Part shown: piece after piece, positions 1 through 64,000 of the stretch
Layout of the letters: every line of letters starts with the position of its first letter
How positions within the stretch are numbered: the first letter of the stretch is position 1
Source of the DNA: an uncultured Prevotellaceae bacterium
Lineage (GTDB): Bacteria; Bacteroidota; Bacteroidia; Bacteroidales; Muribaculaceae
Reading direction: 5' to 3'
DNA length: 64,000 bases
NCBI GenBank assembly: GCA_900318535.1
Contig: ONKU01000004.1
Span: 104,682-168,681 of the forward strand
Program-made: the position numbers and the translations under genes
The notes under the pieces: generated by a model
What the model saw: only the letters and a program-made list of their open reading frames with translations
The model's database searches: none
Told to the model about the DNA's origin: nothing

Positions 1-120
1 CATACGGATGTTGTTCTCCTCGATGTAGCGGATGATGTCGGCCTTGGTGAACTCGCGGGGTTCTTTCTGCAGGTAGGCAACTACCTGGTTGGCGTTAAGT
101 GCCAGGATTTCGTTTTCCAA
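1..120 (-). CDS. Probable glutamine synthetase, N-terminal 40 codons only (runs off the window)
   Basis: The minus strand opens at a TTG (118-120) and reads LENEILALNANQVVAYLQKE followed by a segment with FTKADIIRYIEENNIRM, without a stop to the window edge. An in-frame TAA lies just upstream and no ATG is available, so TTG is the likely start. This N-terminal pattern (a short leader, then FTKADII-(K/R)-(F/Y)-I and NNIRM) is what I recall from Bacteroidales glutamine synthetases, which join ammonia to glutamate in the cytoplasm. The catalytic domain is outside the window, so the name rests on a short stretch of recalled similarity. A full promoter at 238-269 on the same strand leaves a leader of about 110 nt. 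Confidence 0.5.
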   Translation of the reverse strand, partial: MENEILALNANQVVAYLQKEPREFTKADIIRYIEENNIRM

Positions 121-237
121 TTTCTTTGAATGATGTTAATGGAAGCCGCAGTAGTGTATTTGTCAGGAATACAACGCGTTGCAAGACAAATCAGCCCATT
201 GGCTTCACAGGTTAATTTAAGTTTTCGGTTCTACGGG

Positions 238-269
238 CAAAGGTAGTGCAAGTCGGGCGAAGTGCCAAA
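238..269 (-). promoter_or_regulatory. Bacteroidetes-type promoter for the truncated minus-strand gene
   Basis: On the minus strand TTTG (266-269) is followed after exactly 20 nt by TACCTTTG (238-245), matching the primary sigma factor consensus TTTG-N19/20-TANNTTTG. Transcription would start near 232 and give a leader of about 110 nt that contains the palindrome AACGCGTT. Confidence 0.7.
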
Positions 270-371
270 CAAAAAGCCATTTTTTTGTTTGCAATGCCGT
301 GTTGTGGCCCACCTTCGGCACAGTGTTGCGGTACCCATTTTTTTATATGTGGGCGTCTTTTTCCGATAGGA

Positions 372-405
372 TTGGTTAGCCTTCGTCAAAAAAACACTAT
401 CTTTG
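372..405 (+). promoter_or_regulatory. Promoter of the dockerin-bearing secreted protein
   Basis: TATCTTTG at 398-405 is a perfect -7 box. The -33 element is poorer: TTGG at 372-375 lies slightly too far upstream. The transcript would begin near 410, about 34 nt before the ATG. Confidence 0.5.
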
Positions 406-443
406 CCTAATGGAGAACGAAGATAATTGACACCATTGACGAG

Positions 444-1154
444 ATGATTAAAAGGCAGATACTCACTTTTGCCGCGTGGGCGGCCATGGCGCTGACGGCG
501 ATAGGCCAGTCGTTGCCCCAGTTCACCTATGACAATTACGACGGATGGAGTTATAACAATCCCGGATTGGAACTGAATGGTGACAACATCGGTGACGGCA
601 GGATTGTGCTATACGTTTCCACAGGCGGGCTCGTACTCCAGTTAATCTCTCCTTCTTTTTCCTGTCAAGGCATCGACAGCATTTCCAGCACTGTGACTTG
701 GTTCACCAGGAATATTGCCAATAGCGAATTTGACTTGACACGCACAGCCCTGACTTTGGCTATCGATGACGTAGACGGCAATCCAGTGGACTCGGTGACC
801 GTCACACCCACCACTCCCGGCGTGAGGACCCACATGCTGGATTTCACCATTCCGGTACCCAAGGGGATGACAACGGCGCGCTTGCGTTTAGTCGCTTGGA
901 GGGCCAATGTGGTGAGTTGCGGTGCCGTCAGGTCGGCTACGTTCACTGCAGAATCCTCGTCGGGACCCACTACATCGACAGGCGATGTGGACGGCAGCGG
1001 GACAGTCAACATCAGCGATGTGACAACCCTGATTGACTACCTGCTGAACAACGACACGGTCATCAACAGGGAAAATGCCGATATCGATGGCGACGGAACC
1101 ATCAACATCGGCGACGTGACCGCCCTCATCGACAAATTATTATCGGGAAATTAG
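444..1154 (+). CDS. Small secreted protein with a C-terminal dockerin-like repeat pair
   Basis: 236 residues. A signal peptide (MIKRQ, then a hydrophobic stretch ending near AIGQS) precedes a beta-rich region of about 150 residues that I do not recognise; a serine/threonine linker (about 170-180) follows. The C-terminus has two calcium-binding repeats, GDVDGSGTVNISDVTTLIDYL and, about 30 residues later, a DIDGDGTINIGDVTALID-type copy, as in type I dockerins. In Bacteroidales such repeats end many exported proteins without any cellulosome, and their partner is generally unknown. The gene stands alone: a divergent gene lies upstream and the convergent fucose operon downstream. Function of the body of the protein: unknown. 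Confidence 0.75.
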   Translation: MIKRQILTFAAWAAMALTAIGQSLPQFTYDNYDGWSYNNPGLELNGDNIGDGRIVLYVSTGGLVLQLISPSFSCQGIDSISSTVTWFTRNIANSEFDLTRTALTLAIDDVDGNPVDSVTVTPTTPGVRTHMLDFTIPVPKGMTTARLRLVAWRANVVSCGAVRSATFTAESSSGPTTSTGDVDGSGTVNISDVTTLIDYLLNNDTVINRENADIDGDGTINIGDVTALIDKLLSGN

Positions 1155-1265
1155 AGACCTATAGGTTATAGGGTGCACACATGCGTAAACAAAACTGACG
1201 GGACCCAACGCAATGACGCGAAGTTTTAATGTTATTGCTCGCAAGAACTCGCTAAAATTATATAT

Positions 1266-2588
1266 TTAGCGGCGTGCGTTGGCCATGCCGTAGAGCATGA
1301 CCACGACGAAGCAGACTGCGGGAACGATAAAGGACAGGTTGGCCGACGGCATGAAAGTGACGTCACTGTCGATGATCATCGCCTGCACGGCGGGCAACAG
1401 GCTGCCGCCCAAGATAGCCATGATCAGTCCTGCCGAGCCCAGTTCGGTGTCCTCGTTAACGCCTCCCAGCGCAAGGCCGTAGATGGTGGGGAACATCAGG
1501 CTCATGCAGGCCGAAACACCCACCAGGCAATACATGCCCGCCTGGCCACCCAGCACGATGACACCACACACCAACAGCAGTGCCAGCGCGGCAAACACTG
1601 CCAGCAAACGGCCCGGCTTGAAGTACTTCATCAGATACATGTTCACAAAGCGCATGAGGCAGAAGATCACCATCGCCACGATGTTGTAACGCTGCGACAG
1701 CACCTCGGCGGCCTGTTCGCTCATCCCCTGGGCCATAAACACTCGGGTGCCATACTGGATGATGAAGGTCCAGCAAGTGATTTGTGCACCCACATAGAAG
1801 AACTGAGCCACAACGCCGTTGCGATAGGTCCTGTTGGCAAACAGGCGCCTGAAAGCCGGCAACAAGGCTCCATGACGGTCGGCACCCTGCTGACGCACAG
1901 AGGGAATGGGCAGGAACAGCATCAACACCAGCAGCGCCACAAGCACCACACCCAGCAGGGCATAGGGCTGGACCAGGATGCTCAAATCGCTCTGTTTCAA
2001 CGCCTCAAAGCTGGCATCGTCGAGCGTGGCCCGCTGGGCCGTGTCGAGCGGGGAGAGACGAGCCTGGATATAGTTCATCGCCACAAACATGCCCGCCAGC
2101 GATCCGATGGGGTTGAACGACTGGGCCAGGTTCAGGCGGCGTGTGGCCGTCTCGTGGTCACCCATGCGCAGGATATAGGGGTTGGCCGTGGTTTCGAGGA
2201 ACGACAGGCCGCAGGTGAGGATGAAGTAGGCGATGAGGAACGGTGCGAAACTGCCGATGGTTCGGGCAGGGATGAACAGCAGTACACCCAGCGCATACAG
2301 GGCCAGTCCCATGATGATGCCGCTCTTGAACGAGTGGCGACGGATGAACAGCGCCGCCGGCAAGGCCATGCAGAAGTAACCGCCATAGAAGGCCACCTGC
2401 ACCAGTGCGCCCTGGGTTACGCTCATGCGGAATATCTTGGAAAAAGCCTTGACCATTGGGTTAGTGATGTCGTTGGCAAAGCCCCACAGGGCAAAACAGC
2501 ACGTCACCACGATGAACGGGAGCACATAGCTCACGCCCTCGCGTGTTATCAGTAATCGGGATTTCTTTTGATTATCAGTCTCTCTCAT
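1266..2588 (-). CDS. fucP: L-fucose permease, major facilitator superfamily
   Basis: 440 residues from the ATG at 2586-2588; a GTG directly before it (2589-2591) could extend the protein by one residue. FucP is an inner-membrane sugar:proton symporter. About twelve hydrophobic segments are visible, with the family-typical early motif FALWGFANDITNPMV and the later FLETTANPYI and LNLAQSFNPIG signatures. It is the last gene of the operon kinase fusion - mutarotase - permease, 27 nt after the mutarotase stop, and the gap is filled by four 7-nt repeats (2595-2622). The neighbours support fucose or another 6-deoxyhexose as substrate. The exact sugar cannot be read from sequence alone. Confidence 0.88.
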   Translation of the reverse strand: MRETDNQKKSRLLITREGVSYVLPFIVVTCCFALWGFANDITNPMVKAFSKIFRMSVTQGALVQVAFYGGYFCMALPAALFIRRHSFKSGIIMGLALYALGVLLFIPARTIGSFAPFLIAYFILTCGLSFLETTANPYILRMGDHETATRRLNLAQSFNPIGSLAGMFVAMNYIQARLSPLDTAQRATLDDASFEALKQSDLSILVQPYALLGVVLVALLVLMLFLPIPSVRQQGADRHGALLPAFRRLFANRTYRNGVVAQFFYVGAQITCWTFIIQYGTRVFMAQGMSEQAAEVLSQRYNIVAMVIFCLMRFVNMYLMKYFKPGRLLAVFAALALLLVCGVIVLGGQAGMYCLVGVSACMSLMFPTIYGLALGGVNEDTELGSAGLIMAILGGSLLPAVQAMIIDSDVTFMPSANLSFIVPAVCFVVVMLYGMANARR

Positions 2589-2594
2589 CACTTA

Positions 2595-2622
2595 CTAAAC
2601 TCTAAACCCTAAACTCTAAACT
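2595..2622. repeat. Heptamer array between mutarotase and fucP (4 units)
   Basis: Four exact 7-nt units in plus orientation: CTAAACT, CTAAACC, CTAAACT, CTAAACT. On the coding strand they read TTTAG-type words, and the mutarotase stop codon TAG (2616-2618) is part of the array. The 7-nt phase continues for two further related words (TCAAGCT, TCAAGCC) inside the end of the mutarotase gene. Confidence 0.8.
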
Positions 2623-2969
2623 TCAAGCTTCAAGCCTTCTTGAAGCTTGAATATCCGTTCCATCAGTTGCCACTTGGCCGTCGAGGGCGCATTGGGGTCA
2701 CAGCCCTGGAAACGGGCCACATAGGCTTCCCACTCGGCTTGCCGGGGTAGGGTGGCCAGACGGGCGTTGTCTTTCTCCCAGTCGAACTCGTCGGTCGTGT
2801 CACAGATCATAAACAGGCGGTTGCCGTGGATGTAGATCTGCATGTCCAGGATGCCCACGCTGCGGATGCCTTCCTGTATCTCGGGCCACACATGGGCGTG
2901 GGCCTCGACATATTGTTCAATCAGCTCGCGATCATCGCGTAATTCTAGCGTCTGACAATAGCGTTTCAT
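2616..2969 (-). CDS. L-rhamnose mutarotase family protein (DUF718), likely a deoxysugar mutarotase
   Basis: 117 residues, close to the usual 104-115 for this family, which interconverts alpha and beta anomers of 6-deoxyhexoses in the cytoplasm. The family core is clear: RYCQTLEL at the start, then AHAHVWPEI. His24, four residues before the Trp of WPE, aligns with the catalytic histidine of E. coli RhaM; a C-terminal W-x-L-M-E-R-I-F segment is also present. It lies 44 nt after the kinase fusion and 27 nt before fucP, so it is very probably co-transcribed and serves the same sugar. Fucose is more likely than rhamnose here because no rhamnose genes are near. The annotation as a mutarotase is firm; the substrate is inferred. 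Confidence 0.85.
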   Translation of the reverse strand: MKRYCQTLELRDDRELIEQYVEAHAHVWPEIQEGIRSVGILDMQIYIHGNRLFMICDTTDEFDWEKDNARLATLPRQAEWEAYVARFQGCDPNAPSTAKWQLMERIFKLQEGLKLEV

Positions 2970-3013
2970 GATGTATGAATGGAATGGTTTAGAAATATTG
3001 AATTCTCATGCGG

Positions 3014-4183
3014 TTAAAATCCGCCGCGTCGGATGGATAAACTGATGGCTCCCTCAGGGAAACTGCTGCGGTCGCAGCACACGAGGGCCAGGTAACCGCC
3101 TCCACCTGCGCCAGGCATCTTCCAGGCCAGCACACCGTCCATGGCGCTGTAACGGTCGATGTAGTCCTGCACACCAGGCTGGATCATGGCGGGGAACATC
3201 GCCACCTGGGCCTCGAACGAGGCCTTGTAGGCACTGGCAAATGCCTCGATATCCATCTGATGGATTGCCGTCCAGCAGCGGTCGGCAGCAGCGGCCAGCG
3301 CACGCACCTTCTCGGGCGTGATGTCTTTGCCCTCGACGACGCTGCAACCCGGCCGGCGCGGAAACATCGGTATCATGCACAGGTGGTCCTCAAGCCATTG
3401 CAGCAGGGTAGGGTCTTGGGTGTATTCAATCTTCTCGGGCCAGTAGCTGCCATTATAATAATGACGCGCGAGGCCAGGCACACAGATGCCGATGGCGTCC
3501 TGGGCACCGCTCACGATGCCGTCGCTGCGTTCCGGGTCGTTCTCGAGGCAAAAGACCAGCCGCGCCAGCATCTCGGGGTCCATGTTGGGCAACTGATAGG
3601 GCCACACGCGCTTGATGGTGTTGCGCGTGCTGGTGGATAGGCCGCAGCGCTCGCGAATCTCGAAGGTGGGTTCCAGCGAGATGGTCAACGCCCAGCCCGG
3701 GGCATGGCACGACACGTAGGGCTGGTCAATCCACGTTCCCGCCAGATCCAGACGTGTGGGCAACTGGCTTGCCGACTGCTTCAGCCCCGTGCTGCTGCGC
3801 GCTTCCAGTCCCTCGCCGGGCACGCGCTTGAGCACGATATATTCCATGCCGCGGTCGCGGCACAGCTGACGCTTGTCGTCGCGGTCACCATCCTCGTTCA
3901 CCACCAGGCAGTCGGGGTGCACGAGATCGAGTGTGGGCAGGAAATCGAGGTAACCGTCACCCTGGTTGATGTACGCTTCCTTGACATAGCGGATGGCGCG
4001 CACCATGAACAGGCGTTCCTGCTCGCTGTACATGGTCTTGTGCCCCTTCAGTGCCTCAATGGTCTTGTCGCTGCCGATGCCCACGTACAGGTCACCGTAT
4101 TGCGACGCCTGCCTGAAGAATTCCACATGTCCCGAGTGCAACAGATCGTAGCACCCTGACACAAAAACTTTCTTGTTACTCAC
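3014..4183 (-). CDS. Nucleotidyltransferase - GHMP kinase fusion protein of the fucose-type operon
   Basis: 389 residues with two domains. Residues 1-135 form a cytidylyltransferase-like fold: KKVFVSGCYDLLHSGHVEFF carries the nucleotide-binding HxGH (His16-His19), and a YSEQERLFMVRAIRYV segment follows. Residues about 140-389 resemble a GHMP sugar kinase: PTRLDLAGTWIDQP matches motif 1 of fucokinase/HddA-type kinases, GIVSGAQDAIGI takes the place of the ATP loop, and PGAGGGGYLALV (about 357-368) is motif 3. Bacteroides Fkp also joins a fucokinase to a nucleotidyltransferase, but that enzyme is far longer and of a different transferase type. The likely role is phosphorylation, and possibly nucleotide activation, of a deoxyhexose. 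First gene of the operon; -7 box at 4215-4222. Confidence 0.75.
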   Translation of the reverse strand: MSNKKVFVSGCYDLLHSGHVEFFRQASQYGDLYVGIGSDKTIEALKGHKTMYSEQERLFMVRAIRYVKEAYINQGDGYLDFLPTLDLVHPDCLVVNEDGDRDDKRQLCRDRGMEYIVLKRVPGEGLEARSSTGLKQSASQLPTRLDLAGTWIDQPYVSCHAPGWALTISLEPTFEIRERCGLSTSTRNTIKRVWPYQLPNMDPEMLARLVFCLENDPERSDGIVSGAQDAIGICVPGLARHYYNGSYWPEKIEYTQDPTLLQWLEDHLCMIPMFPRRPGCSVVEGKDITPEKVRALAAAADRCWTAIHQMDIEAFASAYKASFEAQVAMFPAMIQPGVQDYIDRYSAMDGVLAWKMPGAGGGGYLALVCCDRSSFPEGAISLSIRRGGF

Positions 4184-4214
4184 TGTCGTCTAAACTATTC
4201 TGAGGTTTCAACGA

Positions 4215-4222
4215 CAAAGGTA
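4215..4222 (-). promoter_or_regulatory. -7 box of the fucose-type operon
   Basis: TACCTTTG on the minus strand, 32 nt before the start codon of the kinase fusion. I see no clean TTTG at -33, which would fit an activator-dependent promoter. Confidence 0.5.
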
Positions 4223-4249
4223 CAATTTCCAGTCCACAGGAGCATCATT

Positions 4250-4276
4250 GAGGGCGGAAAAATGTCTCCCGCCCTC
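4250..4276 (-). terminator. Terminator of trpB2
   Basis: GAGGGCGG and CCGCCCTC form a perfect 8-bp stem with an 11-nt loop, about 30 nt beyond the trpB2 stop codon. No strong U-tract follows, as is common in this phylum. Confidence 0.6.
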
Positions 4277-4307
4277 TCAGCTTACTTGTTCAACTTTTAT
4301 AAAGAAA

Positions 4308-5663
4308 TTATTCGGGTACCCTATTGAGTGTCTGCTGGATATCCTCGTCACTCACCCTGTGGTTGACCAGGTCTCCGTTCAGGTATTGGTCATAGGCGCT
4401 CATGTCGATCAGGCCGTGGCCGGACAGGTTGAACAGGATAACCTTCTCTTCGCCGGTCTGCTTGCATTTCTCGGCTTCTCTAATGGTGGCGGCGATGGCA
4501 TGGCTCGACTCGGGGGCAGGAATGATGCCCTCGGTGCGGGCAAAGAGCATTCCGGCATCAAAGGATTCGAGTTGCGGAATATCTACGCCACGCATCAGCC
4601 CATCCTTGAGCAGCTGCGAGATGATCATGCCTGCACCATGATAGCGCAAACCGCCAGCATGGATGTTAGCGGGCTTGAACGTGTGACCCAGCGTGAACAT
4701 CGGCAGCAAGGGCGTGTAACCCGCCTCGTCGCCAAAGTCGTAACGGAACTGGCCACGGGTGAGTTTCGGGCAGCTGTCGGGCTCGGCGGCAATGAATTCA
4801 GTGTGCTTGCCGTCTTTCAGGTTATGGCGCATGAAGGGGAAAGCGAGACCGCCAAAGTTGGAACCGCCTCCGAAACAGGCGATGACCACATCGGGATATT
4901 CGCCAGCCATGGCCATCTGTTTTTCAGCCTCCAGACCGATGATGGTCTGATGAAGGCCCACATGGTTCAGTACCGATCCCAATGTGTACTTGCAGTTGGG
5001 CGTGGTGGTGGCCAGTTCTACGGCCTCAGAGATGGCGGTGCCCAGCGAACCCGGGTGATGCGGGTCACGCGTAATGATGTCCTTGCCGGCTCGGGTGGAC
5101 ATCGATGGCGAGCCCGTCACGGCAGCACCGAATGTGCGCATGATCGATGAGCGGTAAGGTTTCTGTTGCATGGAGATTTTTACCTGATAGACAGCGGCTT
5201 CAAGATCAAACACCCTTGCTGCATAGGCCAGGGCGGCACCCCACTGGCCGGCACCGGTCTCGGTGGTGACGTTGGTGGTGCCTTCCTGCTTGGCATAGTA
5301 GCACTGCGCCAGAGCCGAGTTGATTTTGTGGGATCCTAACGGATTCACCGACTCGTTCTTGAAATAGATGTGAGCGGGAGTTTGCAACGCCTTTTCCAGG
5401 GCATAGGCACGAACGAGTGGCGTGGAGCGGTAGAAACGGTACTTTTCAAGCACCTCGTCGGGAATGGGGATGAAGTCATGCTCGGTGTCCAGTTCCTGCA
5501 CACAGCATTCACGCGGGAAGATGTGGGCCAGGTCATCCACGCCCAGCGGCTGCTTGGTGGCCGGATGGATGGGAGGAAGCGGTTTGGTGGGCATGTCGGC
5601 CTGAATGTTGTACCATGCTGTGGGCAACTCGTTCTCTTGAAGGATAAATCGTTTCTGTTTCAT
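4308..5663 (-). CDS. trpB: Tryptophan synthase beta chain, TrpB2 type
   Basis: 451 residues from the ATG at 5661-5663. A longer reading to 5708 would run through the attenuator terminator stem and is rejected. The enzyme is PLP-dependent and joins indole to serine. It has the extended N-terminus and length of TrpB2 (about 420-460) rather than TrpB1 (about 395). YRSTPLVRA lies near residue 80, the PLP lysine is in NPLGSHKINSAL (Lys113), TETGAGQWG follows, and CFGGGSNFGG binds the PLP phosphate. No other trp gene is adjacent. It is expressed as a single gene behind a Trp-codon attenuator (5692-5826), so it should be made when charged tRNA-Trp is scarce. That argues for a real role in tryptophan synthesis or indole salvage. 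Confidence 0.92.
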   Translation of the reverse strand: MKQKRFILQENELPTAWYNIQADMPTKPLPPIHPATKQPLGVDDLAHIFPRECCVQELDTEHDFIPIPDEVLEKYRFYRSTPLVRAYALEKALQTPAHIYFKNESVNPLGSHKINSALAQCYYAKQEGTTNVTTETGAGQWGAALAYAARVFDLEAAVYQVKISMQQKPYRSSIMRTFGAAVTGSPSMSTRAGKDIITRDPHHPGSLGTAISEAVELATTTPNCKYTLGSVLNHVGLHQTIIGLEAEKQMAMAGEYPDVVIACFGGGSNFGGLAFPFMRHNLKDGKHTEFIAAEPDSCPKLTRGQFRYDFGDEAGYTPLLPMFTLGHTFKPANIHAGGLRYHGAGMIISQLLKDGLMRGVDIPQLESFDAGMLFARTEGIIPAPESSHAIAATIREAEKCKQTGEEKVILFNLSGHGLIDMSAYDQYLNGDLVNHRVSDEDIQQTLNRVPE

Positions 5664-5691
5664 CGTTGATGATAGTTTATAATTATTATTT

Positions 5692-5724
5692 AAAAAGGTC
5701 TGCCGCAAGAACGACAGACCTTTT
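5692..5724 (-). terminator. Attenuator terminator in the trpB2 leader
   Basis: On the minus strand AAAAGGTCTGTCG (5724-5712) pairs with CGGCAGACCTTTT (5705-5693) across a 6-nt TTCTTG loop: 13 bp with one G-U pair, ending in a run of five T. It lies 29 nt before the trpB2 ATG and after the leader peptide stop, the position of a trp attenuator. Its 5' arm can instead pair with 5759-5767, giving an antiterminator. Confidence 0.85.
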
Positions 5725-5760
5725 AGTGTTTTAATGTAACCTCTACGGATTCCATGATGG

Positions 5761-5826
5761 TCAGGCGACTCGCGATGATTTGAATCTCGAGCTGCGCCAC
5801 CACCAATATGAAGAAATTATAGTCAT
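5761..5826 (-). CDS. trpL: trp leader peptide (21 residues, three consecutive Trp codons)
   Basis: ATG at 5824-5826, stop TGA at 5761-5763. The peptide begins MTIISSYWWWRSSRF; Trp8-Trp10 are read from TGG TGG TGG at 5797-5805. Trp is the rarest amino acid, so three in a row in a 21-codon frame between a consensus promoter and a terminator hairpin is the hallmark of ribosome-mediated attenuation. The last two Trp codons overlap the 5' part of stem 1:2: GGCG (5795-5798) and CTCG (5788-5791) pair with CGCC (5764-5767) and CGAG (5769-5772). A ribosome stalled at Trp would hide strand 1 and free strand 2 to pair with the terminator's 5' arm. Too short for ordinary gene calling. Confidence 0.85.
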   Translation of the reverse strand: MTIISSYWWWRSSRFKSSRVA

Positions 5827-5851
5827 TGACTCAATATTTATGTTGATGCCG

Positions 5852-5883
5852 CAAATTTATATTCATTTCTGCGTATGGGCAAA
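5852..5883 (-). promoter_or_regulatory. Promoter of the trpB2 leader transcript
   Basis: Minus-strand TTTG (5880-5883), 20-nt spacer, TAAATTTG (5852-5859): exact consensus. The start site would be near 5845, giving only about 20 nt before the leader peptide ATG. Confidence 0.8.
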
Positions 5884-5992
5884 ATTTTTTGAGAAAAAAT
5901 TGCGCAATATCGCTCACAACTACGGTAAACGGTCGGGATTGCCCGCACTGTCCAAAGAAAGCGTCTTATTAAATAATGTATAGGCACATTTA

Positions 5993-6024
5993 TTTGGTTT
6001 TGTTAGGGAAAAAGCCTAACTTTG
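5993..6024 (+). promoter_or_regulatory. Promoter of the HerA-like ATPase gene
   Basis: TTTG (5993-5996), 20-nt spacer, TAACTTTG (6017-6024): exact consensus, about 48 nt before the ATG. Divergent from the trpB2 promoter. Confidence 0.75.
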
Positions 6025-6072
6025 TGACCGACAAACATCGTAACATAACAATAACCAATATCATACAACATC

Positions 6073-7662
6073 ATGTACACTCAAGAACACGGATTCTATA
6101 TCGCCCATGGTCCCAACGGACCCATCAGCATCCTGGGCAACATGGCCAACAGGCATGGACTGATTGCCGGTGCCACGGGAACGGGTAAGACGGTGACGCT
6201 GCAAGTGATTGCCGAGAGTTTCTGCAAGGCCGGGGTGCCCTGTTTCATGGCTGACATGAAGGGCGACTTGTCTGGCGTGAGCCAGCCGGGCAAACTTTCA
6301 GGCTTTATCGAGAAGAGGCTGCCCGAGTTCGGCATGAACCAGGAAGACCTTACCTTTGAAGGCTGTCCTGTAAGGTTTTATGACGTTTTTGGCGAGCAGG
6401 GCATCAGCATGCGGGCCAGCCTTGGTGAGATGGGACCCGATCTGGTGGCCCGCATCCTGAGTTTGAACGAGACTCAGACCGGCGTGCTCAATATCCTGTA
6501 CCGCATCCTTGATGAGAAAGGCATCCTGCTGGATGACATCAAGGACTTGCGTTCGGCACTGGACTGGCTGTCCAAGCATGCCAAGGAATACACCACCCAG
6601 TATGGCAACGTGTCCACGGCTAGCATCGGTGCGATTCAACGTGCCATCCTGCAGCTTGAGAACCAGGGCGCTGACAAGTTTTTTGGCATTCCCTCGTTTG
6701 ATATCCAGGACCTGTTTGCCACCCGTGACGGCAAGGGTGTGTTGAGTGTGCTCGCTGCCGACAAACTCATGCTGCAGCCCAAGTTGTACTCGACTTTCCT
6801 GCTCTGGCTGCTGAGTGAGCTTTACAGCACGCTGCCCGAGGTGGGAGATCTGGAAAAACCCAAGCTGGTCTTCTTCTTTGATGAGGCACACATGCTGTTT
6901 GAGGACACGACCAAGGCGTTAGGAGACAAGATCGAGCAGGTCATCCGCCTGATCCGCAGCAAGGGCGTGGGCATCTTCTTCATCTCGCAGTTGCCCACCG
7001 ACATCCCCGACATTATCCTGGGTCAGCTGGGCAACAGGGTACAGCATGCCCTGCGTGCCTACACGCCGCGCGACCAGAAGGCCGTCAAGGTAGCGGCCGA
7101 GACCTTCCGCGCCAATCCCGCGTTCAAGACCGAGGAGGCCATCCTGGAATTGGAGACAGGTGAGGCCCTGGTATCGTTCCTTGACGAGAAGGGCGCCCCG
7201 AGTGCCGTAGAGCGTGCCAAAGTGCTCTTCCCGCTGAGTCAGATCGGTGCCATCACCGAGGGACAACGTCTGGACATCATGAATGCTTCTGGCGACATCA
7301 ATGCCAAGTACAAGCAGGTAGGGGAGAGGGAAAGCGCGTTTGAGGTGTTTGCCCGTGAGAGCGAAGCCGAAGCCAAAGCCAAGGCAGCCGAAGAGGCCGC
7401 TGCCGCCAAGGAGGCTGAAAAAGCGGAAAAATCCAAGAAGAAAGAGAAAACCATCTGGGACAAGGTGTGGAAAGCCGTCGTCACTGCCGTGACAGGCACG
7501 CTGGCCACCATCCTGGGCAAGACGGTTTCAGACACCATTACCGGCAAGAAGGGTAAGGGCACCAGCATCAAGGATGCTGCCGGACGAGCCGCCAAGAACG
7601 CCACCAGCGCTGCCGGACGCCAGATCCTGCGTGACATCCTGGGCAATGTGGTCAAGAAGTGA
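6073..7662 (+). CDS. HerA-like helicase / DUF853 family ATPase (YjgR type)
   Basis: 529 residues. Residues 1-440 match the HerA-FtsK-related DUF853 ATPases, cytoplasmic NTPases of unclear role thought to act on DNA. Walker A is GATGTGKT at 33-40, Walker B with catalytic Glu is LVFFFDEAH near 264-272, and a sensor-like IFFISQLPTDIPD follows about 30 residues later. The N-terminal HGLIAGATGTGKTVTLQ and the ADMKGDLSG segment are typical of the family. Residues about 440-500 are rich in Ala, Lys and Glu (a likely helical linker), and the tail is basic. Unlike HerA proper, no NurA nuclease gene is adjacent. A single-gene transcription unit: own promoter upstream, 16-bp hairpin downstream. Confidence 0.85.
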   Translation: MYTQEHGFYIAHGPNGPISILGNMANRHGLIAGATGTGKTVTLQVIAESFCKAGVPCFMADMKGDLSGVSQPGKLSGFIEKRLPEFGMNQEDLTFEGCPVRFYDVFGEQGISMRASLGEMGPDLVARILSLNETQTGVLNILYRILDEKGILLDDIKDLRSALDWLSKHAKEYTTQYGNVSTASIGAIQRAILQLENQGADKFFGIPSFDIQDLFATRDGKGVLSVLAADKLMLQPKLYSTFLLWLLSELYSTLPEVGDLEKPKLVFFFDEAHMLFEDTTKALGDKIEQVIRLIRSKGVGIFFISQLPTDIPDIILGQLGNRVQHALRAYTPRDQKAVKVAAETFRANPAFKTEEAILELETGEALVSFLDEKGAPSAVERAKVLFPLSQIGAITEGQRLDIMNASGDINAKYKQVGERESAFEVFARESEAEAKAKAAEEAAAAKEAEKAEKSKKKEKTIWDKVWKAVVTAVTGTLATILGKTVSDTITGKKGKGTSIKDAAGRAAKNATSAAGRQILRDILGNVVKK

Positions 7663-7998
7663 CAATCGCCCGACGCTTCCTGGCAGTTAGGGAAGAATCC
7701 ATCTAAAACAATCGGTCCTTGAGCTCAACTCAAGGACCGATTGTCGCATCATAGATGCTGGTTTGTTGTGCTTTGTAATGGTTGGTTGTTGTTTCGTCGC
7801 TCACTCACAGGGCTTGCCGGCTGCATCGATAGCAATGGTTAGTTTGTATTTGGTATGGTTTGTTTTATCATTTTTATTAATGTGCGGCAAAAGTCGTTGT
7901 TTTAAGTGTGTTTACAGCCGGCCAAGCCTGTCGAGTGAATTAACATTATTATTAAGTCATTTATTCTTCACATTTTATTCTCATTTATTCTCACATTA
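7663..7998. other. Convergent intergenic region, no gene seen
   Basis: 336 bases between the ATPase and the XRE regulator. Apart from the hairpin at 7708-7744 it is AT-rich, with loose repeats of TTATTCTCA near 7965-7995. I see no gene in it. Confidence 0.6.
7708..7744 (+). terminator. Terminator of the HerA-like ATPase gene
   Basis: A perfect 16-bp stem: ACAATCGGTCCTTGAG (7708-7723) and its complement (7729-7744) around a 5-nt loop. It lies 46 nt after the stop codon. No T-tract follows. Confidence 0.75.
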
Positions 7999-8535
7999 TT
8001 ATTTCATTGGTCCAAATTGTTCGAAGCGCCCGTCGTTATAGAACACTACAATGTTGACTACACTGCGGGCATCTGAGGACGATGAGCCGCGCTGGGGCAT
8101 CCTCGAGGCAGAGTTGCTGCGCATGATGCTCTGGATCGTCTCGGTCATTGACGGGGAGCTGGGGATGCGCTGCGACGACTTGGCTGACGGGTGGTAAGCC
8201 ATCGGCTCATCGTCGTCAAACGAGATAGCACGCTGCTGACCCATGTCGTCGCTGGAAGTGCCATTGGGCTTGATGCCGTCTTTGGCATTGTCAGCATTTT
8301 CCCTGGCGTCACCGCCGTTCAGGATCATCTCGCCGTCACCAAACATCAGCCACATCACATTCAGGGTGGGATAGGCCCGATGGATTTTGCCGATGACCTC
8401 ATCGCTCACTTTCTTGTTGCGTCCGTTGAGCAACTGGGATAGGGTAGGACGAGGTATCTCGCATGTGTCAGCAAACTGAGAATTGGAAATCCCAGTCTGA
8501 TCAAGAAACATCTTTAACCTCGTTACAATATCCAT
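7999..8535 (-). CDS. XRE-family helix-turn-helix transcriptional regulator
   Basis: 178 residues. Residues 1-65 are a lambda-repressor-like HTH: RLKMFLDQTGISNSQFADTC, then IPRPTLSQLLNGRNKKVSDE as the recognition helix region, and a VMWLMFGDGEMIL ending typical of Bacteroidales regulators of this kind. Residues 70-150 look disordered and rich in Ser, Asp and Gln. The last residues (VNIVVFYNDGRFEQFGP) form a short conserved-looking beta segment. The target is unknown. Upstream lies a 1.1 kb AT-rich gap with two TTGTCA-TGACAA palindromes, which are candidate operators. No phage genes are adjacent, so a prophage repressor is not favoured. Confidence 0.8.
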   Translation of the reverse strand: MDIVTRLKMFLDQTGISNSQFADTCEIPRPTLSQLLNGRNKKVSDEVIGKIHRAYPTLNVMWLMFGDGEMILNGGDARENADNAKDGIKPNGTSSDDMGQQRAISFDDDEPMAYHPSAKSSQRIPSSPSMTETIQSIMRSNSASRMPQRGSSSSDARSVVNIVVFYNDGRFEQFGPMK

Positions 8536-9674
8536 TTAAGAACAATTTTTAGTTCGCGCTCAAGTGCGTGAGATTTCAAAATTTACCAAGCCTAAATTAT
8601 CTGACTTGATTCTTCGACTGGGAAAACCTCCCAAAATCGCCCCAAACCTCAAAAAATCGCTATTTGCGTTTTTTAATTTTGGGATTGCAAATTTAGAACG
8701 AAAAAATGAAACCACCAAATTTAAAAACGAAAATTTTATAATTTGCAATTAAATTTGTCAATTTATGACAATTATTGCCCGGTTTCAGTTGTAAATATTA
8801 TTACATAAAGAAAAACTTTAATATATATAGTATAACACGCACAAAAACAATGTATTATATATGTAATAATGATACGTTTTTGCAGTGACTGTAGCAACAT
8901 GCGCAATATATGTAGCAGTACTCGAGACTTTTGTCATAAAACGCTAAAAATCAGCTAATTGTAACTATATTTAATGAATGTTAATTGAAAAATTTATCCG
9001 TTTTGTAAACTTTGCGGTCGTAAATTCGCATTTTTCACTCGCGAGACGCATCTGTAAATACCCTTTTCTGGGCCGAAATCGCTGTTTTGGAAGTGTACCA
9101 GGATATTTTAAAACGCAAATCAACCACCGTTTTCAAAGCCGAATTCGGGGTTGGTAAAATACCATTTTTGGTTTTCTGGATGCTCAACTCGATTTCCTTG
9201 CGATTTTTTCCACGACCACCTAAAGCAGCCCTATTTTTCTAATTCTGCTCGATTCTAGCGAAATCTAGTATTTGTCAAATATTGACAAATATGCTTTGTT
9301 TGAGGGTGTTTTGTGTTGTTAATTATAGGATGTTTTTAGGTGTTTTTGATGCACTTGAAAAGTCAAAAAATGGCCTTTTTCTTGCCTCTAGGCAGATATC
9401 GGTCATATTTAGGCTTAAAATGGTCAAAAAGCGACTTTTTGACCAAAATTTGAGATTTCCAAAATGTCGGCTAAACATCGGTTTTTTGCCCAATCAACAG
9501 GCAGTTAAAGGGCGATTTCAGGTCCAGTATAAGATGTGTTTCTTGTGTATTTTCAACCTCAATTTCGAGCCTTTATTCAGGTCAAAGTTGGCTCATTGGC
9601 GCGAATTATCTGACCCCAAAATCGTGTGATTTTGGGATCCGCTTCATTTTTTAGGGTCCAAATGTGATGGATTT
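8536..9674. other. AT-rich gene-poor region of 1.1 kb
   Basis: Base composition falls sharply against both flanks. I find no reading frame with convincing protein character. Structures visible: TTGTCA-N5-TGACAA near 8758-8774, a 23-nt near-perfect palindrome TATTTGTCAA-N3-TTGACAAATA near 9270-9292, an 11-bp stem TGGTCAAAAAG/CTTTTTGACCA near 9430-9454, and CCCAAAATC/GATTTTGGG near 9615-9637 just downstream of uvrA. A possible plus-strand promoter (TTG near 8985, TAAAC-TTTG at 9006-9014) has no gene behind it. Confidence 0.55.
9615..9637 (-). terminator. Probable terminator of uvrA
   Basis: CCCAAAATC and GATTTTGGG form a 9-bp stem with a 4-6 nt loop, about 40 nt beyond the uvrA stop codon on the minus strand. 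Confidence 0.5.
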
Positions 9675-12509
9675 CTAGTGTGTGAGTTCGGTTTTCAGGA
9701 ATTGTGCCGTGGCCGATGTTGTGGATTGAGCCACCTGTTCGGGTGTGCCGCTTGCGATGACTTGCCCCCCGTTCCTACCCCCCTCGGGTCCCATGTCGAT
9801 GATATAGTCGGCGCACTTGATGATGTCCATATTGTGTTCGATGACGATGACGGTGTTGCCCTTATCGACGAGTCGGTTGAGCACGCCAAGCAGCACCTTG
9901 ATGTCCTCGAAGTGCAAACCCGTGGTGGGCTCGTCAAGGATATATACCGTCTTGCCGGTGTCCTTTTTGGCCAGCTCACAGGCTAGCTTCACGCGCTGGC
10001 ACTCTCCGCCCGACAGTGTGCTGGACGGTTGCCCCAACTTGATATATCCCAGTCCCACATCCTGGAGGACCTTGATCTTCCTCAATATCGAGGGTACCGC
10101 GTCAAAGAACTCCACGGCCTGGTTGATGGTCATGTCGAGCACGTCGGCAATCGATTTGCCCTTGAACTTCACTTCCAGCGTCTCGCGGTTGTAGCGTTTG
10201 CCGCCGCATTCCTCACAGGGGACGAGCACATCGGGCAGGAAATTCATCTCGACGGTCTTGTAGCCGTTGCCGTTGCACTTCTCGCACCGCCCTCCGGCAG
10301 TGTTGAATGAGAAGCGTCCGGGCTTGTATGCGCGGATTTTGGACTCGGGAAGGTTGACGAACAGGTTGCGGATATCGGTGAACACACCGGTGTAGGTGGC
10401 TGCATTGGAGCGCGGTGTGCGCCCCAGAGGCATCTGGTCGACCGTGACCACCTTGTCCACGTTTTCAAGGCCCTGGACGGTGTCGTAGGGCATTGGAGCG
10501 GTATTGGAGCGGTATAGCCGTTGGCTCAGGATGGGCTGCAGCGTGGCGTTGATGAGCGTAGACTTGCCGCTGCCGCTGACTCCCGTCACGCAGATGAAGG
10601 TGCCCAAGGGCAGTGTGATATCCACTCCCTTGAGGTTGTTGCCGCGGCAACCTGTCAGGCTCAGGCTCTTGCCGTTGCCGGGGCGTCGCTGTTTGGGTAT
10701 TTCGATGGTGCGTGTACCGTTCAGGTAGTCAGCCGTCAGGGTGTGCTGCTTGAGCAGCTGTTCCGGGGTGCCTACAAACACGATATTGCCCCCCTTGCGG
10801 CCGGCAAGCGGGCCGATGTCGATGACGTAATCGGCCTGGAGCATCATGTCCTTGTCATGTTCGACGACAAGAATGGTGTTACCGTCGTCGCGTAGGGTCT
10901 TCAACGAATTGATCAAACGCTGGTTGTCGCGCTGATGCAGGCCGATGGACGGCTCGTCAAGGATGTAGAGGACGTTGACCAGGCGAGAGCCGATCTGTGT
11001 GGCCAGCCTGATGCGCTGACTCTCGCCGCCTGACAGAGAAGCTGAGCTGCGGTTCAGCGACATATAGTCGAGGCCCACTTCCAGCAGGAAATTGAGCCTG
11101 GAGCTGATTTCCTTGACGATTTCCCTCGCGATTTCCCATTGCATGGGGGTGACATGGTTGTGGAGGTCCTCGATCCAGTCACGCAGCTCGCTGATGTCCA
11201 TCGCAGCCAGTTCGGCAATATTCTTGCCGTTGAGCCTGAAGTGCAGCGCCTCGCGGTTGAGTTTCGCTCCGCCGCACTCGGGGCATACCGCACGCGACAG
11301 GAATTGTTCGGCCCATTTTTGGGCGCCGGCAGTGGCGGTATCGTCCTGCAGCATCTCGATATACTTGACCACACCGTCAAAGGTGAGGAAATAGTTGCTG
11401 GTGCTCAGGGTCTCGGTGCGCAGATTCAAGCGCTCGTTGGTGCCGTTGAGGATGTCGTTAAGGGCCTCCTCAGGCAACTCGCACAGCGGTGTGTCCAGTG
11501 TACAGCCGTATTTCTCGCAAATAGCGGCTATCTGCCAGAATATCTGCACATTCTTGTATTTTCCCAGCGGATTGATGCCACCGGCCTTGATGCTCAAGGT
11601 CATGTCGGGCATGATTTTGTCCCTGTCGATAATATTGACATATCCCAGGCCCTTGCAATGCGGGCAGGCTCCCAGCGGGGAATTGAACGAGAAATTGTGG
11701 GGAGCGGGTTCCAGATAAGACAGCCCGGTGGCGGGATCCATGAGCGAGCGGCTGTAGTAGCCCACTTCGTCGGTCTTGGCGTCGAGGATCATCAGCTGGC
11801 CGTTTCCTTGCTTGAATGCCAGGTCAACGGTCTCGGCAAGGCGTTTGGTGTCCTTGGCCCCCACTTTGAGGCGGTCCACCACGAGCTCCACGCTGTGGTT
11901 GACATATCGGTCCAGCTTCATGCCGAAGGTGATTTCGCGCAGCTCGCCATCGACGCGCACGTTGATATATCCCTTCTTGCGCAGGTTCTCAAACAGGTCC
12001 TTGTAGTGTCCCTTGCGGTTCTTGACCAGTGGCGACAGGATATAGATGCGTCGCCCGTCGTAGCGTTCGAGAATCAGGCTCAGGATCTTGTCGATGGTGT
12101 ATTTCACCATCTTCTCCCCCGAGAGGTAGGAATAGGCGTCGGCAGCGCGGGCATACAGCAACCTGAGGTAGTCATAGACCTCGGTCGTCGTGCCCACGGT
12201 GCTGCGAGGGTTGCGGTTCACGGTCTTCTGCCCTATCGAGATAACGGGACACAGGCCGGAAATCTTGTCCACGTTGGGACGTTCCAGCATGCCGAGCATG
12301 TTGCGGGCATAGGAAGAGAAGGTTTCCAGGTAACGCCGTTGCCCCTCGGCAAACACCGTGTCAAATGCCAGCGACGACTTGCCGCTGCCACTCAGGCCGG
12401 TGATGACGGTGAGCTTGTCGTGGGGAATCTCCACGTCGATGTTCTTCAGGTTGTGAACCTTGGCACCGAGCACCTGGACGCATTCTGTTTCTTGCCCGTT
12501 AAGTTTCAT
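9675..12509 (-). CDS. uvrA: Excinuclease ABC subunit A
   Basis: 944 residues, normal for UvrA. It is the damage-sensing ATPase of nucleotide excision repair and passes DNA to UvrB. Two ABC modules are visible: Walker A GLSGSGKS at 38-45 with signature LSGGESQRI, then [10 protein letters not shown] near 640-650 with LSGGECQRV, each followed by an [16 protein letters not shown] Walker B. Zinc-finger segments [16 protein letters not shown] and CEKCNGNGY...CEECGG are present. The early segment [19 protein letters not shown] replaces the Cys-bearing version of E. coli, as I recall for one of the two UvrA paralogues of Bacteroidetes. Last gene of a minus-strand cluster, 23 nt after the transglycosylase gene. 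Confidence 0.95.
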
Positions 12510-12532
12510 GACTTGGTTTTATGATTGTGGGC

Positions 12533-13498
12533 TTAATCGATGACCCAATCCTTGTTGTAAACGGTAAAGGTGCGCTTGCTCCTGTACAGCTCATTCTGCT
12601 TGGGGATGCGCACTTTGTAGGTCTTTCCCGAAGCGTTGGTGAGCTTGGCGGAACGTATCCACGGGTTGGCCTCGCGCAGTTGGGCGTAGGTGATGCCCTT
12701 GCCCTTGGCCCAGTCGATCCAGCTGGCCACGGCTCCCGTGACGTCAACTGTGGTGTAGTCCACCGGCTGGTACAGGTGCTTGCGCGAGAAGCGGTAGCCG
12801 TAGCGTTTGGGCGATTCCATCACCAGCTTGTAGGCGATGATGCGGAACACATATCGTGAGGTCTCCTGGACCAGATACAGGTCAAAGGAGTTGTCCACCT
12901 TTTGCTTTGTCAGCTCGTTGGTGAGCCGTTGCATGCCCGCATTATAGCTGGCGGCAACGGTGGGCCAGTGGCCGTATTTCTTGTAGGCTGACTTGAGGTA
13001 CTTGCAAGCGGCTACGGTCGCTTTCTCGGGGTCGTAGCGCTCATCCACCTCGTCATTCACTTCGAGGCCGTAATCACGGCCCGTGCCGGCCAGCAACTGC
13101 CACATTCCGGCAGCCTTGGCGCTGGAGTAGGCGTTGTAGTCCATCGAACTCTCGGTCACAGCCAGGTACAGAAAATCGAGGGGGATACCTTGCTCCTTGA
13201 GAATCTTGGCCAGCGCGGGAAAATAGCGGTTAGCGCGCTTGAAGCACAACTCGGTCGTCGTCTGGCCGTAGATGATGCCTGTCAATTCACGGTCCAGGCG
13301 TTCGGCCATGTCCAGGCGGTCAAAGCTCACCTTTTCCCCGGCAAACGTCACACTGGTGGGAATGTCAGGGCTCGCCGTCGTGCTGAACACGGGCGATGAT
13401 GAGGATGAACTCGACTTGCTGTACTCTCTTTTGAGCTGTGCCTGACCTGTGACGGAAATCACCATCAGCAGGGTGGCCATCAATATGATTCTCTTCAT
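12533..13498 (-). CDS. Membrane-bound or periplasmic lytic transglycosylase (SLT/MltD-like)
   Basis: 321 residues with a signal peptide (MKRIILMATLLMVISVTGQAQ). The SLT domain cleaves peptidoglycan glycan strands to 1,6-anhydro products. Motif 1 is AVTESSMDYNAYSSAKAAGM, with catalytic Glu115; motif 2 is GMWQLLAGTGRDYGL; motif 3 is VAASYNAG. A serine-rich stretch (28-37) links the signal peptide to the domain. The tail (about 290-321) resembles a worn LysM-like or DUF segment with KTYKVRIPKQNE. It lies 24 nt after the type IX C-terminal-domain gene and 23 nt before uvrA, so the three are probably co-transcribed despite unrelated functions. Confidence 0.88.
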   Translation of the reverse strand: MKRIILMATLLMVISVTGQAQLKREYSKSSSSSSSPVFSTTASPDIPTSVTFAGEKVSFDRLDMAERLDRELTGIIYGQTTTELCFKRANRYFPALAKILKEQGIPLDFLYLAVTESSMDYNAYSSAKAAGMWQLLAGTGRDYGLEVNDEVDERYDPEKATVAACKYLKSAYKKYGHWPTVAASYNAGMQRLTNELTKQKVDNSFDLYLVQETSRYVFRIIAYKLVMESPKRYGYRFSRKHLYQPVDYTTVDVTGAVASWIDWAKGKGITYAQLREANPWIRSAKLTNASGKTYKVRIPKQNELYRSKRTFTVYNKDWVID

Positions 13499-13522
13499 GA
13501 GGTTTTGGGTTCTTTCTAGTCG

Positions 13523-14878
13523 TTAATAACCGCCACCGCCGTCCATTCCGCCGCCCGACGTGCCGTTGGCGCCCTTCTTGTAGCGCAGGATGGTGATGTC
13601 GCCGCGTTTCTTGTACTTCACGCCGTCACTGCCCGTTGCGGTCACCACGTAATAGTACACGCCGGTGTCCACGAGGCGGCCCTTATAGGTGCCGTCCCAG
13701 CCGCTGCCGGGGTCGGTGAACTCACACACGCAGGTTCCCCAGCGGTTGAAAATCCAGCAGTGGAACTCCACCAGCGACTTGTAAGACACCTTCCAGATGT
13801 CGTTGACGCCCTCGGTCGAGCCCGGCGAGAACACGTTGGGGCACACCAGCTCGCTCTCGCTCACGGTGATGGTGTAGGTCTCTCCCTCAAACTGGCAGGT
13901 GCCGGCGCCGTTGGCCACCCTGTAGCGCATGTAGTAGGTGCCGGCTTCGTTGAAGGTGTAGTCCACCTCGTCCTGGTTATATTGCAGGATAATGTCTTCA
14001 AAATCGGGGTCAGAGGCCATTTCCCACACGCGATAGACTACGGCGTCGGTGGGATAGCCCGTGAACACAATGTGTACCGGTGCCGAGCCGCCAAGTCCGC
14101 TGTCCAGGCCTTTCTCATTGTTGTTGCCACGCATCTCCTGCACGGCAATGGAGCCGCAGCTCACGGCCTGTGTCTGGTAGAGCTGGCTCTCGATGGTCTC
14201 TTCAAGTCCCCATTGCTCCAGGAACTGGTCGCCCGACAGCGTGAACACCGTGTTGCACAGCGGCGGATCAATCTGGATTTCATCGTCCAGGCTCTCGAAG
14301 GTCTCGACGACGGGTTGCTCCTGCCAATCGGTGGAGTCCTCTCGCATCAGGGTGTTGTAGGACAACTTGATTTGGCGGTCAAGCACCTCGATGCGTCCAT
14401 TGAGGGTACAGTAGAGTATCTTGGGAGCCCTGCCGTCAACATTGAAGCTCAACAGGCTGCAGGGAGTGTCGTCGATAAAGAAGATGTCGTTGAGCTCCAT
14501 GTAATAGTCGGCATAGTTGACCACCCAGCAGTAGTATGGATGGTTGGAGCCCTCCTGGATCTTGTAACCGATGTTGGGTGTGATTTTATTCAGCGTGGTT
14601 GCAGCACCGTTCCAGCGGATATCGGAAACCGGTTCCATAACAAGGCCACCGTCACGATAGTAAAAGCTTTCCCATGTCGCCGGTTCGCCGGTCGATGAGT
14701 TGAAGGTCATGCTCACCCCTTGGGTGTCATAGACTACATAAATCTTGTCCAGGCCCGTACTCATCTCGGGCGTCACCTCAATGACGGGATGTTCCCCCAC
14801 TCCGGTAAAAGACACCTGGCCGCTCGCCGACAACAAAGCCAGCGCGGCCGCCATGAGCGAAATCAACTTCTTATTCAT
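13523..14878 (-). CDS. Secreted protein with gliding-motility/type IX C-terminal domain
   Basis: 451 residues from the ATG at 14876-14878; a GTG nine bases earlier is possible but less likely. A signal peptide (MNKKLISLMAAALALLSASG) is followed by an N-terminal region I do not recognise and a PKD/Ig-like segment around 255-340. The C-terminal 90 residues match the CHU_C / gliding-motility-associated domain: CPNVFSPGSTEGVNDIWKV, FNRWGTCVCEF, GWDGTYKG and DTGVYYYVVTATG. This domain acts as a type B sorting signal for type IX secretion, so the protein should reach the surface. A Gly-rich tail (GTSGGGMDGGGGY) is unusual after such a domain. First gene of the cluster ending in uvrA. Confidence 0.82.
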   Translation of the reverse strand: MNKKLISLMAAALALLSASGQVSFTGVGEHPVIEVTPEMSTGLDKIYVVYDTQGVSMTFNSSTGEPATWESFYYRDGGLVMEPVSDIRWNGAATTLNKITPNIGYKIQEGSNHPYYCWVVNYADYYMELNDIFFIDDTPCSLLSFNVDGRAPKILYCTLNGRIEVLDRQIKLSYNTLMREDSTDWQEQPVVETFESLDDEIQIDPPLCNTVFTLSGDQFLEQWGLEETIESQLYQTQAVSCGSIAVQEMRGNNNEKGLDSGLGGSAPVHIVFTGYPTDAVVYRVWEMASDPDFEDIILQYNQDEVDYTFNEAGTYYMRYRVANGAGTCQFEGETYTITVSESELVCPNVFSPGSTEGVNDIWKVSYKSLVEFHCWIFNRWGTCVCEFTDPGSGWDGTYKGRLVDTGVYYYVVTATGSDGVKYKKRGDITILRYKKGANGTSGGGMDGGGGY

Positions 14879-14929
14879 AGTGCGCACTTGAAATCTCTTT
14901 ATTTATATATTATAACGTGTAGCCACGCT

Positions 14930-14959
14930 GGTTATTGCCCCGACCGGGAAACAATAACC
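14930..14959 (-). terminator. Terminator of the large BspA-like gene
   Basis: GGTTATTG (14930-14937) and CAATAACC (14952-14959) form an 8-bp stem; inside it CCC and GGG extend the helix. It lies 34 nt after the stop codon on the minus strand. Confidence 0.6.
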
Positions 14960-14992
14960 ATGGGGGCACTGGATTTGGGACAAACGGCTGCC

Positions 14993-17710
14993 TTAAAGGA
15001 TGATGTTGATGATGGCGTTGATATCGGCGATGTTCACCTCGCCGTCACCGTTCACGTCGGCACGGCCTTCATAGGTGTCGACCTCCCCATGGATGACACC
15101 GATGATGCAATTCACATCAGCGATGTTCACCTCGCCATCGGCATTCACGTCACCAGTCAGTATATTGGCTTTTCCGGTGAGATAGCCTGGGGCGCTTGGG
15201 CCGCCGTCGATGCGGGCACGGGCGGCATCCACATGGTTCACATCGTAAACTGTTCCTTGACCGCCGACAAGCTTGGTGCAGCCAAGAAACATTTCCTTGG
15301 ATTCAGTCACGGCATCTGTACTCCAGCTATTGCCGGCATATACCGTTTCCAGGTTCTTGCAGCCATTGAACATGGCCTCCATGTTCCGCACATTAGACGT
15401 ATTGAAGCGACTCAAGTCAAGGGATGCCAAAGTATCGCATCCAGCAAACATGCCTCCCATGTCTCTTACATTCGCGGTGTTGAAGTCACTCACGTCGAGT
15501 GTTGCCAACGATTTGCAGCCCTGGAACATGTACTCCATTTCTGTTGCGCTCGAGGTGTTCATGCCACTCAAGTCTAAATCAGTCAAGGATTTACAGCCCG
15601 AGAATGCATATCCCATGTATTTCACATTCGAGGTTTTGAAGCCACTCAAGTCAAGGGATGCCAATGAACGGCAGCCAGCGAACATGCCTGCCATGTCTTT
15701 CAGACTATCTGCCTTGAAGCCACTCAGGTTTAGAGAAGTCAAAGTATCGCAGTCCGAGAACATGCGTGCCATGTTTGTCACATTCGCGGTGTTGAAAGTG
15801 CTCAGGTCAAGCGAGAGCAAAGAATCGCAGTCGGCGAACATCGCCCACATGTTTGTCACATTCGAGGTGTTGAAGCTGCTCAAGTCAATGGATTTCAATG
15901 ATTTACAGCCAGCGAACATCCTTCTCATGTCGGTCACTGAACTGGTGTTCAAATGGTTGATTCCAGTAATGGAATCGAGCTTGTTCATTCCATAAAACCA
16001 ACCGCAAGTGGAAGTGGGACGGGCAGCGACAAAAGTCGAGTCAAACGCCACCTGGGTGATGCCCGCGGCATATTCAGACCATCCGGGATTGACTGCTCCC
16101 GTATTCAGCAAATAGGTAGTGCTTGGGCGGATGGAACGCTCGTCGTCGTAGTAGAACGTCAACGTCGAGTCGCCGGCGGATAGCAGTGCATAGGCAATTC
16201 TTTTTCTGGAAAGATAGCCTGGATTGGTGGGGCCTTCATCTATATGGGCATAATCGACATCCACATGGCTCTCATCATAAACTGTACCTTGCTCACCGAC
16301 AAGGCTGGTGCAGCCATAAAACATTGCGTTGGAAGAAGTCACTGAATCTGTAGTCCAGCCTTTGCTTGCATATATTGTTTCCAGATCATTACAGCCCCAG
16401 AACATGGCCTCCATGTTCCGCACATTCGAAGTGTTGAAACTGCTCAAGTCAAGGGACGTCAATGATTGGCAGTTCTGAAACAGGCCTCCCATGTTTGTCA
16501 CGTTCAAAGTGTTGAAACTGCTCACGTCGAGGGTAGTCAAAGAGCTGCAATCAAGAAACATCGCTGCCAGATCAGTCACATTAGAGGTATTAAATCCACT
16601 TACATCAAGGAAAGTCAATGATGTACAGTCCCTGAACATTGTCCTCATGTCTGTCACTTTTGCGGTGTTGAAGTGGCTCAGGTCGAGGGTATCCAAAGAT
16701 GTGCAGTATCCAAACATGCCATGCATGTTTGTCACATTCGAGGTATTGAAGCCACTCAAGTTAAGGGAAGTCAATGACCTGCAGTACCCGAACATAGCTG
16801 CCATGCTTGTCACATTGTCGGTGTTGAAGTTACTCACGTCAAGCGAGGTCAATGACCAGCAGGAAGCAAACATGCCACTCATGCTTGTCACATTGTCGGT
16901 GTTGAAGCGACTCACATCAAGGGAAGTCAAGGACCAGCAGTCAGCGAACATTATATTCATCTCTGTCACATTCGACGTGTTGAAGTTACTCACATCAAGG
17001 GAGGTCAAAGAACTGCAGCCAGCGAACATTTCCCACATGTTTGTCACATTCGAGGTGTTGAAGCTACTCACGTCAAGGGTAGTCAAGGATTTGCAGTCGT
17101 GGAACATGCCAAACATGGTTGTCACATTCACGGTGTTAAAGCCGCTTAGGTCAATGGATGTCAAAGATTCGCATTCAGCAAACATAAAGTCCATGTCTGT
17201 CACCTTCGAAGTGCTGAAGTCACTCACATCAAGAGAGGTCAGGGATGTGCAGAAATTAAACATGGCCTTCATTGTCGTCACATTCGAGGTATTGAAGCTT
17301 TTCAGATCCAAGGAAGTCAAGGATTTGCAACCGTTGAACATGCCTTCCATGTCGGTCACTGAATCGGTAATTAAATAATTGATTCCAGTAATGGAGTTAA
17401 GCTTTTCCATAGGGTTAAACCAACAGCGAGTGGAAGTTGGACGGGCAGCGACAAATGTGGTATCAAACACCACCCGGGTCACTTTTCCATAGTTCTCACG
17501 CCATTTGGGAACACTATCCTGAGCATTCACCAAATAGGACGTGCCGGGGCGTGAACTGCGCTGGTCATCATAGAAGAACGTCAGCGTGCTGTCGGCCTCG
17601 GTAAATATGGTGTAAGCCTCCTGTGCCCTCGCTGCAAATGATACAAACATCAGCAACATAAGCATCAGGCATCGGCTCATGGATATCTTGTAATTAATTG
17701 GTCGTTTCAT
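14993..17710 (-). CDS. BspA-like leucine-rich repeat surface protein with C-terminal dockerin-like repeats
   Basis: 905 residues. After a signal peptide (ending near FAARAQE) come two tandem modules. Each opens with a TLTF(F/Y)YDD-x-RS...VVFDTTFVAARPTST cap and is followed by 26-residue repeats of the form MF-x-x-C-x-SLTSLDLSxFNTSNVTxM (DUF285/BspA family). I count about 12 full repeats plus caps in module 1 and about 7 in module 2. Repeats are spaced 78 bp in DNA. The C-terminus has two calcium-binding repeats with GDVNADGEVNIADVN and DVNGDGEVNIADINAI. BspA proteins are surface adhesins that bind matrix proteins or other bacteria; that role here is inferred. A shorter, single-module paralogue lies at 41427-42644. 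Confidence 0.88.
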   Translation of the reverse strand: MKRPINYKISMSRCLMLMLLMFVSFAARAQEAYTIFTEADSTLTFFYDDQRSSRPGTSYLVNAQDSVPKWRENYGKVTRVVFDTTFVAARPTSTRCWFNPMEKLNSITGINYLITDSVTDMEGMFNGCKSLTSLDLKSFNTSNVTTMKAMFNFCTSLTSLDVSDFSTSKVTDMDFMFAECESLTSIDLSGFNTVNVTTMFGMFHDCKSLTTLDVSSFNTSNVTNMWEMFAGCSSLTSLDVSNFNTSNVTEMNIMFADCWSLTSLDVSRFNTDNVTSMSGMFASCWSLTSLDVSNFNTDNVTSMAAMFGYCRSLTSLNLSGFNTSNVTNMHGMFGYCTSLDTLDLSHFNTAKVTDMRTMFRDCTSLTFLDVSGFNTSNVTDLAAMFLDCSSLTTLDVSSFNTLNVTNMGGLFQNCQSLTSLDLSSFNTSNVRNMEAMFWGCNDLETIYASKGWTTDSVTSSNAMFYGCTSLVGEQGTVYDESHVDVDYAHIDEGPTNPGYLSRKRIAYALLSAGDSTLTFYYDDERSIRPSTTYLLNTGAVNPGWSEYAAGITQVAFDSTFVAARPTSTCGWFYGMNKLDSITGINHLNTSSVTDMRRMFAGCKSLKSIDLSSFNTSNVTNMWAMFADCDSLLSLDLSTFNTANVTNMARMFSDCDTLTSLNLSGFKADSLKDMAGMFAGCRSLASLDLSGFKTSNVKYMGYAFSGCKSLTDLDLSGMNTSSATEMEYMFQGCKSLATLDVSDFNTANVRDMGGMFAGCDTLASLDLSRFNTSNVRNMEAMFNGCKNLETVYAGNSWSTDAVTESKEMFLGCTKLVGGQGTVYDVNHVDAARARIDGGPSAPGYLTGKANILTGDVNADGEVNIADVNCIIGVIHGEVDTYEGRADVNGDGEVNIADINAIINIIL

Positions 17711-17756
17711 CGTCTATGTGTTATAGTTCAGTTAATGATTCCATTGATTGAAACTG

Positions 17757-17764
17757 CAAATTTA
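17757..17764 (-). promoter_or_regulatory. -7 box of the large BspA-like gene
   Basis: TAAATTTG on the minus strand, 47 nt before the start codon. No clear -33 TTTG at the usual distance. Confidence 0.4.
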
Positions 17765-17887
17765 GTAAAAACAACTGAATAATCTGAATTCTCTGAGATA
17801 TCCGCTCCCATTTTTGCTGTCGGATGTCCAGTTATTTCTGAAATTTCAGTTGTTATAATAATTGTTGTTTTATCAGCAAAGGGGCTT

Positions 17888-17918
17888 TTTGTCATTTCAG
17901 GCGAATGGATTACCTTTG
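17888..17918 (+). promoter_or_regulatory. Promoter of the C-GCAxxG-C-C protein
   Basis: TTTG (17888-17891), 19-nt spacer, TACCTTTG (17911-17918), about 37 nt before the ATG. Confidence 0.7.
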
Positions 17919-17954
17919 CAGGGAGAATAATAATCACATTAATATATAAGAGAC

Positions 17955-18356
17955 ATGGAAGAGGACTTGACGATGAACGGGATGCCGCGGCGCGAGCGTG
18001 CGGTGATGTATAAGCGCGACCATAATTGCTGTCAGGCGGTGCTGCTGGCCTATGCTCCTGAGCTGGGATTGCCCGAGGAGAAATTGCTGGCGATGGGTGC
18101 CTGTTTCGGCAGCGGAATGGGTAGCATGGAGGAGACGTGCGGCGCCTTGTGCGGCGCGCAAATAGCGCAGGGGTTGTTAAAATTTGACAACCGCAGGATG
18201 AATCCCCAGGCCAGCCGATTGAGGGCTGAATTTGAGCAGCATTGCGGCGCCACACGGTGCAAGGATCTGAAGGGCGTGGGCAGTGACCGTGGGGTGTTGT
18301 GCTCTTGCGAGGACTGTGTGCGTCATGCAGTCGATGCCCTGGATGAAATGATTTAG
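17955..18356 (+). CDS. C_GCAxxG_C_C family protein
   Basis: 133 residues, cytoplasmic by sequence. It has the cysteine pattern of this family: NCCQAVLLAYAPELGL near residue 24, MGACFGSGMGSMEETCGALCGA near 46-67, then CGATRCKDL and CSCEDCV towards the C-terminus. The family is redox-linked (some members bind metal or haem-like cofactors) but has no settled function. The start at 17955 follows a consensus promoter; an internal ATG six codons later is possible. It lies alone, 196 bp before mreB and in the same direction, but mreB has its own promoter. Confidence 0.85.
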   Translation: MEEDLTMNGMPRRERAVMYKRDHNCCQAVLLAYAPELGLPEEKLLAMGACFGSGMGSMEETCGALCGAQIAQGLLKFDNRRMNPQASRLRAEFEQHCGATRCKDLKGVGSDRGVLCSCEDCVRHAVDALDEMI

Positions 18357-18452
18357 TTTATCAAAAAACTACACGAAAACATAGCGGTAGTTTGGCGAGA
18401 ATTCAGTAATTTTGGATAAATTAGGCGGCGCCTCAACAAAAACAAATTTTTT

Positions 18453-18484
18453 TTTGTTTTTGTGTTCGACTTGCACTAATTTTG
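18453..18484 (+). promoter_or_regulatory. Promoter of the mreB operon
   Basis: TTTG (18453-18456), 20-nt spacer, TAATTTTG (18477-18484), 68 nt before the mreB ATG. Confidence 0.75.
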
Positions 18485-18552
18485 CAGTCCAATAAAAGAG
18501 AGAGATTTATACACTGATTCATAACTAACTATCAAACATATAGATAACAATC

Positions 18553-19575
18553 ATGGGATGGTTTTCATTCACTCAAGAAATCGCTGTCGATTTAGGAACA
18601 GCCAACACCATTATCATTCATAACGACCGCATCGTCATTGACGAGCCGTCGGTTGTAGCCCTCGACTCCAAGACCAACAAGCCCATCGCCGTGGGTGAGC
18701 GTGCTCGTGAGATGCATGGCAAGGTCCATGAGGGCATCCGCACCGTGCGCCCCTTGAGCGACGGTGTAATCGCCGACTTCAATGCCGCCGAGCACATGAT
18801 CCGTGGCATGATCAAGAAGGTGAGCGCCAAGAATCACTGGTTCTCGCCCTCGCTGCGCATGGTCGTGTGTGTACCCTCGGGTTCGACCGAGGTCGAGATT
18901 CGTGCCGTCCGCGACTCCAGCGAGCATGCCGGTGGCCGTGACGTGTACATGATTTACGAGCCCATGGCAGCTGCCTTGGGTATCGGCCTGGACGTGTTGG
19001 CACCTGAGGGCAACATGATTGTTGATATCGGTGGCGGTACGACCGAGATCGCTGTTATCTCGCTGGGCGGTATCGTGAGCAACAAGAGCATCCGCACTGC
19101 CGGTGACGACCTCACCGAGGACATCCAGGAGCACATGCGCCGCGCCCACAACGTCCGCGTGGGTGAGCGCACTGCCGAGGCCATCAAGATCAACGTGGGC
19201 TCGGCCCTGACCGACCTGGGTCCCGATGCTCCCGAGGACTTCATCATCCATGGCCCCAACCAGGTCAACTCGCTGCCCCTCGAGGTGCCCGTGACCTACC
19301 AGGAGGTGTGCCACTGCATCGAGAAATCCATCTCCAAGATCGAGGCTGCCGTGCTGAGCGCCCTGGAGCAGACTCCTCCCGAGCTGTATCAGGACATCGT
19401 GCACAACGGTATTTTCCTGACAGGTGGTGGCGCCCTGCTGCGCGGCCTTGACAAGCGCTTGACCGACAAGATCGGCATCGAGTTCCATGTCGCTGAGGAT
19501 CCCCTGCACGCTGTGGCCAAGGGTACCGGCATCGCATTGAAGAACATCAAGCACTTCAAGTTCCTCATGCGCTAA
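18553..19575 (+). CDS. mreB: Rod shape-determining protein MreB
   Basis: 340 residues, the usual length. MreB is the actin-like filament that directs lateral peptidoglycan synthesis under the inner membrane. Actin-fold motifs: phosphate 1 VDLGTANTIIIHNDRIV near 14-30, the phosphate 2 loop NMIVDIGGGTTEIAVIS, adenosine motif GIFLTGGGALLRGLD, and a GWFSFTQEIA N-terminus likely to touch the membrane. First gene of mreB-mreC-mreD-mrdA-rodA. An inverted pair of heptamer arrays separates it from mreC, which could lower downstream expression relative to mreB. Confidence 0.97.
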   Translation: MGWFSFTQEIAVDLGTANTIIIHNDRIVIDEPSVVALDSKTNKPIAVGERAREMHGKVHEGIRTVRPLSDGVIADFNAAEHMIRGMIKKVSAKNHWFSPSLRMVVCVPSGSTEVEIRAVRDSSEHAGGRDVYMIYEPMAAALGIGLDVLAPEGNMIVDIGGGTTEIAVISLGGIVSNKSIRTAGDDLTEDIQEHMRRAHNVRVGERTAEAIKINVGSALTDLGPDAPEDFIIHGPNQVNSLPLEVPVTYQEVCHCIEKSISKIEAAVLSALEQTPPELYQDIVHNGIFLTGGGALLRGLDKRLTDKIGIEFHVAEDPLHAVAKGTGIALKNIKHFKFLMR

Positions 19576-19578
19576 TTT

Positions 19579-19675
19579 TTTAGGCTTTAGGCTTTAGGTG
19601 TTAGGCTTTAGGTAATTGCCGTTAGGTCATTCTGCCTGTAACCTAAAACCTAACGCCTAAAACCTAACGCCTACA
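19579..19675. repeat. Inverted heptamer arrays between mreB and mreC
   Basis: Five 7-nt units TTTAGGC, TTTAGGC, TTTAGGT, GTTAGGC, TTTAGGT (19579-19613) are followed, after 27 nt, by five complementary units ACCTAAA, ACCTAAC, GCCTAAA, ACCTAAC, GCCTACA (19641-19675). The two sets can pair as a hairpin of about 35 bp. The array starts four bases after the mreB stop and ends two bases before the mreC ATG. Confidence 0.85.
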
Positions 19676-19677
19676 AG

Positions 19678-20694
19678 ATGAATAATCTGCTCAACTTTTT
19701 CGTCAAACACAGTGCGTGGTTCATTTTCGCAATTTATGTGATATTGAGCCTCGTGCTGCTGTTTAAGGATAACCCTTACCAGCAGAGCGTCTATCTGACC
19801 TCGGCCAACTCGGTGAGTGCCGCTGTCTATAAGGCGTTTAACGGCATTACGTCCTATTTTCACCTGCGGGGCATCAATGAGAGCCTGCAGGAACGCAATG
19901 CCGCGCTGGAGATGGAACTGATTGAGCTGCGGGGGCAGCTGAGTGAGATGGCGCTTCATTCGCCCGACTCGCTGCACCAGCCCGCATTGAAGCAGTACAG
20001 CTTCGTGATGGCGCATGTCATCAGCAACAGCATTGCCCAGACCAACAACTACATCACCATCGACCGTGGACATCTCGACGGCGTGAGTCCCGAGATGGGC
20101 GTCATCGACCAGAATGGCGTGGTGGGTATTGTCAACGTCGTTGGCCCTCATGCGGCGCGTGTGATCTCGCTGCTGAACCCTCACATCAGGCTCTCGTGCA
20201 AGCTGCGCGCCAGTGGCTTCTATGGCAGTCTGGTGTGGGATGGCAAGAGCCCGCAGCATGCTGTACTCGAGGAGCTGCCCAAGCACCTGAACTGGCACAA
20301 GGGTGACACCATTGTCACGAGCGGCTATTCGGCAGTGTTCCCCGAGGGGATTATCGTGGGCACGGTCGAGGGACTGGCCCGCGGCATGAGTGACAGCTTT
20401 GTGTCGTTGCGCATCAGGCTGACGACCAACTTCAGCCAGCTGAGTAGCGTGCGTGTCATCACCAACAGCATGAAGGAGCAGATCGACGCGCTGCGCCGTG
20501 CCGAGCAGGGCATCGATACCGTGGCCGGCATCCAGACACGTCCCGAAATCAAGCCCGAGATCGTTGACGTGGTGCCCCAGGAGGAAAAACCCAAGAAACA
20601 GCCCGTACAGCCTGTGCAGCTCGTACAGCAACCTGCGCAGCCCGCCCAGCCCGATGAACCCGTTGAACCTGAATCAGGAGGAGAACAGCCATGA
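19678..20694 (+). CDS. mreC: Rod shape-determining protein MreC
   Basis: 338 residues. MreC is a bitopic inner-membrane protein whose periplasmic part links MreB to PBP2/RodA. One membrane segment lies at about 14-30 (WFIFAIYVILSLVLLF). A coiled coil (INESLQERNAALEMELIELRG) precedes the beta-barrel domain, with ITIDRGHLDGVSPEMGVI and VVGIVNVVGPHAARVISLL. The C-terminus (about 295-338) is a Pro/Gln/Glu-rich tail with PVQP and PAQP repeats, longer than in E. coli MreC. The last four bases overlap mreD (ATGA), showing translational coupling. Confidence 0.95.
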   Translation: MNNLLNFFVKHSAWFIFAIYVILSLVLLFKDNPYQQSVYLTSANSVSAAVYKAFNGITSYFHLRGINESLQERNAALEMELIELRGQLSEMALHSPDSLHQPALKQYSFVMAHVISNSIAQTNNYITIDRGHLDGVSPEMGVIDQNGVVGIVNVVGPHAARVISLLNPHIRLSCKLRASGFYGSLVWDGKSPQHAVLEELPKHLNWHKGDTIVTSGYSAVFPEGIIVGTVEGLARGMSDSFVSLRIRLTTNFSQLSSVRVITNSMKEQIDALRRAEQGIDTVAGIQTRPEIKPEIVDVVPQEEKPKKQPVQPVQLVQQPAQPAQPDEPVEPESGGEQP

Positions 20695-21209
20695 CCAAGA
20701 CCGTAATACAATTCATTGCCCTGTTCCTGGCATTGCTGGTGCTGCAGCTGGTGTGCAACAAGATTGTCTTGTTCAATGTGGCCATGCCGGTGGTGTTTAT
20801 CTACCTGATACTGCGCCTGCCGGTCAATCTGCACGGCGGCTGGGTGTTGACCATCGCTTTCTTCATGGGACTGATCATCGACATCTTTGACAACACGCCG
20901 GGCATGAATGCGCTGGCATGCACCATGATGGCAGCCGTGAGGCGTCCCGTATTCAACCTGTTCGTCTCGCGTGAGGACGACTTGAACATCCCGCTGCCGT
21001 CGGTGGCTTCGATGGGTGTGGGCGATTACTTCAAGTACATGGCGACGCTCGTGACTCTGTATTGCGCCCTCATCTTTGCCATTCAAGCCTTTACACTGCA
21101 CAACATTCTGCTCACTCTTGCGCGCATCGCTGGCAGCAGTGTGCTGTCTATTATCGTTATTTTCGGGTTGGAAAGTCTAGTGAGCACGCACCGTGAGAAA
21201 AGATTATAA
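20691..21209 (+). CDS. mreD: Rod shape-determining protein MreD
   Basis: 172 residues with about five hydrophobic segments, as expected for the small integral-membrane member of the elongasome. Recognisable features are a conserved NLHGGWVLTIAFFMGLIIDIF stretch and a short cytoplasmic tail (LVSTHREKRL). It overlaps mreC by 4 bp and mrdA by 17 bp, so the whole block is translationally coupled. The identification rests on position and hydropathy more than on sequence motifs. Confidence 0.9.
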   Translation: MTKTVIQFIALFLALLVLQLVCNKIVLFNVAMPVVFIYLILRLPVNLHGGWVLTIAFFMGLIIDIFDNTPGMNALACTMMAAVRRPVFNLFVSREDDLNIPLPSVASMGVGDYFKYMATLVTLYCALIFAIQAFTLHNILLTLARIAGSSVLSIIVIFGLESLVSTHREKRL

Positions 21210-23121
21210 CCTGGAGAAGCGCAAGCTGGTCATTGGCGGCTTTATCGTGGCGATTGTGTTGATCTACATCGTCAGGTTGGTGCAGTTGCAGGTGCTGGAC
21301 AGCACCTACAAGGCCAACGCCGACAGCAACGCCTTCATGGAAAAGGTCATGTACCCCTCACGCGGCCTCATCTATGACCGCAACGACTCGCTCGTGGTGT
21401 ATAATGTGCCGGAGTATGACCTGGTGATGATTCCCAAGGACGTGACCCCGTTTGACACCATCGACTTTTGCAACACGCTGAAAATCAGCCGCGAGGAGTT
21501 TGACCACCGCTGGCAGGAAATGAGAAAAGGCCGTAGCTACTCGGCTTTTACCCAGCAGGTGTTCATGAATCACCTCACTCCCGAGGATTATGGACGCTTG
21601 CAGGAGAAACTGTACCGTTTTCCGGGCTTCTTCGTTGTGCAGCGCATCCTCAGGCAGTATAATTACGCGGTGGCGGCCAATGTGTTGGGCGACATCCGCG
21701 AGGTCAATGCCAAGGACATCGAGAACGACGACTATTACCGCCCTGGTGACTACACGGGCGACTTGGGCATTGAGAAGAGCTACGAGCGGTGGCTGCGCGG
21801 CATCAAGGGCAAGGAAATCCTCATCCGTGACGCGACGGGCAAGATCAAGGGACATTACAACGACGGCGCCAACGACGTGTCGCCAGTGGCCGGCAATAAC
21901 TTGAAGCTGAGCATCGATATCGGCCTGCAGGCCTATGGCGAGATGCTCATGCAGGGCAAGGTAGGCGCCATCGTGTGTATCGAGCCCAAAACGGGCGAAA
22001 TCCTGGCGCTGGTTTCCAGTCCCACCTATGACCCCTCGTTGCTCATGGGCAAGGAGCGCGGCAAGAACTACCGTGACCTGGTCAACAACCGCCTCAAGCC
22101 GCTCTATGACCGCTCTATCATGGCGGCCTATCCTCCCGGTTCGACATTCAAGCCCACCCAGGGCCTCATCTTCCTGCAAGAGGGCATCATCACCACGAGC
22201 ACCGTGTTCCCCTGCCATCGCGGCTATGTGAACGCAGGCTTGCGTGTGGGCTGTCACGGCCATGGCTCTCCCATTCCCTTGAAACCTGCCCTGCAGACGT
22301 CGTGTAACGCCTACTTCTGCTGGGGTTTCAAGTACATGATGGACAAGCGCAGCAAGTATGGCTCGACAGGCAAGGCCTTTGAGGTGTGGAAGAACCACAT
22401 GGTCTCGATGGGCTATGGCTACAAGCTGGGCATCGACATGCCGGGCGAGAGCCGCGGCTTTATCCCCAACACGGCGTTCTATGACAAGATTTACGGCGAG
22501 GGCCGTTGGGTGGGCCAGACCATCATCAGTGACGCCATCGGACAGGGCGAAATCCTGGCCACTCCGTTGCAGATTGCCAACCTGAGCGCCACCATCGCCA
22601 ACCGTGGCTATTACATCACGCCCCATGTGGTGAAGAACATCGAGGGCGTGGGCGTGCTCAAGAAGAATCTGGAGCGCCACGACACCGACATCGACAAGCG
22701 CTATTACAGCGATATCGTCGAGGGTATGCGCATGGCCGTGTTGGGCGGCACCTGTACCGGTGCCAACATCCCCGGGTTGGACGTGTGCGGCAAGACGGGA
22801 ACGGCCCAGAACCCCCATGGCCGCGACCACTCGGTATTTATGGGCTTTGCACCGATGAATGACCCCAAAATCGCCGTGTGCGTCTATGTCGAGAACGCCG
22901 GCTTCGGTGCCACCTACGGTGTGCCCATCGGCGCCTTGATGATTGAGCGGTACATGCGTGGCAACACTCCAGGCCTGCAGGCCCGTGGACGCGCCATGGC
23001 AAGCCGCCACACCATCACTTATCCCAAGGTAAAGAAAACCACTGCTACCGGTACTCAGGCCGACAAAAATAAGACTACGTCATCCAATAAATCCGTTTCG
23101 AGCGATGGAAGTAAGGAATGA
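21193..23121 (+). CDS. mrdA: Penicillin-binding protein 2 (elongation-specific transpeptidase)
   Basis: 642 residues starting at a GTG inside mreD. PBP2 crosslinks new peptidoglycan during cell elongation, in complex with RodA. One membrane anchor lies at 10-28. The dimerisation domain includes YPSRGLIYDRNDSLVV and DYTGDLGIEKSYE. Transpeptidase motifs are all present: SxxK as STFK (Ser317), SxN as SCN in TSCNAYF, and KTG near 534 in VCGKTGTAQN. The C-terminal 35 residues are Lys/Thr/Ser-rich and look disordered. It overlaps rodA by 17 bp. All catalytic residues are intact. Confidence 0.96.
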   Translation: MRKDYNLEKRKLVIGGFIVAIVLIYIVRLVQLQVLDSTYKANADSNAFMEKVMYPSRGLIYDRNDSLVVYNVPEYDLVMIPKDVTPFDTIDFCNTLKISREEFDHRWQEMRKGRSYSAFTQQVFMNHLTPEDYGRLQEKLYRFPGFFVVQRILRQYNYAVAANVLGDIREVNAKDIENDDYYRPGDYTGDLGIEKSYERWLRGIKGKEILIRDATGKIKGHYNDGANDVSPVAGNNLKLSIDIGLQAYGEMLMQGKVGAIVCIEPKTGEILALVSSPTYDPSLLMGKERGKNYRDLVNNRLKPLYDRSIMAAYPPGSTFKPTQGLIFLQEGIITTSTVFPCHRGYVNAGLRVGCHGHGSPIPLKPALQTSCNAYFCWGFKYMMDKRSKYGSTGKAFEVWKNHMVSMGYGYKLGIDMPGESRGFIPNTAFYDKIYGEGRWVGQTIISDAIGQGEILATPLQIANLSATIANRGYYITPHVVKNIEGVGVLKKNLERHDTDIDKRYYSDIVEGMRMAVLGGTCTGANIPGLDVCGKTGTAQNPHGRDHSVFMGFAPMNDPKIAVCVYVENAGFGATYGVPIGALMIERYMRGNTPGLQARGRAMASRHTITYPKVKKTTATGTQADKNKTTSSNKSVSSDGSKE

Positions 23122-24577
23122 AGATGAGAATACCAACCTATTGAGGTCGGTGGACTGGTTTACCATTGTCCTCTACCTCATCATGGTCGTAGCGGGTGCG
23201 GTGAGCATCTATGCCGCTACCTACGACTATGACAAGGCGAGCATGTTTGACCTGAGCGAGTACTCGGGCAAGCAGTTCCTGTGGGCTGGCCTCTCGTTCC
23301 TTATCGGTTTCTCGCTGTTGCTCATCGACAGGCGCATCTATGAGGCTTATGCCTATCCGCTGTACGGCTTCATGATACTGCTGCTGATTGTCACCATCTT
23401 TATCGCACCCGATATCAAGGGTTCCCGCTCTTGGCTGGTGTTCGGTCCCGTGAGCCTGCAGCCTGCCGAGTTTGCCAAGACGGCTACGGCCCTTGCCTTG
23501 GCCAAGCTGTTCAGCACCTACGGCTTTTCGCTCAACGGGTGGCGCAACTATGCCATTGCCATCGGCATCATCGTGTTGCCCATTCTGTGCATTATTCTGG
23601 AGCGCGAGACGGGTTCGGCACTGGTTTACACTTCGCTCATTTTTGTCCTGTACCGTGAGGGCATGTCAGGCTTTGTGCTGTTTGCCGCACTGATGGCTGT
23701 GGTCTATTTTGTCGTGGTGCTCAAGTTTGCTGCCGTGACGTTCATGGGCATTCCGTTGGGCATGGTCATTGCCTTTATCATGGTGATGGCGCTCATCGTG
23801 GCCATGCTGCTCCTGTATTGCCGCTCGTGGATTCTGGGGCGCAATGTGCTCATCGGCTATGTGGTGGCAGGCGCCATTGCTGGAGGATTGTCATTGGCCG
23901 GCGTACATGTCAACGGCTACGCCTTCTTCCTGCCGGTCATCATCCTGTCGCTGCTCTATCTGCTTTACGGCATGCTGCACGACATCAACCTCAAGAAGGT
24001 GCTCATCACCATCTGCTTTGCTGCGGCGTCGCTTGTGTTCCTGTTCACGGTGAGCTTCGCCTTTAACAACGTGCTGGAACCGCACCAGCAGACGCGCATC
24101 AAGGTCACCCTGGGCATCGAGGAAGACCTGCGCGGAGCGGGCTATAACGTCAACCAGAGCAAAATCGCCATCGGCAGCGGCGGCATCACGGGCAAGGGTT
24201 TCCTGAACGGAACGCAGACCAAACTGAAATATGTGCCCGAGCAGCACACCGACTTTATCTATTGCACCATCGGCGAAGAGCAGGGCTTTATCGGCAGCGT
24301 TGCCGTGTTGATACTTTTCCTGGCGATGATATTGCGCATCATCACGCTGGCCGAGCGCAACCACTCGACGTTTGCCCGTGTGTATGCCTACTGTGTCGCG
24401 TCTTACCTCATTTTCCACCTTGCCATCAACATCGGCATGGTCATCGGTCTGTGCCCCGTCATCGGCATCCCGTTGCCGTTCTTCAGCTACGGCGGTTCCT
24501 CGTTGTGGGGCTTCACCTTCCTGCTGTTCATCCTGCTGCGCATCGACGCCGACCGCGGCAATTACGGCTCCTGGTAG
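23105..24577 (+). CDS. rodA: Peptidoglycan glycosyltransferase RodA (SEDS family)
   Basis: 490 residues, longer than E. coli RodA (370) but usual for Bacteroidetes, where the middle carries extra membrane segments. SEDS proteins polymerise lipid II in the inner membrane. Diagnostic regions: KGSRSWLVFGPVSLQPAEFAK (positions about 110-130), the QSKIAIGSGGITGKGFLNGTQ loop, LKYVPEQHTDFIYCTIGEEQGF, and the C-terminal GIPLPFFSYGGSSLWG. Last gene of the mreB operon; it converges on the rhomboid gene with a 35-bp gap and no obvious terminator hairpin between them. Confidence 0.96.
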   Translation: MEVRNEDENTNLLRSVDWFTIVLYLIMVVAGAVSIYAATYDYDKASMFDLSEYSGKQFLWAGLSFLIGFSLLLIDRRIYEAYAYPLYGFMILLLIVTIFIAPDIKGSRSWLVFGPVSLQPAEFAKTATALALAKLFSTYGFSLNGWRNYAIAIGIIVLPILCIILERETGSALVYTSLIFVLYREGMSGFVLFAALMAVVYFVVVLKFAAVTFMGIPLGMVIAFIMVMALIVAMLLLYCRSWILGRNVLIGYVVAGAIAGGLSLAGVHVNGYAFFLPVIILSLLYLLYGMLHDINLKKVLITICFAAASLVFLFTVSFAFNNVLEPHQQTRIKVTLGIEEDLRGAGYNVNQSKIAIGSGGITGKGFLNGTQTKLKYVPEQHTDFIYCTIGEEQGFIGSVAVLILFLAMILRIITLAERNHSTFARVYAYCVASYLIFHLAINIGMVIGLCPVIGIPLPFFSYGGSSLWGFTFLLFILLRIDADRGNYGSW

Positions 24578-24612
24578 CCCTCTCGTTTATGTATAATTGT
24601 TGGCAATAATCG

Positions 24613-26154
24613 TCATTCCTTGCTGTGGAGCCTGTTGTCGATGATTCCGGCGATGAAACCGCATAGCAGGCCAGAGACGTGACCCGCCAGGCTGATGCCG
24701 CGGGTGAAACTCAGGAGTAAAGTTGGGCCTATAAAGATGGCCAAAAGCAGCAGGGTGGAATTATTTGTCCTGTTCCGTTTCTTGGAATTAAACATCAAGC
24801 AACCGAAGGGGTATCCGAGCATTCCCATGATGGCCCCTGAAGCCCCTACTGTGACGCCATCGCTATAAAGGGCGCAACAGAAGGAACTCACGATTCCCGC
24901 CCCGAAGAACACCAGCGCGCCACGCCAACCCTGATACAACGGAAACAATGCTCCCCAAAAAGCTAAAACAAAGAACAGAACCATAAGATTTATAAGCAGA
25001 TGGGGGATATTGGCATGCATGAGTATTGACGTGACAAGCCGCCACCACTCATTCTTTACAAACAGGTTATACCCTGAAATGGCTCCATAGTCCAACACTG
25101 ACGACGATTCCTTATAGCCCATGAAAAGTGCAACGAGATAATAGATAATCGGGAGCACGAAGATGAAGACGCAGGGCCAATTCTTGGGATTGCGAACGTA
25201 CTTGATAGTTGCTTGCATCATGTCAAAGCCAGCCTCGGGCTTGCCCTTTCTTTTTACCTTCCTGGTTCGCGCAAACAACAGCACAAGAGCAATGACTCCC
25301 AAGCTAGCTGTAAAGCAGATGACGTACCCCTTCTTGACACGGGCTTCAGCAATGAGAGGCTTACCATGGATTGGCATGATGATGGCCGGATGGCTGTCGA
25401 TAGAGTAGGCAGTATCGTTACACAAGATGTAGGCATTCTCGACAGCCTTCAGGATATAATCGTAGTGGTTGTTGTTGGAACTGATGCGTTGAAAAGTCGT
25501 GCAGTTGGTATCGTAGCGATGTTGCTGCAGCGTGTCACGCAAATCGACACAGAATTCATGATAATAAGCCTGCAGTTTTTCATCGCTGGCAAAGGAGTAA
25601 TCATGTTCCTTGCCACTCACTCGATAAACCATGTAAACTCCTTTACTCTGTTTGACCGGAGCGGCCACATAGGCCTCAAAGGTGATGTCCGCCGTTGCCC
25701 TCTGATAATGCTGTTGTACAGTTGGGAAAACATAATAGCCCAACATGCTCGTATCCACTTCGGTCAACAGACTACTGTGGATGAATTCGGCATCGCCCAG
25801 GTTTTCCTTCACGATACTGTCACATTCATGATACGGCGAAATGCTCCGCTGCGCATAATCTCCCGCCCCGAACATGCCACTGGTTAGAGCGACAAACAAA
25901 GCAAAATGCGCGGCACGTTGTGGGAAATCGTCTTGAACTATATTGATATATCGACTCAACAATAACTCGGTAGCAATTATCCAGATGATACCAAGGGCCA
26001 CTCTCAACTCGAATTGAAAGGTATTTAGTTTCAAAGCCCAGTACAGCAGCCCGAAAAGGGCTACCGAGAATATGGAAACTATCGTTATCACGCCGATACT
26101 CTTCCACACCTCCGGCCAGTCATGCTTACTGCGTTTGCCTTCTTTTTTCGTCAT
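24613..26154 (-). CDS. Rhomboid-family intramembrane serine protease with extended N-terminus
   Basis: 513 residues, much longer than the six-helix core (about 200). Residues 20-115 contain several hydrophobic segments, 120-290 are a soluble domain I do not recognise, then one membrane segment near 295, and 330-513 form the rhomboid core. Motifs: HANIPHLLINLMVLFF (the conserved H-x4-HLxxN region), catalytic Ser in GASGAIMG (about Ser439), and catalytic His in GHVSGLLCGFIAG (about His492). It should cleave membrane helices within the inner membrane; substrates are unknown. A -7 box at 26208-26215 and a hairpin TTGCGAAAA/TTTTCGCAA (26175-26205) precede it, suggesting some control at the mRNA level. 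Confidence 0.85.
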   Translation of the reverse strand: MTKKEGKRSKHDWPEVWKSIGVITIVSIFSVALFGLLYWALKLNTFQFELRVALGIIWIIATELLLSRYINIVQDDFPQRAAHFALFVALTSGMFGAGDYAQRSISPYHECDSIVKENLGDAEFIHSSLLTEVDTSMLGYYVFPTVQQHYQRATADITFEAYVAAPVKQSKGVYMVYRVSGKEHDYSFASDEKLQAYYHEFCVDLRDTLQQHRYDTNCTTFQRISSNNNHYDYILKAVENAYILCNDTAYSIDSHPAIIMPIHGKPLIAEARVKKGYVICFTASLGVIALVLLFARTRKVKRKGKPEAGFDMMQATIKYVRNPKNWPCVFIFVLPIIYYLVALFMGYKESSSVLDYGAISGYNLFVKNEWWRLVTSILMHANIPHLLINLMVLFFVLAFWGALFPLYQGWRGALVFFGAGIVSSFCCALYSDGVTVGASGAIMGMLGYPFGCLMFNSKKRNRTNNSTLLLLAIFIGPTLLLSFTRGISLAGHVSGLLCGFIAGIIDNRLHSKE

Positions 26155-26174
26155 TGTTTATCAAATACATGTTA

Positions 26175-26215
26175 TTGCGAAAATTTCGTTGCGAACTTTT
26201 CGCAATGCAAAAGTA
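26175..26215 (-). promoter_or_regulatory. -7 box and leader hairpin of the rhomboid gene
   Basis: TACTTTTG on the minus strand (26208-26215) resembles the -7 box. Immediately downstream, TTGCGAAAA and TTTTCGCAA (26175-26183, 26197-26205) can form a 9-bp stem in the leader. Confidence 0.4.
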
Positions 26216-26282
26216 CAGTTTTTTGTGGTTTTTATTGAGAAGTAGAAATGACTTTAGTGCCATTAAGGCATTGTTAATTATA

Positions 26283-26317
26283 AATCAGGGCTGGAACATC
26301 GCGTTCCAGCCCTGATT
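26283..26317 (-). terminator. Terminator of nifJ
   Basis: AATCAGGGCTGGAAC (26283-26297) and its perfect complement (26303-26317) enclose a 5-nt loop: a 15-bp GC-rich stem 25 nt beyond the stop codon. Confidence 0.8.
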
Positions 26318-26341
26318 GTGTTTAGTGGTTGTTAGCGGCAA

Positions 26342-29300
26342 TTAAGCCTCGGGATCAACACCCCACTGCTGGCGAGCCAGACGGCGGTAGTTGTTGTAAC
26401 GCCACTGGGCGTTTTCCTTGGCGGCAGCGAACAACTCGGCAGCCTCGTCGGGATACTGCTTGAGTACCGATGCGTAGCGCACCTCGCCCTTGAGGAAGTT
26501 CTCGAAGTCGTCCCAGTTGGGCTCCTTGCTGTCGAGCGAGAAGGGATTCTTGCCCTCGGCCTCGAGCTGCGGGTTGTAACGCCACAGGTGCCAGTAGCCG
26601 CATGCTACAGCTGCCTGCTCCTCGGCCTGTGCCTTACCCATACCGGCCTTGATGCCGTGGTTGATACAGGGAGCGTAGGCGATGATGATCGAGGGACCGT
26701 CATAGGCCTCGGCCTCGCGGATAGCCTTGAGGCACTGGGCATTGTCGGCACCCATAGCGATCTGAGCTGCATAGACGTAACCGTAGGTGCTGGCAATCAG
26801 ACCCAGGTCTTTCTTGCGGACGCGCTTGCCGGCAGCGGCAAACTTGGCGATAGCGCCGATGGGGGTAGCCTTAGAGGCCTGACCACCGGTGTTGGAGTAA
26901 ACCTCGGTGTCGAGCACGAGGATATTGACGTTCTTGCCGCTGGCAATCACGTGGTCCAGACCGCCGAAGCCGATGTCGTAGCTGGCGCCGTCACCACCGA
27001 TGATCCACTGCGAACGCTTAACCAGGTACTGACCCAGCTCGCGAACCTTGACGTCGGCGGGATTGTCGCTGTGCTCGATGGCCTCGAGGATCTTGTCGCT
27101 CAACTCACGGGTCTTCTCACCGTCGTTGAAGTTGTCGAGCCACTCCTGATAGAGGGCCTTGACGTCGGCAGCAACGGTAGCGTCGTCGATAGCCTCCTTA
27201 ACGAAGCCGTAAACGCGGCAGCGCATCTTCTCCTCGGCGATGGTCATACCCAGACCGAACTCGCAGAAGTCCTCAAACAGTGAGTTGGCCCAAGCGGGAC
27301 CATGACCCTTCTCGTTGACGGTGTAGGGAGTTGAGGGAACCGAAGCACTGTAGATTGACGAGCAACCGGTAGCGTTGGCAACGATCTGACGGTCACCGAA
27401 CAACTGGCTGATCAGCTTCACATAGGGGGTCTCACCGCAACCCGAGCATGCGCCCGAGAACTCAAACAGCGGCTGAGCGAACTGCGAATTCTTGACGTTG
27501 GACTTGGTGTCCACGAGGTGCTGTTTGCTCTTGACGTTGTTGATGGCGTAGTCCCAAAGCTTCTGGTCCTCTTCGTGGCCCTCCATGGGAACCATGACGA
27601 GAGCCTTCTCGCCCTTCTTGCCCGGGCAGACGTCGGCGCAGTTGCCGCAAGCCAAGCAGTCCATCACGTCAACAACCTGTACGAAGGTCATGCCCTCGAA
27701 GCCCTTGCCGATGGCTTTGAGCTTGTCTTCCTCCTTGAAGGGAGAAGCGGCAGCCTCGGCCTCGTCCATGACGAAGGGACGGATGGCAGCGTGCGGGCAG
27801 ACGAGCGCGCACTTGTTGCACTGGATACAGTTCTCGGCCTTCCAAACGGGAACGAAGGCGCCCACACCGCGCTTCTCATAGGCAGCGGTACCGGGATCCC
27901 AAGTACCATCCTCGCGGCCCTTGAATGCGCTCACGGGCAGCAGGTCGCCGTTCTGGGCGTTGATGGGACGAACCACGTTGTGGACAAATGCGGGAGCATT
28001 GTCGGCAGCGGGACCCTCGACGGTGAGGTTGCTCCAAGCGGGATCAACGGCCAGCTCGGTGTACTCGTTACCACGGTCAACAGCTTGATAGTTCTTGTTC
28101 ACCACGTCCTCACCCTTGCGGCCATAGGACTTGACGATGAACTTCTTCATCTGCTCGATGGCCAGGTCAACGGGGATAACCTCGGTGATGCGGAAGAACG
28201 CGCTCTGCAGGATGGTGTTGGTGCGGTTGCCCAGACCAATCTCCTGAGCGATCTTGGTAGCGTTGATGTAGTAAACCTTGATGTTGTTGTCGGCGAAGTA
28301 CTTCTTCACGTTGTTGGGCAGGTTCTCGGCCAGCTTGTCGGCGTCCCAAACGGTGTTGAGCAGGAAGGTACCACCCTTCTGCAGACCGCGGGTCACGTCA
28401 TACATGTGCAGGTAGGCCTGAACGTGGCAAGCCACGAAGTTGGGCGTGGTCACCAGATAGGTCGAGCGGATGGGCTCGTCGCCAAAGCGCAGGTGCGAGC
28501 AGGTGAAACCACCCGACTTCTTGCTGTCGTAGGAGAAGTAGGCCTGGCAGTGCTTGTCGGTGTTGTCACCGATAATCTTCACACTGTTCTTGTTGGCACC
28601 CACGGTACCGTCGGCACCCAGACCGTAGAACTTGGCCTGGAACATACCGGCGCCACCCATGGCAACTTCTTCCTTCATGGGCAGCGAGGCGAAGGTCACG
28701 TCGTCCTCGATACCGATGGTGAACTGGTTCTTGGGCATCGGCAGGGCCAGGTTCTCATAAACGGCGAGAATCTGGGCCGGCGTGGTGTCCTTGGAACCGA
28801 GGCCGTAGCGGCCACCCACGATAACGGGGGCGTTCTCGGTGCCGTAGAAGCAGTCCTTCACGTCAAGATACAGGGGCTCGCCGTTGGCGCCGGGCTCCTT
28901 GGTGCGGTCGAGCACGGCAATGCGCTTGGCAGTGCTGGGAACGGCTGCGAGGAAGTGCTTGGCGCTGAAGGGGCGATACAGATGCACGGCTACGAGGCCG
29001 ACCTTCTCACCCTTCTCGGTCAGATAGTCGATGGTCTCGCGGATGGCCTCGGTCACACTGCCCATGGCGATGATGACGCGGTCGGCATCCTTGGCGCCGT
29101 AGTAGTCAAACAGACCATACTTGCGGCCGGTGATCTCGCTGATCTTGTTCATGTAGTCCTCGACGATGGCGGGAACTGCGGTATAGTAGTCATTGCATGA
29201 CTCGCGGTGCTGGAAGAACACGTCGGGGTTCTCGGCAGTACCACGGGTAACGGGCTTGTCGGGGTTCATGGCACCCTTGCGGAACTTAGCCAGCTCTTCC

Positions 29301-29896
29301 ATGTCGATGAGGGGACGCAGGTCTTCCTGATCCATGGCCTCAACCTTCTGGATCTCGTGGGAGGTGCGGAAACCGTCAAAGAAGTTGACGAAGGGCACGT
29401 GAGCCTTGATGGCACTCAGGTGGGCAACACCAGCGAGGTCCATAACCTCCTGAACACTGCCCTCGGCGAGCATGGCAAAACCGGTCTGGCGGGTTGCCAT
29501 GACGTCCTGGTGGTCACCAAAGATACACAGGGTGTGGCTGGCCAGCGTACGGGCCGAAACGTGGAACACGCCAGGGAGCAGCTCACCGGCAATCTTGTAC
29601 ATGTTGGGGATCATCAGCAGCAGACCCTGCGACGCGGTATAGGTCGTGGTCAGGGCACCGGCCTGCAGCGAACCGTGAACGGCACCGGCAGCACCACCCT
29701 CGCTCTGCATCTCCTGGACCATAACGGTCTCGCCAAAGATGTTCTTGCGGCCAGCGGCGGCCCACTCGTCCACGTGCTCGGCCATCGTTGATGACGGAGT
29801 GATGGGGTAGATTGCGGCTACCTCGGTGAACATGTAACTGATGTGAGCAGCAGCCTGGTTGCCGTCACACGTCATGAATTTCTTTTCCTTACTCAT
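26342..29896 (-). CDS. nifJ: Pyruvate:ferredoxin (flavodoxin) oxidoreductase
   Basis: 1184 residues, the full length of single-chain PFOR. It converts pyruvate and CoA to acetyl-CoA and CO2, reducing ferredoxin; it is central to anaerobic energy metabolism and is cytoplasmic. Order of domains: N-terminal AAHISYMFTEVAAIYPITPSS (pyrimidine-binding half), the middle gamma domain (AKFYGLGADGTVGANKNSVK), a two-[4Fe-4S] ferredoxin domain with CIQCNKCALVCPHAAI near 695 and CLACGNCADVCPGKKG near 755, then the thiamine-diphosphate domain with CSGCGETPYVKLISQLFGDR and GGDGASYDIGFGGLDHV. Stand-alone, with a strong terminator downstream and a 440-bp leader region upstream that holds two -7 boxes. Confidence 0.97.
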   Translation of the reverse strand: MSKEKKFMTCDGNQAAAHISYMFTEVAAIYPITPSSTMAEHVDEWAAAGRKNIFGETVMVQEMQSEGGAAGAVHGSLQAGALTTTYTASQGLLLMIPNMYKIAGELLPGVFHVSARTLASHTLCIFGDHQDVMATRQTGFAMLAEGSVQEVMDLAGVAHLSAIKAHVPFVNFFDGFRTSHEIQKVEAMDQEDLRPLIDMEELAKFRKGAMNPDKPVTRGTAENPDVFFQHRESCNDYYTAVPAIVEDYMNKISEITGRKYGLFDYYGAKDADRVIIAMGSVTEAIRETIDYLTEKGEKVGLVAVHLYRPFSAKHFLAAVPSTAKRIAVLDRTKEPGANGEPLYLDVKDCFYGTENAPVIVGGRYGLGSKDTTPAQILAVYENLALPMPKNQFTIGIEDDVTFASLPMKEEVAMGGAGMFQAKFYGLGADGTVGANKNSVKIIGDNTDKHCQAYFSYDSKKSGGFTCSHLRFGDEPIRSTYLVTTPNFVACHVQAYLHMYDVTRGLQKGGTFLLNTVWDADKLAENLPNNVKKYFADNNIKVYYINATKIAQEIGLGNRTNTILQSAFFRITEVIPVDLAIEQMKKFIVKSYGRKGEDVVNKNYQAVDRGNEYTELAVDPAWSNLTVEGPAADNAPAFVHNVVRPINAQNGDLLPVSAFKGREDGTWDPGTAAYEKRGVGAFVPVWKAENCIQCNKCALVCPHAAIRPFVMDEAEAAASPFKEEDKLKAIGKGFEGMTFVQVVDVMDCLACGNCADVCPGKKGEKALVMVPMEGHEEDQKLWDYAINNVKSKQHLVDTKSNVKNSQFAQPLFEFSGACSGCGETPYVKLISQLFGDRQIVANATGCSSIYSASVPSTPYTVNEKGHGPAWANSLFEDFCEFGLGMTIAEEKMRCRVYGFVKEAIDDATVAADVKALYQEWLDNFNDGEKTRELSDKILEAIEHSDNPADVKVRELGQYLVKRSQWIIGGDGASYDIGFGGLDHVIASGKNVNILVLDTEVYSNTGGQASKATPIGAIAKFAAAGKRVRKKDLGLIASTYGYVYAAQIAMGADNAQCLKAIREAEAYDGPSIIIAYAPCINHGIKAGMGKAQAEEQAAVACGYWHLWRYNPQLEAEGKNPFSLDSKEPNWDDFENFLKGEVRYASVLKQYPDEAAELFAAAKENAQWRYNNYRRLARQQWGVDPEA

Positions 29897-29947
29897 AAAA
29901 AATTTGAAAAACTGATATAGTTAGTTATTAGTCGTTTTTACAGGGTG

Positions 29948-29955
29948 CAAAGGTA
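29948..29955 (-). promoter_or_regulatory. Proximal -7 box of nifJ
   Basis: TACCTTTG on the minus strand, about 50 nt before the nifJ ATG. No clear -33 TTTG. Confidence 0.5.
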
Positions 29956-30170
29956 CGCATTATTTTTATAATAAGGTAAAGAAAGGGGAAAAATAAGTTA
30001 TTTGGGAAAAGGGCAAAAAAAATCCCCGACTCTCGCCGCGGATCATTTTTGAAAAATCTAATTAACCTCTAATACCATTAACATAAACCTTAAAACTAAA
30101 TCTTAACCTTTAACAGGAAAAACCCCATGCCTCACGGCAACGATTTTACTGTCTTGATGAAAAATCGATG

Positions 30171-30201
30171 CAAAGGTAATGCTAAATATGTTATATAACA
30201 T
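30171..30201 (-). promoter_or_regulatory. Distal -7 box with adjoining 14-nt palindrome
   Basis: TACCTTTG (30171-30178) on the minus strand and the perfect palindrome ATGTTATATAACAT (30188-30201), which would lie between the -7 and -33 positions, a natural place for a repressor or redox regulator to bind. Confidence 0.45.
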
Positions 30202-30280
30202 AATTCTTGAGCAAAAAATGCCTATATTTAACATTTTTTAATGATTATAGACGTTTTTTGCCGTATTTTAGGCCCAAAAT

Positions 30281-30330
30281 GGCCATTTTGCCCACCTGTT
30301 TGAGGGCAAGATGGCCATTTCGTGAAATGG
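30281..30330 (-). terminator. Nested hairpins downstream of the GH13 lipoprotein gene
   Basis: GGCCATTTTGCCC (30281-30293) and GGGCAAGATGGCC (30304-30316) form a 13-bp stem with one imperfect pair; CCATTTCGTGAAATGG (30315-30330) is a second, overlapping hairpin. They begin 11 nt after the stop codon. Confidence 0.6.
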
Positions 30331-30340
30331 GATGTCGATG

Positions 30341-31693
30341 TTACTTGTTGCCCAGGATCAGATATTGGTAAGGCTGCATGGTGATGTGCTTGCTCAGCTG
30401 CATCTCCTCGCCAGTGAAGAGATCCTTGACGCTTTTGTTGGCCCACATGGCTGGCAGCTCGATCTTGTGGGCGGCATCGCGCACATTGACGATGACGAGC
30501 ACGTTATCGTTGTTGAGTACGCGGTCGACGATAAGCACATTGTTCTCGTCGTCGTCAAAGGGGATGACCTTGCCGCTGGATCGCAGGGCGGGATGTTCGT
30601 TGTAGATGGCAATGAGTTTCTTGTACTCGTCGCGCATGGCGGGGTTGGCATCCCAGTTCACGGGCACGTAATGGAAGAAGTTGATGGTCTCGGGATAACC
30701 TACCTCCTGTGAGCCGTAAACTAGCATACCGCCGTGCAGCATCGTGGTGGCAACAAAGGCTGCCATCGACGCCTTGGGGCCGCCATAGAGTTTGACGGGC
30801 GATGCTTTGGTCGCCTCATCGTGGTTGGTGGTGAAGCGCAGCTTGAACTTGCCGCGATCCAGATTCTCATACTCGTGCTTGTCCACGGTGAGGAGTTTGC
30901 CCACCTTGGCGTCGCCCTTCATCACCTCGGCGATGGCTCCCATGAATTCCCAGGCATAGTTCAGGTCAAATCCTGCCTTGAAATTGTCGGGGTTGGCACC
31001 CTCGGCCAGCATGATCAGGTTGCGTGGCTTGGCAGCGGCGCGCAGGTTGTCGATGCACTCGGTCCAGAAGTCCACCGGCACCTGGTCGGCAACGTCGCAG
31101 CGGAAGCCGTCCACACCGACGCTGTCCACCCAGAAGCGCATCGCATCGATCATTGCGGCACGCATGTCCTTGTTGTCATAGTTCAGGTCGGCCACGTCGG
31201 TCCAGTCGGTGCCCGGCGGAAAGATGATGTTGCCCGTCGAGTCGTGCGTGTACCAGTCGGGGTGCTGCTGCAACCACACGTTGTCCCATGCGGTGTGGTT
31301 AGCCACCCAGTCCAGGATGACGCCCATGCCGCGCTCGTGGCACGACTCTACCAGTTGACGCAGGTCATCGACCGTGCCATACTCGGGTGCCACGGCCTTG
31401 TAGTCCTTCACCGAGTAGGGTGAGTTCTTGCTCTTCTCTTGGCCGATGGGGTAGATGGGCATGATCCACAGCATGTTTACTCCCAGGTCCTGAATGGAGT
31501 CCAGCCTGTTGATGATGGCCTGGAACGAGTTCTCGGCGGCGAAAACGCGCGGGTTGACCTGATACATGACCACGTCGGCCACCTCGGGTACGACAAAACT
31601 GTCTCCAACAGGTGTGGCGTGATGGTCCTTGGGCTTGCAGCCAAAGGCCATCATTGTCATCGATAGTAATGCGAATAGTAAAATCTTTTTCAT
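30341..31693 (-). CDS. GH13-family alpha-glucan hydrolase, probable lipoprotein
   Basis: 450 residues. The N-terminus MKKILLFALLSMTMMAFGCK ends in a lipobox-like AFGC, so the mature protein is probably lipid-anchored at Cys19. The (beta/alpha)8 barrel of alpha-amylases follows: MYQVNPRVFA, LGVNMLWIMPIYPIG, GVILDWVANHTAWD (region I), GFRCDVADQ with the nucleophile Asp (region II), MLAEGANPD with the acid Glu (region III) and FTTNHDE (region IV). It would cut alpha-1,4 bonds in starch-like glucans. It follows the coiled-coil secreted protein by 35 nt on the same strand, and a worn GAACTGAATTAA direct repeat lies between them. Specific substrate unknown; no SusC/SusD pair is nearby. Confidence 0.87.
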   Translation of the reverse strand: MKKILLFALLSMTMMAFGCKPKDHHATPVGDSFVVPEVADVVMYQVNPRVFAAENSFQAIINRLDSIQDLGVNMLWIMPIYPIGQEKSKNSPYSVKDYKAVAPEYGTVDDLRQLVESCHERGMGVILDWVANHTAWDNVWLQQHPDWYTHDSTGNIIFPPGTDWTDVADLNYDNKDMRAAMIDAMRFWVDSVGVDGFRCDVADQVPVDFWTECIDNLRAAAKPRNLIMLAEGANPDNFKAGFDLNYAWEFMGAIAEVMKGDAKVGKLLTVDKHEYENLDRGKFKLRFTTNHDEATKASPVKLYGGPKASMAAFVATTMLHGGMLVYGSQEVGYPETINFFHYVPVNWDANPAMRDEYKKLIAIYNEHPALRSSGKVIPFDDDENNVLIVDRVLNNDNVLVIVNVRDAAHKIELPAMWANKSVKDLFTGEEMQLSKHITMQPYQYLILGNK

Positions 31694-31728
31694 AGCTTTG
31701 TTATATTTTGGTTTTAATTCAGTTCGAC

Positions 31729-32946
31729 TTAATTCAGCTCTTGCATGAACGCTTCAAAATCCTCGGCACTCACCTCGATGATGGTGAGGGTGATGTTACC
31801 ATCGTCGTTCTTGCCGATGGAAAATATTAACCCATGCCCATCGACGGTATAGACGGTCTCGACCTCTTGGGTGCGGGCATCAAGACGCCAGGGTATTGCC
31901 ATGCGGGCATTGCTGCCCTTAAGGGCATTCTTGATGGCTAGTTTGGCCATCTCCACGTCTTTAACAGCAGTAGAGTACATCGTATATGCCGCATTGTCGG
32001 CGCTGGTCTGGGTAAAGTCATATTTCTCACTCAGCCACAATGCCACGTCGTTGCAGTGGTACTTGCTCGATGGGGCCTTGGGGGCAGCGGCCTGCTTGCG
32101 TGCTGCAGCCTGCTCACGGCGCTCTTGCTCACGCTCGCGGCGGGCCTGTTCGCGTTGTTTCCTTTCCTCTTCCTTCTTGAGGCGTTTTTCTTCCTCTTTT
32201 TGTTTTTTTTCTTCAGCCTTTTTTTGTTTCTCGGCCTCTTTCAGGGCCTTTGCTTCCTCGCGTTGCTGCTCTTGTGCACGGCGCTTCGCCAGTCGTTTTT
32301 CTTGTTCCAGGGCCTGTTCACGCTCGCGTGCCGCGCGGCGCCGTTCCTTCTCGCTCATCACCGGCGTGTTGTCCAGGTCGGTCATTTGGTTATCGGCATT
32401 CACGGCATCAACGTCCTCTTGGGTAACGGGGCGACGGTCGCGCCTCTTGCGGCTCGCAGGCTTTGTTGTCTCGGTTTTCTCTTTTGTCTGGTTCTTATTG
32501 CCCAGCGACTTGTAGTAGCCGGCCGTCTCGGTCACGCTCACATAGTAGGTGCCGTCGTCCAGCGCTTTGCGCTTGACGGTGAAGCGGAATTTGTTCTTCT
32601 CGTAGCGGAATTCCTTCCAATAGGTACTCGTGGTCACGTGCCAGTCACTCACGGCCTTGATGTCGTCATAACTGGCCATCAGCCGGTCGATCATGTCCCG
32701 CACCTTCTTGCTGTTCAGCCCTTCGGGGGAGTTCAGGAAATAACTCACTTCACCCTTGCTGCGCTGCTGTTCCATATCCTTGGCGCTAGGCATGTAGTAG
32801 TATTCAAAGTAGTTGCGGCCCACCAAGGTCTCGCTCACCACCTCGTCCATGTACCACTCCCACTCGGTCGCCTGCTGGGTGGGCTGTGCCGATGCTGCCA
32901 GCGCCGCGCACGCCAGCAGGCCCAATAGTATGCTTTTTGCTCTCAT
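31729..32946 (-). CDS. Secreted protein with a long charged coiled coil, function unknown
   Basis: 405 residues from the ATG at 32944-32946. The open frame continues upstream to 33027, but a consensus promoter at 32976-33007 lies inside that extension, so the shorter start is preferred. It has a signal peptide (MRAKSILLGLLACAALAASA), a globular region of about 140 residues (WEWYMDEVVSETLVGRNYFE, YYYMPSAKDMEQQRSKGEV), then about 110 residues of Arg/Lys/Glu/Gln-rich helix (about 200-310, with EEKKQKEEEKRLKKEEERK) and a second globular region. I do not recognise the globular parts. The charged helix could span part of the periplasm. Confidence 0.7.
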   Translation of the reverse strand: MRAKSILLGLLACAALAASAQPTQQATEWEWYMDEVVSETLVGRNYFEYYYMPSAKDMEQQRSKGEVSYFLNSPEGLNSKKVRDMIDRLMASYDDIKAVSDWHVTTSTYWKEFRYEKNKFRFTVKRKALDDGTYYVSVTETAGYYKSLGNKNQTKEKTETTKPASRKRRDRRPVTQEDVDAVNADNQMTDLDNTPVMSEKERRRAAREREQALEQEKRLAKRRAQEQQREEAKALKEAEKQKKAEEKKQKEEEKRLKKEEERKQREQARREREQERREQAAARKQAAAPKAPSSKYHCNDVALWLSEKYDFTQTSADNAAYTMYSTAVKDVEMAKLAIKNALKGSNARMAIPWRLDARTQEVETVYTVDGHGLIFSIGKNDDGNITLTIIEVSAEDFEAFMQELN

Positions 32947-32975
32947 AGGCCCCAGTTCATTTTGGTTGCAGGTCA

Positions 32976-33007
32976 CAAAGTTATAGAATAAAATCTGAAA
33001 CCCCAAA
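32976..33007 (-). promoter_or_regulatory. Promoter of the coiled-coil secreted protein
   Basis: Minus-strand TTTG (33004-33007), 20-nt spacer, TAACTTTG (32976-32983): exact consensus. It fixes the start codon at 32946. Confidence 0.8.
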
Positions 33008-33066
33008 AAACTACCTGAAAAAAACAAAAATGAGCCGTTTCGGTTGATTCATTTGCTCAGGCAAGG

Positions 33067-33098
33067 CTTGGTTGTTTCAGATATTCCTTTTACCTTTG
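33067..33098 (+). promoter_or_regulatory. Promoter of the GH125 gene
   Basis: CTTG (33067-33070), 20-nt spacer, TACCTTTG (33091-33098), 27 nt before the ATG. Confidence 0.7.
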
Positions 33099-33125
33099 CC
33101 AGAGTAAAGACAAAAAGAAGACAAG

Positions 33126-34586
33126 ATGAGAATTAGACATTTATTATTAGCAATCGTCGCTGTGGCGACGGTGCTGCCTGCCGTTGCCGACGTGCATGAG
33201 CGTTACACGACGATGGTGAGCGATGAGACGTCAACCTATGTGAGCAAACGGCCTCCCGTCGAGGAGCGCCTGTTCACCAGCGTGATTATCGAGCAGCGCA
33301 TCCGCGACGTGTTCAAGCAGATCAAGGGCAATCCGCGTCTGGCATGGATGTTTGTGAACTGCTTCCCCAACACGCTCGACAGCACGGTCCACTACCGTTT
33401 GGACGAGAACGGCGAGGACGACACGTTTGTCTATACGGGCGACATCCACGCGATGTGGCTGCGCGACAGCGGTGCCCAGGTGTGGCCCTATGTCAAGTAT
33501 GCCCGTCAGGACCCGAAACTGCAACACATGCTGCGCGGCGTGATCCTGCGCCAGCTCAAGTGTATCGTGCTAGACCCCTATGCCAACGCCTTTAACGACG
33601 GCCCGACGGGCAGCCAATGGGAAAACGACTTGACGGACATGAAGCCCGAACTGCATGAGCGCAAATATGAAATCGACTCGCTGTGCTATCCGATTCGTCT
33701 TGCCTATGAGTACTGGCTGGTGACAGGCGATAACAGCATCTTTGGCGACCTGTGGCAGGAAGCGATGCAGGCGGTGCTGCGCACCTTCAAGGAGCAGCAG
33801 CGCAAGGGAGGCAACAAGGGCCCGTACAAGTTCATGCGCCGCGATATCGACGCCAAGTCGTCGCTCACGTGGTATGGCTGGGGACCTCCCGTCAACCCCG
33901 TGGGGCTGATTGTGTCGTGTTTCCGTCCCAGCGACGATGCCACGGTGCTGCCGTTCCTGGTGCCGAGTAACTTCATGGCGGTGAACTCGTTGCGCAAGGC
34001 AGGCGAAATCCTCAACAAGGTCAACCACAATACCGAGTTGGCCTCTCAGTGCCTCGACCTGGCTCAGGAGGTGGAGGATGCCCTGCACAAGTATGCCATC
34101 GTGGACCATCCCAAATACGGAAAAATCTATGCCTATGAGGTAGACGGCTGGGGTGGCCGCGTGCTGGCCGACGATGCCAACGTGCCCAGTCTGCTGGCGA
34201 TGGGCTATCTGGGTGACGTGCCCATGGACGACCCCATCTACCGCAACACACGCCGCTTTGTGTGGAGCGAGGACAACCCCTGCTTCTTCAAGGGCAAGGC
34301 CGGCGAGGGCATCGGCGGTGCCCACACGGCCTATAACCTCATTTGGCCCATGAGCATCATGATGAAGGCTTTCACGGCCGACAACGACGAGGAAATCGCA
34401 TGGTGCATGCGCCAGCTGTTGACCACCGATGCGGGTACAGGGTTCATGCATGAGTCGTTCCACAAGGATGATGCGACCCATTACACACGCGCCTGGTTTG
34501 CATGGCAGAACACGCTGTTTGGTGAGTTGGTCATCCACCTCATCGAGAACGGCAAGACCCATCTGCTGGTCCATTGTTTGGACTAG
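33126..34586 (+). CDS. GH125 exo-alpha-1,6-mannosidase
   Basis: 486 residues with a signal peptide ([21 protein letters not shown]). GH125 enzymes are metal-independent inverting alpha-mannosidases that trim alpha-1,6-linked mannose from N-glycans or yeast mannan, here probably in the periplasm. Family landmarks: [39 protein letters not shown] (the +D-I-x-A-M-W-L-R-D-S core), [29 protein letters not shown]-like segment, and near the end [30 protein letters not shown]. The gene ends directly in heptamer repeats (stop TAG at 34584-34586). Confidence 0.92.
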
Positions 34587-34700
34587 GCTTTAGTTTTTAG
34601 TTTTTAGTTTTAAGTCGGCATCCGCCGTCAACTAGGGACTAAGGACTAGAAACTAGGGACTAGAAACTAGAAACTAGGGACTAGAAACTAGAAACTAGGA
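34583..34700. repeat. Longest heptamer array of the window, after the GH125 gene
   Basis: Five 7-nt units (ACTAGGC, TTTAGTT three times, TTAAGTC) run from the GH125 stop codon. After 13 nt, ten consecutive exact heptamers follow at 34631-34700: ACTAGGG, ACTAAGG, ACTAGAA, ACTAGGG, ACTAGAA, ACTAGAA, ACTAGGG, ACTAGAA, ACTAGAA, ACTAGGA. First and second sets are partly complementary. Confidence 0.85.
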
Positions 34701-34721
34701 AAGATATTAAAAAAGCATTTA

Positions 34722-34755
34722 CAATCCCTATCAGACGTTAAAATGATAGGGATTG
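34722..34755 (+). terminator. Terminator hairpin of the GH125 gene
   Basis: CAATCCCTATC (34722-34732) and GATAGGGATTG (34745-34755) form a perfect 11-bp stem. Its 3' side abuts the promoter of the next gene. Confidence 0.65.
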
Positions 34756-34779
34756 TCTATTAATAAAGGTGAAAAGCCC

Positions 34780-34787
34780 TATCTTTG
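34780..34787 (+). promoter_or_regulatory. -7 box of the DUF4954 gene
   Basis: TATCTTTG, 28 nt before the ATG. The TTG at 34753-34755 is slightly far for a -33 element. Confidence 0.5.
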
Positions 34788-34815
34788 CCGCCTGTTAACT
34801 CTATAGAACAATAAC

Positions 34816-36672
34816 ATGAAAGAATACAGACACCTGACCAATCAGGAAATCGAATCCTTAAAGAACAAAGACTGTTGGGCACAAGACTGGAATGATATAT
34901 TAGTGACAGATGACTTCGACGCCTGCCGCTGCCATCGCGTGCAGTTCTATGGCTGGGCTCGCCTGGGTAACGGGCGGGGGACCGTGGAAATCACCGACGG
35001 CTTCGTGAAGAACTGCGGCATCTACAACGCCACATTGCGCAATGTGACCATCGGCGACAACTGCCTTATCGAGAACATCGGCAACTACCTGAACAACGTC
35101 ACCATCGGCGACGGCTGCTATATCTCCAACGTGAGCACCGTCGATACCCTGGGCGAGCCCAACTACGGCCAGGGACACACCATCGCCGTGCTCAACGAGG
35201 TGGGCGACGGCAACCTGCTGCTGCTGCGTGAACTCAACAGCCAGTTGGCGGCACTCATGGTCAAGCATGGCGACAACAAGCCCATGATGGACGCCATCAA
35301 GCGGATGGTGGCACAGTCGGTCGAGAAATCGCGTCCCGCCTGCAGCACCATCGGCAACCACGTTCGAGTAGTCAACACGGGCGTTATCATCAACTGCATC
35401 ATCGATGACGGCTGCCAGTTGTGCGGCGTGTCGCGCTTGAGCAACTGCACCATCAGCAGCACGATGGAGAACCCCATCATCATTCGCACGGGCGTCATTT
35501 GTGAGAATACCATCATTGGCGGCGGGTCGCACATCTATGGCAGCGTTAAGCTCACCGATTGCTTTGTGGGCGAGTCCTGCCACCTGGAGAACGGCTTCAC
35601 GGCCGCCAGCAGCGTCTTTTTTGCCAACAGCTATATGTCCAACGGCGAGGCGTGTGCTGCCTTCTGCGGCCCGTTCACGGTGAGCCACCACAAGAGTTCG
35701 CTGCTCATCGGTGCGATGTTCTCGTTCTATAATGCGGGTTCGGCGACCAACTTCAGTAACCATGCCTACAAGATGGGTCCCATGCACTACGGTGCCCTGG
35801 AGCGCGGCTGCAAGACGGCTAGCGGCGCCTATCTGCTGCTGCCGGCCAACGTCGGCTCGTTCAGCGTCCTGTTCGGCAAGCTGATGTATCACCCCGACAC
35901 ACGCGACCTGCCTTTCTCCTACCTGATTGCCTATGGCGACACGATGTACCTGAAACCCGGCCGCAATTTTGCCACCGTGGGCCTGTACCGCGACATCCGC
36001 AAGTGGCCCAAGCGCGACAAGCGCTACAAGGGTGAGCACCGCAGCGTGGTCAACTTCGACTGGCTCAGCCCGTTCACCATCAGCGAGGTGCTGCGCGGCA
36101 AAAAGATTCTCGAGAACCTGCGCGCAGCCAGTGGCGACAAGGTGAGCACCTACAACTACCACGAGTACGTCATCAAGGCTCCGTTGCTGCACAAGGGCAT
36201 CAAGTATTATGACATGGCGCTGCGCATCTACATGGGTGCCGTGCTCAAGCGTCATGCTCCCGTGCCTCCCGTCTCGACCGAGGGCGAGGGCAACTGGATT
36301 GACCTGATGGGACTGCTCATGCCGCAGAGTGCCGAGGAACGCATCATCGACGACATCATCACTGGCCGCCTCGACACCATCGAGGCCGTCAACGCCCGTT
36401 TCAAGGAGATCAACAACAATTACAACGAGCTGCGCTGGTCGTGGAGCTATCGTGTCATCCTGGACTACTACGGCATTGACGAACTCACCGACGAGGCAGT
36501 GCAACGCATCCACCAGGACTACGTCACCGCCCGCCGCGAGTGGATCGCGCTCATCCGCGAGGACGCCGAGAACGAGTATACCTTGGGCGATATCGACCGT
36601 GAAGTGCTCGACGACTTCGTCAACCTGCTCGACCGCGAGGTAGACTTCGAAAACCAGAAGTTATACATGTGA
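34816..36672 (+). CDS. DUF4954 family protein with beta-helix hexapeptide-like repeats
   Basis: 618 residues without a signal peptide. Residues about 55-320 contain imperfect hexapeptide repeats (IYNATLRNVTIGDNCLIENI, NVTIGDGCYISNVSTV, later GVICENTIIGGGSHIYGSV), which fold into a left-handed beta-helix as in nucleotide-sugar and acyl transferases. The middle (GSATNFSNHAYKMGPMHYG) and the C-terminal half are specific to DUF4954, a family common in Bacteroidetes with no established function. The start is chosen on the -7 box at 34780. Transferase activity is suggested by the fold only. Confidence 0.8.
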   Translation: MKEYRHLTNQEIESLKNKDCWAQDWNDILVTDDFDACRCHRVQFYGWARLGNGRGTVEITDGFVKNCGIYNATLRNVTIGDNCLIENIGNYLNNVTIGDGCYISNVSTVDTLGEPNYGQGHTIAVLNEVGDGNLLLLRELNSQLAALMVKHGDNKPMMDAIKRMVAQSVEKSRPACSTIGNHVRVVNTGVIINCIIDDGCQLCGVSRLSNCTISSTMENPIIIRTGVICENTIIGGGSHIYGSVKLTDCFVGESCHLENGFTAASSVFFANSYMSNGEACAAFCGPFTVSHHKSSLLIGAMFSFYNAGSATNFSNHAYKMGPMHYGALERGCKTASGAYLLLPANVGSFSVLFGKLMYHPDTRDLPFSYLIAYGDTMYLKPGRNFATVGLYRDIRKWPKRDKRYKGEHRSVVNFDWLSPFTISEVLRGKKILENLRAASGDKVSTYNYHEYVIKAPLLHKGIKYYDMALRIYMGAVLKRHAPVPPVSTEGEGNWIDLMGLLMPQSAEERIIDDIITGRLDTIEAVNARFKEINNNYNELRWSWSYRVILDYYGIDELTDEAVQRIHQDYVTARREWIALIREDAENEYTLGDIDREVLDDFVNLLDREVDFENQKLYM

Positions 36673-36722
36673 CATGAGTTAGTCTAGATATTCTAAAGTA
36701 TCTAGAGTTTCTAGTGAGAAAC

Positions 36723-36755
36723 TTCAAGGGGCCGCACCATGTGCGACCCCTTGAA
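36723..36755 (-). terminator. Bidirectional terminator between DUF4954 gene and tRNA-Met
   Basis: TTCAAGGGG (36723-36731) pairs with CCCCTTGAA (36747-36755); inside, CGCAC and GTGCG extend the stem around a CAT loop. It directly follows the tRNA 3' end on the minus strand. Confidence 0.75.
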
Positions 36756-36757
36756 TG

Positions 36758-36831
36758 TAGCGGGACTGAGAATTGAACTCAGGACCTCCGGGTTATGAAT
36801 CCGACGCTCTAACCGACTGAGCTATCCCGCC
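36758..36831 (-). tRNA. tRNA-Met (anticodon CAT)
   Basis: 74 nt on the minus strand with a full cloverleaf: acceptor GGCGGGA with TCCCGCT, D stem GCTC/GAGC, anticodon loop TTCATAA, T arm CTGAG-TTCAATT-CTCAG and discriminator A. CCA is not encoded. Pair 31-39 of the anticodon stem is A-C rather than Watson-Crick, and 1-72 is G-U. The CAT anticodon could also mark a lysidine-modified tRNA-Ile; the body looks more like elongator Met, but I cannot exclude Ile2. Confidence 0.88.
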
Positions 36832-36916
36832 ATTTGCTGAAAGCGACTGCAAAGGTACAACCATTTCCTGAACCCACCAAATTTTTTACGAAAAAAGTTG
36901 CTTCACCCGTTTAAAA

Positions 36917-36948
36917 CTTGTGTAAATGAATGCTTTCATCTATTTTTG
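36917..36948 (+). promoter_or_regulatory. Promoter of the sialidase-dus operon
   Basis: CTTG (36917-36920), 20-nt spacer, TATTTTTG (36941-36948). This places the start site near 36953 and rules out an ATG at 36930. Confidence 0.7.
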
Positions 36949-36980
36949 TGCAAAATGATGCATCAAGTGATTTTGAGAAT

Positions 36981-38345
36981 ATGAGAATCTGTTTACAATC
37001 AAGTATATTATCGCTGGCAATGCTGTTATCGCTGGCCGCTGGCGCACAGGGCATATACGGCGACGTGAACGGCGACGGTGAGGTGAACATTGCCGATGCC
37101 AACGAGGTGGTCAAGGTGATTTTGGGCGATGAGATCCCCACACCTCCTGACGGCGAGAGCGATACGGTGGCGGTGACGGTGTTTGACACCAAAGTCGCAT
37201 CGCGTCGCTATTACCGCATCCCTGCCATTGTGCAGCTGCAGGACGGCAGGCTGCTTGCTATTGGTGACGACAGGCATCGCAACGACTCGGACATCGGCAG
37301 CAATTCGGGCATCGACATCCTGGGCAAGACCAGCGATGACGGCGGCAGGACGTGGAGCAACGCCATCATGATTGCCGATGGAGACGGCAAACATGAGGGT
37401 TTTGACGACAGCCACGGCGATGCGGCAGCGGTTGTGGACCGAGAGACGGGAAAACTGCTCATCATGTGCGCCTCGGGCTATCAGGGTTTCTTGGCATCGA
37501 CATTGCAGGACCCGTTGCGCGTGGGACGCTACGTGAGCGATGACGGCGGAGCGACATGGACGGGCAGCGAGGTGACCAGTGACATCTACGGCATCTTTGC
37601 CGGTTATCCCGAGGTCAACGCCCTGTTCTTCTCCAGTGGGCGCATCTGCCAGAGCAGCCGCATCAAGCGGGGCGACTATTACCGCATCTACTCGGCGGTT
37701 GACGGCCCCATGGGAGTGGGCTGCATGGTACTCTATAGCGACGATTTCGGCCAGACGTGGCATGCCCTGGGAGGCCCTGGCGCCAGGCCGACGGTGGCCC
37801 CCTTTGGCGACGAGGCCAAGGTCGAAGAACTGCCTGATGGCAAGGTGTTGCTCAGTTGCCGCTCCAAGCAGACGGCCACCAGCGGACGGCTGTTCAACAT
37901 CTACGATTACGTGACCGGCACCTGGGGCGAAATGGCCATCAGCAACGATCCCGAGTCGGGTACCTACAGCGAGGACTGCTCCTGCAACGGCGAGGTGCTC
38001 ATCGTGCCCGCCATGCGCACCAGCGACGGCCATCGGCTCCACTTGGTGCTGCAGTCGGTGCCGCGTGGCAAGGGACGCCGGTGTGTGAGTATCTACTACA
38101 AGCCGCTGCTCGACGAGTCTGACTACGACCAACCCGCCGATTTCACCTGGGGCTGGCAGCGCTATCAGGTGACAGAAAACTATTCGGCCTATTCCACGAT
38201 GGTCAGCCTCACCGACGGAAGAATCGCCTTTTTCCACGAGGACTGCAACGACAACCAGGGCAGCACCTCGGCCTATGATTTGATATTCCAGAAACTCTCC
38301 ATCCGAACCATCACCGGCGGCCGATACACCGCCATCAAGCAATAA
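36981..38345 (+). CDS. GH33 exo-sialidase with an N-terminal dockerin-like repeat
   Basis: 454 residues from the ATG at 36981. A signal peptide (MRICLQSSILSLAMLLSLAAGAQ) is followed at once by a single dockerin-like calcium-binding repeat (GDVNGDGEVNIADANEVVKV), then a short Pro-rich linker and the six-bladed propeller. Sialidase marks: YYRIPAIVQLQDGRLLAIGD with the catalytic Arg of the R-I-P motif, and Asp boxes SDDGGRTWS, SDDGGATWT and SDDFGQTWH; a Glu/Tyr pair region lies in the second half. It releases terminal sialic acid from mucin or glycoprotein glycans in the periplasm or at the surface. The dockerin at the N-terminus is unusual: the other three in the window are C-terminal. The stop overlaps the dus start (TAATG). 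Confidence 0.88.
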   Translation: MRICLQSSILSLAMLLSLAAGAQGIYGDVNGDGEVNIADANEVVKVILGDEIPTPPDGESDTVAVTVFDTKVASRRYYRIPAIVQLQDGRLLAIGDDRHRNDSDIGSNSGIDILGKTSDDGGRTWSNAIMIADGDGKHEGFDDSHGDAAAVVDRETGKLLIMCASGYQGFLASTLQDPLRVGRYVSDDGGATWTGSEVTSDIYGIFAGYPEVNALFFSSGRICQSSRIKRGDYYRIYSAVDGPMGVGCMVLYSDDFGQTWHALGGPGARPTVAPFGDEAKVEELPDGKVLLSCRSKQTATSGRLFNIYDYVTGTWGEMAISNDPESGTYSEDCSCNGEVLIVPAMRTSDGHRLHLVLQSVPRGKGRRCVSIYYKPLLDESDYDQPADFTWGWQRYQVTENYSAYSTMVSLTDGRIAFFHEDCNDNQGSTSAYDLIFQKLSIRTITGGRYTAIKQ

Positions 38346-39316
38346 TGACAATGGACAATAACATCAAGATACCGGTGCTCGCGGCACCGCTTCAAGGAGT
38401 GACCGATAACGTGTGGCGCATGGCGCAGCACAGCGTGTTTGGCGGCGTGGATGCCTATTATGCCCCCTTCATGCGCGTGGAGCGCGGCGAGGTCAGGCGC
38501 AAGGACTTGCGTGACGTGGAGCCCGACCGCAATGCGGGCATCACGCTCATCCCCCAGATTCTCGCCTGTCAGCCCGACCATGCCCTGATGATGGTTGATG
38601 CCCTCAAGCAGCGGGGCTATAGCCGCATCGACGTGAACTTGGGCTGCCCGTTCCCGCCCATCGCCTTGCACCGCAAGGGTTCGGGCATGCTGGCCTATCC
38701 CGAACTGGCTGAGGCGCTGTTCACGGCGCTTGCCGCCATCGACGGGGTGGAGTACAGCGTGAAAATGCGCCTGGGCTGGGACCAGTCCGACCAGTGGCGC
38801 GACATTTTGCCCTTGATGGACATCCTAAAGCCCGTCAACATCGCGGTGCATCCCCGCATCGGCAAGCAGCAGTACAAGGGTGACCTGGACATCGGTCAAT
38901 TCGAGGCCCTGATGGCGGCCTCGCCATGGCCTATCGTCTATAATGGCGGCCTGCGCACGGTCGAGGACATCGAGGCGGTCGTGAGCCGTTATCCCAACCT
39001 GGCCGCCGTGATGGTGGGCAGCGGATTGGCCGCTAACCCGGGCATGTTCGCCCCCGATGCCACCCCCGACGATTACCGCCGTTTCCACGACCTGCTGGTA
39101 GACGGCTACACCGACCAACTCAACGGCGGCGAGGCCCAACTGGTGCGCCACCTGCAAGACATCTGGCAGACCTTCCTCCCCGGCACAGGCCACAAACTCT
39201 TCAAGGCCATCCGCAAGTCCCGCACCCTCGACCAATACCAGACCGCAGCCTCTGCCGCCCTCGCCGACGTCAACACCGCCCTCCAAGCACCAAATAACGC
39301 TGCCGAGGAAGAATAA
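38345..39316 (+). CDS. dus: tRNA-dihydrouridine synthase (Dus family)
   Basis: 323 residues. Dus enzymes reduce uridines in tRNA D-loops with an FMN cofactor. Visible: PVLAAPLQGVTDNVWRMAQH at the start of the TIM barrel, the catalytic Cys in RIDVNLGCPFPPIALHRKGS, KMRLGWDQSD, and the FMN phosphate region IVYNGGLRTVEDIE. The length and the C-terminal helical domain suggest a DusC-like member, but I cannot assign the modified position. Its ATG shares a base with the sialidase stop, so it is translated from the same message. Confidence 0.88.
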   Translation: MTMDNNIKIPVLAAPLQGVTDNVWRMAQHSVFGGVDAYYAPFMRVERGEVRRKDLRDVEPDRNAGITLIPQILACQPDHALMMVDALKQRGYSRIDVNLGCPFPPIALHRKGSGMLAYPELAEALFTALAAIDGVEYSVKMRLGWDQSDQWRDILPLMDILKPVNIAVHPRIGKQQYKGDLDIGQFEALMAASPWPIVYNGGLRTVEDIEAVVSRYPNLAAVMVGSGLAANPGMFAPDATPDDYRRFHDLLVDGYTDQLNGGEAQLVRHLQDIWQTFLPGTGHKLFKAIRKSRTLDQYQTAASAALADVNTALQAPNNAAEEE

Positions 39317-39366
39317 GGCCGTCAGGCCCGAAAGAAACCGCCAAGGCAAGATAATGCATGAGGCTG

Positions 39367-39478
39367 TGTCATAATTATGACTCGGTAATATAACCGTGCT
39401 AACGCACGGGAAATTAAACAAATTAATTTGAATAATTTCCCGCCCGCAGGGCGGTTATAGTTCTCGCAAATTATGACA
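39367..39478. mobile_element. MITE- or REP-doublet-like inverted repeat element
   Basis: 112 bp with nested symmetry. The outer ends are TGTCATAATT (39367-39376) and AATTATGACA (39469-39478). Inner arms TATAACCG...CGGGAAATTA and TAATTTCCCG...CGGTTATA are complementary over about 27 positions, and each inner arm itself folds (CCGTGC-TAAC-GCACGG and CCGCCC-TGC-GGGCGG). It carries no reading frame and lies between convergent dus and pepD. Confidence 0.6.
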
Positions 39479-39528
39479 TACCTTCATATCGTATAGATAT
39501 TGTGTATTTGGTGTTGGGTGCAAAAATA

Positions 39529-39564
39529 ATTACCGCAGGAGCCGTCACGGCTTGCTGCGGTAAT
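39529..39564 (-). terminator. Terminator of the dipeptidase gene
   Basis: ATTACCGCAG (39529-39538) and CTGCGGTAAT (39555-39564) with an inner AGCCG/CGGCT stem. It is 25 nt past the stop codon on the minus strand. Confidence 0.75.
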
Positions 39565-39589
39565 AAATTATGAAAAAAACAGTACTTAA

Positions 39590-41050
39590 TTATTTCTTCA
39601 CGGGAGCCTCCTCGAGGGCCTTGACGAGCAGTTTCCAGAAGGGCTCTGCTGCGGGGATGTAGGCACGCTCGATGGTGGTGTGCGGGCTGCGCAGGGTGGG
39701 GCCGAAGCTCACGACGTCCATGTGCGGGTACTTGCCCAGGATGATGGAGCACTCCAGGCCGGCATGGTCCACTTGCACGATGCCTTCCTCGTTAAACAGC
39801 TTCTTGTACAGGTCGAGCAGCATGTGCAGGGCCTCGCTGTCGGGGTTGGGATCCCAGCCGATGTAGTCACCGCCGGTCTCTACCTTGAAGTCGGCCAGGT
39901 GGAAGCAGGTCATCAACATCTTCACGATGTAGTCCTTCATATCCTCGCGGGCCGAGCGGGCTAGGATCTTCACGGCAGCCTTGCCGTCCTCGATGTCGAT
40001 GATGGCGAGGTTGGAGGAGGTCTCTACCACGTTGGGATAAGCGGGGATGTAGCGTACCACGCCGTCGTGGCAGGCATACAGGGCGCGCAGGATGGTCGTC
40101 TGGTCGTCGAGGGCCATCTTCATCTTGGGACGGTCGATGGCCTTCAGGGTCAGGTCCACGTTGTCCTCGATGAACTTGAACTCGCTCTCGAACTGGGCCT
40201 TCATCGTCTTGACGAGCTTCTTGAGGCCCTTGAGGTTATCCTCGGGCACAACGACTACGGTCTCGGCCTTGAAGGGGATGGCGTTGCGCATGTTGCCGCC
40301 ATGCCAGCTCACCAGGCGGGCCTTGTGGTCCACGATGGCCAGTTGCAGCAGGCGTGCCATCAGCTTGTTGGCGTTGGCGCGGCCCTCATGGATCTCGAGG
40401 CCGCTGTGGCCGCCCTTCAGGCCCTTGAGGGTGATGCGCACGGCGGTGTCGCCAGCAGCGGTCTTCACCTCGTTATACTTGCGCGTGCAGGTAACGTCGA
40501 TGCCGCCGGCGCTACCGATGACGAACTTGCCCCACGTCTCGCTGTCGAGGTTGAACAGGATGTCGCCCTTCATCTGGCCCTTGGGCAGGTCGTTGGCGCC
40601 ATACATGCCCGTCTCCTCGTCCTTGGTGATCAGGCCCTCGATGGGACCGTGCTTGAGGGTGTTGTCCTCCATGACTGCCATGATGGCTGCCACACCCAGA
40701 CCGTCGTCAGCACCCAGCGTGGTGCCGCGGGCCTTGATCCACTCGCCGTCGATGTAGGGCTCGATGGGATCTTTCTCGAAGTTGTGCTTCGACTCGGGCG
40801 TCTTTTGGGGCACCATGTCCATGTGGGCCTGCATGGTGATGCACTTGCGGTTCTCCATACCGGGAGTGGCGGGTTTGCGCATCACGATGTTGCCGGCGGG
40901 ATCCTGGAAGGCCTCCACGCCCACCTTCTTGGCGAAGTCGAGCAGGAATTGCTGGATTTTCTCAACATGTCCCGAGGGACGGGGAATCTGCGTCAGCGCA
41001 TAGAAGTTGCGCCAGATGCACGTCGGTTTCAGTTTTTCAATTTCGTTCAT
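39590..41050 (-). CDS. pepD: Aminoacyl-histidine dipeptidase / cytosol non-specific dipeptidase (M20)
   Basis: 486 residues, matching PepD length. It hydrolyses dipeptides, including Xaa-His, in the cytoplasm with two zinc ions. Metal and catalytic motifs: ITMQAHMDMVPQK (metal His and Asp), GTTLGADDGLGVAA (bridging Asp), ITKDEETGMYGAND (catalytic Glu and metal Glu). The lid domain follows with GLKGGHSGLEIHEGRANANKL. The last metal His is in the SPHTTIERAYIP segment. It is transcribed alone, from a promoter that is one of two copies of a heptamer-plus-promoter module (41111-41160). Confidence 0.92.
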   Translation of the reverse strand: MNEIEKLKPTCIWRNFYALTQIPRPSGHVEKIQQFLLDFAKKVGVEAFQDPAGNIVMRKPATPGMENRKCITMQAHMDMVPQKTPESKHNFEKDPIEPYIDGEWIKARGTTLGADDGLGVAAIMAVMEDNTLKHGPIEGLITKDEETGMYGANDLPKGQMKGDILFNLDSETWGKFVIGSAGGIDVTCTRKYNEVKTAAGDTAVRITLKGLKGGHSGLEIHEGRANANKLMARLLQLAIVDHKARLVSWHGGNMRNAIPFKAETVVVVPEDNLKGLKKLVKTMKAQFESEFKFIEDNVDLTLKAIDRPKMKMALDDQTTILRALYACHDGVVRYIPAYPNVVETSSNLAIIDIEDGKAAVKILARSAREDMKDYIVKMLMTCFHLADFKVETGGDYIGWDPNPDSEALHMLLDLYKKLFNEEGIVQVDHAGLECSIILGKYPHMDVVSFGPTLRSPHTTIERAYIPAAEPFWKLLVKALEEAPVKK

Positions 41051-41110
41051 TTTCTTGATTCTGTTAATGTCTTACAGGTTTAAAAAAGAATTGTAGTTTG
41101 ATTACGGCTG

Positions 41111-41160
41111 CAAATATAGTAATTTTTTAGTTTTTAGTCGTAAGTTTTTAGTTTTTAGTT
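41111..41160 (-). promoter_or_regulatory. Heptamer array fused to the pepD promoter (module copy 1)
   Basis: Read on the minus strand: five heptamers of the AACTAAA type (with one AACTTAC) at 41160-41126, then ATTACTATATTTGCAG, whose TATATTTG (41111-41118) is the -7 box of pepD. The same order with almost the same bases recurs in plus orientation at 42911-42960. Confidence 0.65.
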
Positions 41161-41388
41161 GGCTTCTGCGCCCCTCATAAAAAGAAAACAAGAAATACAA
41201 CAAATACAATGGCATCCGCGCAAATAAGCATTAAAAACAACTTTGACAACTTATACAACAGGCGCCACACCCATGGGCACAGGGCGCAGCCCACCTTGCA
41301 CGAGCAAAGCGAGTGAAACTAGAAACCATGTACTAGTGACTAGAAACTATTTTGTGTAATTTCTTGCATTTTCATGGATTTTTTTTGG

Positions 41389-41396
41389 TATTTTTG
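41389..41396 (+). promoter_or_regulatory. -7 box of the second BspA-like gene
   Basis: TATTTTTG, 31 nt before the TTG start. CTTG at 41363-41366 is 22 nt upstream, slightly wide for -33. Confidence 0.5.
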
Positions 41397-41426
41397 CAGC
41401 AAATAATAACTTAAAACTAAATCATT

Positions 41427-42644
41427 TTGAAAGAGAAAACATTACTTCTTCGTCTGGTCGTCCTGGTGATGGCCATGATGTGCGCCCTCGGCGCCAGCGC
41501 TGCCGAGGCCTATGCCTGCTACACGCCGTCGAACACGACGCTGACGTTTTACTACGACAACTACCGCAGCAGTCGCACCGGCACGACCTACGACCTGAAC
41601 ACGGGCTATAACCCTCCAGGTTGGTATACAGACGGCACCAATTCGTCTGTCACGCGTGTAGTGTTCAACTCGTCATTTGCCAGTGCTCGTCCCACATCAA
41701 CCCTCAATTGGTTTATGCGTATGGAAAACCTCCAATCCATCTTGAACATGCAATACCTCAACACGTCTCAAGTAACTGATATGTCCTGCATGTTCTATTA
41801 CTGTAAAGGTTTGACGAACATTGACTTGAGCCTCTTCAACACCCAAAAGGTGACCGACATGAATAGCATGTTCTATCGATGCACTGGTTTGACGAGCCTT
41901 GACTTGAGCCACTTCAACACCGCGAACGTGACAAACATAGCTAATATGTTCGGGGGTTGCAGTGGTTTGACGAGCCTTGACGTGAGCAGTTTCAATACCG
42001 CTAACGTGATATCTATGGCTGTTATATTCCAGGATTGCTCTGCTTTGACAAGCCTTGACGTGAGCCACTTCAACACTGCTAATGTGCAATATATGACTGG
42101 TATGTTTTGGGGTTGCAGCGGTTTAACGGTCCTTGATGTGAGCAATTTCAAAACTGGAAGCGCGATTAGTTTGGAAAGCATGTTTAGCGGGTGTACTGGT
42201 TTGACGAGCCTCGACCTGAGCAGTTTCAATACAACCAACGTAACCAGAATGAACTCTATGTTCTATGAATGCACAGCCTTGACTACCATCTATGTGAGCA
42301 GCGGCTGGAGCACCGCTGCTGTGACAGCATCCGATTATATGTTCTATAACTGTACCAACCTGGTGGGCGGCAAGGGAACGACCTATAACGCCAATCATGT
42401 GGATGCTACCTACGCCCACATCGATGGCGGCCCCGGCAATCCGGGCTACTTCACCGCAGGCACGTTGCGTGGCGACGTGAACGGCGACGGCAGTGTGAAC
42501 ATCAGCGACGTGACGGACCTAATCGACCTGCTGCTGGGCGTTGGCACCATCAGCAACCCTGCGGCCGACTGCGACCAGGATGGCAGCGTGAACATCAGCG
42601 ACGTGACCGCTCTGATCGACTACCTGCTCTCAAACCATTGGTGA
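41427..42644 (+). CDS. BspA-like leucine-rich repeat protein, single module, with dockerin-like C-terminus
   Basis: 405 residues from a TTG at 41427-41429; no ATG is available between the promoter and the signal peptide (KEKTLLLRLVVLVMAMMCAL). One module of the same design as the 14993-17710 protein: the cap TLTFYYDNYRSSRTGTTYDL, then about six full 26-residue MF-x-x-C-x-GLTSLD(L/V)S repeats plus two caps, and a GGKGTTYNANHVDATYAHID junction. The C-terminus has two dockerin-like repeats (GDVNGDGSVNISDVTDLID and DCDQDGSVNISDVTALIDYL). Probable surface adhesin. It is flanked by inverted copies of the heptamer-promoter module. Confidence 0.83.
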   Translation: MKEKTLLLRLVVLVMAMMCALGASAAEAYACYTPSNTTLTFYYDNYRSSRTGTTYDLNTGYNPPGWYTDGTNSSVTRVVFNSSFASARPTSTLNWFMRMENLQSILNMQYLNTSQVTDMSCMFYYCKGLTNIDLSLFNTQKVTDMNSMFYRCTGLTSLDLSHFNTANVTNIANMFGGCSGLTSLDVSSFNTANVISMAVIFQDCSALTSLDVSHFNTANVQYMTGMFWGCSGLTVLDVSNFKTGSAISLESMFSGCTGLTSLDLSSFNTTNVTRMNSMFYECTALTTIYVSSGWSTAAVTASDYMFYNCTNLVGGKGTTYNANHVDATYAHIDGGPGNPGYFTAGTLRGDVNGDGSVNISDVTDLIDLLLGVGTISNPAADCDQDGSVNISDVTALIDYLLSNHW

Positions 42645-42987
42645 GAAACTACGAATTACGCAAATTAAACTAATGGCATCCGCATTCTTTTAATTGTTGG
42701 CGAATTAAGCTAATTGGCATCTGCGTTTAAGCTCGCTGTGCGAGCTGCATAAAGGATAAAGGATAATGCTTAGAGAGGCTTCCGCGTTCCTGGCAACTGG
42801 GGCGCGGATGCTTTCGTTTCATTCGTATAATTCGCAGACCAAAATAATTCGTCGACCCAAAAACTTAGCGACTTCGCGCCTTTGCGTGAGGCCCAAGGGT
42901 GCGGATGCCAACTAAAAACTAAAAACTTACAACTAAAAACTAAAAAGATTACTATCTTTGCGAGAGTTAAACAAGATTTTAGTGTAT
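42645..42987. other. Repeat-filled intergenic region before the GH13 amylase
   Basis: 343 bases without a gene. In order: AACTACGAATTACG-type repeat with GGCATCCGCATTC (42647-42687), a looser stretch, CTTAGCGACTTCGCGCC followed by TTTGCGTGAGGCCCAAGGG (42863-42899), five heptamers (42911-42945) and the -7 box (42953-42960). The same kinds of words recur in the same order after the amylase gene (44388-44543). Confidence 0.6.
42911..42960 (+). promoter_or_regulatory. Heptamer array fused to the GH13 amylase promoter (module copy 2)
   Basis: Heptamers ACTAAAA, ACTAAAA, ACTTACA, ACTAAAA, ACTAAAA (42911-42945), then AGATTACTATCTTTGCGAG, whose TATCTTTG (42953-42960) is the -7 box 28 nt before the ATG. 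The array occupies the place of the -33 element and upstream DNA. Confidence 0.65.
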
Positions 42988-44385
42988 ATGAAGAAGATTA
43001 TTTCTACTGTATTGATTGCCCTCATGGGTCTGATGGCTGGCATGGCACAGGCTGCCGAGGGTAATAACGAGATTATTCTGCACGCTTGGTCGTGGTCGTT
43101 CAACACCATCAAGGAGCATCTGCCCGAGATCAAGGATGCGGGCTACACGATTGTGCAGACGTCGCCCATCAACGAGTGTGTCGTGGGCGAGGGCGGCGGT
43201 CGTCAGCTCTTTGGCCACGGCAAGTGGTACTACCATTACCAGCCGACGGACTGGACCATCGGCAACTACCAGCTGGGCACACGCGATGAGTTCAAGGCGA
43301 TGTGCGACGAGGCTACCCGTCTGGGGCTGCGCGTCATCGTGGATGTGCTGCCCAACCACACGGTGATTGACCGCTCACAGATCAACGCGCGCCTGGACAG
43401 CGCCGTCGGGGGCCGTGAGAACCTGTTCCACGCCAACGGCCTGTGGCCTATCAAGGACTACAGCGACCGCTACCAGTGCACGACAGGCGAGATGGGTACG
43501 CTGCCCGACGTGAACACCGAGAACCCCGACTTCCAGTATTACTACATGCAGTATGTCAACGACGTGCTGGCCTGCGGTGCCAGGGGCTTCCGCTATGACA
43601 CGGCCAAGCACATCGGCCTGCCTAATGAGATGCGCGACCCCAAGTCGCCCGAGAACGACTTTTGGGACGTGGCCATGGGCCGCAAGGCCGTCAAGGGTCT
43701 CAGGCTGGCTGTGCCGCGCGAGGAGTTGTTCATCTATGGCGAGGTGCTGCAGGACCGCAATGTGCCCGAGCAGGGCTATGCCGAGTATATGGACTTGACG
43801 GCCAGCAACTATGGCTGGGTGCTGCGCAACGTGCTCAACAAGCATGATGCCCGCGCCGACAACCTGTTGACCTGGCACCACTCGGTGGATCCCGCCCACT
43901 TGGTGACCTGGGTGGAGTCGCACGACACCTATTGCAACGAACACGCCTCGGCCGGCATGAGTGACGAGCTCATCCGCCTGGGATGGGTCTTCCTGACAGC
44001 CCGCAAATATGGCACGCCGCTGTTCTACAGCCGTCCTCACGGCAGCACCCGTGAGAACTACTGGGGCGACAACGAGATCGGCAAGGTGGGCAACGACGAG
44101 TTCAAGCACTCCGTGGTGAAGGCCGTCAACGAGTTCCGTCACCGCAACATCAATCAGCCTGAGAACATCGTCTATAGCGAGAACGGCAAGCAAATCATCG
44201 TCGAGCGCGGCACCAAGGCCGCCGTTGTCATCAACCTCGACGAGCAACCCGCCCAGGTGGCCATCCCCGTGACCCTGAGCAACGGAAAATACCGCGACGC
44301 CGTGACCAAACAACGCCTGCAAGTGAAAAAAGGCGTCCTCAAGGCCAACCTCGCCCCCATGACCGCCTATATCCTCTACAAGTGA
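42988..44385 (+). CDS. GH13 alpha-amylase, secreted
   Basis: 465 residues from the ATG at 42988; an ATG-like start at 42958 lies within the promoter. Signal peptide MKKIISTVLIALMGLMAGMAQA. Barrel motifs: ILHAWSWSFNTIKEHLPEIK, GLRVIVDVLPNHTV (region I), GFRYDTAKHIGLP with nucleophile Asp, FIYGEVLQD with acid Glu, and WVESHDTYCNE with the third Asp. The HAWSW N-terminus and short C-terminal beta domain resemble the compact amylases of animals and some bacteria. It would act on starch-like glucans in the periplasm or outside. Flanked by repeat blocks on both sides. Confidence 0.9.
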   Translation: MKKIISTVLIALMGLMAGMAQAAEGNNEIILHAWSWSFNTIKEHLPEIKDAGYTIVQTSPINECVVGEGGGRQLFGHGKWYYHYQPTDWTIGNYQLGTRDEFKAMCDEATRLGLRVIVDVLPNHTVIDRSQINARLDSAVGGRENLFHANGLWPIKDYSDRYQCTTGEMGTLPDVNTENPDFQYYYMQYVNDVLACGARGFRYDTAKHIGLPNEMRDPKSPENDFWDVAMGRKAVKGLRLAVPREELFIYGEVLQDRNVPEQGYAEYMDLTASNYGWVLRNVLNKHDARADNLLTWHHSVDPAHLVTWVESHDTYCNEHASAGMSDELIRLGWVFLTARKYGTPLFYSRPHGSTRENYWGDNEIGKVGNDEFKHSVVKAVNEFRHRNINQPENIVYSENGKQIIVERGTKAAVVINLDEQPAQVAIPVTLSNGKYRDAVTKQRLQVKKGVLKANLAPMTAYILYK

Positions 44386-44387
44386 TT

Positions 44388-44570
44388 TAGAAACTACGAA
44401 TTACGCGAATTTAACTAATTAGCATCCGCATTCAATTATAACGAATTTGACGAAGGCATCTGCTTCCATTGACAGGAAGCAGATGCCTTCATAATATCTT
44501 AGCGGCTTAGCGGCTTTGCGTGGGGCCAAGGGACGCGAAAACCATTTCGTGTAATTCGTAGTTGAAGTCT
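44388..44570. repeat. Composite repeat block after the GH13 amylase
   Basis: AACTACGAATTACGCGAATT with GCATCCGCATTC (44392-44424), a terminator (44452-44490), CTTAGCGGCTTAGCGGC with TTTGCGTGGGGCCAAGGG (44498-44532) and, inverted, CAACTACGAATTACACGAAA (about 44547-44566) next to the stop codon of the convergent gene. The first and third elements match 42647-42687 and 42863-42899. Confidence 0.65.
44452..44490 (+). terminator. Terminator of the GH13 amylase
   Basis: GAAGGCATCTGCTTCC (44452-44467) and its perfect complement (44475-44490) around a 7-nt loop: a 16-bp stem between convergent genes. Confidence 0.8.
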
Positions 44571-45804
44571 AGATGTGGGTTGCGCCGAGCATGCGCAGGG
44601 CGGCTGAGAGGCGGGCGGTGTGGTCGCCGCGCACGATGACGTGGTGGTTGCCGATGCTGCGCTCCAGGAAGTAGTCCAGCGACTCGTCCAGACGCAGGTG
44701 CAGCTGGGTGCGGCACATGTTGGGATTGGTGGTGCATTCCAGCAGTCGTGCTCGGCTGATGAAGAAGCGTTCCATGCCCTTGCCGCCACACTTGACCACC
44801 GTCATGTCCATGGGTTCGAAAATGCCCTCGACAGCGACACCGCTCAGCGACTCGTAATGGTCGCGCACGATGTAACGGTCGGTCATCGCAGGAGCAATCG
44901 TGCAGTGGGCAAACACCATCTCGTGGGCGGTATTGTCCAAAATCTTTGACGGATTGGCCATGAAGGTCATTTCGCCCGTGGCAGCCTGCACGGCGAGCAT
45001 GGTGAGCAGCGTCTGCTCGTCACCCTCGCAGCCGGCAGGAATGCCCTCCTGGTTGAGCAGCGCCAGGGCCACGCAGCCCGTGGTGTGGGTCGTGGGAATC
45101 AGGTCGAAGCAGTTGAGGGTGAAGGCATCCAAACGGTAGTGTTCCACAAGATTCTTTATAGAACGGTAGAGGCGCATCGCCTTGACCACTTCGTCGCGTG
45201 AGGGCTCCAGGATGCCGACGGCGCGGTTGATGAAGTCGTCGGTTATGGTCTGCACCTCGTCATCGGGCACCGCCTCATAGCCCTTGACCACCTCGTCGAG
45301 GGGCACATCCACCATCTCGATGCCCCAGCGCTCGCGCATGGCCTGATAGTCCACATTGCTCGCGATGAGCCATCCAGACGGCTTGCCGATGACGCCCACA
45401 CGCTTGCCCGACAGCTTGCTGATGGCATTGTGGGCCGTGGCATAATCGTCGATGCCCCGCATGATGAATTCGTTGGGACCGTGCAACACGCGGCCGTGGC
45501 GGCCGGCCTGGCGCATCCACGACAGGATTTCGAGCGAGGCGGCCAGCGAATTTTTTAGACCGTCGGCAATGAGCACGACATAGGGCGGCAGGCGGTCAAT
45601 GTCGGCCTTGACCATCTCCTCGACACCGCCGCTGCCCACAAGCACCATCGTGGCGCCCTCAGCGGGTTTGTCACCAAGTTCCTCGGGGAAGATATAACGC
45701 ACGTCATATCGCTCGGCAATGGCGTCGAGCAATTCGTGATGGTCGGTGAAAATCGACTCGCGGCTGGCCAGCGATGACGCAAAAGTAATCAGATTCAGCT
45801 TCAT
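44569..45804 (-). CDS. L-fucose/L-arabinose isomerase-family protein
   Basis: 411 residues, cytoplasmic. It resembles the shorter sugar-isomerase family related to FucI/AraA: an N-terminal Rossmann-like part (VLVGSGGVEEMVKADIDRLP, then GRHGRVLHGPNEFIMRG), KRVGVIGKPSGWLIASNVD, the DAFTLNCFDLIPTTHTTGCVAL active-site region, and EGIPAGCEGDEQTLLTMLAV with catalytic Glu and Asp candidates. The metal-binding His may lie in FAHCTIAP. The substrate is unknown; being far from the fucose operon argues against a simple FucI role. It ends against the inverted repeat block after the amylase and starts from a -7 box at 45848-45855. Confidence 0.78.
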   Translation of the reverse strand: MKLNLITFASSLASRESIFTDHHELLDAIAERYDVRYIFPEELGDKPAEGATMVLVGSGGVEEMVKADIDRLPPYVVLIADGLKNSLAASLEILSWMRQAGRHGRVLHGPNEFIMRGIDDYATAHNAISKLSGKRVGVIGKPSGWLIASNVDYQAMRERWGIEMVDVPLDEVVKGYEAVPDDEVQTITDDFINRAVGILEPSRDEVVKAMRLYRSIKNLVEHYRLDAFTLNCFDLIPTTHTTGCVALALLNQEGIPAGCEGDEQTLLTMLAVQAATGEMTFMANPSKILDNTAHEMVFAHCTIAPAMTDRYIVRDHYESLSGVAVEGIFEPMDMTVVKCGGKGMERFFISRARLLECTTNPNMCRTQLHLRLDESLDYFLERSIGNHHVIVRGDHTARLSAALRMLGATHI

Positions 45805-45847
45805 GACTTAATGTGTTCTGATGTTTCGTTAATTATGTTAGGCGCAA

Positions 45848-45855
45848 CAAAGATA
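45848..45855 (-). promoter_or_regulatory. -7 box of the sugar-isomerase-like gene
   Basis: TATCTTTG on the minus strand, 43 nt before the ATG. No TTTG at -33, consistent with need for an activator. Confidence 0.5.
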
Positions 45856-45911
45856 ATGAATAGTTTCCACATTGCCGCCCTAATCCCCATTTTTTCTCCT
45901 TTAAAGAGGGC

Positions 45912-45949
45912 TTGTTCGGCAAGTTGACCGTTTTTTGTTCGGCAAGTTG
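45912..45949. promoter_or_regulatory. Tandem 15-bp direct repeat, candidate operator
   Basis: TTGTTCGGCAAGTTG occurs twice (45912-45926, 45935-45949), about two helical turns apart. Each copy contains CTTG-N5-CAAG-like dyad symmetry. It lies about 60-95 bp upstream of the sugar-isomerase -7 box and about 100 bp upstream of the moxR one. Confidence 0.55.
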
Positions 45950-46046
45950 GCGGGGTTGGGGAGTGGGGTGGAGGATACTGTTAATCTTTTAACAATATAT
46001 GTGTTAAATTAACGTGATTTTCACGCGGGGGTGTTGGGTAAAACTG

Positions 46047-46054
46047 TATTTTTG
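46047..46054 (+). promoter_or_regulatory. -7 box of the bat operon
   Basis: TATTTTTG, 50 nt before the moxR ATG; no clear -33 TTTG at the standard distance. Confidence 0.5.
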
Positions 46055-46104
46055 CACCTTGTAAAATAGCTTACGTTTGATAGTATACGAAAAACAATAT
46101 TGTT

Positions 46105-47100
46105 ATGGCAGAAACAGTCAACATCAGGGAATTGAATGACCTGATTGCAAGTAAGAGTAATTTTGTGAACCTTATCCGTCAGGGTATGGACCAGACTATC
46201 GTGGGACAGAAGCACCTCGTGGACTCGCTCCTGATCGCGTTGCTCGCCAACGGGCACGTGCTGCTCGAGGGCGTCCCCGGCTTGGCTAAGACCAAGGCCA
46301 TCAGTACACTGGCATCGCTCATCGATGCCCGATTCTCACGCATCCAGTTCACGCCCGACTTGCTTCCCGCCGATGTGGTGGGCACCATGATTTACAGCAT
46401 CAAGAAGGAGCAGTTCGAGGTCAAGAAGGGCCCGGTATTTGCCAACTTTGTTCTTGCCGACGAGATTAACCGCGCCCCGGCCAAGGTGCAGAGCGCCTTG
46501 CTCGAAGCCATGCAGGAACGCCAGGTGACCATCGGTGAGCAGACTTTCAAGCTCGACGATCCGTTCCTGGTACTGGCTACCCAGAATCCTATCGAGCAGG
46601 AGGGTACTTATCCGCTGCCCGAGGCCCAGGTGGACCGTTTCCTGATGAAAGTGCTCATCGGCTATCCCAGCAAGAGCGAGGAGAGCGACATCATCAAGAT
46701 GAACATCGCCCCTGACCCCGTCGAGGTGCGTCCGCTGGTCACTCCTGCCGACATCGTTGACACCCGCAAGGTAGTTCAGCAGATCTATATCGACGAGAAG
46801 ATCCAGAAGTATATCGTGGACATCGTGTTCGCCACCCGCTTCCCCAGCGATTACGGCCTGAACGACCTGAAGAGTATGATCTCCTTTGGCGCTTCGCCCC
46901 GCGCTTCCATCAACATGGCGCTGGCATCGAGGGCTTACGCCTTCCTGCGTGGTCGCGGCTACGTCATCCCTGAGGACGTGCGCACCGTTTGCCACGACGT
47001 GATGCGTCACCGTCTGGGCCTGTCCTACGAAGCCGAGGCCAACAACATCACCGCCGACGAGATTATCAGCAATATCCTCGACAAGATTGCAGTGCCTTAA
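46105..47100 (+). CDS. MoxR-family AAA+ ATPase of the bat operon
   Basis: 331 residues. MoxR proteins are hexameric AAA+ chaperone-like ATPases that work with VWA-domain partners. Walker A is variant, GVPGLAKT (near 53-60), as is usual for MoxR; Walker B is NFVLADEINRAPAK; sensor 1 LVLATQNPIEQEGTYPLPEAQ and the arginine-finger segment VDRFLMK follow. First gene of the operon moxR-DUF58-DUF4381-like-batA-batB-batC-batD-batE-PAP2. A perfect 24-nt palindrome directly after the stop codon may lower expression of the downstream genes relative to moxR. Confidence 0.93.
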   Translation: MAETVNIRELNDLIASKSNFVNLIRQGMDQTIVGQKHLVDSLLIALLANGHVLLEGVPGLAKTKAISTLASLIDARFSRIQFTPDLLPADVVGTMIYSIKKEQFEVKKGPVFANFVLADEINRAPAKVQSALLEAMQERQVTIGEQTFKLDDPFLVLATQNPIEQEGTYPLPEAQVDRFLMKVLIGYPSKSEESDIIKMNIAPDPVEVRPLVTPADIVDTRKVVQQIYIDEKIQKYIVDIVFATRFPSDYGLNDLKSMISFGASPRASINMALASRAYAFLRGRGYVIPEDVRTVCHDVMRHRLGLSYEAEANNITADEIISNILDKIAVP

Positions 47101-47101
47101 G

Positions 47102-47125
47102 TTTTCAAGCCGATCGGCTTGAAAA
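47102..47125 (+). terminator. Perfect palindrome after moxR, possible partial terminator
   Basis: TTTTCAAGCC-GATC-GGCTTGAAAA, a 10-bp stem with a 4-nt loop starting one base after the moxR stop. Heptamer repeats follow. Confidence 0.6.
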
Positions 47126-47127
47126 AG

Positions 47128-47207
47128 TTTAGAGTTTAGGGTTTAGAGTTTAGAGTTGCTTTTCAACTAGAAACTAGGGACTAGAAACTAGAAACTAAGG
47201 ACTAGAA
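47128..47207. repeat. Two heptamer arrays between moxR and the DUF58 gene
   Basis: TTTAGAG, TTTAGGG, TTTAGAG, TTTAGAG (47128-47155), a 10-nt break, then ACTAGAA, ACTAGGG, ACTAGAA, ACTAGAA, ACTAAGG, ACTAGAA (47166-47207). The second set uses the same words as 34631-34700. The DUF58 ATG follows after 6 nt. Confidence 0.85.
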
Positions 47208-47213
47208 ACTGAA

Positions 47214-48059
47214 ATGGATACCAATGAACTGTTGCGCAAGGTCCGCAAGATTGAAATCAAGACCAAGGGCCTGTCGCAAAACATATTTGCCGGCGAATAC
47301 CACTCGGCCTTCAAGGGCAGGGGTATGACCTTCAGCGAGGTGCGCGAGTACCAGTATGGTGACGACGTGCGCGACATCGACTGGAACGTCACAGCCCGGG
47401 AGGAGCGCGAGCTCACCGTGATGCTGCTCGTTGACGTGAGCGGCAGCAAGGACTTTGGCGCTGTGGGTATTGCCAAACGCGAGATGATGGCCGAGATTGG
47501 TGCCACCATCGCGTTCTCGGCCATTCAGAACAACGACAAGGTGGGCGTCATCTTCTTCAGCGACAAGGTGGAGAAATTCATTCCGCCCAAGAAGGGCCGC
47601 AAGCACATCCTGCTGGTCATCCGCGAGTTGCTCGACTTCCAACCCACCGGAACGGGTACCGACATCAATATGGTGCTGGAATACATGACCGGCGCCTTGA
47701 AAAAGCGTTGTACCACCTTCCTGGTGAGCGATTTCATCGATGAGCATGACTACAGCAAGTCGCTGTCCATCGCTAACCACAAGCATGACGTGATTGCCGT
47801 GCAGGTCTATGACAAGCGCGAGGCACAGTTGCCCGACGTGGGCCTGATACGCATGCGTGATGCCGAGCGCGGCACCATGCGCTGGGTCAACACCGGCAGC
47901 AAGCGCGTGCGCGACGCCTACAGCCGCTGGTGGTACAACCAGCAGCAGGCCGTCAACGGCACATTGCAGCGCTGCAACGTGGATATGGCCAGTGTGGCGA
48001 CCGACGAGGACTATGTGACCGCCCTGATGGGGCTTTTCAAGTCGCGAGGCGCGACTTGA
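47214..48059 (+). CDS. DUF58 domain protein of the bat operon
   Basis: 281 residues, no signal peptide. The DUF58 signature is present: FAGEYHSAFKGRGMTFSEVREYQYGDDVRDIDWNVTARE, then ELTVMLLVDVSGSKDFG, whose D-x-S-G-S recalls a VWA metal site. DUF58 proteins accompany MoxR ATPases and VWA proteins in many phyla, probably as adaptors on the cytoplasmic face. A hairpin (48038-48058) spans the last codons and stop. Confidence 0.9.
   Translation: MDTNELLRKVRKIEIKTKGLSQNIFAGEYHSAFKGRGMTFSEVREYQYGDDVRDIDWNVTAREERELTVMLLVDVSGSKDFGAVGIAKREMMAEIGATIAFSAIQNNDKVGVIFFSDKVEKFIPPKKGRKHILLVIRELLDFQPTGTGTDINMVLEYMTGALKKRCTTFLVSDFIDEHDYSKSLSIANHKHDVIAVQVYDKREAQLPDVGLIRMRDAERGTMRWVNTGSKRVRDAYSRWWYNQQQAVNGTLQRCNVDMASVATDEDYVTALMGLFKSRGAT
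48038..48058 (+). repeat. Hairpin spanning the DUF58 stop codon
   Basis: CAAGTCGCG (48038-48046) and CGCGACTTG (48050-48058) form a 9-bp stem around AGG. It includes the first two bases of the TGA stop. Confidence 0.6.
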
Positions 48060-48109
48060 GGTTTAGAGTTTAAGGTTTAAAGTTAAGAGACTTAAAACTG
48101 ACAATTATA

Positions 48110-49066
48110 ATGTCACAGACAATGAGACATATCATGATGACCGTCGTGGTGCTGCTGGCTGCCGTGCCGGCTGCCTGGGGCGGTAACGTCACTTTCAAGG
48201 CAAAGCTCGACAGCGCCACCCTGCTCATGGGCAAGACCACGACCCTGCATCTGGAGATCACCCAGGACAAGGGAGCGCGTGGTTTCTTCCCCAATGAACA
48301 GCTGGATACGCTCAGCGCCATGATTGAGATTGCCGAACGGCCTGCGGCCGACACAATCGACCTGGACAACAACCGCATCCAGATCAACCGTGACCTCATC
48401 ATCCAGAGCTTTGACTCGGGCATGTGGATCATCAAACCCATCCCCTATGTGGTAAACGGCGATACGGCATTCTGCAACCAGCTCACTCTCAAGGTGTTGC
48501 CGGTTGACGTGAGCCAGATGAAGGACATTCATGACATCAAGCCTGTCGAGGCAGTGCCCTTCAGGTTGTTTGACTGGCTGCCCGACTACTGGTGGGCATG
48601 GCTGTTGGGACTGTTGCTCATCGGAGCAGGCATTTGGGCCTACCACAAGTACTACAAGAAGGGCATCAACCCGTTGAAACCCACCAGGAAGCGCCTGCCT
48701 GCCTATGAGGAGGCGATGATCAACCTGCAGAACCTCAAGGCCGCCCAGCTGTGGCAGCAGGGCCAGGAGAAAGAGTACTTCACAGGCCTGACCGACATCC
48801 TGCGTGTGTACATCGACCGCCGCTTCCACATCAATGCTGTGGAAATGACGTCGTCGCAGATTATCGATACCCTCAAGAAGAATGACGAGACCAAGGCCGT
48901 GAACGAGCAGCTGGAGATGATTCTCGAGGTGGCCGACATCGTCAAGTTTGCCAATGCCCGTCCGCTGGCCGACGACAACGAGACCGCTTATCAGCGCGCT
49001 GTGAATTTCGTCGAGGCTACGCGTCCTGTCGAACAACCCGATAATAAAGAGGAGGTGAAGAAATGA
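48110..49066 (+). CDS. Single-span membrane protein of the bat operon (DUF4381-like)
   Basis: 318 residues. A signal peptide (ending near AAWGG) precedes an Ig-like periplasmic part (about 25-150), one membrane segment at about 160-180 (WWAWLLGLLLIGAGIWAYH), and a cytoplasmic helical tail containing LPAYEEAMINLQNLKAAQLW and EYFTGLTDILRVYIDRRF. This layout is like the DUF4381 proteins found beside MoxR and VWA genes, with an added N-terminal Ig-like part, so it resembles a miniature BatD. No fixed gene name is known to me. The last bases overlap batA (ATGATG). Confidence 0.75.
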   Translation: MSQTMRHIMMTVVVLLAAVPAAWGGNVTFKAKLDSATLLMGKTTTLHLEITQDKGARGFFPNEQLDTLSAMIEIAERPAADTIDLDNNRIQINRDLIIQSFDSGMWIIKPIPYVVNGDTAFCNQLTLKVLPVDVSQMKDIHDIKPVEAVPFRLFDWLPDYWWAWLLGLLLIGAGIWAYHKYYKKGINPLKPTRKRLPAYEEAMINLQNLKAAQLWQQGQEKEYFTGLTDILRVYIDRRFHINAVEMTSSQIIDTLKKNDETKAVNEQLEMILEVADIVKFANARPLADDNETAYQRAVNFVEATRPVEQPDNKEEVKK

Positions 49067-50058
49067 TGAACCTTGCTCATCCAGGATGGTTGTGGCTCTT
49101 GCCTGTGCTGATGATTCCGCTCATCGCATGGTACATCTACAGCCAGGACAAGAACGAACCCGAAATGAACGTGTCGTCAACGCGCGCGTTTGACGGCATG
49201 GGCACGAGCTGGAAGGTGTGGCTCAAGCACTTCTCGTTTGCCCTCAAGCTGGCAGCGCTGGCTTGCCTGATCGTCATCTTGTGCCGCCCGCAGACCAAGG
49301 ACAGCTGGTCGACAAGCGACGTGGAAGGCACCGACATCGTCATCGCCCTCGACGTCTCGACCAGTATGCTGGCCCGTGACTTCAATCCCAACCGCTTCGA
49401 GAGCGCCAAGAAAGTGGCCACCCGTTTCGTCAGCGGCCGTGACCACGACAACATCGGTCTGGTGCTGTTTGCCGGTGAGAGTTTCACCCAGGTGCCCATG
49501 ACCATGGACAACGCGACGCTGGTCAATGCCATCGGAATGACCGAAATAGGCACCCTGGAAGACGGTACCGCCATCGGTGACGGCATCGCTACCGCCATCA
49601 ACCGCATACGTGACGGCAAGGCCAAGAGCAAGAGCATCATCCTGCTCACCGACGGCTCCAACAACACCGGTGTCGTGGCACCGAACACTGCTGCCGACAT
49701 CGCCCGCAAATACGGCATCAAGATTTACACCATCGGCGTGGGCAGCAACGGCACCGCCGACTATCCTGTCGCCATCGACTATGCCGGCAATATCCAGTAC
49801 CAGCGCATGCCTGTGGTCATCGATGAGACCACGTTGAAGAACATCGCTGCCACGACAGGCGGCAAGTATTTCCGTGCTACCTCGGGCAGCGTGCTGCAGA
49901 GCATCTTCAAGGAAATCGACCAACTGGAGAAGACCCACATGGATGTTCAGCGCTTCACCCACACCGAGGACCACTACGAGCCCTGGGCCTTGTTGCTGCT
50001 GGGCTTGCTGCTGTTGAGCCTGCTGCTGGATTACACGTTGTTGAGGCACATCCCTTGA
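49063..50058 (+). CDS. batA: BatA, VWA-domain membrane protein
   Basis: 331 residues. Two membrane segments near the N-terminus (residues 8-23 and 57-75) and one at the C-terminus (ALLLLGLLLLSLLLDYTLL) bracket a periplasmic von Willebrand A domain. The metal-ion site is intact: DVSTSMLARD, with the second and third MIDAS loops in VPMTMDN/GTAIGD and LLTDGSNNTG. Bat proteins contribute to oxygen tolerance in Bacteroides fragilis. Two ATGs in tandem at the start; either could be used. Confidence 0.92.
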   Translation: MMNLAHPGWLWLLPVLMIPLIAWYIYSQDKNEPEMNVSSTRAFDGMGTSWKVWLKHFSFALKLAALACLIVILCRPQTKDSWSTSDVEGTDIVIALDVSTSMLARDFNPNRFESAKKVATRFVSGRDHDNIGLVLFAGESFTQVPMTMDNATLVNAIGMTEIGTLEDGTAIGDGIATAINRIRDGKAKSKSIILLTDGSNNTGVVAPNTAADIARKYGIKIYTIGVGSNGTADYPVAIDYAGNIQYQRMPVVIDETTLKNIAATTGGKYFRATSGSVLQSIFKEIDQLEKTHMDVQRFTHTEDHYEPWALLLLGLLLLSLLLDYTLLRHIP

Positions 50059-50111
50059 TGTGCTGCGCACAGTTTAGAGTATAGTGTTTAGAGTTTAGAG
50101 TATTAAGAGCT

Positions 50112-51185
50112 ATGATCAATTTTGCTCATCCGCAATATTTCTACCTGCTGCTTCTGCTACCGGCCCTGGTGCTGCTGTTCCTGTGGAACCGCCGTGACCG
50201 CAGCAAGCGGTTGCAGCGCTTTGGCAAGCGCGCCTCCATCGAGCCGTTGATGCCCGAGGTGTCGCGCTACAAGCCCTGGATTCGTCTCACGCTGGAATTG
50301 TTGCTGCTCACGATGGTCATCGTGGTGCTGGCCCGTCCGCGTGCAGGCTCCAGCAAAACCACGACCAAGGTGCATGGTATCGAAGTAATGGTCGCTGTCG
50401 ACGTTTCCAACTCGATGAACGCCTCCAGCACCGACAATCCGCAGGACGTGAGCCGCTTGCAGCGTTCCAAGATGATTTTGCAGAAACTCATCGACCGCTT
50501 GGACAACAACAAGGTGGGACTCATCGTGTTTGCCGGCAACGCCTACATGCAGATGCCCATGACCAGTGATGCCGCTTCGGCCAAACTGTTCCTGAACGGC
50601 ATCAGCACCAACATGGCGCCCACCCAGGGCACGGCCATCGGTGCAGCCATCAATCTGGCGTTGAACGGTTTCTCCCAAAGCAAGAAGTCCCAAAAGGCCA
50701 TTATCATCATTACCGACGGTGAGAACTTTGAAGACGACGCCGTCGGTGCAGCCAAGGAGGCCGCCAAGCTGGGCGTACAGGTCGATGTCATCGGCGTGGG
50801 CTCCACAAACGGCGCTCCCATCCCCATGGAAGGCGGTTACCTGACCGACGACAGCGGTAATCCCGTGACCACCTACCTCAACGAGAAAATGGCACAGGAG
50901 ATTGCCCAGGCAGGTAAGGGCGTCTACATCTCGGGCACGGCAGCCGATGCGGTATCGACCTTGCAGGAAACGCTCGACAAGCTAGCCAAGAGCGACCTGG
51001 CAGCAGTGAGCTATACCCAGCACGACGAGCAGTTCCCCGTGTTTGCCACCATCGCCCTGCTCTTGCTCATAGGCCTGCTGTTGCTGCTCGAGCGCAAGAA
51101 CCCGTGGCTCAAGAAGTACAATTTCTTTACCAAGGACAAGAAAGAAATCACCGTAAACAATGAGACTCAACAAGATAAAAAGTAA
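50112..51185 (+). CDS. batB: BatB, VWA-domain membrane protein
   Basis: 357 residues, a paralogue of BatA with the same topology (segments at 8-24, 56-74 and near 315-333). Its MIDAS motif is VDVSNSMNASS, later GTAIGAAINLAL and IIITDGENFEDD. BatA and BatB probably interact. The gap from batA (53 nt) contains TTTAGAG-type heptamers (50080-50100). The end overlaps batC by 26 bp, so the two are translationally coupled. Confidence 0.92.
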   Translation: MINFAHPQYFYLLLLLPALVLLFLWNRRDRSKRLQRFGKRASIEPLMPEVSRYKPWIRLTLELLLLTMVIVVLARPRAGSSKTTTKVHGIEVMVAVDVSNSMNASSTDNPQDVSRLQRSKMILQKLIDRLDNNKVGLIVFAGNAYMQMPMTSDAASAKLFLNGISTNMAPTQGTAIGAAINLALNGFSQSKKSQKAIIIITDGENFEDDAVGAAKEAAKLGVQVDVIGVGSTNGAPIPMEGGYLTDDSGNPVTTYLNEKMAQEIAQAGKGVYISGTAADAVSTLQETLDKLAKSDLAAVSYTQHDEQFPVFATIALLLLIGLLLLLERKNPWLKKYNFFTKDKKEITVNNETQQDKK

Positions 51186-52023
51186 TTTCGTCATCATCGC
51201 GCTGGCAGTTGTTTTGACGCTGGGTGCAGCCACACCCGCGATGGCCCAGAACAAGGCTCCCAAGATGACCAAACAGGAACGGGTGTGCCTGCGCAACGGC
51301 AACAAGCTGTATGAGAAAAAACGCTATGCCGAGGCCGAGGTCGAGTACCGCAAGGCCCTCCAGGCCAATCCTGCCAGCGAGAAGGCCCAGTTCAACCTGG
51401 CCACCGCGCTCATGAGGCAGGGTAGTGTCACTTCTCAAGAAAATGACGACAAGAACCCCATGAAACAGGCCGAGGGCATCCTCACCAACCTTGCCAAGGG
51501 CGCACAGGACAAGCAGCTGCGTGGCAAGGCAAGTTATGATTTGGGCAATATCGCCTACGGCCGTCAGCAGTATGACCAGGCGGTCGAGCTCTACAAGCAT
51601 GCCCTGCGTTGCAACCCTGATGACGAGCAGGCTCGCCACAACCTGCGTCTGGCCCAGCTCAAGAAGCAGGAACAGGATAAAAACAAGGACAAGAATCAAG
51701 ATAAGAACCAAGACAAAAACCAGGATAACAAGGATCAAAACAAAGATCAGAATAAGGACCAAAATAAGGACCAAAATAAGGACCAGAACAAGGATAATCA
51801 AGACCAAAACAAGGATAAACAGAATCAGGACAAACAAAACCAAAACCAGGATCAGAATCAGCAAAACCAACAGAAACAGCAGCAGGGCGGCATGAGCCAG
51901 CAGAATGCCGAGCAGGTGCTCAAGGCCATGCAGGACCGTGAGCGTGCCACCCAGCAGCGCATCAATGCCCAACAGGCCCAACAGCAGCGCCATGAGCGTC
52001 AGCGCACCAACAAGAAGTGGTGA
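51160..52023 (+). CDS. batC: BatC, TPR protein with a Lys/Asn/Asp/Gln repeat tail
   Basis: 287 residues with a signal peptide (ending near ATPAMAQ). Tetratricopeptide repeats occupy about 35-165 (GNKLYEKKRYAEAEVEYRKAL, then YGRQQYDQAVELYKHALRCN). Residues about 170-245 are a low-complexity run of NKDQ, DKNQ and QNQD words; three of the units are exact 12-nt tandem copies at 51751-51786. A Gln-rich end follows. TPRs should tie the Bat proteins together in the periplasm; the tail is probably disordered. Overlaps batB. Confidence 0.88.
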   Translation: MRLNKIKSNFVIIALAVVLTLGAATPAMAQNKAPKMTKQERVCLRNGNKLYEKKRYAEAEVEYRKALQANPASEKAQFNLATALMRQGSVTSQENDDKNPMKQAEGILTNLAKGAQDKQLRGKASYDLGNIAYGRQQYDQAVELYKHALRCNPDDEQARHNLRLAQLKKQEQDKNKDKNQDKNQDKNQDNKDQNKDQNKDQNKDQNKDQNKDNQDQNKDKQNQDKQNQNQDQNQQNQQKQQQGGMSQQNAEQVLKAMQDRERATQQRINAQQAQQQRHERQRTNKKW

Positions 52024-52068
52024 GGCATTAGGCATTAGGTTTTTAGGGACTGAAAACTGAGAGAATCA

Positions 52069-53895
52069 ATGAAACGCATCATCAACATAGTCATCCTGCT
52101 CTTGACCGTACTGGTCGCTCAGGCGGCATCGTTCACCGTCGAGGCTCCGCGCCAGGTGGTCGAGGGCAACAAGTTCAACGTCACGTTTGTGCTCAACAAC
52201 GGCGAGGGCAGCAATTTCACCCCGCCCGAGGTGACGGGTGCCAAACTCATCTATGGCCCCAGCGTGTCGCACAGCTACAGTTCGTCGTGGGTCAACGGCA
52301 AGTCGAGCCACTCGTCCAGCGAGGAGTACACCATGATTTACAAGGCCACCCAGAGCGGCAAGTGCCACATTGGTCCCGCATCGGTGGTGGTCGATGGCAA
52401 GCGCATGTCGACCAAAGCCTTGACCATCGAGGTACTGCCGTCTGGCAGCCATGCCAACTCCCATTCGCAGCAGCAGACGACTCCTGGCGCACCCACGCCC
52501 TATAGCGACCCGATGACGCAGAGCGCCGACAAGGCGGTGAGCGGCAAGGACCTGTTTGTGCGCATCGAGATGTCAAAACCGCACGTGTATGAACAGCAGG
52601 CTGTGGTGTGCACCATCAAGCTGTACACCAAGTACCAGATTTCGCAGTTCATGCCCACCATACAGCCCTCGTTTGACGGCTTCCTCATCGAGGAAATCCC
52701 TGTGCAGCCCAGTCTGAACAAGGTGGAAACCCTGAATGGCGAGCGTTACATGACCGCCATCCTCAAGAAGTGCATCCTCTACCCGCAGCAGAGCGGCAAA
52801 CTGACGATTTCGTCGGGCAACTACGATGTGAGTGTGGTGCAGTTCGACACGTTCAGGAGCATCTTTGGCACCATCTCCAAGCCTGTGGAGAAGGACCTGA
52901 AGGTGACCAGCAACAAGGCAACCGTCAATATCCTGCCGTTGCCCGAGCCCAAACCCGCTTCGTTCACGGGTGCCGTGGGACGTTTCAATGTCACTACCGA
53001 CTTAAAGCCTGCTACAGGCCTCAAGACCTATAGCGCAGCCATTTACCGTTACATCATCAGCGGTACAGGTAACATCAAGTATATCAAAGCGCCCGAGGTG
53101 AAGTTCCCCGAGCAGTTCGATGTATATGACCCCAAGACCGATGCCCAGGTCAACGACGGGGCAGGGGACATGAGCGGCAGGGTAATCATGGACTACACGT
53201 TTATCCCGCAGTTTGCCGGTGAATTTGATATCCCTGACGGCGAGTTCTCCTATTTCGACCCCGAGGCGGGCAAATATGTGACCGTTCGGGTTCCTGGACG
53301 CCACTTGAGCGTTGCCAAGGGCGAGGGCCAGCCCAGCAACCACTACCGCATGAAGAATATGGACATCCGCCCCATCAAGAGCGGTGATTTGGGCCTGAAA
53401 AAGTCGCACGGCTATATCGTGGATTCCTGGGCCTACTGGTTGTGGTTCCTGATTCCGCTGCTGGCGCTGGTGGCTTTGCTGCTGTACTACCGCAAGCAGC
53501 TCAAGGAGCGGGCAGATGTGCGCCGCATGCGTTCCAAGCGCGCCAGCAAGGTGGCCCAGCGCCGCCTGAAGGCAGCCCGCGGCTTTGCTTCGCGAGGTGA
53601 CCGCAGCGGCTTCTATGCCGAGATGCTCAACGCCCTGTGGGGCTACATGAGCGACAAGCTGTCCATTCCCGTGAGCGAGCTGAGCAAAGACAACATCAAT
53701 GCCGAGCTGGAGCAGTACGGCATCGACGAGCAGTTGCGCAAGGAGTCGATGGACCTCATCGACAAGTGTGAGTTTGCGCAATATGCCCCGGAATTGGCCT
53801 CTGGCGACATGAATGCTGTTCTCGACGAGGCAGCCGGCATCATCGACCGACTGGAAAGTGTAAAACGCAAGAAAACAACCCCTGTGGAGTCATGA
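52069..53895 (+). CDS. batD: BatD, oxygen-tolerance membrane protein
   Basis: 608 residues. Signal peptide (MKRIINIVILLLTVLVAQAA), several Ig-like periplasmic domains (about 20-440) with FTVEAPRQVVEGNKFNVTFV and KDLFVRIEMSKPHVYEQQ, one membrane segment (WAYWLWFLIPLLALVALLLY, about 447-466) and a cytoplasmic helical tail with RLKAARGFASRGDRSGFYAEM, the same kind of tail as in the 48110-49066 protein. The family name follows B. fragilis BatD; the molecular activity is not established. Confidence 0.9.
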   Translation: MKRIINIVILLLTVLVAQAASFTVEAPRQVVEGNKFNVTFVLNNGEGSNFTPPEVTGAKLIYGPSVSHSYSSSWVNGKSSHSSSEEYTMIYKATQSGKCHIGPASVVVDGKRMSTKALTIEVLPSGSHANSHSQQQTTPGAPTPYSDPMTQSADKAVSGKDLFVRIEMSKPHVYEQQAVVCTIKLYTKYQISQFMPTIQPSFDGFLIEEIPVQPSLNKVETLNGERYMTAILKKCILYPQQSGKLTISSGNYDVSVVQFDTFRSIFGTISKPVEKDLKVTSNKATVNILPLPEPKPASFTGAVGRFNVTTDLKPATGLKTYSAAIYRYIISGTGNIKYIKAPEVKFPEQFDVYDPKTDAQVNDGAGDMSGRVIMDYTFIPQFAGEFDIPDGEFSYFDPEAGKYVTVRVPGRHLSVAKGEGQPSNHYRMKNMDIRPIKSGDLGLKKSHGYIVDSWAYWLWFLIPLLALVALLLYYRKQLKERADVRRMRSKRASKVAQRRLKAARGFASRGDRSGFYAEMLNALWGYMSDKLSIPVSELSKDNINAELEQYGIDEQLRKESMDLIDKCEFAQYAPELASGDMNAVLDEAAGIIDRLESVKRKKTTPVES

Positions 53896-54662
53896 AGCAG
53901 ATTATCATCACCATAATATTAGCCGTGTTGGCATTGCCCCTTGTGGCTGCCAACGCCAATATCGACAAGGCTAACCAGGCCTACAAGCAGGAACTATATA
54001 ACGAAGCATTGAAGCTCTACCTGCAGGAAGCTAAAGAAACGGGCGTTTCCTCGGCGTTGTATTGCAACATCGGCGACACCTATTATCGCCTCAAGGACAA
54101 CGTCCACGCAGTGCTCTATTACGAGCGGGCCCTGTTGCTGGACCCGTCGAACGATGACGCGCGTTTCAATCTGGAATTTGTGCGCGGCAAGATGCAGCTG
54201 CCCGACGATGCGGGTGACTCGTGGTTCAGCAACTGGGTGGACCAGACGGTGAGCCGCCTGTCGAGCAATACATGGGCCATTATCGCGATAGTTACCTTCC
54301 TGCTGTTCCTGGCAGGCGTGGCTGTATATCTGTTCATGGACAACGTGCTGATGCGTAAAATCGGCTTCTTTGGCGGTGCGCTGCTGATAGTGGCCAGCAT
54401 CCTGGCCAATCTGGCGGCTTTCCACGTCTATCACAAGGCGACCGGTGGCAACGGAGCCATCGTGATGCCCGAGAGCGTCACGTTGAGCACCGCTCCCCGT
54501 GAACCCCGCGACAAGGAGGAAGAAGCTTTCCAGCTCCAGCAGGGCACACGTGTCGAGATTGTCGATTCCATCGCCGACAAGACCAGCGGCAAGTGGCTGC
54601 AGGTTTCCACAGCCGGCGGCCGCAAGGCATGGCTCAAGGCCAAAGATGTTGAAGTGATATGA
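53892..54662 (+). CDS. batE: BatE, TPR and SH3-like domain protein
   Basis: 256 residues. Signal peptide (ending near VAANA), about two TPRs (NQAYKQELYNEALKLYLQEA, YRLKDNVHAVLYYERALLLD), two membrane segments near 130-185, and a C-terminal bacterial SH3 domain (about 195-256) with QQGTRVEIVDSIADKTSGKW. It overlaps batD by 4 bp and the PAP2 gene by 4 bp. The SH3-like end suggests a contact with peptidoglycan or a Bat partner. Confidence 0.9.
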   Translation: MKQIIITIILAVLALPLVAANANIDKANQAYKQELYNEALKLYLQEAKETGVSSALYCNIGDTYYRLKDNVHAVLYYERALLLDPSNDDARFNLEFVRGKMQLPDDAGDSWFSNWVDQTVSRLSSNTWAIIAIVTFLLFLAGVAVYLFMDNVLMRKIGFFGGALLIVASILANLAAFHVYHKATGGNGAIVMPESVTLSTAPREPRDKEEEAFQLQQGTRVEIVDSIADKTSGKWLQVSTAGGRKAWLKAKDVEVI

Positions 54663-55321
54663 TTGAATATTTGAATGGCATAGATGCTGACGCGTTGCTG
54701 GCCGTGAACGGCTTGCACGACATGTTCCAGGATGCCTTCTGGTGGATGGTGACAGCCAAGTGGTCGTCGCTGCTGCTGGTACTTGCTTTGGCGTGGATAC
54801 TGCTGCACCAGAACCGCCGTCACGCCTTGCTGGTGCTGGCGATGCTCGTCCTCAGCATTCTCGTGGCCGACCAGGTGTCATCAGGCCTGATCAAGCATCT
54901 GGTGGAGCGTCTGCGTCCCACCCATGACCCGTCGCTGGAGTCGATGGTTCATGTCATCAACGGCTACCGCGGCGGCTTGTACGGTTTCGTGTCGAGCCAT
55001 GCCGCCAATTCCTTTGCTGTCGCCACGCTCATCGCTCTTGTCATGCGCCACAGGGTTGTGACACTGTCTATGTTCACTTGGGCGTTGCTGCAGTGCTACA
55101 GCCGCGTTTATCTGGGCGTGCATTACCCTGGCGACATCTTGGGCGGCATCATCGTTGGTGTGCTCGCCGGTTGGCTGGTATGGCAGTTGATGCGCTGGAT
55201 TGAGCGCCGTTGGCGCATCCCTCAAGGCCACTACACCCGTCCCGATGCGATATTAATGGCCGCTTCGCTTGGCATAACCGTTATCGGCCTGCTCATTGCC
55301 GCCCTCACTCAAGTGTTATGA
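54659..55321 (+). CDS. PAP2-family membrane phosphatase
   Basis: 220 residues with about six membrane segments. All three PAP2 motifs are present: KHLVERLRPTHDP (K-x6-RP), SSHAANSFAVA (PSGH-like, with Ser-Ser-His), and SRVYLGVHYPGDILGG (SR-x5-H-x3-D). These enzymes dephosphorylate lipid pyrophosphates such as undecaprenyl-PP, or phosphatidate, facing the periplasm. Translationally coupled to batE (4-bp overlap) and so the last gene of the bat operon. A role in recycling the peptidoglycan carrier is plausible. Confidence 0.9.
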   Translation: MIEYLNGIDADALLAVNGLHDMFQDAFWWMVTAKWSSLLLVLALAWILLHQNRRHALLVLAMLVLSILVADQVSSGLIKHLVERLRPTHDPSLESMVHVINGYRGGLYGFVSSHAANSFAVATLIALVMRHRVVTLSMFTWALLQCYSRVYLGVHYPGDILGGIIVGVLAGWLVWQLMRWIERRWRIPQGHYTRPDAILMAASLGITVIGLLIAALTQVL

Positions 55322-55377
55322 CACGACATGCTTGATCAAGCTAATCAGTAGAAAAGTGGTTTTTGTTGTGGAATTTT

Positions 55378-55408
55378 TTTGTGATTAGAGCAAAATGTCG
55401 TATCTTTG
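55378..55408 (+). promoter_or_regulatory. Promoter of the small DNA-binding protein and uspA
   Basis: TTTG (55378-55381), 19-nt spacer, TATCTTTG (55401-55408). The leader is about 62 nt long. Confidence 0.75.
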
Positions 55409-55475
55409 TGGAAATTAGAGAATAATACCAGGCGTTAGCAGCTTTACTAACAACTTAAAACTAGCAACTAAATAT

Positions 55476-55727
55476 ATGTCAAGAACGATCACTTTCAATG
55501 AGCTGAGGCGGATCAAGAATCGTCTGCCTGAAGGATCCATCCACGATATTGCCGACAAACTCAACCTGCCGGTTCAGTCGGTGCGCAACTATTTTGGCGG
55601 GTCAAATTATGAGTTCGGGACCAATATGGGTTTCCACCTGGAACCGGGACCCGACGGAGGGCTTGTGGTACTTGACGACCCTCAGATACTGGATATGGCA
55701 CTTGATATTCTGGAAAAAGAAGTCTAA
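55476..55727 (+). CDS. Small HTH-type DNA-binding protein
   Basis: 83 residues. The N-terminal half reads as a helix-turn-helix: ITFNELRRIKNRLPEGSIHD, then IADKLNLPVQSVRNYFGGSN. The second half (GFHLEPGPDGGLVVLDDPQI) is a short beta region and a final helix. Proteins of this kind are common and conserved in Bacteroidetes but poorly studied. It precedes uspA by 20 nt and shares its promoter, so a regulatory link to the stress protein is possible. Confidence 0.7.
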   Translation: MSRTITFNELRRIKNRLPEGSIHDIADKLNLPVQSVRNYFGGSNYEFGTNMGFHLEPGPDGGLVVLDDPQILDMALDILEKEV

Positions 55728-55747
55728 TCATTTAACTCTCCACGGCT

Positions 55748-56854
55748 ATGGACTGTAACAAGAACAATAACGACCCGAACCGGCTGATAACCGTCGCCAT
55801 CCACACGTTTGACCGCGCTGTGGACCTGAAGAATACCCTTGAGGAAGAGGGCATCGAGGTGAAGCTGCACAATGTCAACCTCGACGAGAAAGTCTTGGCG
55901 TCGGGCGTGCGTGTGCGCATACGTGAGCGCGATTTGCCTCAGGCACTGCAGATCATCGAGTCGCCCGAGACCGCGACCAGCGACAAGCGCTGTGTGCTGC
56001 TGCCTGTTGATTTTGGCAAATACTCGCTCAAGTCGGTCAAGCTGGGAATGGAATATGCCCGCCGCAGCCGTGGCCGCGTGGTGCTGTTGCACAGTTACAT
56101 CAATGAGCGCCACACGATGTCGTTGCCCTTTGGCAGCGACCGCTACGAGAGTCCTGAGGATAATTTCAAGAGCATCAAGAAGAATGCGCATCAATGCATG
56201 GACGAATTCAAGCAGGTGCTGATGGACAAAATCGCTGCTGGCGAACTCCCCAAGGTGAAAATCGAGACCAAGGTGAGCGAGGGCATTCCCGAGGAGCAGA
56301 TTCTGCACTATGCCCAAAAGTATGACGTGTCGCTCATCGTCATGGGCACCAGCGGCACCAACCGTCGCCGTCAAAACCTCATCGGCAGCGTGGCCGGCGA
56401 GGTGATGGATGCCTGCAAGTTCCCCATTTTCACCGTCCCCATCGGCATGCCCGACATCGGCCTTGCCGACATCACGCGGGTGGTGTTCTTCTCCAACCTC
56501 ATCCAGCAGGACATGATTTCGTTTGACCGTTTCGCCCGCCTGTTCAACATGCGTGGCGTGGAAGTCACCATCATTCCTGTGGTCGACAAGAAAGAACGTC
56601 GCCTGGTCGACCAGTCCCTGCAACAGTTGGCACAGTACTGCCGTGAGCATTATCCCGAGTGCACCTTCAAGACCAAGCGCATTGGCACCAAGGCGTTTGT
56701 GGACAACGTTGCCCAGTTCATCAAGGACGAGGGTATCCAGCTCATCGCCGTTCCCAACAAGAAATCCAGCATCTTCTCGCGCCTGTTCAATCCCAGCATC
56801 GCCCACCGCGTGCTGTTCCAGACCGATACCCCGATGCTGGTCGTTCCCGTGTGA
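55748..56854 (+). CDS. Universal stress protein with an N-terminal DUF2007-like extension
   Basis: 368 residues, cytoplasmic. Residues 1-75 resemble a small DUF2007-type domain (VAIHTFDRAVDLKNTLEEEGI, EVKLHNVNLDEKVLAS). Residues about 80-225 form a Usp domain with VLLPVDFGKYSLKSVKLGME at the start and the ATP-binding signature VMGTSGTNRRRQNLIGSVAG (G-x2-G-x9-G-S type). A second, weaker Usp-like half follows (ITRVVFFSNLIQQDMISFDR). So it is a tandem UspA. Function: stress survival, mechanism unspecified. Confidence 0.85.
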   Translation: MDCNKNNNDPNRLITVAIHTFDRAVDLKNTLEEEGIEVKLHNVNLDEKVLASGVRVRIRERDLPQALQIIESPETATSDKRCVLLPVDFGKYSLKSVKLGMEYARRSRGRVVLLHSYINERHTMSLPFGSDRYESPEDNFKSIKKNAHQCMDEFKQVLMDKIAAGELPKVKIETKVSEGIPEEQILHYAQKYDVSLIVMGTSGTNRRRQNLIGSVAGEVMDACKFPIFTVPIGMPDIGLADITRVVFFSNLIQQDMISFDRFARLFNMRGVEVTIIPVVDKKERRLVDQSLQQLAQYCREHYPECTFKTKRIGTKAFVDNVAQFIKDEGIQLIAVPNKKSSIFSRLFNPSIAHRVLFQTDTPMLVVPV

Positions 56855-56862
56855 TTCTCCCC

Positions 56863-57966
56863 ATGCGTCAATTCGAGGCTAAACCACATTATGACATACT
56901 GGACGGGCTGCGCGGCGTCGCAGCCCTGCTTGTTATTGTATATCATGTGTTTGAGTGCTTTGACTGGACGCCAGTGCCTCACGGCTATCTGGCCGTGGAT
57001 TTCTTTTTTGTGCTGTCGGGCTTTGTCATTGGCTATGCCTATGACAGCCGCTGGAGCGAGGGGCTCACTGTAGGGCATTTCTTCAAGCGCCGTCTCATTC
57101 GCTTGCATCCCATGGTCATTATGGGTGCGCTCATCGGCGCCGTTTGTTTCTTCTTGCAAGGAAGTGTGCGCTGGGACGGCTCACACGTTTCGGCAGGGTG
57201 GGTCATGGTAGCCATGTTGCTGGGAATGCTGATGTTGCCTTTATGGCCCGGTGCGGCTGCCGATGTGCGCGGCAATGGCGAGCTGTTCCCCTTGAACGGG
57301 CCCTCGTGGTCGCTGTTTTTTGAGTATATCGGCAATATTCTTTATGCTCTGTTGTTGCGTCGCTTGTCCACCCGTTGGCTGGCAGCGGTTGCAGCCGTTT
57401 CAGGCGTCCTTCTCACTGGTATAGCCGTTCATGACGGCTATTTGGGCGTGGGATGGTCGATGGTGGATGGCGGCCTGTGGACGGGCCTGGTGCGCATGCT
57501 GTTCCCTTATTCGTTGGGTATGCTCATGGCTAGAGTGTTCAAGCCTTTAACAAGGGTGAATGGCGCATTTTGGAGCTGCGCTGTCATCATTTTTGTGGTG
57601 GGATGTCTGCCGCTTTCTTTTGGCGAGATGGCGTCTTGGCAAAACGGCCTGTACGATGCTCTGTGTGTCATTCTCGTCTTCCCGAGCCTGGTGTGGCTGG
57701 GCGCTTCGCAATTCACTGTTGGGGCAGCCACAAGGCGCGTGAGCCGCTTCTTGGGCGAATTGAGTTATCCTCTCTATGCCGTCCACTATCCGCTGATGTA
57801 TCTGTTCTATGCCCACATCGGCTTCGACGGCAACCTCGTGCCCATCACCAAAATGAATGACGTCTGGCCCGTAGCTATCGCACTGCCTGTCGCCTGCATC
57901 CTGCTGGCCTGGCTCTGCTGGCGCTTCTACGACCGCCCCCTCCGCCGCTATCTCTCTAGTCACTAA
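56863..57966 (+). CDS. Acyltransferase family 3 membrane protein (OafA/YrhL type)
   Basis: 367 residues from the ATG at 56863, nine bases after the uspA stop; the longer open frame reads antisense-like residues and is rejected. About ten membrane segments. The start YDILDGLRGVAALLVIVYHV is the family signature with the conserved His; FFFVLSGFVIGYAYDSRW and the R-x10-R region (FKRRLIRLHPMVI) follow. These enzymes move acyl groups (often acetyl) onto cell-surface sugars. The substrate is unknown. Probably co-transcribed with uspA. Confidence 0.87.
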   Translation: MRQFEAKPHYDILDGLRGVAALLVIVYHVFECFDWTPVPHGYLAVDFFFVLSGFVIGYAYDSRWSEGLTVGHFFKRRLIRLHPMVIMGALIGAVCFFLQGSVRWDGSHVSAGWVMVAMLLGMLMLPLWPGAAADVRGNGELFPLNGPSWSLFFEYIGNILYALLLRRLSTRWLAAVAAVSGVLLTGIAVHDGYLGVGWSMVDGGLWTGLVRMLFPYSLGMLMARVFKPLTRVNGAFWSCAVIIFVVGCLPLSFGEMASWQNGLYDALCVILVFPSLVWLGASQFTVGAATRRVSRFLGELSYPLYAVHYPLMYLFYAHIGFDGNLVPITKMNDVWPVAIALPVACILLAWLCWRFYDRPLRRYLSSH

Positions 57967-58005
57967 TGGTCACTTTATTTCGGTCTGTGCAAGTGTTTTT
58001 AGTGG

Positions 58006-58063
58006 TGTGTACACATTTTTGTACACATTTTCTTGGATAATTGATCAACTCATACTATCTTTG
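58006..58063 (+). promoter_or_regulatory. Promoter and tandem operator of the toxin-antitoxin pair
   Basis: The 12-mer TGTACACATTTT is perfectly repeated in tandem (58008-58019, 58020-58031), and the first copy overlaps the palindrome TGTGTACACA (58006-58015). CTTG (58032-58035), 20-nt spacer and TATCTTTG (58056-58063) follow at once. This is the expected layout for autorepression by an antitoxin. Confidence 0.7.
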
Positions 58064-58073
58064 CAAAAAAATA

Positions 58074-58334
58074 ATGGCAGATATGACTACGTTAACAATT
58101 AGGGACTTTAGGAGTAATTTGGCTGCATCACTCGACCGGGTCGATCAGGGAGAGAGAGTTTTAGTGCGTCGTGGTTGCAAAATCTACACTATTGTGGTTG
58201 TAGAGGATGGTGAGTTGGAAATCACCCCTCAACTTGCTGAGAAAATTGACAAAGCCCGTCAAGAGTACCGTGCTGGCAGTACATTGGAGTTTGAAAATGC
58301 TGCTGCTGCCCAGCAATGGATGGATGAACTATGA
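58074..58334 (+). CDS. Antitoxin, Phd/YefM family
   Basis: 86 residues from the ATG at 58074; an earlier ATG at 58041 lies inside the promoter. The transcript would start only 4-8 nt before this ATG, so translation may be nearly leaderless; the second ATG at 58083 is the alternative. The N-terminus MTTLTIRDFRSNLAASLDRVDQGE is the DNA-binding beta-alpha fold of YefM/Phd, and the C-terminal part (ITPQLAEKIDKARQEYRAGS) is the toxin-wrapping tail. It overlaps the toxin gene by 4 bp (ATGA). Confidence 0.83.
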   Translation: MADMTTLTIRDFRSNLAASLDRVDQGERVLVRRGCKIYTIVVVEDGELEITPQLAEKIDKARQEYRAGSTLEFENAAAAQQWMDEL

Positions 58335-58606
58335 GTTACCGCATTCACTTCTCTGACGAAGCTCAAAAAGTGATTAAGAAGTGGAAGAAATCTAATCCCA
58401 CTTCATTCAAGAAGCTGTATCGGCTACTTCCCGAACTTGAGGAGCATCCCAAGACGGGAACAGGTCACCCTGAGCCATTAAAGGGTGGAAACGGGATTAC
58501 CTACTCCCGTCGTCTGTCAGGACAAGACCGCATCATCTATGACATCTACGATGATGTGGTTACAGTTCTGGTCATTTCGGTTGAAGACCATTACGATGAC
58601 AAGTGA
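58331..58606 (+). CDS. YoeB/Txe-family mRNA interferase toxin
   Basis: 91 residues. YoeB toxins cleave mRNA at the ribosomal A site. Family marks are clear: HPKTGTGHPEPLKGG, YSRRLSGQDRIIYDI, and the C-terminal ISVEDHYDDK, where the usual catalytic region ends in a His-Tyr pair. Catalytic Glu/Arg/His candidates (Glu near 48, Arg60-61, His87) are present, so it should be active. Paired with the upstream antitoxin. Confidence 0.87.
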   Translation: MSYRIHFSDEAQKVIKKWKKSNPTSFKKLYRLLPELEEHPKTGTGHPEPLKGGNGITYSRRLSGQDRIIYDIYDDVVTVLVISVEDHYDDK

Positions 58607-58634
58607 TGGCTTATTGGCCAGCTATAACAGACCG

Positions 58635-58928
58635 CTACTTGATGAAGGCGAGCAGGATGATCCAGCACAGCCCCAGCAGGGCAAACAGTGACGAGAGCAT
58701 GTAAAGCTGACGGCGGATGTAACGCCGCTCGGGACGCTGGAAACTGCCGTGGGCAAACGTGAAGGCCGCCATGAACACCATGAAATCGTCCACATAACCC
58801 ACAAGACCCTTGCTGTCAAAATCGCCTGGCCAGATGACATAAGCTATCGCTGCCAGCACCAGCACGATACCCACCACGCGGCACACCTTCATTGCAGCAC
58901 TCAATTCTTGTTTCTCTTCCTTTTCCAT
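58635..58928 (-). CDS. YkvA-like DUF1232 membrane protein
   Basis: 97 residues, two membrane segments. The DUF1232 core is recognisable: YVIWPGDFDSKGLVGYVDDFMVFMAAF, in place of the usual Y-x-x-x-P-x-D-x-x-P...G-(Y/F)-x-D-D. Function unknown for the family. It converges on the toxin gene with a 28-bp gap and has no clear promoter; the 130 bp upstream are AT-rich. Confidence 0.78.
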   Translation of the reverse strand: MEKEEKQELSAAMKVCRVVGIVLVLAAIAYVIWPGDFDSKGLVGYVDDFMVFMAAFTFAHGSFQRPERRYIRRQLYMLSSLFALLGLCWIILLAFIK

Positions 58929-59056
58929 TATTCTATCGTGTATAGTTCAAATAATCTCGTTCGTAAATACCCATTAAAAGTAGGATTGCATTTCCACAAA
59001 TCCTCTAATTCCCAAACAAAAAAAAACGTAGTCGCAAAAGTCATCAACTGATAATG

Positions 59057-59590
59057 TCAAAAATGATAACCGGCAGATATTGTTGCAAAAACTAAATTGT
59101 AGTCGAACTTCTGAGACTCATTAAAAGAAGTATCAGTGAATTTTGTAAACTGATAACTTGCTCCAACACCTAATTCCCATTTTTGGTAGATGATAATACC
59201 ACCACCAATATGCGCGTACATTCCTTTTTTTGAAACTGGACTATAACCAATGCGAACATTACCAAAGCCTCTTACGCCAGCGTCACTGATTGGCTGGTAT
59301 CTGTATTCAGCATAAATTGGCATGAAAAAACCATCGAAATCACCATCAGAAAAAATGTAATTAGGTTTTATGCCAAAACCAACAGCAGATGAATTGTTTA
59401 TCATCTTACTATAACCTGCAGCTAAACCAATTGATTTATAGCTGTAATCTTTTGCATACCCTGTCAGTCCAACTGAAAACTCGGCATTGATAGAGCCTTG
59501 GTATCCGTTTCTGTTTTGACCATTTGCTTCTGGGAAGCCAATGAGAAACAAGACAAAGGTGAACAATAATATCAAACTACTCTTATTCAT
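59057..59590 (-). CDS. Small outer-membrane beta-barrel protein, AT-rich
   Basis: 177 residues from the ATG at 59588-59590; a TTG five codons upstream is less likely. A signal peptide (MNKSSLILLFTFVLFLIGFP, then EANGQ) is followed by alternating strands (GSINAEFSVGLTGYAKDYSY, MYAHIGGGIIIYQKWELGVG) and a final Phe (ISAGYHF), the classic outer-membrane insertion signal. It resembles OprW/porin-like small barrels. Codon use is distinctly AT-rich compared with all neighbours, which suggests a recent arrival. Function unknown. Confidence 0.75.
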   Translation of the reverse strand: MNKSSLILLFTFVLFLIGFPEANGQNRNGYQGSINAEFSVGLTGYAKDYSYKSIGLAAGYSKMINNSSAVGFGIKPNYIFSDGDFDGFFMPIYAEYRYQPISDAGVRGFGNVRIGYSPVSKKGMYAHIGGGIIIYQKWELGVGASYQFTKFTDTSFNESQKFDYNLVFATISAGYHF

Positions 59591-59669
59591 GTCATTATAG
59601 TTCAAAAAGGGCCGATTAGAATGTGGCGTTTGCCAACTTCGAATAATTCGTGAAATTCGTAGTTGGAAT

Positions 59670-61808
<2,139 letters not shown>

Positions 61809-61813
61809 ATCTT

Positions 61814-61913
61814 AACTACGAATTACACGAATTATACTAAACTTGCCAGTCATCCTAACTAAAAACTAGAAACTAGGGACTAGGGACTAAAAACTAGGGA
61901 CTAGAAACTAAGA
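61814..61913. repeat. Repeat block between the phosphoesterase gene and tex
   Basis: AACTACGAATTACACGAATT (61814-61833) and, after a break, eight exact heptamers at 61858-61913: ACTAAAA, ACTAGAA, ACTAGGG, ACTAGGG, ACTAAAA, ACTAGGG, ACTAGAA, ACTAAGA. The array runs into the stop codon of the phosphoesterase gene (61908-61910). Confidence 0.85.
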
Positions 61914-63083
61914 CTTCTTCTTCAGTGTGATGACGGTGATTTCGGGGGTGGCACCGATGCGCATGGGCGGTCCCACCATGCCTGTGCCGATGTTGACATA
62001 GAGCCAGCGGTTGCCCTCGTTGTAGGCTCCGCCCCACTCGGGATAGCGCATGGCCGCCGGCGACCAGCGCCAGTTGCCCAGCTTGATCATGAACTGCCAG
62101 GCATGGGTGTGGCCGGCCAGCATCAGGTCAACATTGCTGTTGGTGAGCGTGTTGGCGCGCCAGGCGTAGGGGTTGTGTTGCAGCTCGATCTTGAAGTTGC
62201 CGTCACGGGCGCCGCTATAGGCGCTGGTGATGTTGCCTCGCTTGTCGCCGATGTGGTCGCCGAAGTTTTCGGTGCCGATGATGACGATCTGGTCCTCGCC
62301 GCGCCTGATGACGGCATGGTCGTTGTTGAGCAGCCGCCAGCCGGCAGCCGTCTGCAGGTCGCACAGGGCCTTGCGGTCGGCCATTTTGGCTTTCTCGTCG
62401 TCCCAGGTCACGTAGTCGTCATAGTCGTGGTTGCCCAGCACCGAGAATACGCCGTCGGGCGCATGCAGGCTGGCCAACAGGTCGCGGTAGGGCAGGGCCT
62501 CGCAGGTCTCGCGGCTCACCAGGTCGCCCGTGAAGCAGATCATGTCGGCATTCAGGGCATTGATGGCCTGGATCTGTTTCTCGACGATGGCGGTGCGCCC
62601 GTTGTAGGTGCCCAGGTGGGCATCGCTCCACTGCACGATGCGGTAGCCGTCGAAGGCGTCAGGCAGGTTGGCAAATTCCAGTTCCACCTCTTTCACCTCG
62701 AGCGTGCCAGGAGTGACGATAGCCCCCCACCACATCACGCCGAACACCAGCGCTGCCACAATGAAGGCACACAAGGCCGCCCAGCGCCGTTTCATCCACC
62801 GCCCGATGCCATAGACCGCCATGCCCAGCGCCTTGGGCGCCAGCAGGGCAAAGAAGGTGTAGAGCATGTACTGGCAGGTGACAAAGGTGCCGTTGGACAT
62901 CGCCGCGCTCGACATGGGCAGCACGCCGATGGCGATGACCAGCACCGCTGCCAGGAGGGCCAGCAGGGCGTTGAACCACGTTGCCACGCGGTAGCCGTTG
63001 CGGCTCAGGCGGCGGCAGATGTAAACGTCCATGGCGATGCAAAGCACCGCCATGACGATAAGTCCGACCCAGTGAATCGTCAT
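61908..63083 (-). CDS. Membrane-anchored metallophosphoesterase
   Basis: 391 residues. Four membrane segments in the first 125 residues precede a calcineurin-like domain. Metal motifs: VQWSDAHLGTYNGR (D-x-H), FTGDLVSRETCE (GDL/GDxx), SVLGNHDYDD (GNHD), and MLAGHTHAWQFM (GHTH). It resembles the YkuE/UDP-2,3-diacylglucosamine-like or general phosphoesterases; the exact substrate cannot be told. The active site probably faces the periplasm. In the same direction as tex and the PlsC-like gene, perhaps one operon. Confidence 0.88.
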   Translation of the reverse strand: MTIHWVGLIVMAVLCIAMDVYICRRLSRNGYRVATWFNALLALLAAVLVIAIGVLPMSSAAMSNGTFVTCQYMLYTFFALLAPKALGMAVYGIGRWMKRRWAALCAFIVAALVFGVMWWGAIVTPGTLEVKEVELEFANLPDAFDGYRIVQWSDAHLGTYNGRTAIVEKQIQAINALNADMICFTGDLVSRETCEALPYRDLLASLHAPDGVFSVLGNHDYDDYVTWDDEKAKMADRKALCDLQTAAGWRLLNNDHAVIRRGEDQIVIIGTENFGDHIGDKRGNITSAYSGARDGNFKIELQHNPYAWRANTLTNSNVDLMLAGHTHAWQFMIKLGNWRWSPAAMRYPEWGGAYNEGNRWLYVNIGTGMVGPPMRIGATPEITVITLKKKS

Positions 63084-63096
63084 TTTCTGTGGTTGT

Positions 63097-63165
63097 TGTA
63101 GAGACGCAAAATCTCGCGTCTCGGTTCGCCTTTCACAAAGAGACGCAAGATTTTGCGTCTCTACA
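63097..63165. repeat. Inverted repeat of REP type between PlsC-like and phosphoesterase genes
   Basis: Arms of 26 bp at 63097-63122 and 63140-63165, beginning TGTAGAGACGCAAAATCT and complementary with one mismatch, around a 17-nt loop. Each arm contains GAGACGC/GCGTCTC symmetry of its own. It would fold as a strong hairpin just before the phosphoesterase ATG. Confidence 0.75.
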
Positions 63166-63172
63166 GATTAGC

Positions 63173-64000
63173 CTATTTCGTAGCTTCCAGGTAGTTGGAG
63201 AGCGGGTTGCTGTACATCTGCAACATCTTGTTGTACATGTAGAAGCGGTCGGCCTCGCTCAACTTCATGCCCTCGGTCTTGTCGATCTGGCTCGACAGGT
63301 ACTGTTCGAACGCCTCGCGTTCCTCCTGAGTGTATTTGTCGGCAAAATGCTTGTCATCGTACAGGATGTCGTGGGCGATGTAGTTGGTCTTGTAGATCTT
63401 GTAATTCTGATGGATGGCGTGGTCGATGATGGCGCACACGCGGTCCACCTCCAGGAACTTGTCCAGACCCTCGGGAATCTTGTCCAGCTCCTCGTTGATG
63501 CAGGGCGTGAAGGCATAGTGCACCTCGCCCTTGTGGCCGATGATGCCCGTCTTCATGCTGATGAGGTCATCCTCGGGAGCCTTGCGCCAGTTGGGATTCT
63601 TGCTCTTGCACAGGAATTCCTTGGCCTTGAGGTAGTCGTTGGGATCATACTCATAGCTGATCGAGATGGGAGCGATGTTCAGTTCCTTGAGGCTCTCGAT
63701 GAACGACTTGTCGCGGTTGCCGTAGGCCAGCATCTTGATCAGGCTCTCCTGGGTGCGGTCGTTGCTGTCCTTGCAGCGGCCCTCACGCTGGGCAATCCAC
63801 AGCGAGGCACGCTTCTGCTCCACGGCAAAGTGCATGTAGCCCGAGAGCTGCACGGCGGCCGTCAGCGTCTGGATGCGGCCCAGGTTGCGCTTCACGATAA
63901 AGCTCTTGTTCATGCGCACCAGCTTGGTGATCCAGTCATAGATGAGCAGGTTGTTGCCGATGGCGATTTCGCACGCGTCGCGGCCACCCTTGATGAGCAG
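63173..64000 (-). CDS. PlsC-like glycerol acyltransferase, C-terminal part (gene runs off the window)
   Basis: At least 275 residues; the frame is open to the window edge, so the start is outside. The visible part reads GRDACEIAIGNNLLIYDWIT, KLVRMNKSFIVKRNLGR, then LWIAQREGRCKDSNDRTQES, which is the E-G-x-R-type motif of 1-acyl-glycerol-3-phosphate acyltransferases, and KMLAYGNRDKSFIESLKELNIAPISISYEYDPND. The NHx4D motif lies upstream, outside the window. This family occurs in Bacteroidales as a predicted phospholipid or glycolipid acyltransferase at the inner membrane. Substrate unknown. Confidence 0.7.
   Translation of the reverse strand: MLIKGGRDACEIAIGNNLLIYDWITKLVRMNKSFIVKRNLGRIQTLTAAVQLSGYMHFAVEQKRASLWIAQREGRCKDSNDRTQESLIKMLAYGNRDKSFIESLKELNIAPISISYEYDPNDYLKAKEFLCKSKNPNWRKAPEDDLISMKTGIIGHKGEVHYAFTPCINEELDKIPEGLDKFLEVDRVCAIIDHAIHQNYKIYKTNYIAHDILYDDKHFADKYTQEEREAFEQYLSSQIDKTEGMKLSEADRFYMYNKMLQMYSNPLSNYLEATK

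Follow-up and report, generated by a model that had tools for sequence, protein, structure and literature searches.

The window analysed here is a stretch of 64,000 nucleotides from an uncultured Prevotellaceae bacterium. It contains a stand-alone trpB2 gene (4308..5663, minus strand) that encodes a protein of 451 aa. The product scores over the cut-offs of both TIGR01415 (584.9 bits; cut-off 518.85) and NF009057 (682.2 bits; cut-off 366), and its best matches among solved structures include the TrpB2 chains 4qys and 6hte. The next gene on the trpB2 strand encodes a protein with a cytidylyltransferase-like domain, and the divergent neighbour encodes a HerA-like protein. Both neighbours recur in leader-bearing relatives: HerA and the cytidylyltransferase-like gene each adjoin trpB2 in 8 of 18 loci, in a set composed of 15 loci from an 80-locus comparison plus three further genome regions, several of which end nearby. 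The location of trpB2 is thus kept in close relatives.

Leader anatomy upstream of trpB2

The region preceding trpB2 had been described, in a sequence-only reading of this DNA, as a complete Trp attenuator. We re-read the minus strand between 5692 and 5882 and found the promoter, the 21-codon leader, the Trp codons, the pairing strands and the terminator at the coordinates originally assigned to them. The promoter-like element (5852..5882) consists of TTG (5882-5880) followed, after 20 nt, by TAAATTTG (5859-5852), an arrangement that we take to correspond to the Bacteroidota promoter consensus. The leader ORF of 21 codons (MTIISSYWWWRSSRFKSSRVA; 5761..5826) runs from an ATG at 5826-5824 to a stop at 5763-5761. 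Sequence and alignment place its three consecutive Trp codons, TGG TGG TGG (5805-5797), within strand 1 (5784..5805), which is delimited by the fold and by its pairing with strand 2 across leaders. Strand 2 (5755..5776) can pair with strand 1 or with strand 3 (5711..5724), and strand 3 with strand 2 or strand 4, according to the fold and the alignment. Strand 4 and the T5 tail (5692..5706) form, together with strand 3, a putative terminator hairpin (5724-5693) that is closed by the T5 at 5696-5692, and whose assignment relies on the 3:4 pairing and its covariation. All these elements lie on the minus strand.

In the window, the possible 1:2 pairs are GGCG (5798-5795) with CGCC (5767-5764) and CTCG (5791-5788) with CGAG (5772-5769), and CGCCTGACC (5767-5759) is complementary to GGTCTGTCG (5720-5712) at 7 of 9 positions, exactly as had been counted before. 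The computed fold energies are -22.3 kcal/mol for strands 1 and 2, -11.0 kcal/mol for strand 2 to strand 3 with strand 4 omitted, and -21.1 kcal/mol for strands 3 and 4. The fold of the segment 5690-5805 has a z of -5.52, and none of 200 shuffles was equally good. The 1:2 helix extends into the Trp codons, and thus two segments compete for GACC of strand 2, namely UGGU at the Trp codons of strand 1 and GGUC of strand 3. The bare word TGGTGGTGG is not rare, since it occurs 3 times in the window against 0.85 expected. A simple terminator scan of 4150-6100 called none, probably because four of the five Ts were counted as pairing with four As.

Conservation of the leader among relatives

We aligned 36 distinct leaders with MAFFT, without fitting the alignment to a structure. 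The Trp codons are preceded by an in-frame ATG within 45 nt in all 36 leaders (3/36 for each of the other frames), and TAnnTTTG is preceded by TTG at 19-21 nt in all of them. This in-frame conservation, together with the shuffled folds of the window, rules out a chance origin of the arrangement.

The three pairings are conserved to a similar degree and differ in covariation. The 3:4 pairing is present in 95.6% of 504 cells and shows double changes in 5 pairs and 21 cells, a number of double-changed cells that none of 500 shuffles reached. The 2:3 pairing is present in 94.4% of 251 cells with two double changes on two pairs; 8 of 500 shuffles had as many such pairs, and 53 of 500 as many such cells. 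One of the two double changes lies in L155, a doubtfully aligned leader whose terminator differs. The 1:2 pairing is present in 96.3% of 575 cells and has a single double change, which is not above the shuffles (105 of 500 were as high). When the partners were slid by 1-3 columns as a control, the paired fractions were 30-47% (1:2), 35-52% (3:4), and 8-49% (2:3). The best strand 2-to-3 fold contains at least four canonical 2:3 pairs in 32 of the 36 leaders; the exceptions are the window (folded without strand 4) and L152, each with only 3 pairs, and L010 and L033 with none. Thus, the 3:4 stem covaries, 2:3 is conserved with weak covariation, and 1:2 is a conserved pairing with little covariation. 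As a check, the sequence-only reading had suggested looking in relatives for conserved Trp codons and for compensatory changes in the three pairings, and a loss of the codons or pairings would have spoken against it. The Trp codons and the pairings are indeed kept, but good covariation is limited to 3:4, and the window's own best fold has few canonical 2:3 pairs.

The sole 1:2 double change is that of the window itself, CTCG/CGAG vs the CTCA/TGAG of its relatives, and the same site has a G-U step in L141, L135, and L023. The change to CGAG removed the TGA that ends the leader of many relatives, so the stop shifted to 5763-5761 and the helix was kept. As far as sequence can tell, the comparison across relatives supports a function for the leader.

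When 80 trpB2 loci were compared, 15 carried the leader on the locus. In 62 of the 80, the stretch before trpB2 contains neither an ATG-started ORF with WW or WCW nor a match to R1, a model that we built from 19 trpB2 leaders only. This locus set and the genome set described below partly overlap and share duplicate leaders. On a quick TrpB2 tree of 124 rows, with identical proteins dropped, L004 scored as leader-bearing and L177 placed on a very long branch, the leader label is clustered but needs 7 changes, and the starred branches force 6. A single gain of the leader without loss is therefore not borne out on this tree.

The L004 locus starts 119 nt before trpB2, and the leader of the same genome (G180) is found at another contig end. 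Insertion-element-like sequence is present on both pieces of that genome (C3 and C45, i.e., the end of L120/L130 and the start of L004/L086), between the leader and trpB2. Three loci carry eroded leaders, L157 (G261), L054 (4856-4973), and L027 (4804-4950). They keep the promoter and the hairpin, with the terminator still before trpB2, and miss the Trp codons and strands 1-2; in L157, the leader and strands 1-2 are deleted.

The tryptophan pathway and the role of TrpB2

A TrpB2 with 88-100% identity is encoded in 29 of 101 genomes of the genus, in two pieces in G249 and partially in G226. All 29 have an R1 match, one of them eroded (G261, L157), and trpB2 directly follows this match in 27, G261 among them, a contig end intervening in G180 and G270. 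In G249 (C101, 7985-9336), the two pieces of trpB2 are separated by an internal stop and the leader is intact, which may reflect a frameshift or an assembly error.

The trpA gene was detected in 5 of the 101 genus genomes. Neither trpA (0/29) nor trpC (0/29) was found in the genomes with a close TrpB2, in a search confined to these two genes and in genomes that are incomplete, completeness being at least 90% in 18 of the 29. The genome to which the window belongs (G000, 92.3% complete) likewise yielded no trpA or trpC in its own search. The one PALP-family gene detected in it was trpB2, which leaves no cysK- or thrC-like member of that family among its detected genes. This bacterium, a relative of rumen Prevotella, seems to have lost most of the Trp pathway. 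Another 35 genus genomes encode a full-length TrpB2 at 69-73% identity with no R1 match beside it in a strict-filter search (in G225 and G040, R1 matches weakly elsewhere, on other contigs), and 34 of them are also without trpA, which is present in G200. These 34 genomes rule out that trpA loss simply goes with the leader, and they indicate that the salvage state does not require it.

With no sign of trpA and trpC, the most likely substrates of TrpB2 are outside indole and serine, which it would join to form Trp. The enzyme had been considered either biosynthetic or an indole-salvage enzyme; the genome searches favour salvage, and a biosynthetic role is less favoured. Passages of PMC11085991 describe bifidobacteria that turn outside indole into Trp through TrpB, and cite an archaeon, equipped with both TrpB1 and TrpB2, that converts indole to Trp. 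Parts of PMC9026213 report gut genomes in which TrpAB is the sole remainder of the pathway.

We propose, with a probability of roughly 80%, that the leader is a Bacteroid-trp-type attenuator, in which the ribosome governs transcription, and that it stands before trpB2 alone and places indole salvage under Trp control. The original suggestion of a Trp-leader attenuator before a single trpB2 is thus supported by the anatomy of the leader and by its conservation in 36 leaders. When charged tRNA-Trp is plentiful, the ribosome would reach the leader stop inside strand 2 and mask this strand, 3:4 would form, and transcription would end. When charged tRNA-Trp is scarce, the ribosome would stall at the Trp codons located in strand 1, 2:3 would pair before strand 4 is made, and trpB2 would be transcribed. 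As trpB2 stands behind an apparent Trp-sensing RNA switch, the salvage of a neighbour's waste indole may be a regulated process.

The alternative that survives best accepts that Trp is sensed by stalling and has the 3:4 hairpin act on translation, on RNA stability, or on a Rho-dependent ending. Many close relatives have short T tails (TTTAA or TTCAG in several) and the scan called no terminator, as this alternative would predict; however, the tails of outer members such as L009, L011, and L015 are longer and T-rich, the 3:4 stem strongly covaries, and the hairpin ends about 29 nt before the trpB2 ATG and leaves the start codon uncovered, so we regard it as unlikely. It is less probable still that the attenuator works and TrpB2 does something else than form Trp, for example break down serine. 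Sections of PMC1854888 hypothesise a serine deaminase function, but they also report poor deaminase activity of the tested TrpB2 proteins; moreover, control through Trp codons suits a Trp-forming step, and the archaeal conversion cited above points the same way. That the leader is a non-functional leftover of a trp-operon leader, as the eroded copies (L157, L054, L027) and the insertion in G180 could suggest, is hardly credible when start codon, frame, promoter, and pairings are kept in 36 distinct leaders.

The proposed attenuator would link indole salvage, in bacteria apparently without the remaining Trp pathway, to a regulatory signature that can be read in the sequence.

Relation to other amino acid leaders

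At gathering thresholds, Rfam reports only a tRNA in the whole window. Relaxing these limits brings up a match of the leader to RF01692 (Bacteroid-trp) that spans model positions 1-131 of 131 at 33.5 bits (E 0.033). This score is under the gathering cut-off of 49, and thus the leader is not a formal member; judged by this full-length match, it is a divergent relative of RF01692. No T-box and no fitting riboswitch was present among the Rfam matches up to E 10 in 5600-5950, and both candidates were rejected.

RF01692 matched 7 times at E up to 0.1 across 198 genomes of the family, each time below the cut-off; five of these matches are in the window's own genus, and those of G083 and G149 precede genes that look trpB1-like by eye. 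Across 149 genomes of the order, 20 matches were obtained at E up to 0.01, of which 7 were over the cut-off; the gene that follows the 20 is trpB1 (12), trpE (7), or trpB2 (1). In L170, trpB1 lies about 0.85 kb beyond the match. NCBIfam models were also applied to the trpB2 and to three of the trpE genes, trpE_most being the best model but under its cut-off. L147, L155, L130, L150, and L156 have no RF01692 match up to E 1. The R1 model, trained as it was on trpB2 leaders, recovers all 21 loci with trpB1, trpE, or trpB2 leaders (the 20 RF01692 loci of the order plus L156) with 29.6-78.7 bits. R1 also scores the reverse strands of palindromic terminators with up to 40.6 bits, and therefore low R1 scores are weak evidence. 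Among its weak matches in other genera, L159 adjoins trpB1, and L158 and L160 show no leader with two or more Trp. The likeness between the two sets of leaders suggests that the trpB2 leader probably descends from a trp-operon leader.

Two further genomes present parallel arrangements. G198 contains an orphan trpB1 (L182, 12665-13948; C104), over the cut-off of TIGR00263, behind a leader of 57.6 R1 bits that has no RF01692 match. Its convergent neighbour resembles, by eye, a glutaminyl-tRNA synthetase gene, and trpA and trpC were not found in this genome. G479 (L177, L181; C159), from another family of the order, has a solitary trpB2, 59% identical, with an RF01692-type leader of 40.8 bits and neighbours unrelated to Trp; no trpC was found and all trpA matches were under the cut-off.

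The leaders of L008, L009, and L012 read TCWCWR, i.e., Cys-Trp-Cys-Trp. Among the 75 loci with at least 1 kb of sequence after trpB2, these three are the only ones in which a same-strand cysK lies no more than 1 kb away. This cysK passes TIGR01139; the gene after it is cysE-like, with scores under the cut-offs. A second short ORF with CCCC or CCC is located between trpB2 and cysK in L008 (6687-6900) and L009 (6400-6648), followed by a hairpin before cysK of -25.6 and -25.5 kcal/mol, respectively, with a competing earlier pairing; the folds have z of -5.0 and -3.9, with 0 of 200 shuffles as good in each case. In these two loci, the stretch from trpB2 to cysK showed no TAnnTTTG. In L012 (6357-6369), cysK begins 13 nt after trpB2, without a second leader. 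A scan of the loci for poly-Cys leaders with a terminator returned L008, plus the doubtful L055 and L063; L009 was probably missed because only three Ts follow its hairpin.

We tentatively consider that the leader moved onto an orphan salvage gene, that its codons follow the genes served, and that with cysK and the cysE-like gene it became a serial two-gate Trp/Cys circuit, a scheme that we hold to be possible and still the less probable outcome. Gate one, the Cys-Trp-Cys-Trp leader, would open on lack of Trp or Cys, and gate two, the poly-Cys leader of two of the three loci, only on lack of Cys. Several observations speak against it: L011, beside L009 on the tree (support 80), lacks cysK and has WWW; L006 and L023 contain Cys codons although cysK is missing there; a proper T run is lacking after the L009 hairpin; and the second leader was seen in two loci only. 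Moreover, L008, L009, and L012 are close kin, and thus the pattern may go back to one event. Intact, codon-swapped, insertion-split, and eroded leaders, together with this Trp/Cys leader pair, form a natural series on how the sensed amino acid may change in attenuators.

The sequence-only reading had treated Trp-leader attenuation as essentially new to Bacteroidota, which does not hold. Table 1 of Weinberg et al. (2010; PMC2864571) places the Bacteroid-trp motif in Bacteroidetes, the pertinent part of PMC6414381 describes it before the Flavobacterium psychrophilum trp operon and likens it to the E. coli leader, and portions of PMC9723704 and PMC7366714 note that Flavobacterium shows signs of leader-peptide attenuation and that Bacteroides has short ORFs reminiscent of it. 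Since this motif and these leaders are in the literature, and similar leaders precede trpB1 or trpE in other Bacteroidales, the attenuator class was already known. What is unusual is the gene context: a solitary trpB2, which recurs in a second family (G479), and an orphan trpB1 (G198). Our literature search, largely outside subscription journals, returned no description of a Bacteroid-trp leader before trpB2 or of Cys leaders in Bacteroidota. In marine organisms, attenuation has been argued, in the relevant part of PMC2395257, to be superfluous for detached trp genes; in contrast, the detached trpB2 described here has a putative attenuator.

Like RF01692, the trpB2 leader combines consecutive Trp codons in a leader peptide, a hairpin, a terminator-like end, and a downstream trp gene in Bacteroidota; unlike it, the gene served is a solitary trpB2, whereas 19 of the 20 matches in the order precede trpB1 or trpE. 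Bacteroid-trp-like control would thus extend to solitary trpB2 genes that the Rfam cut-off misses. In mycobacteria, sulphur genes are preceded by poly-Cys leader attenuators, whose short ORF carries a run of Cys codons. In L008 and L009, the second leaders resemble them in these three features, a likeness of layout, but they occur in Bacteroidota and are placed behind a Cys/Trp leader and trpB2. In the E. coli trp attenuator, the stall codons lie in strand 1 and three pairings exclude one another. The trpB2 leader likewise has its Trp codons in strand 1 and would share the set of competing pairings. It differs in serving one salvage gene rather than an operon, in that the Trp codons themselves pair in strand 1, and in that the leader stop of the relatives falls in strand 2.
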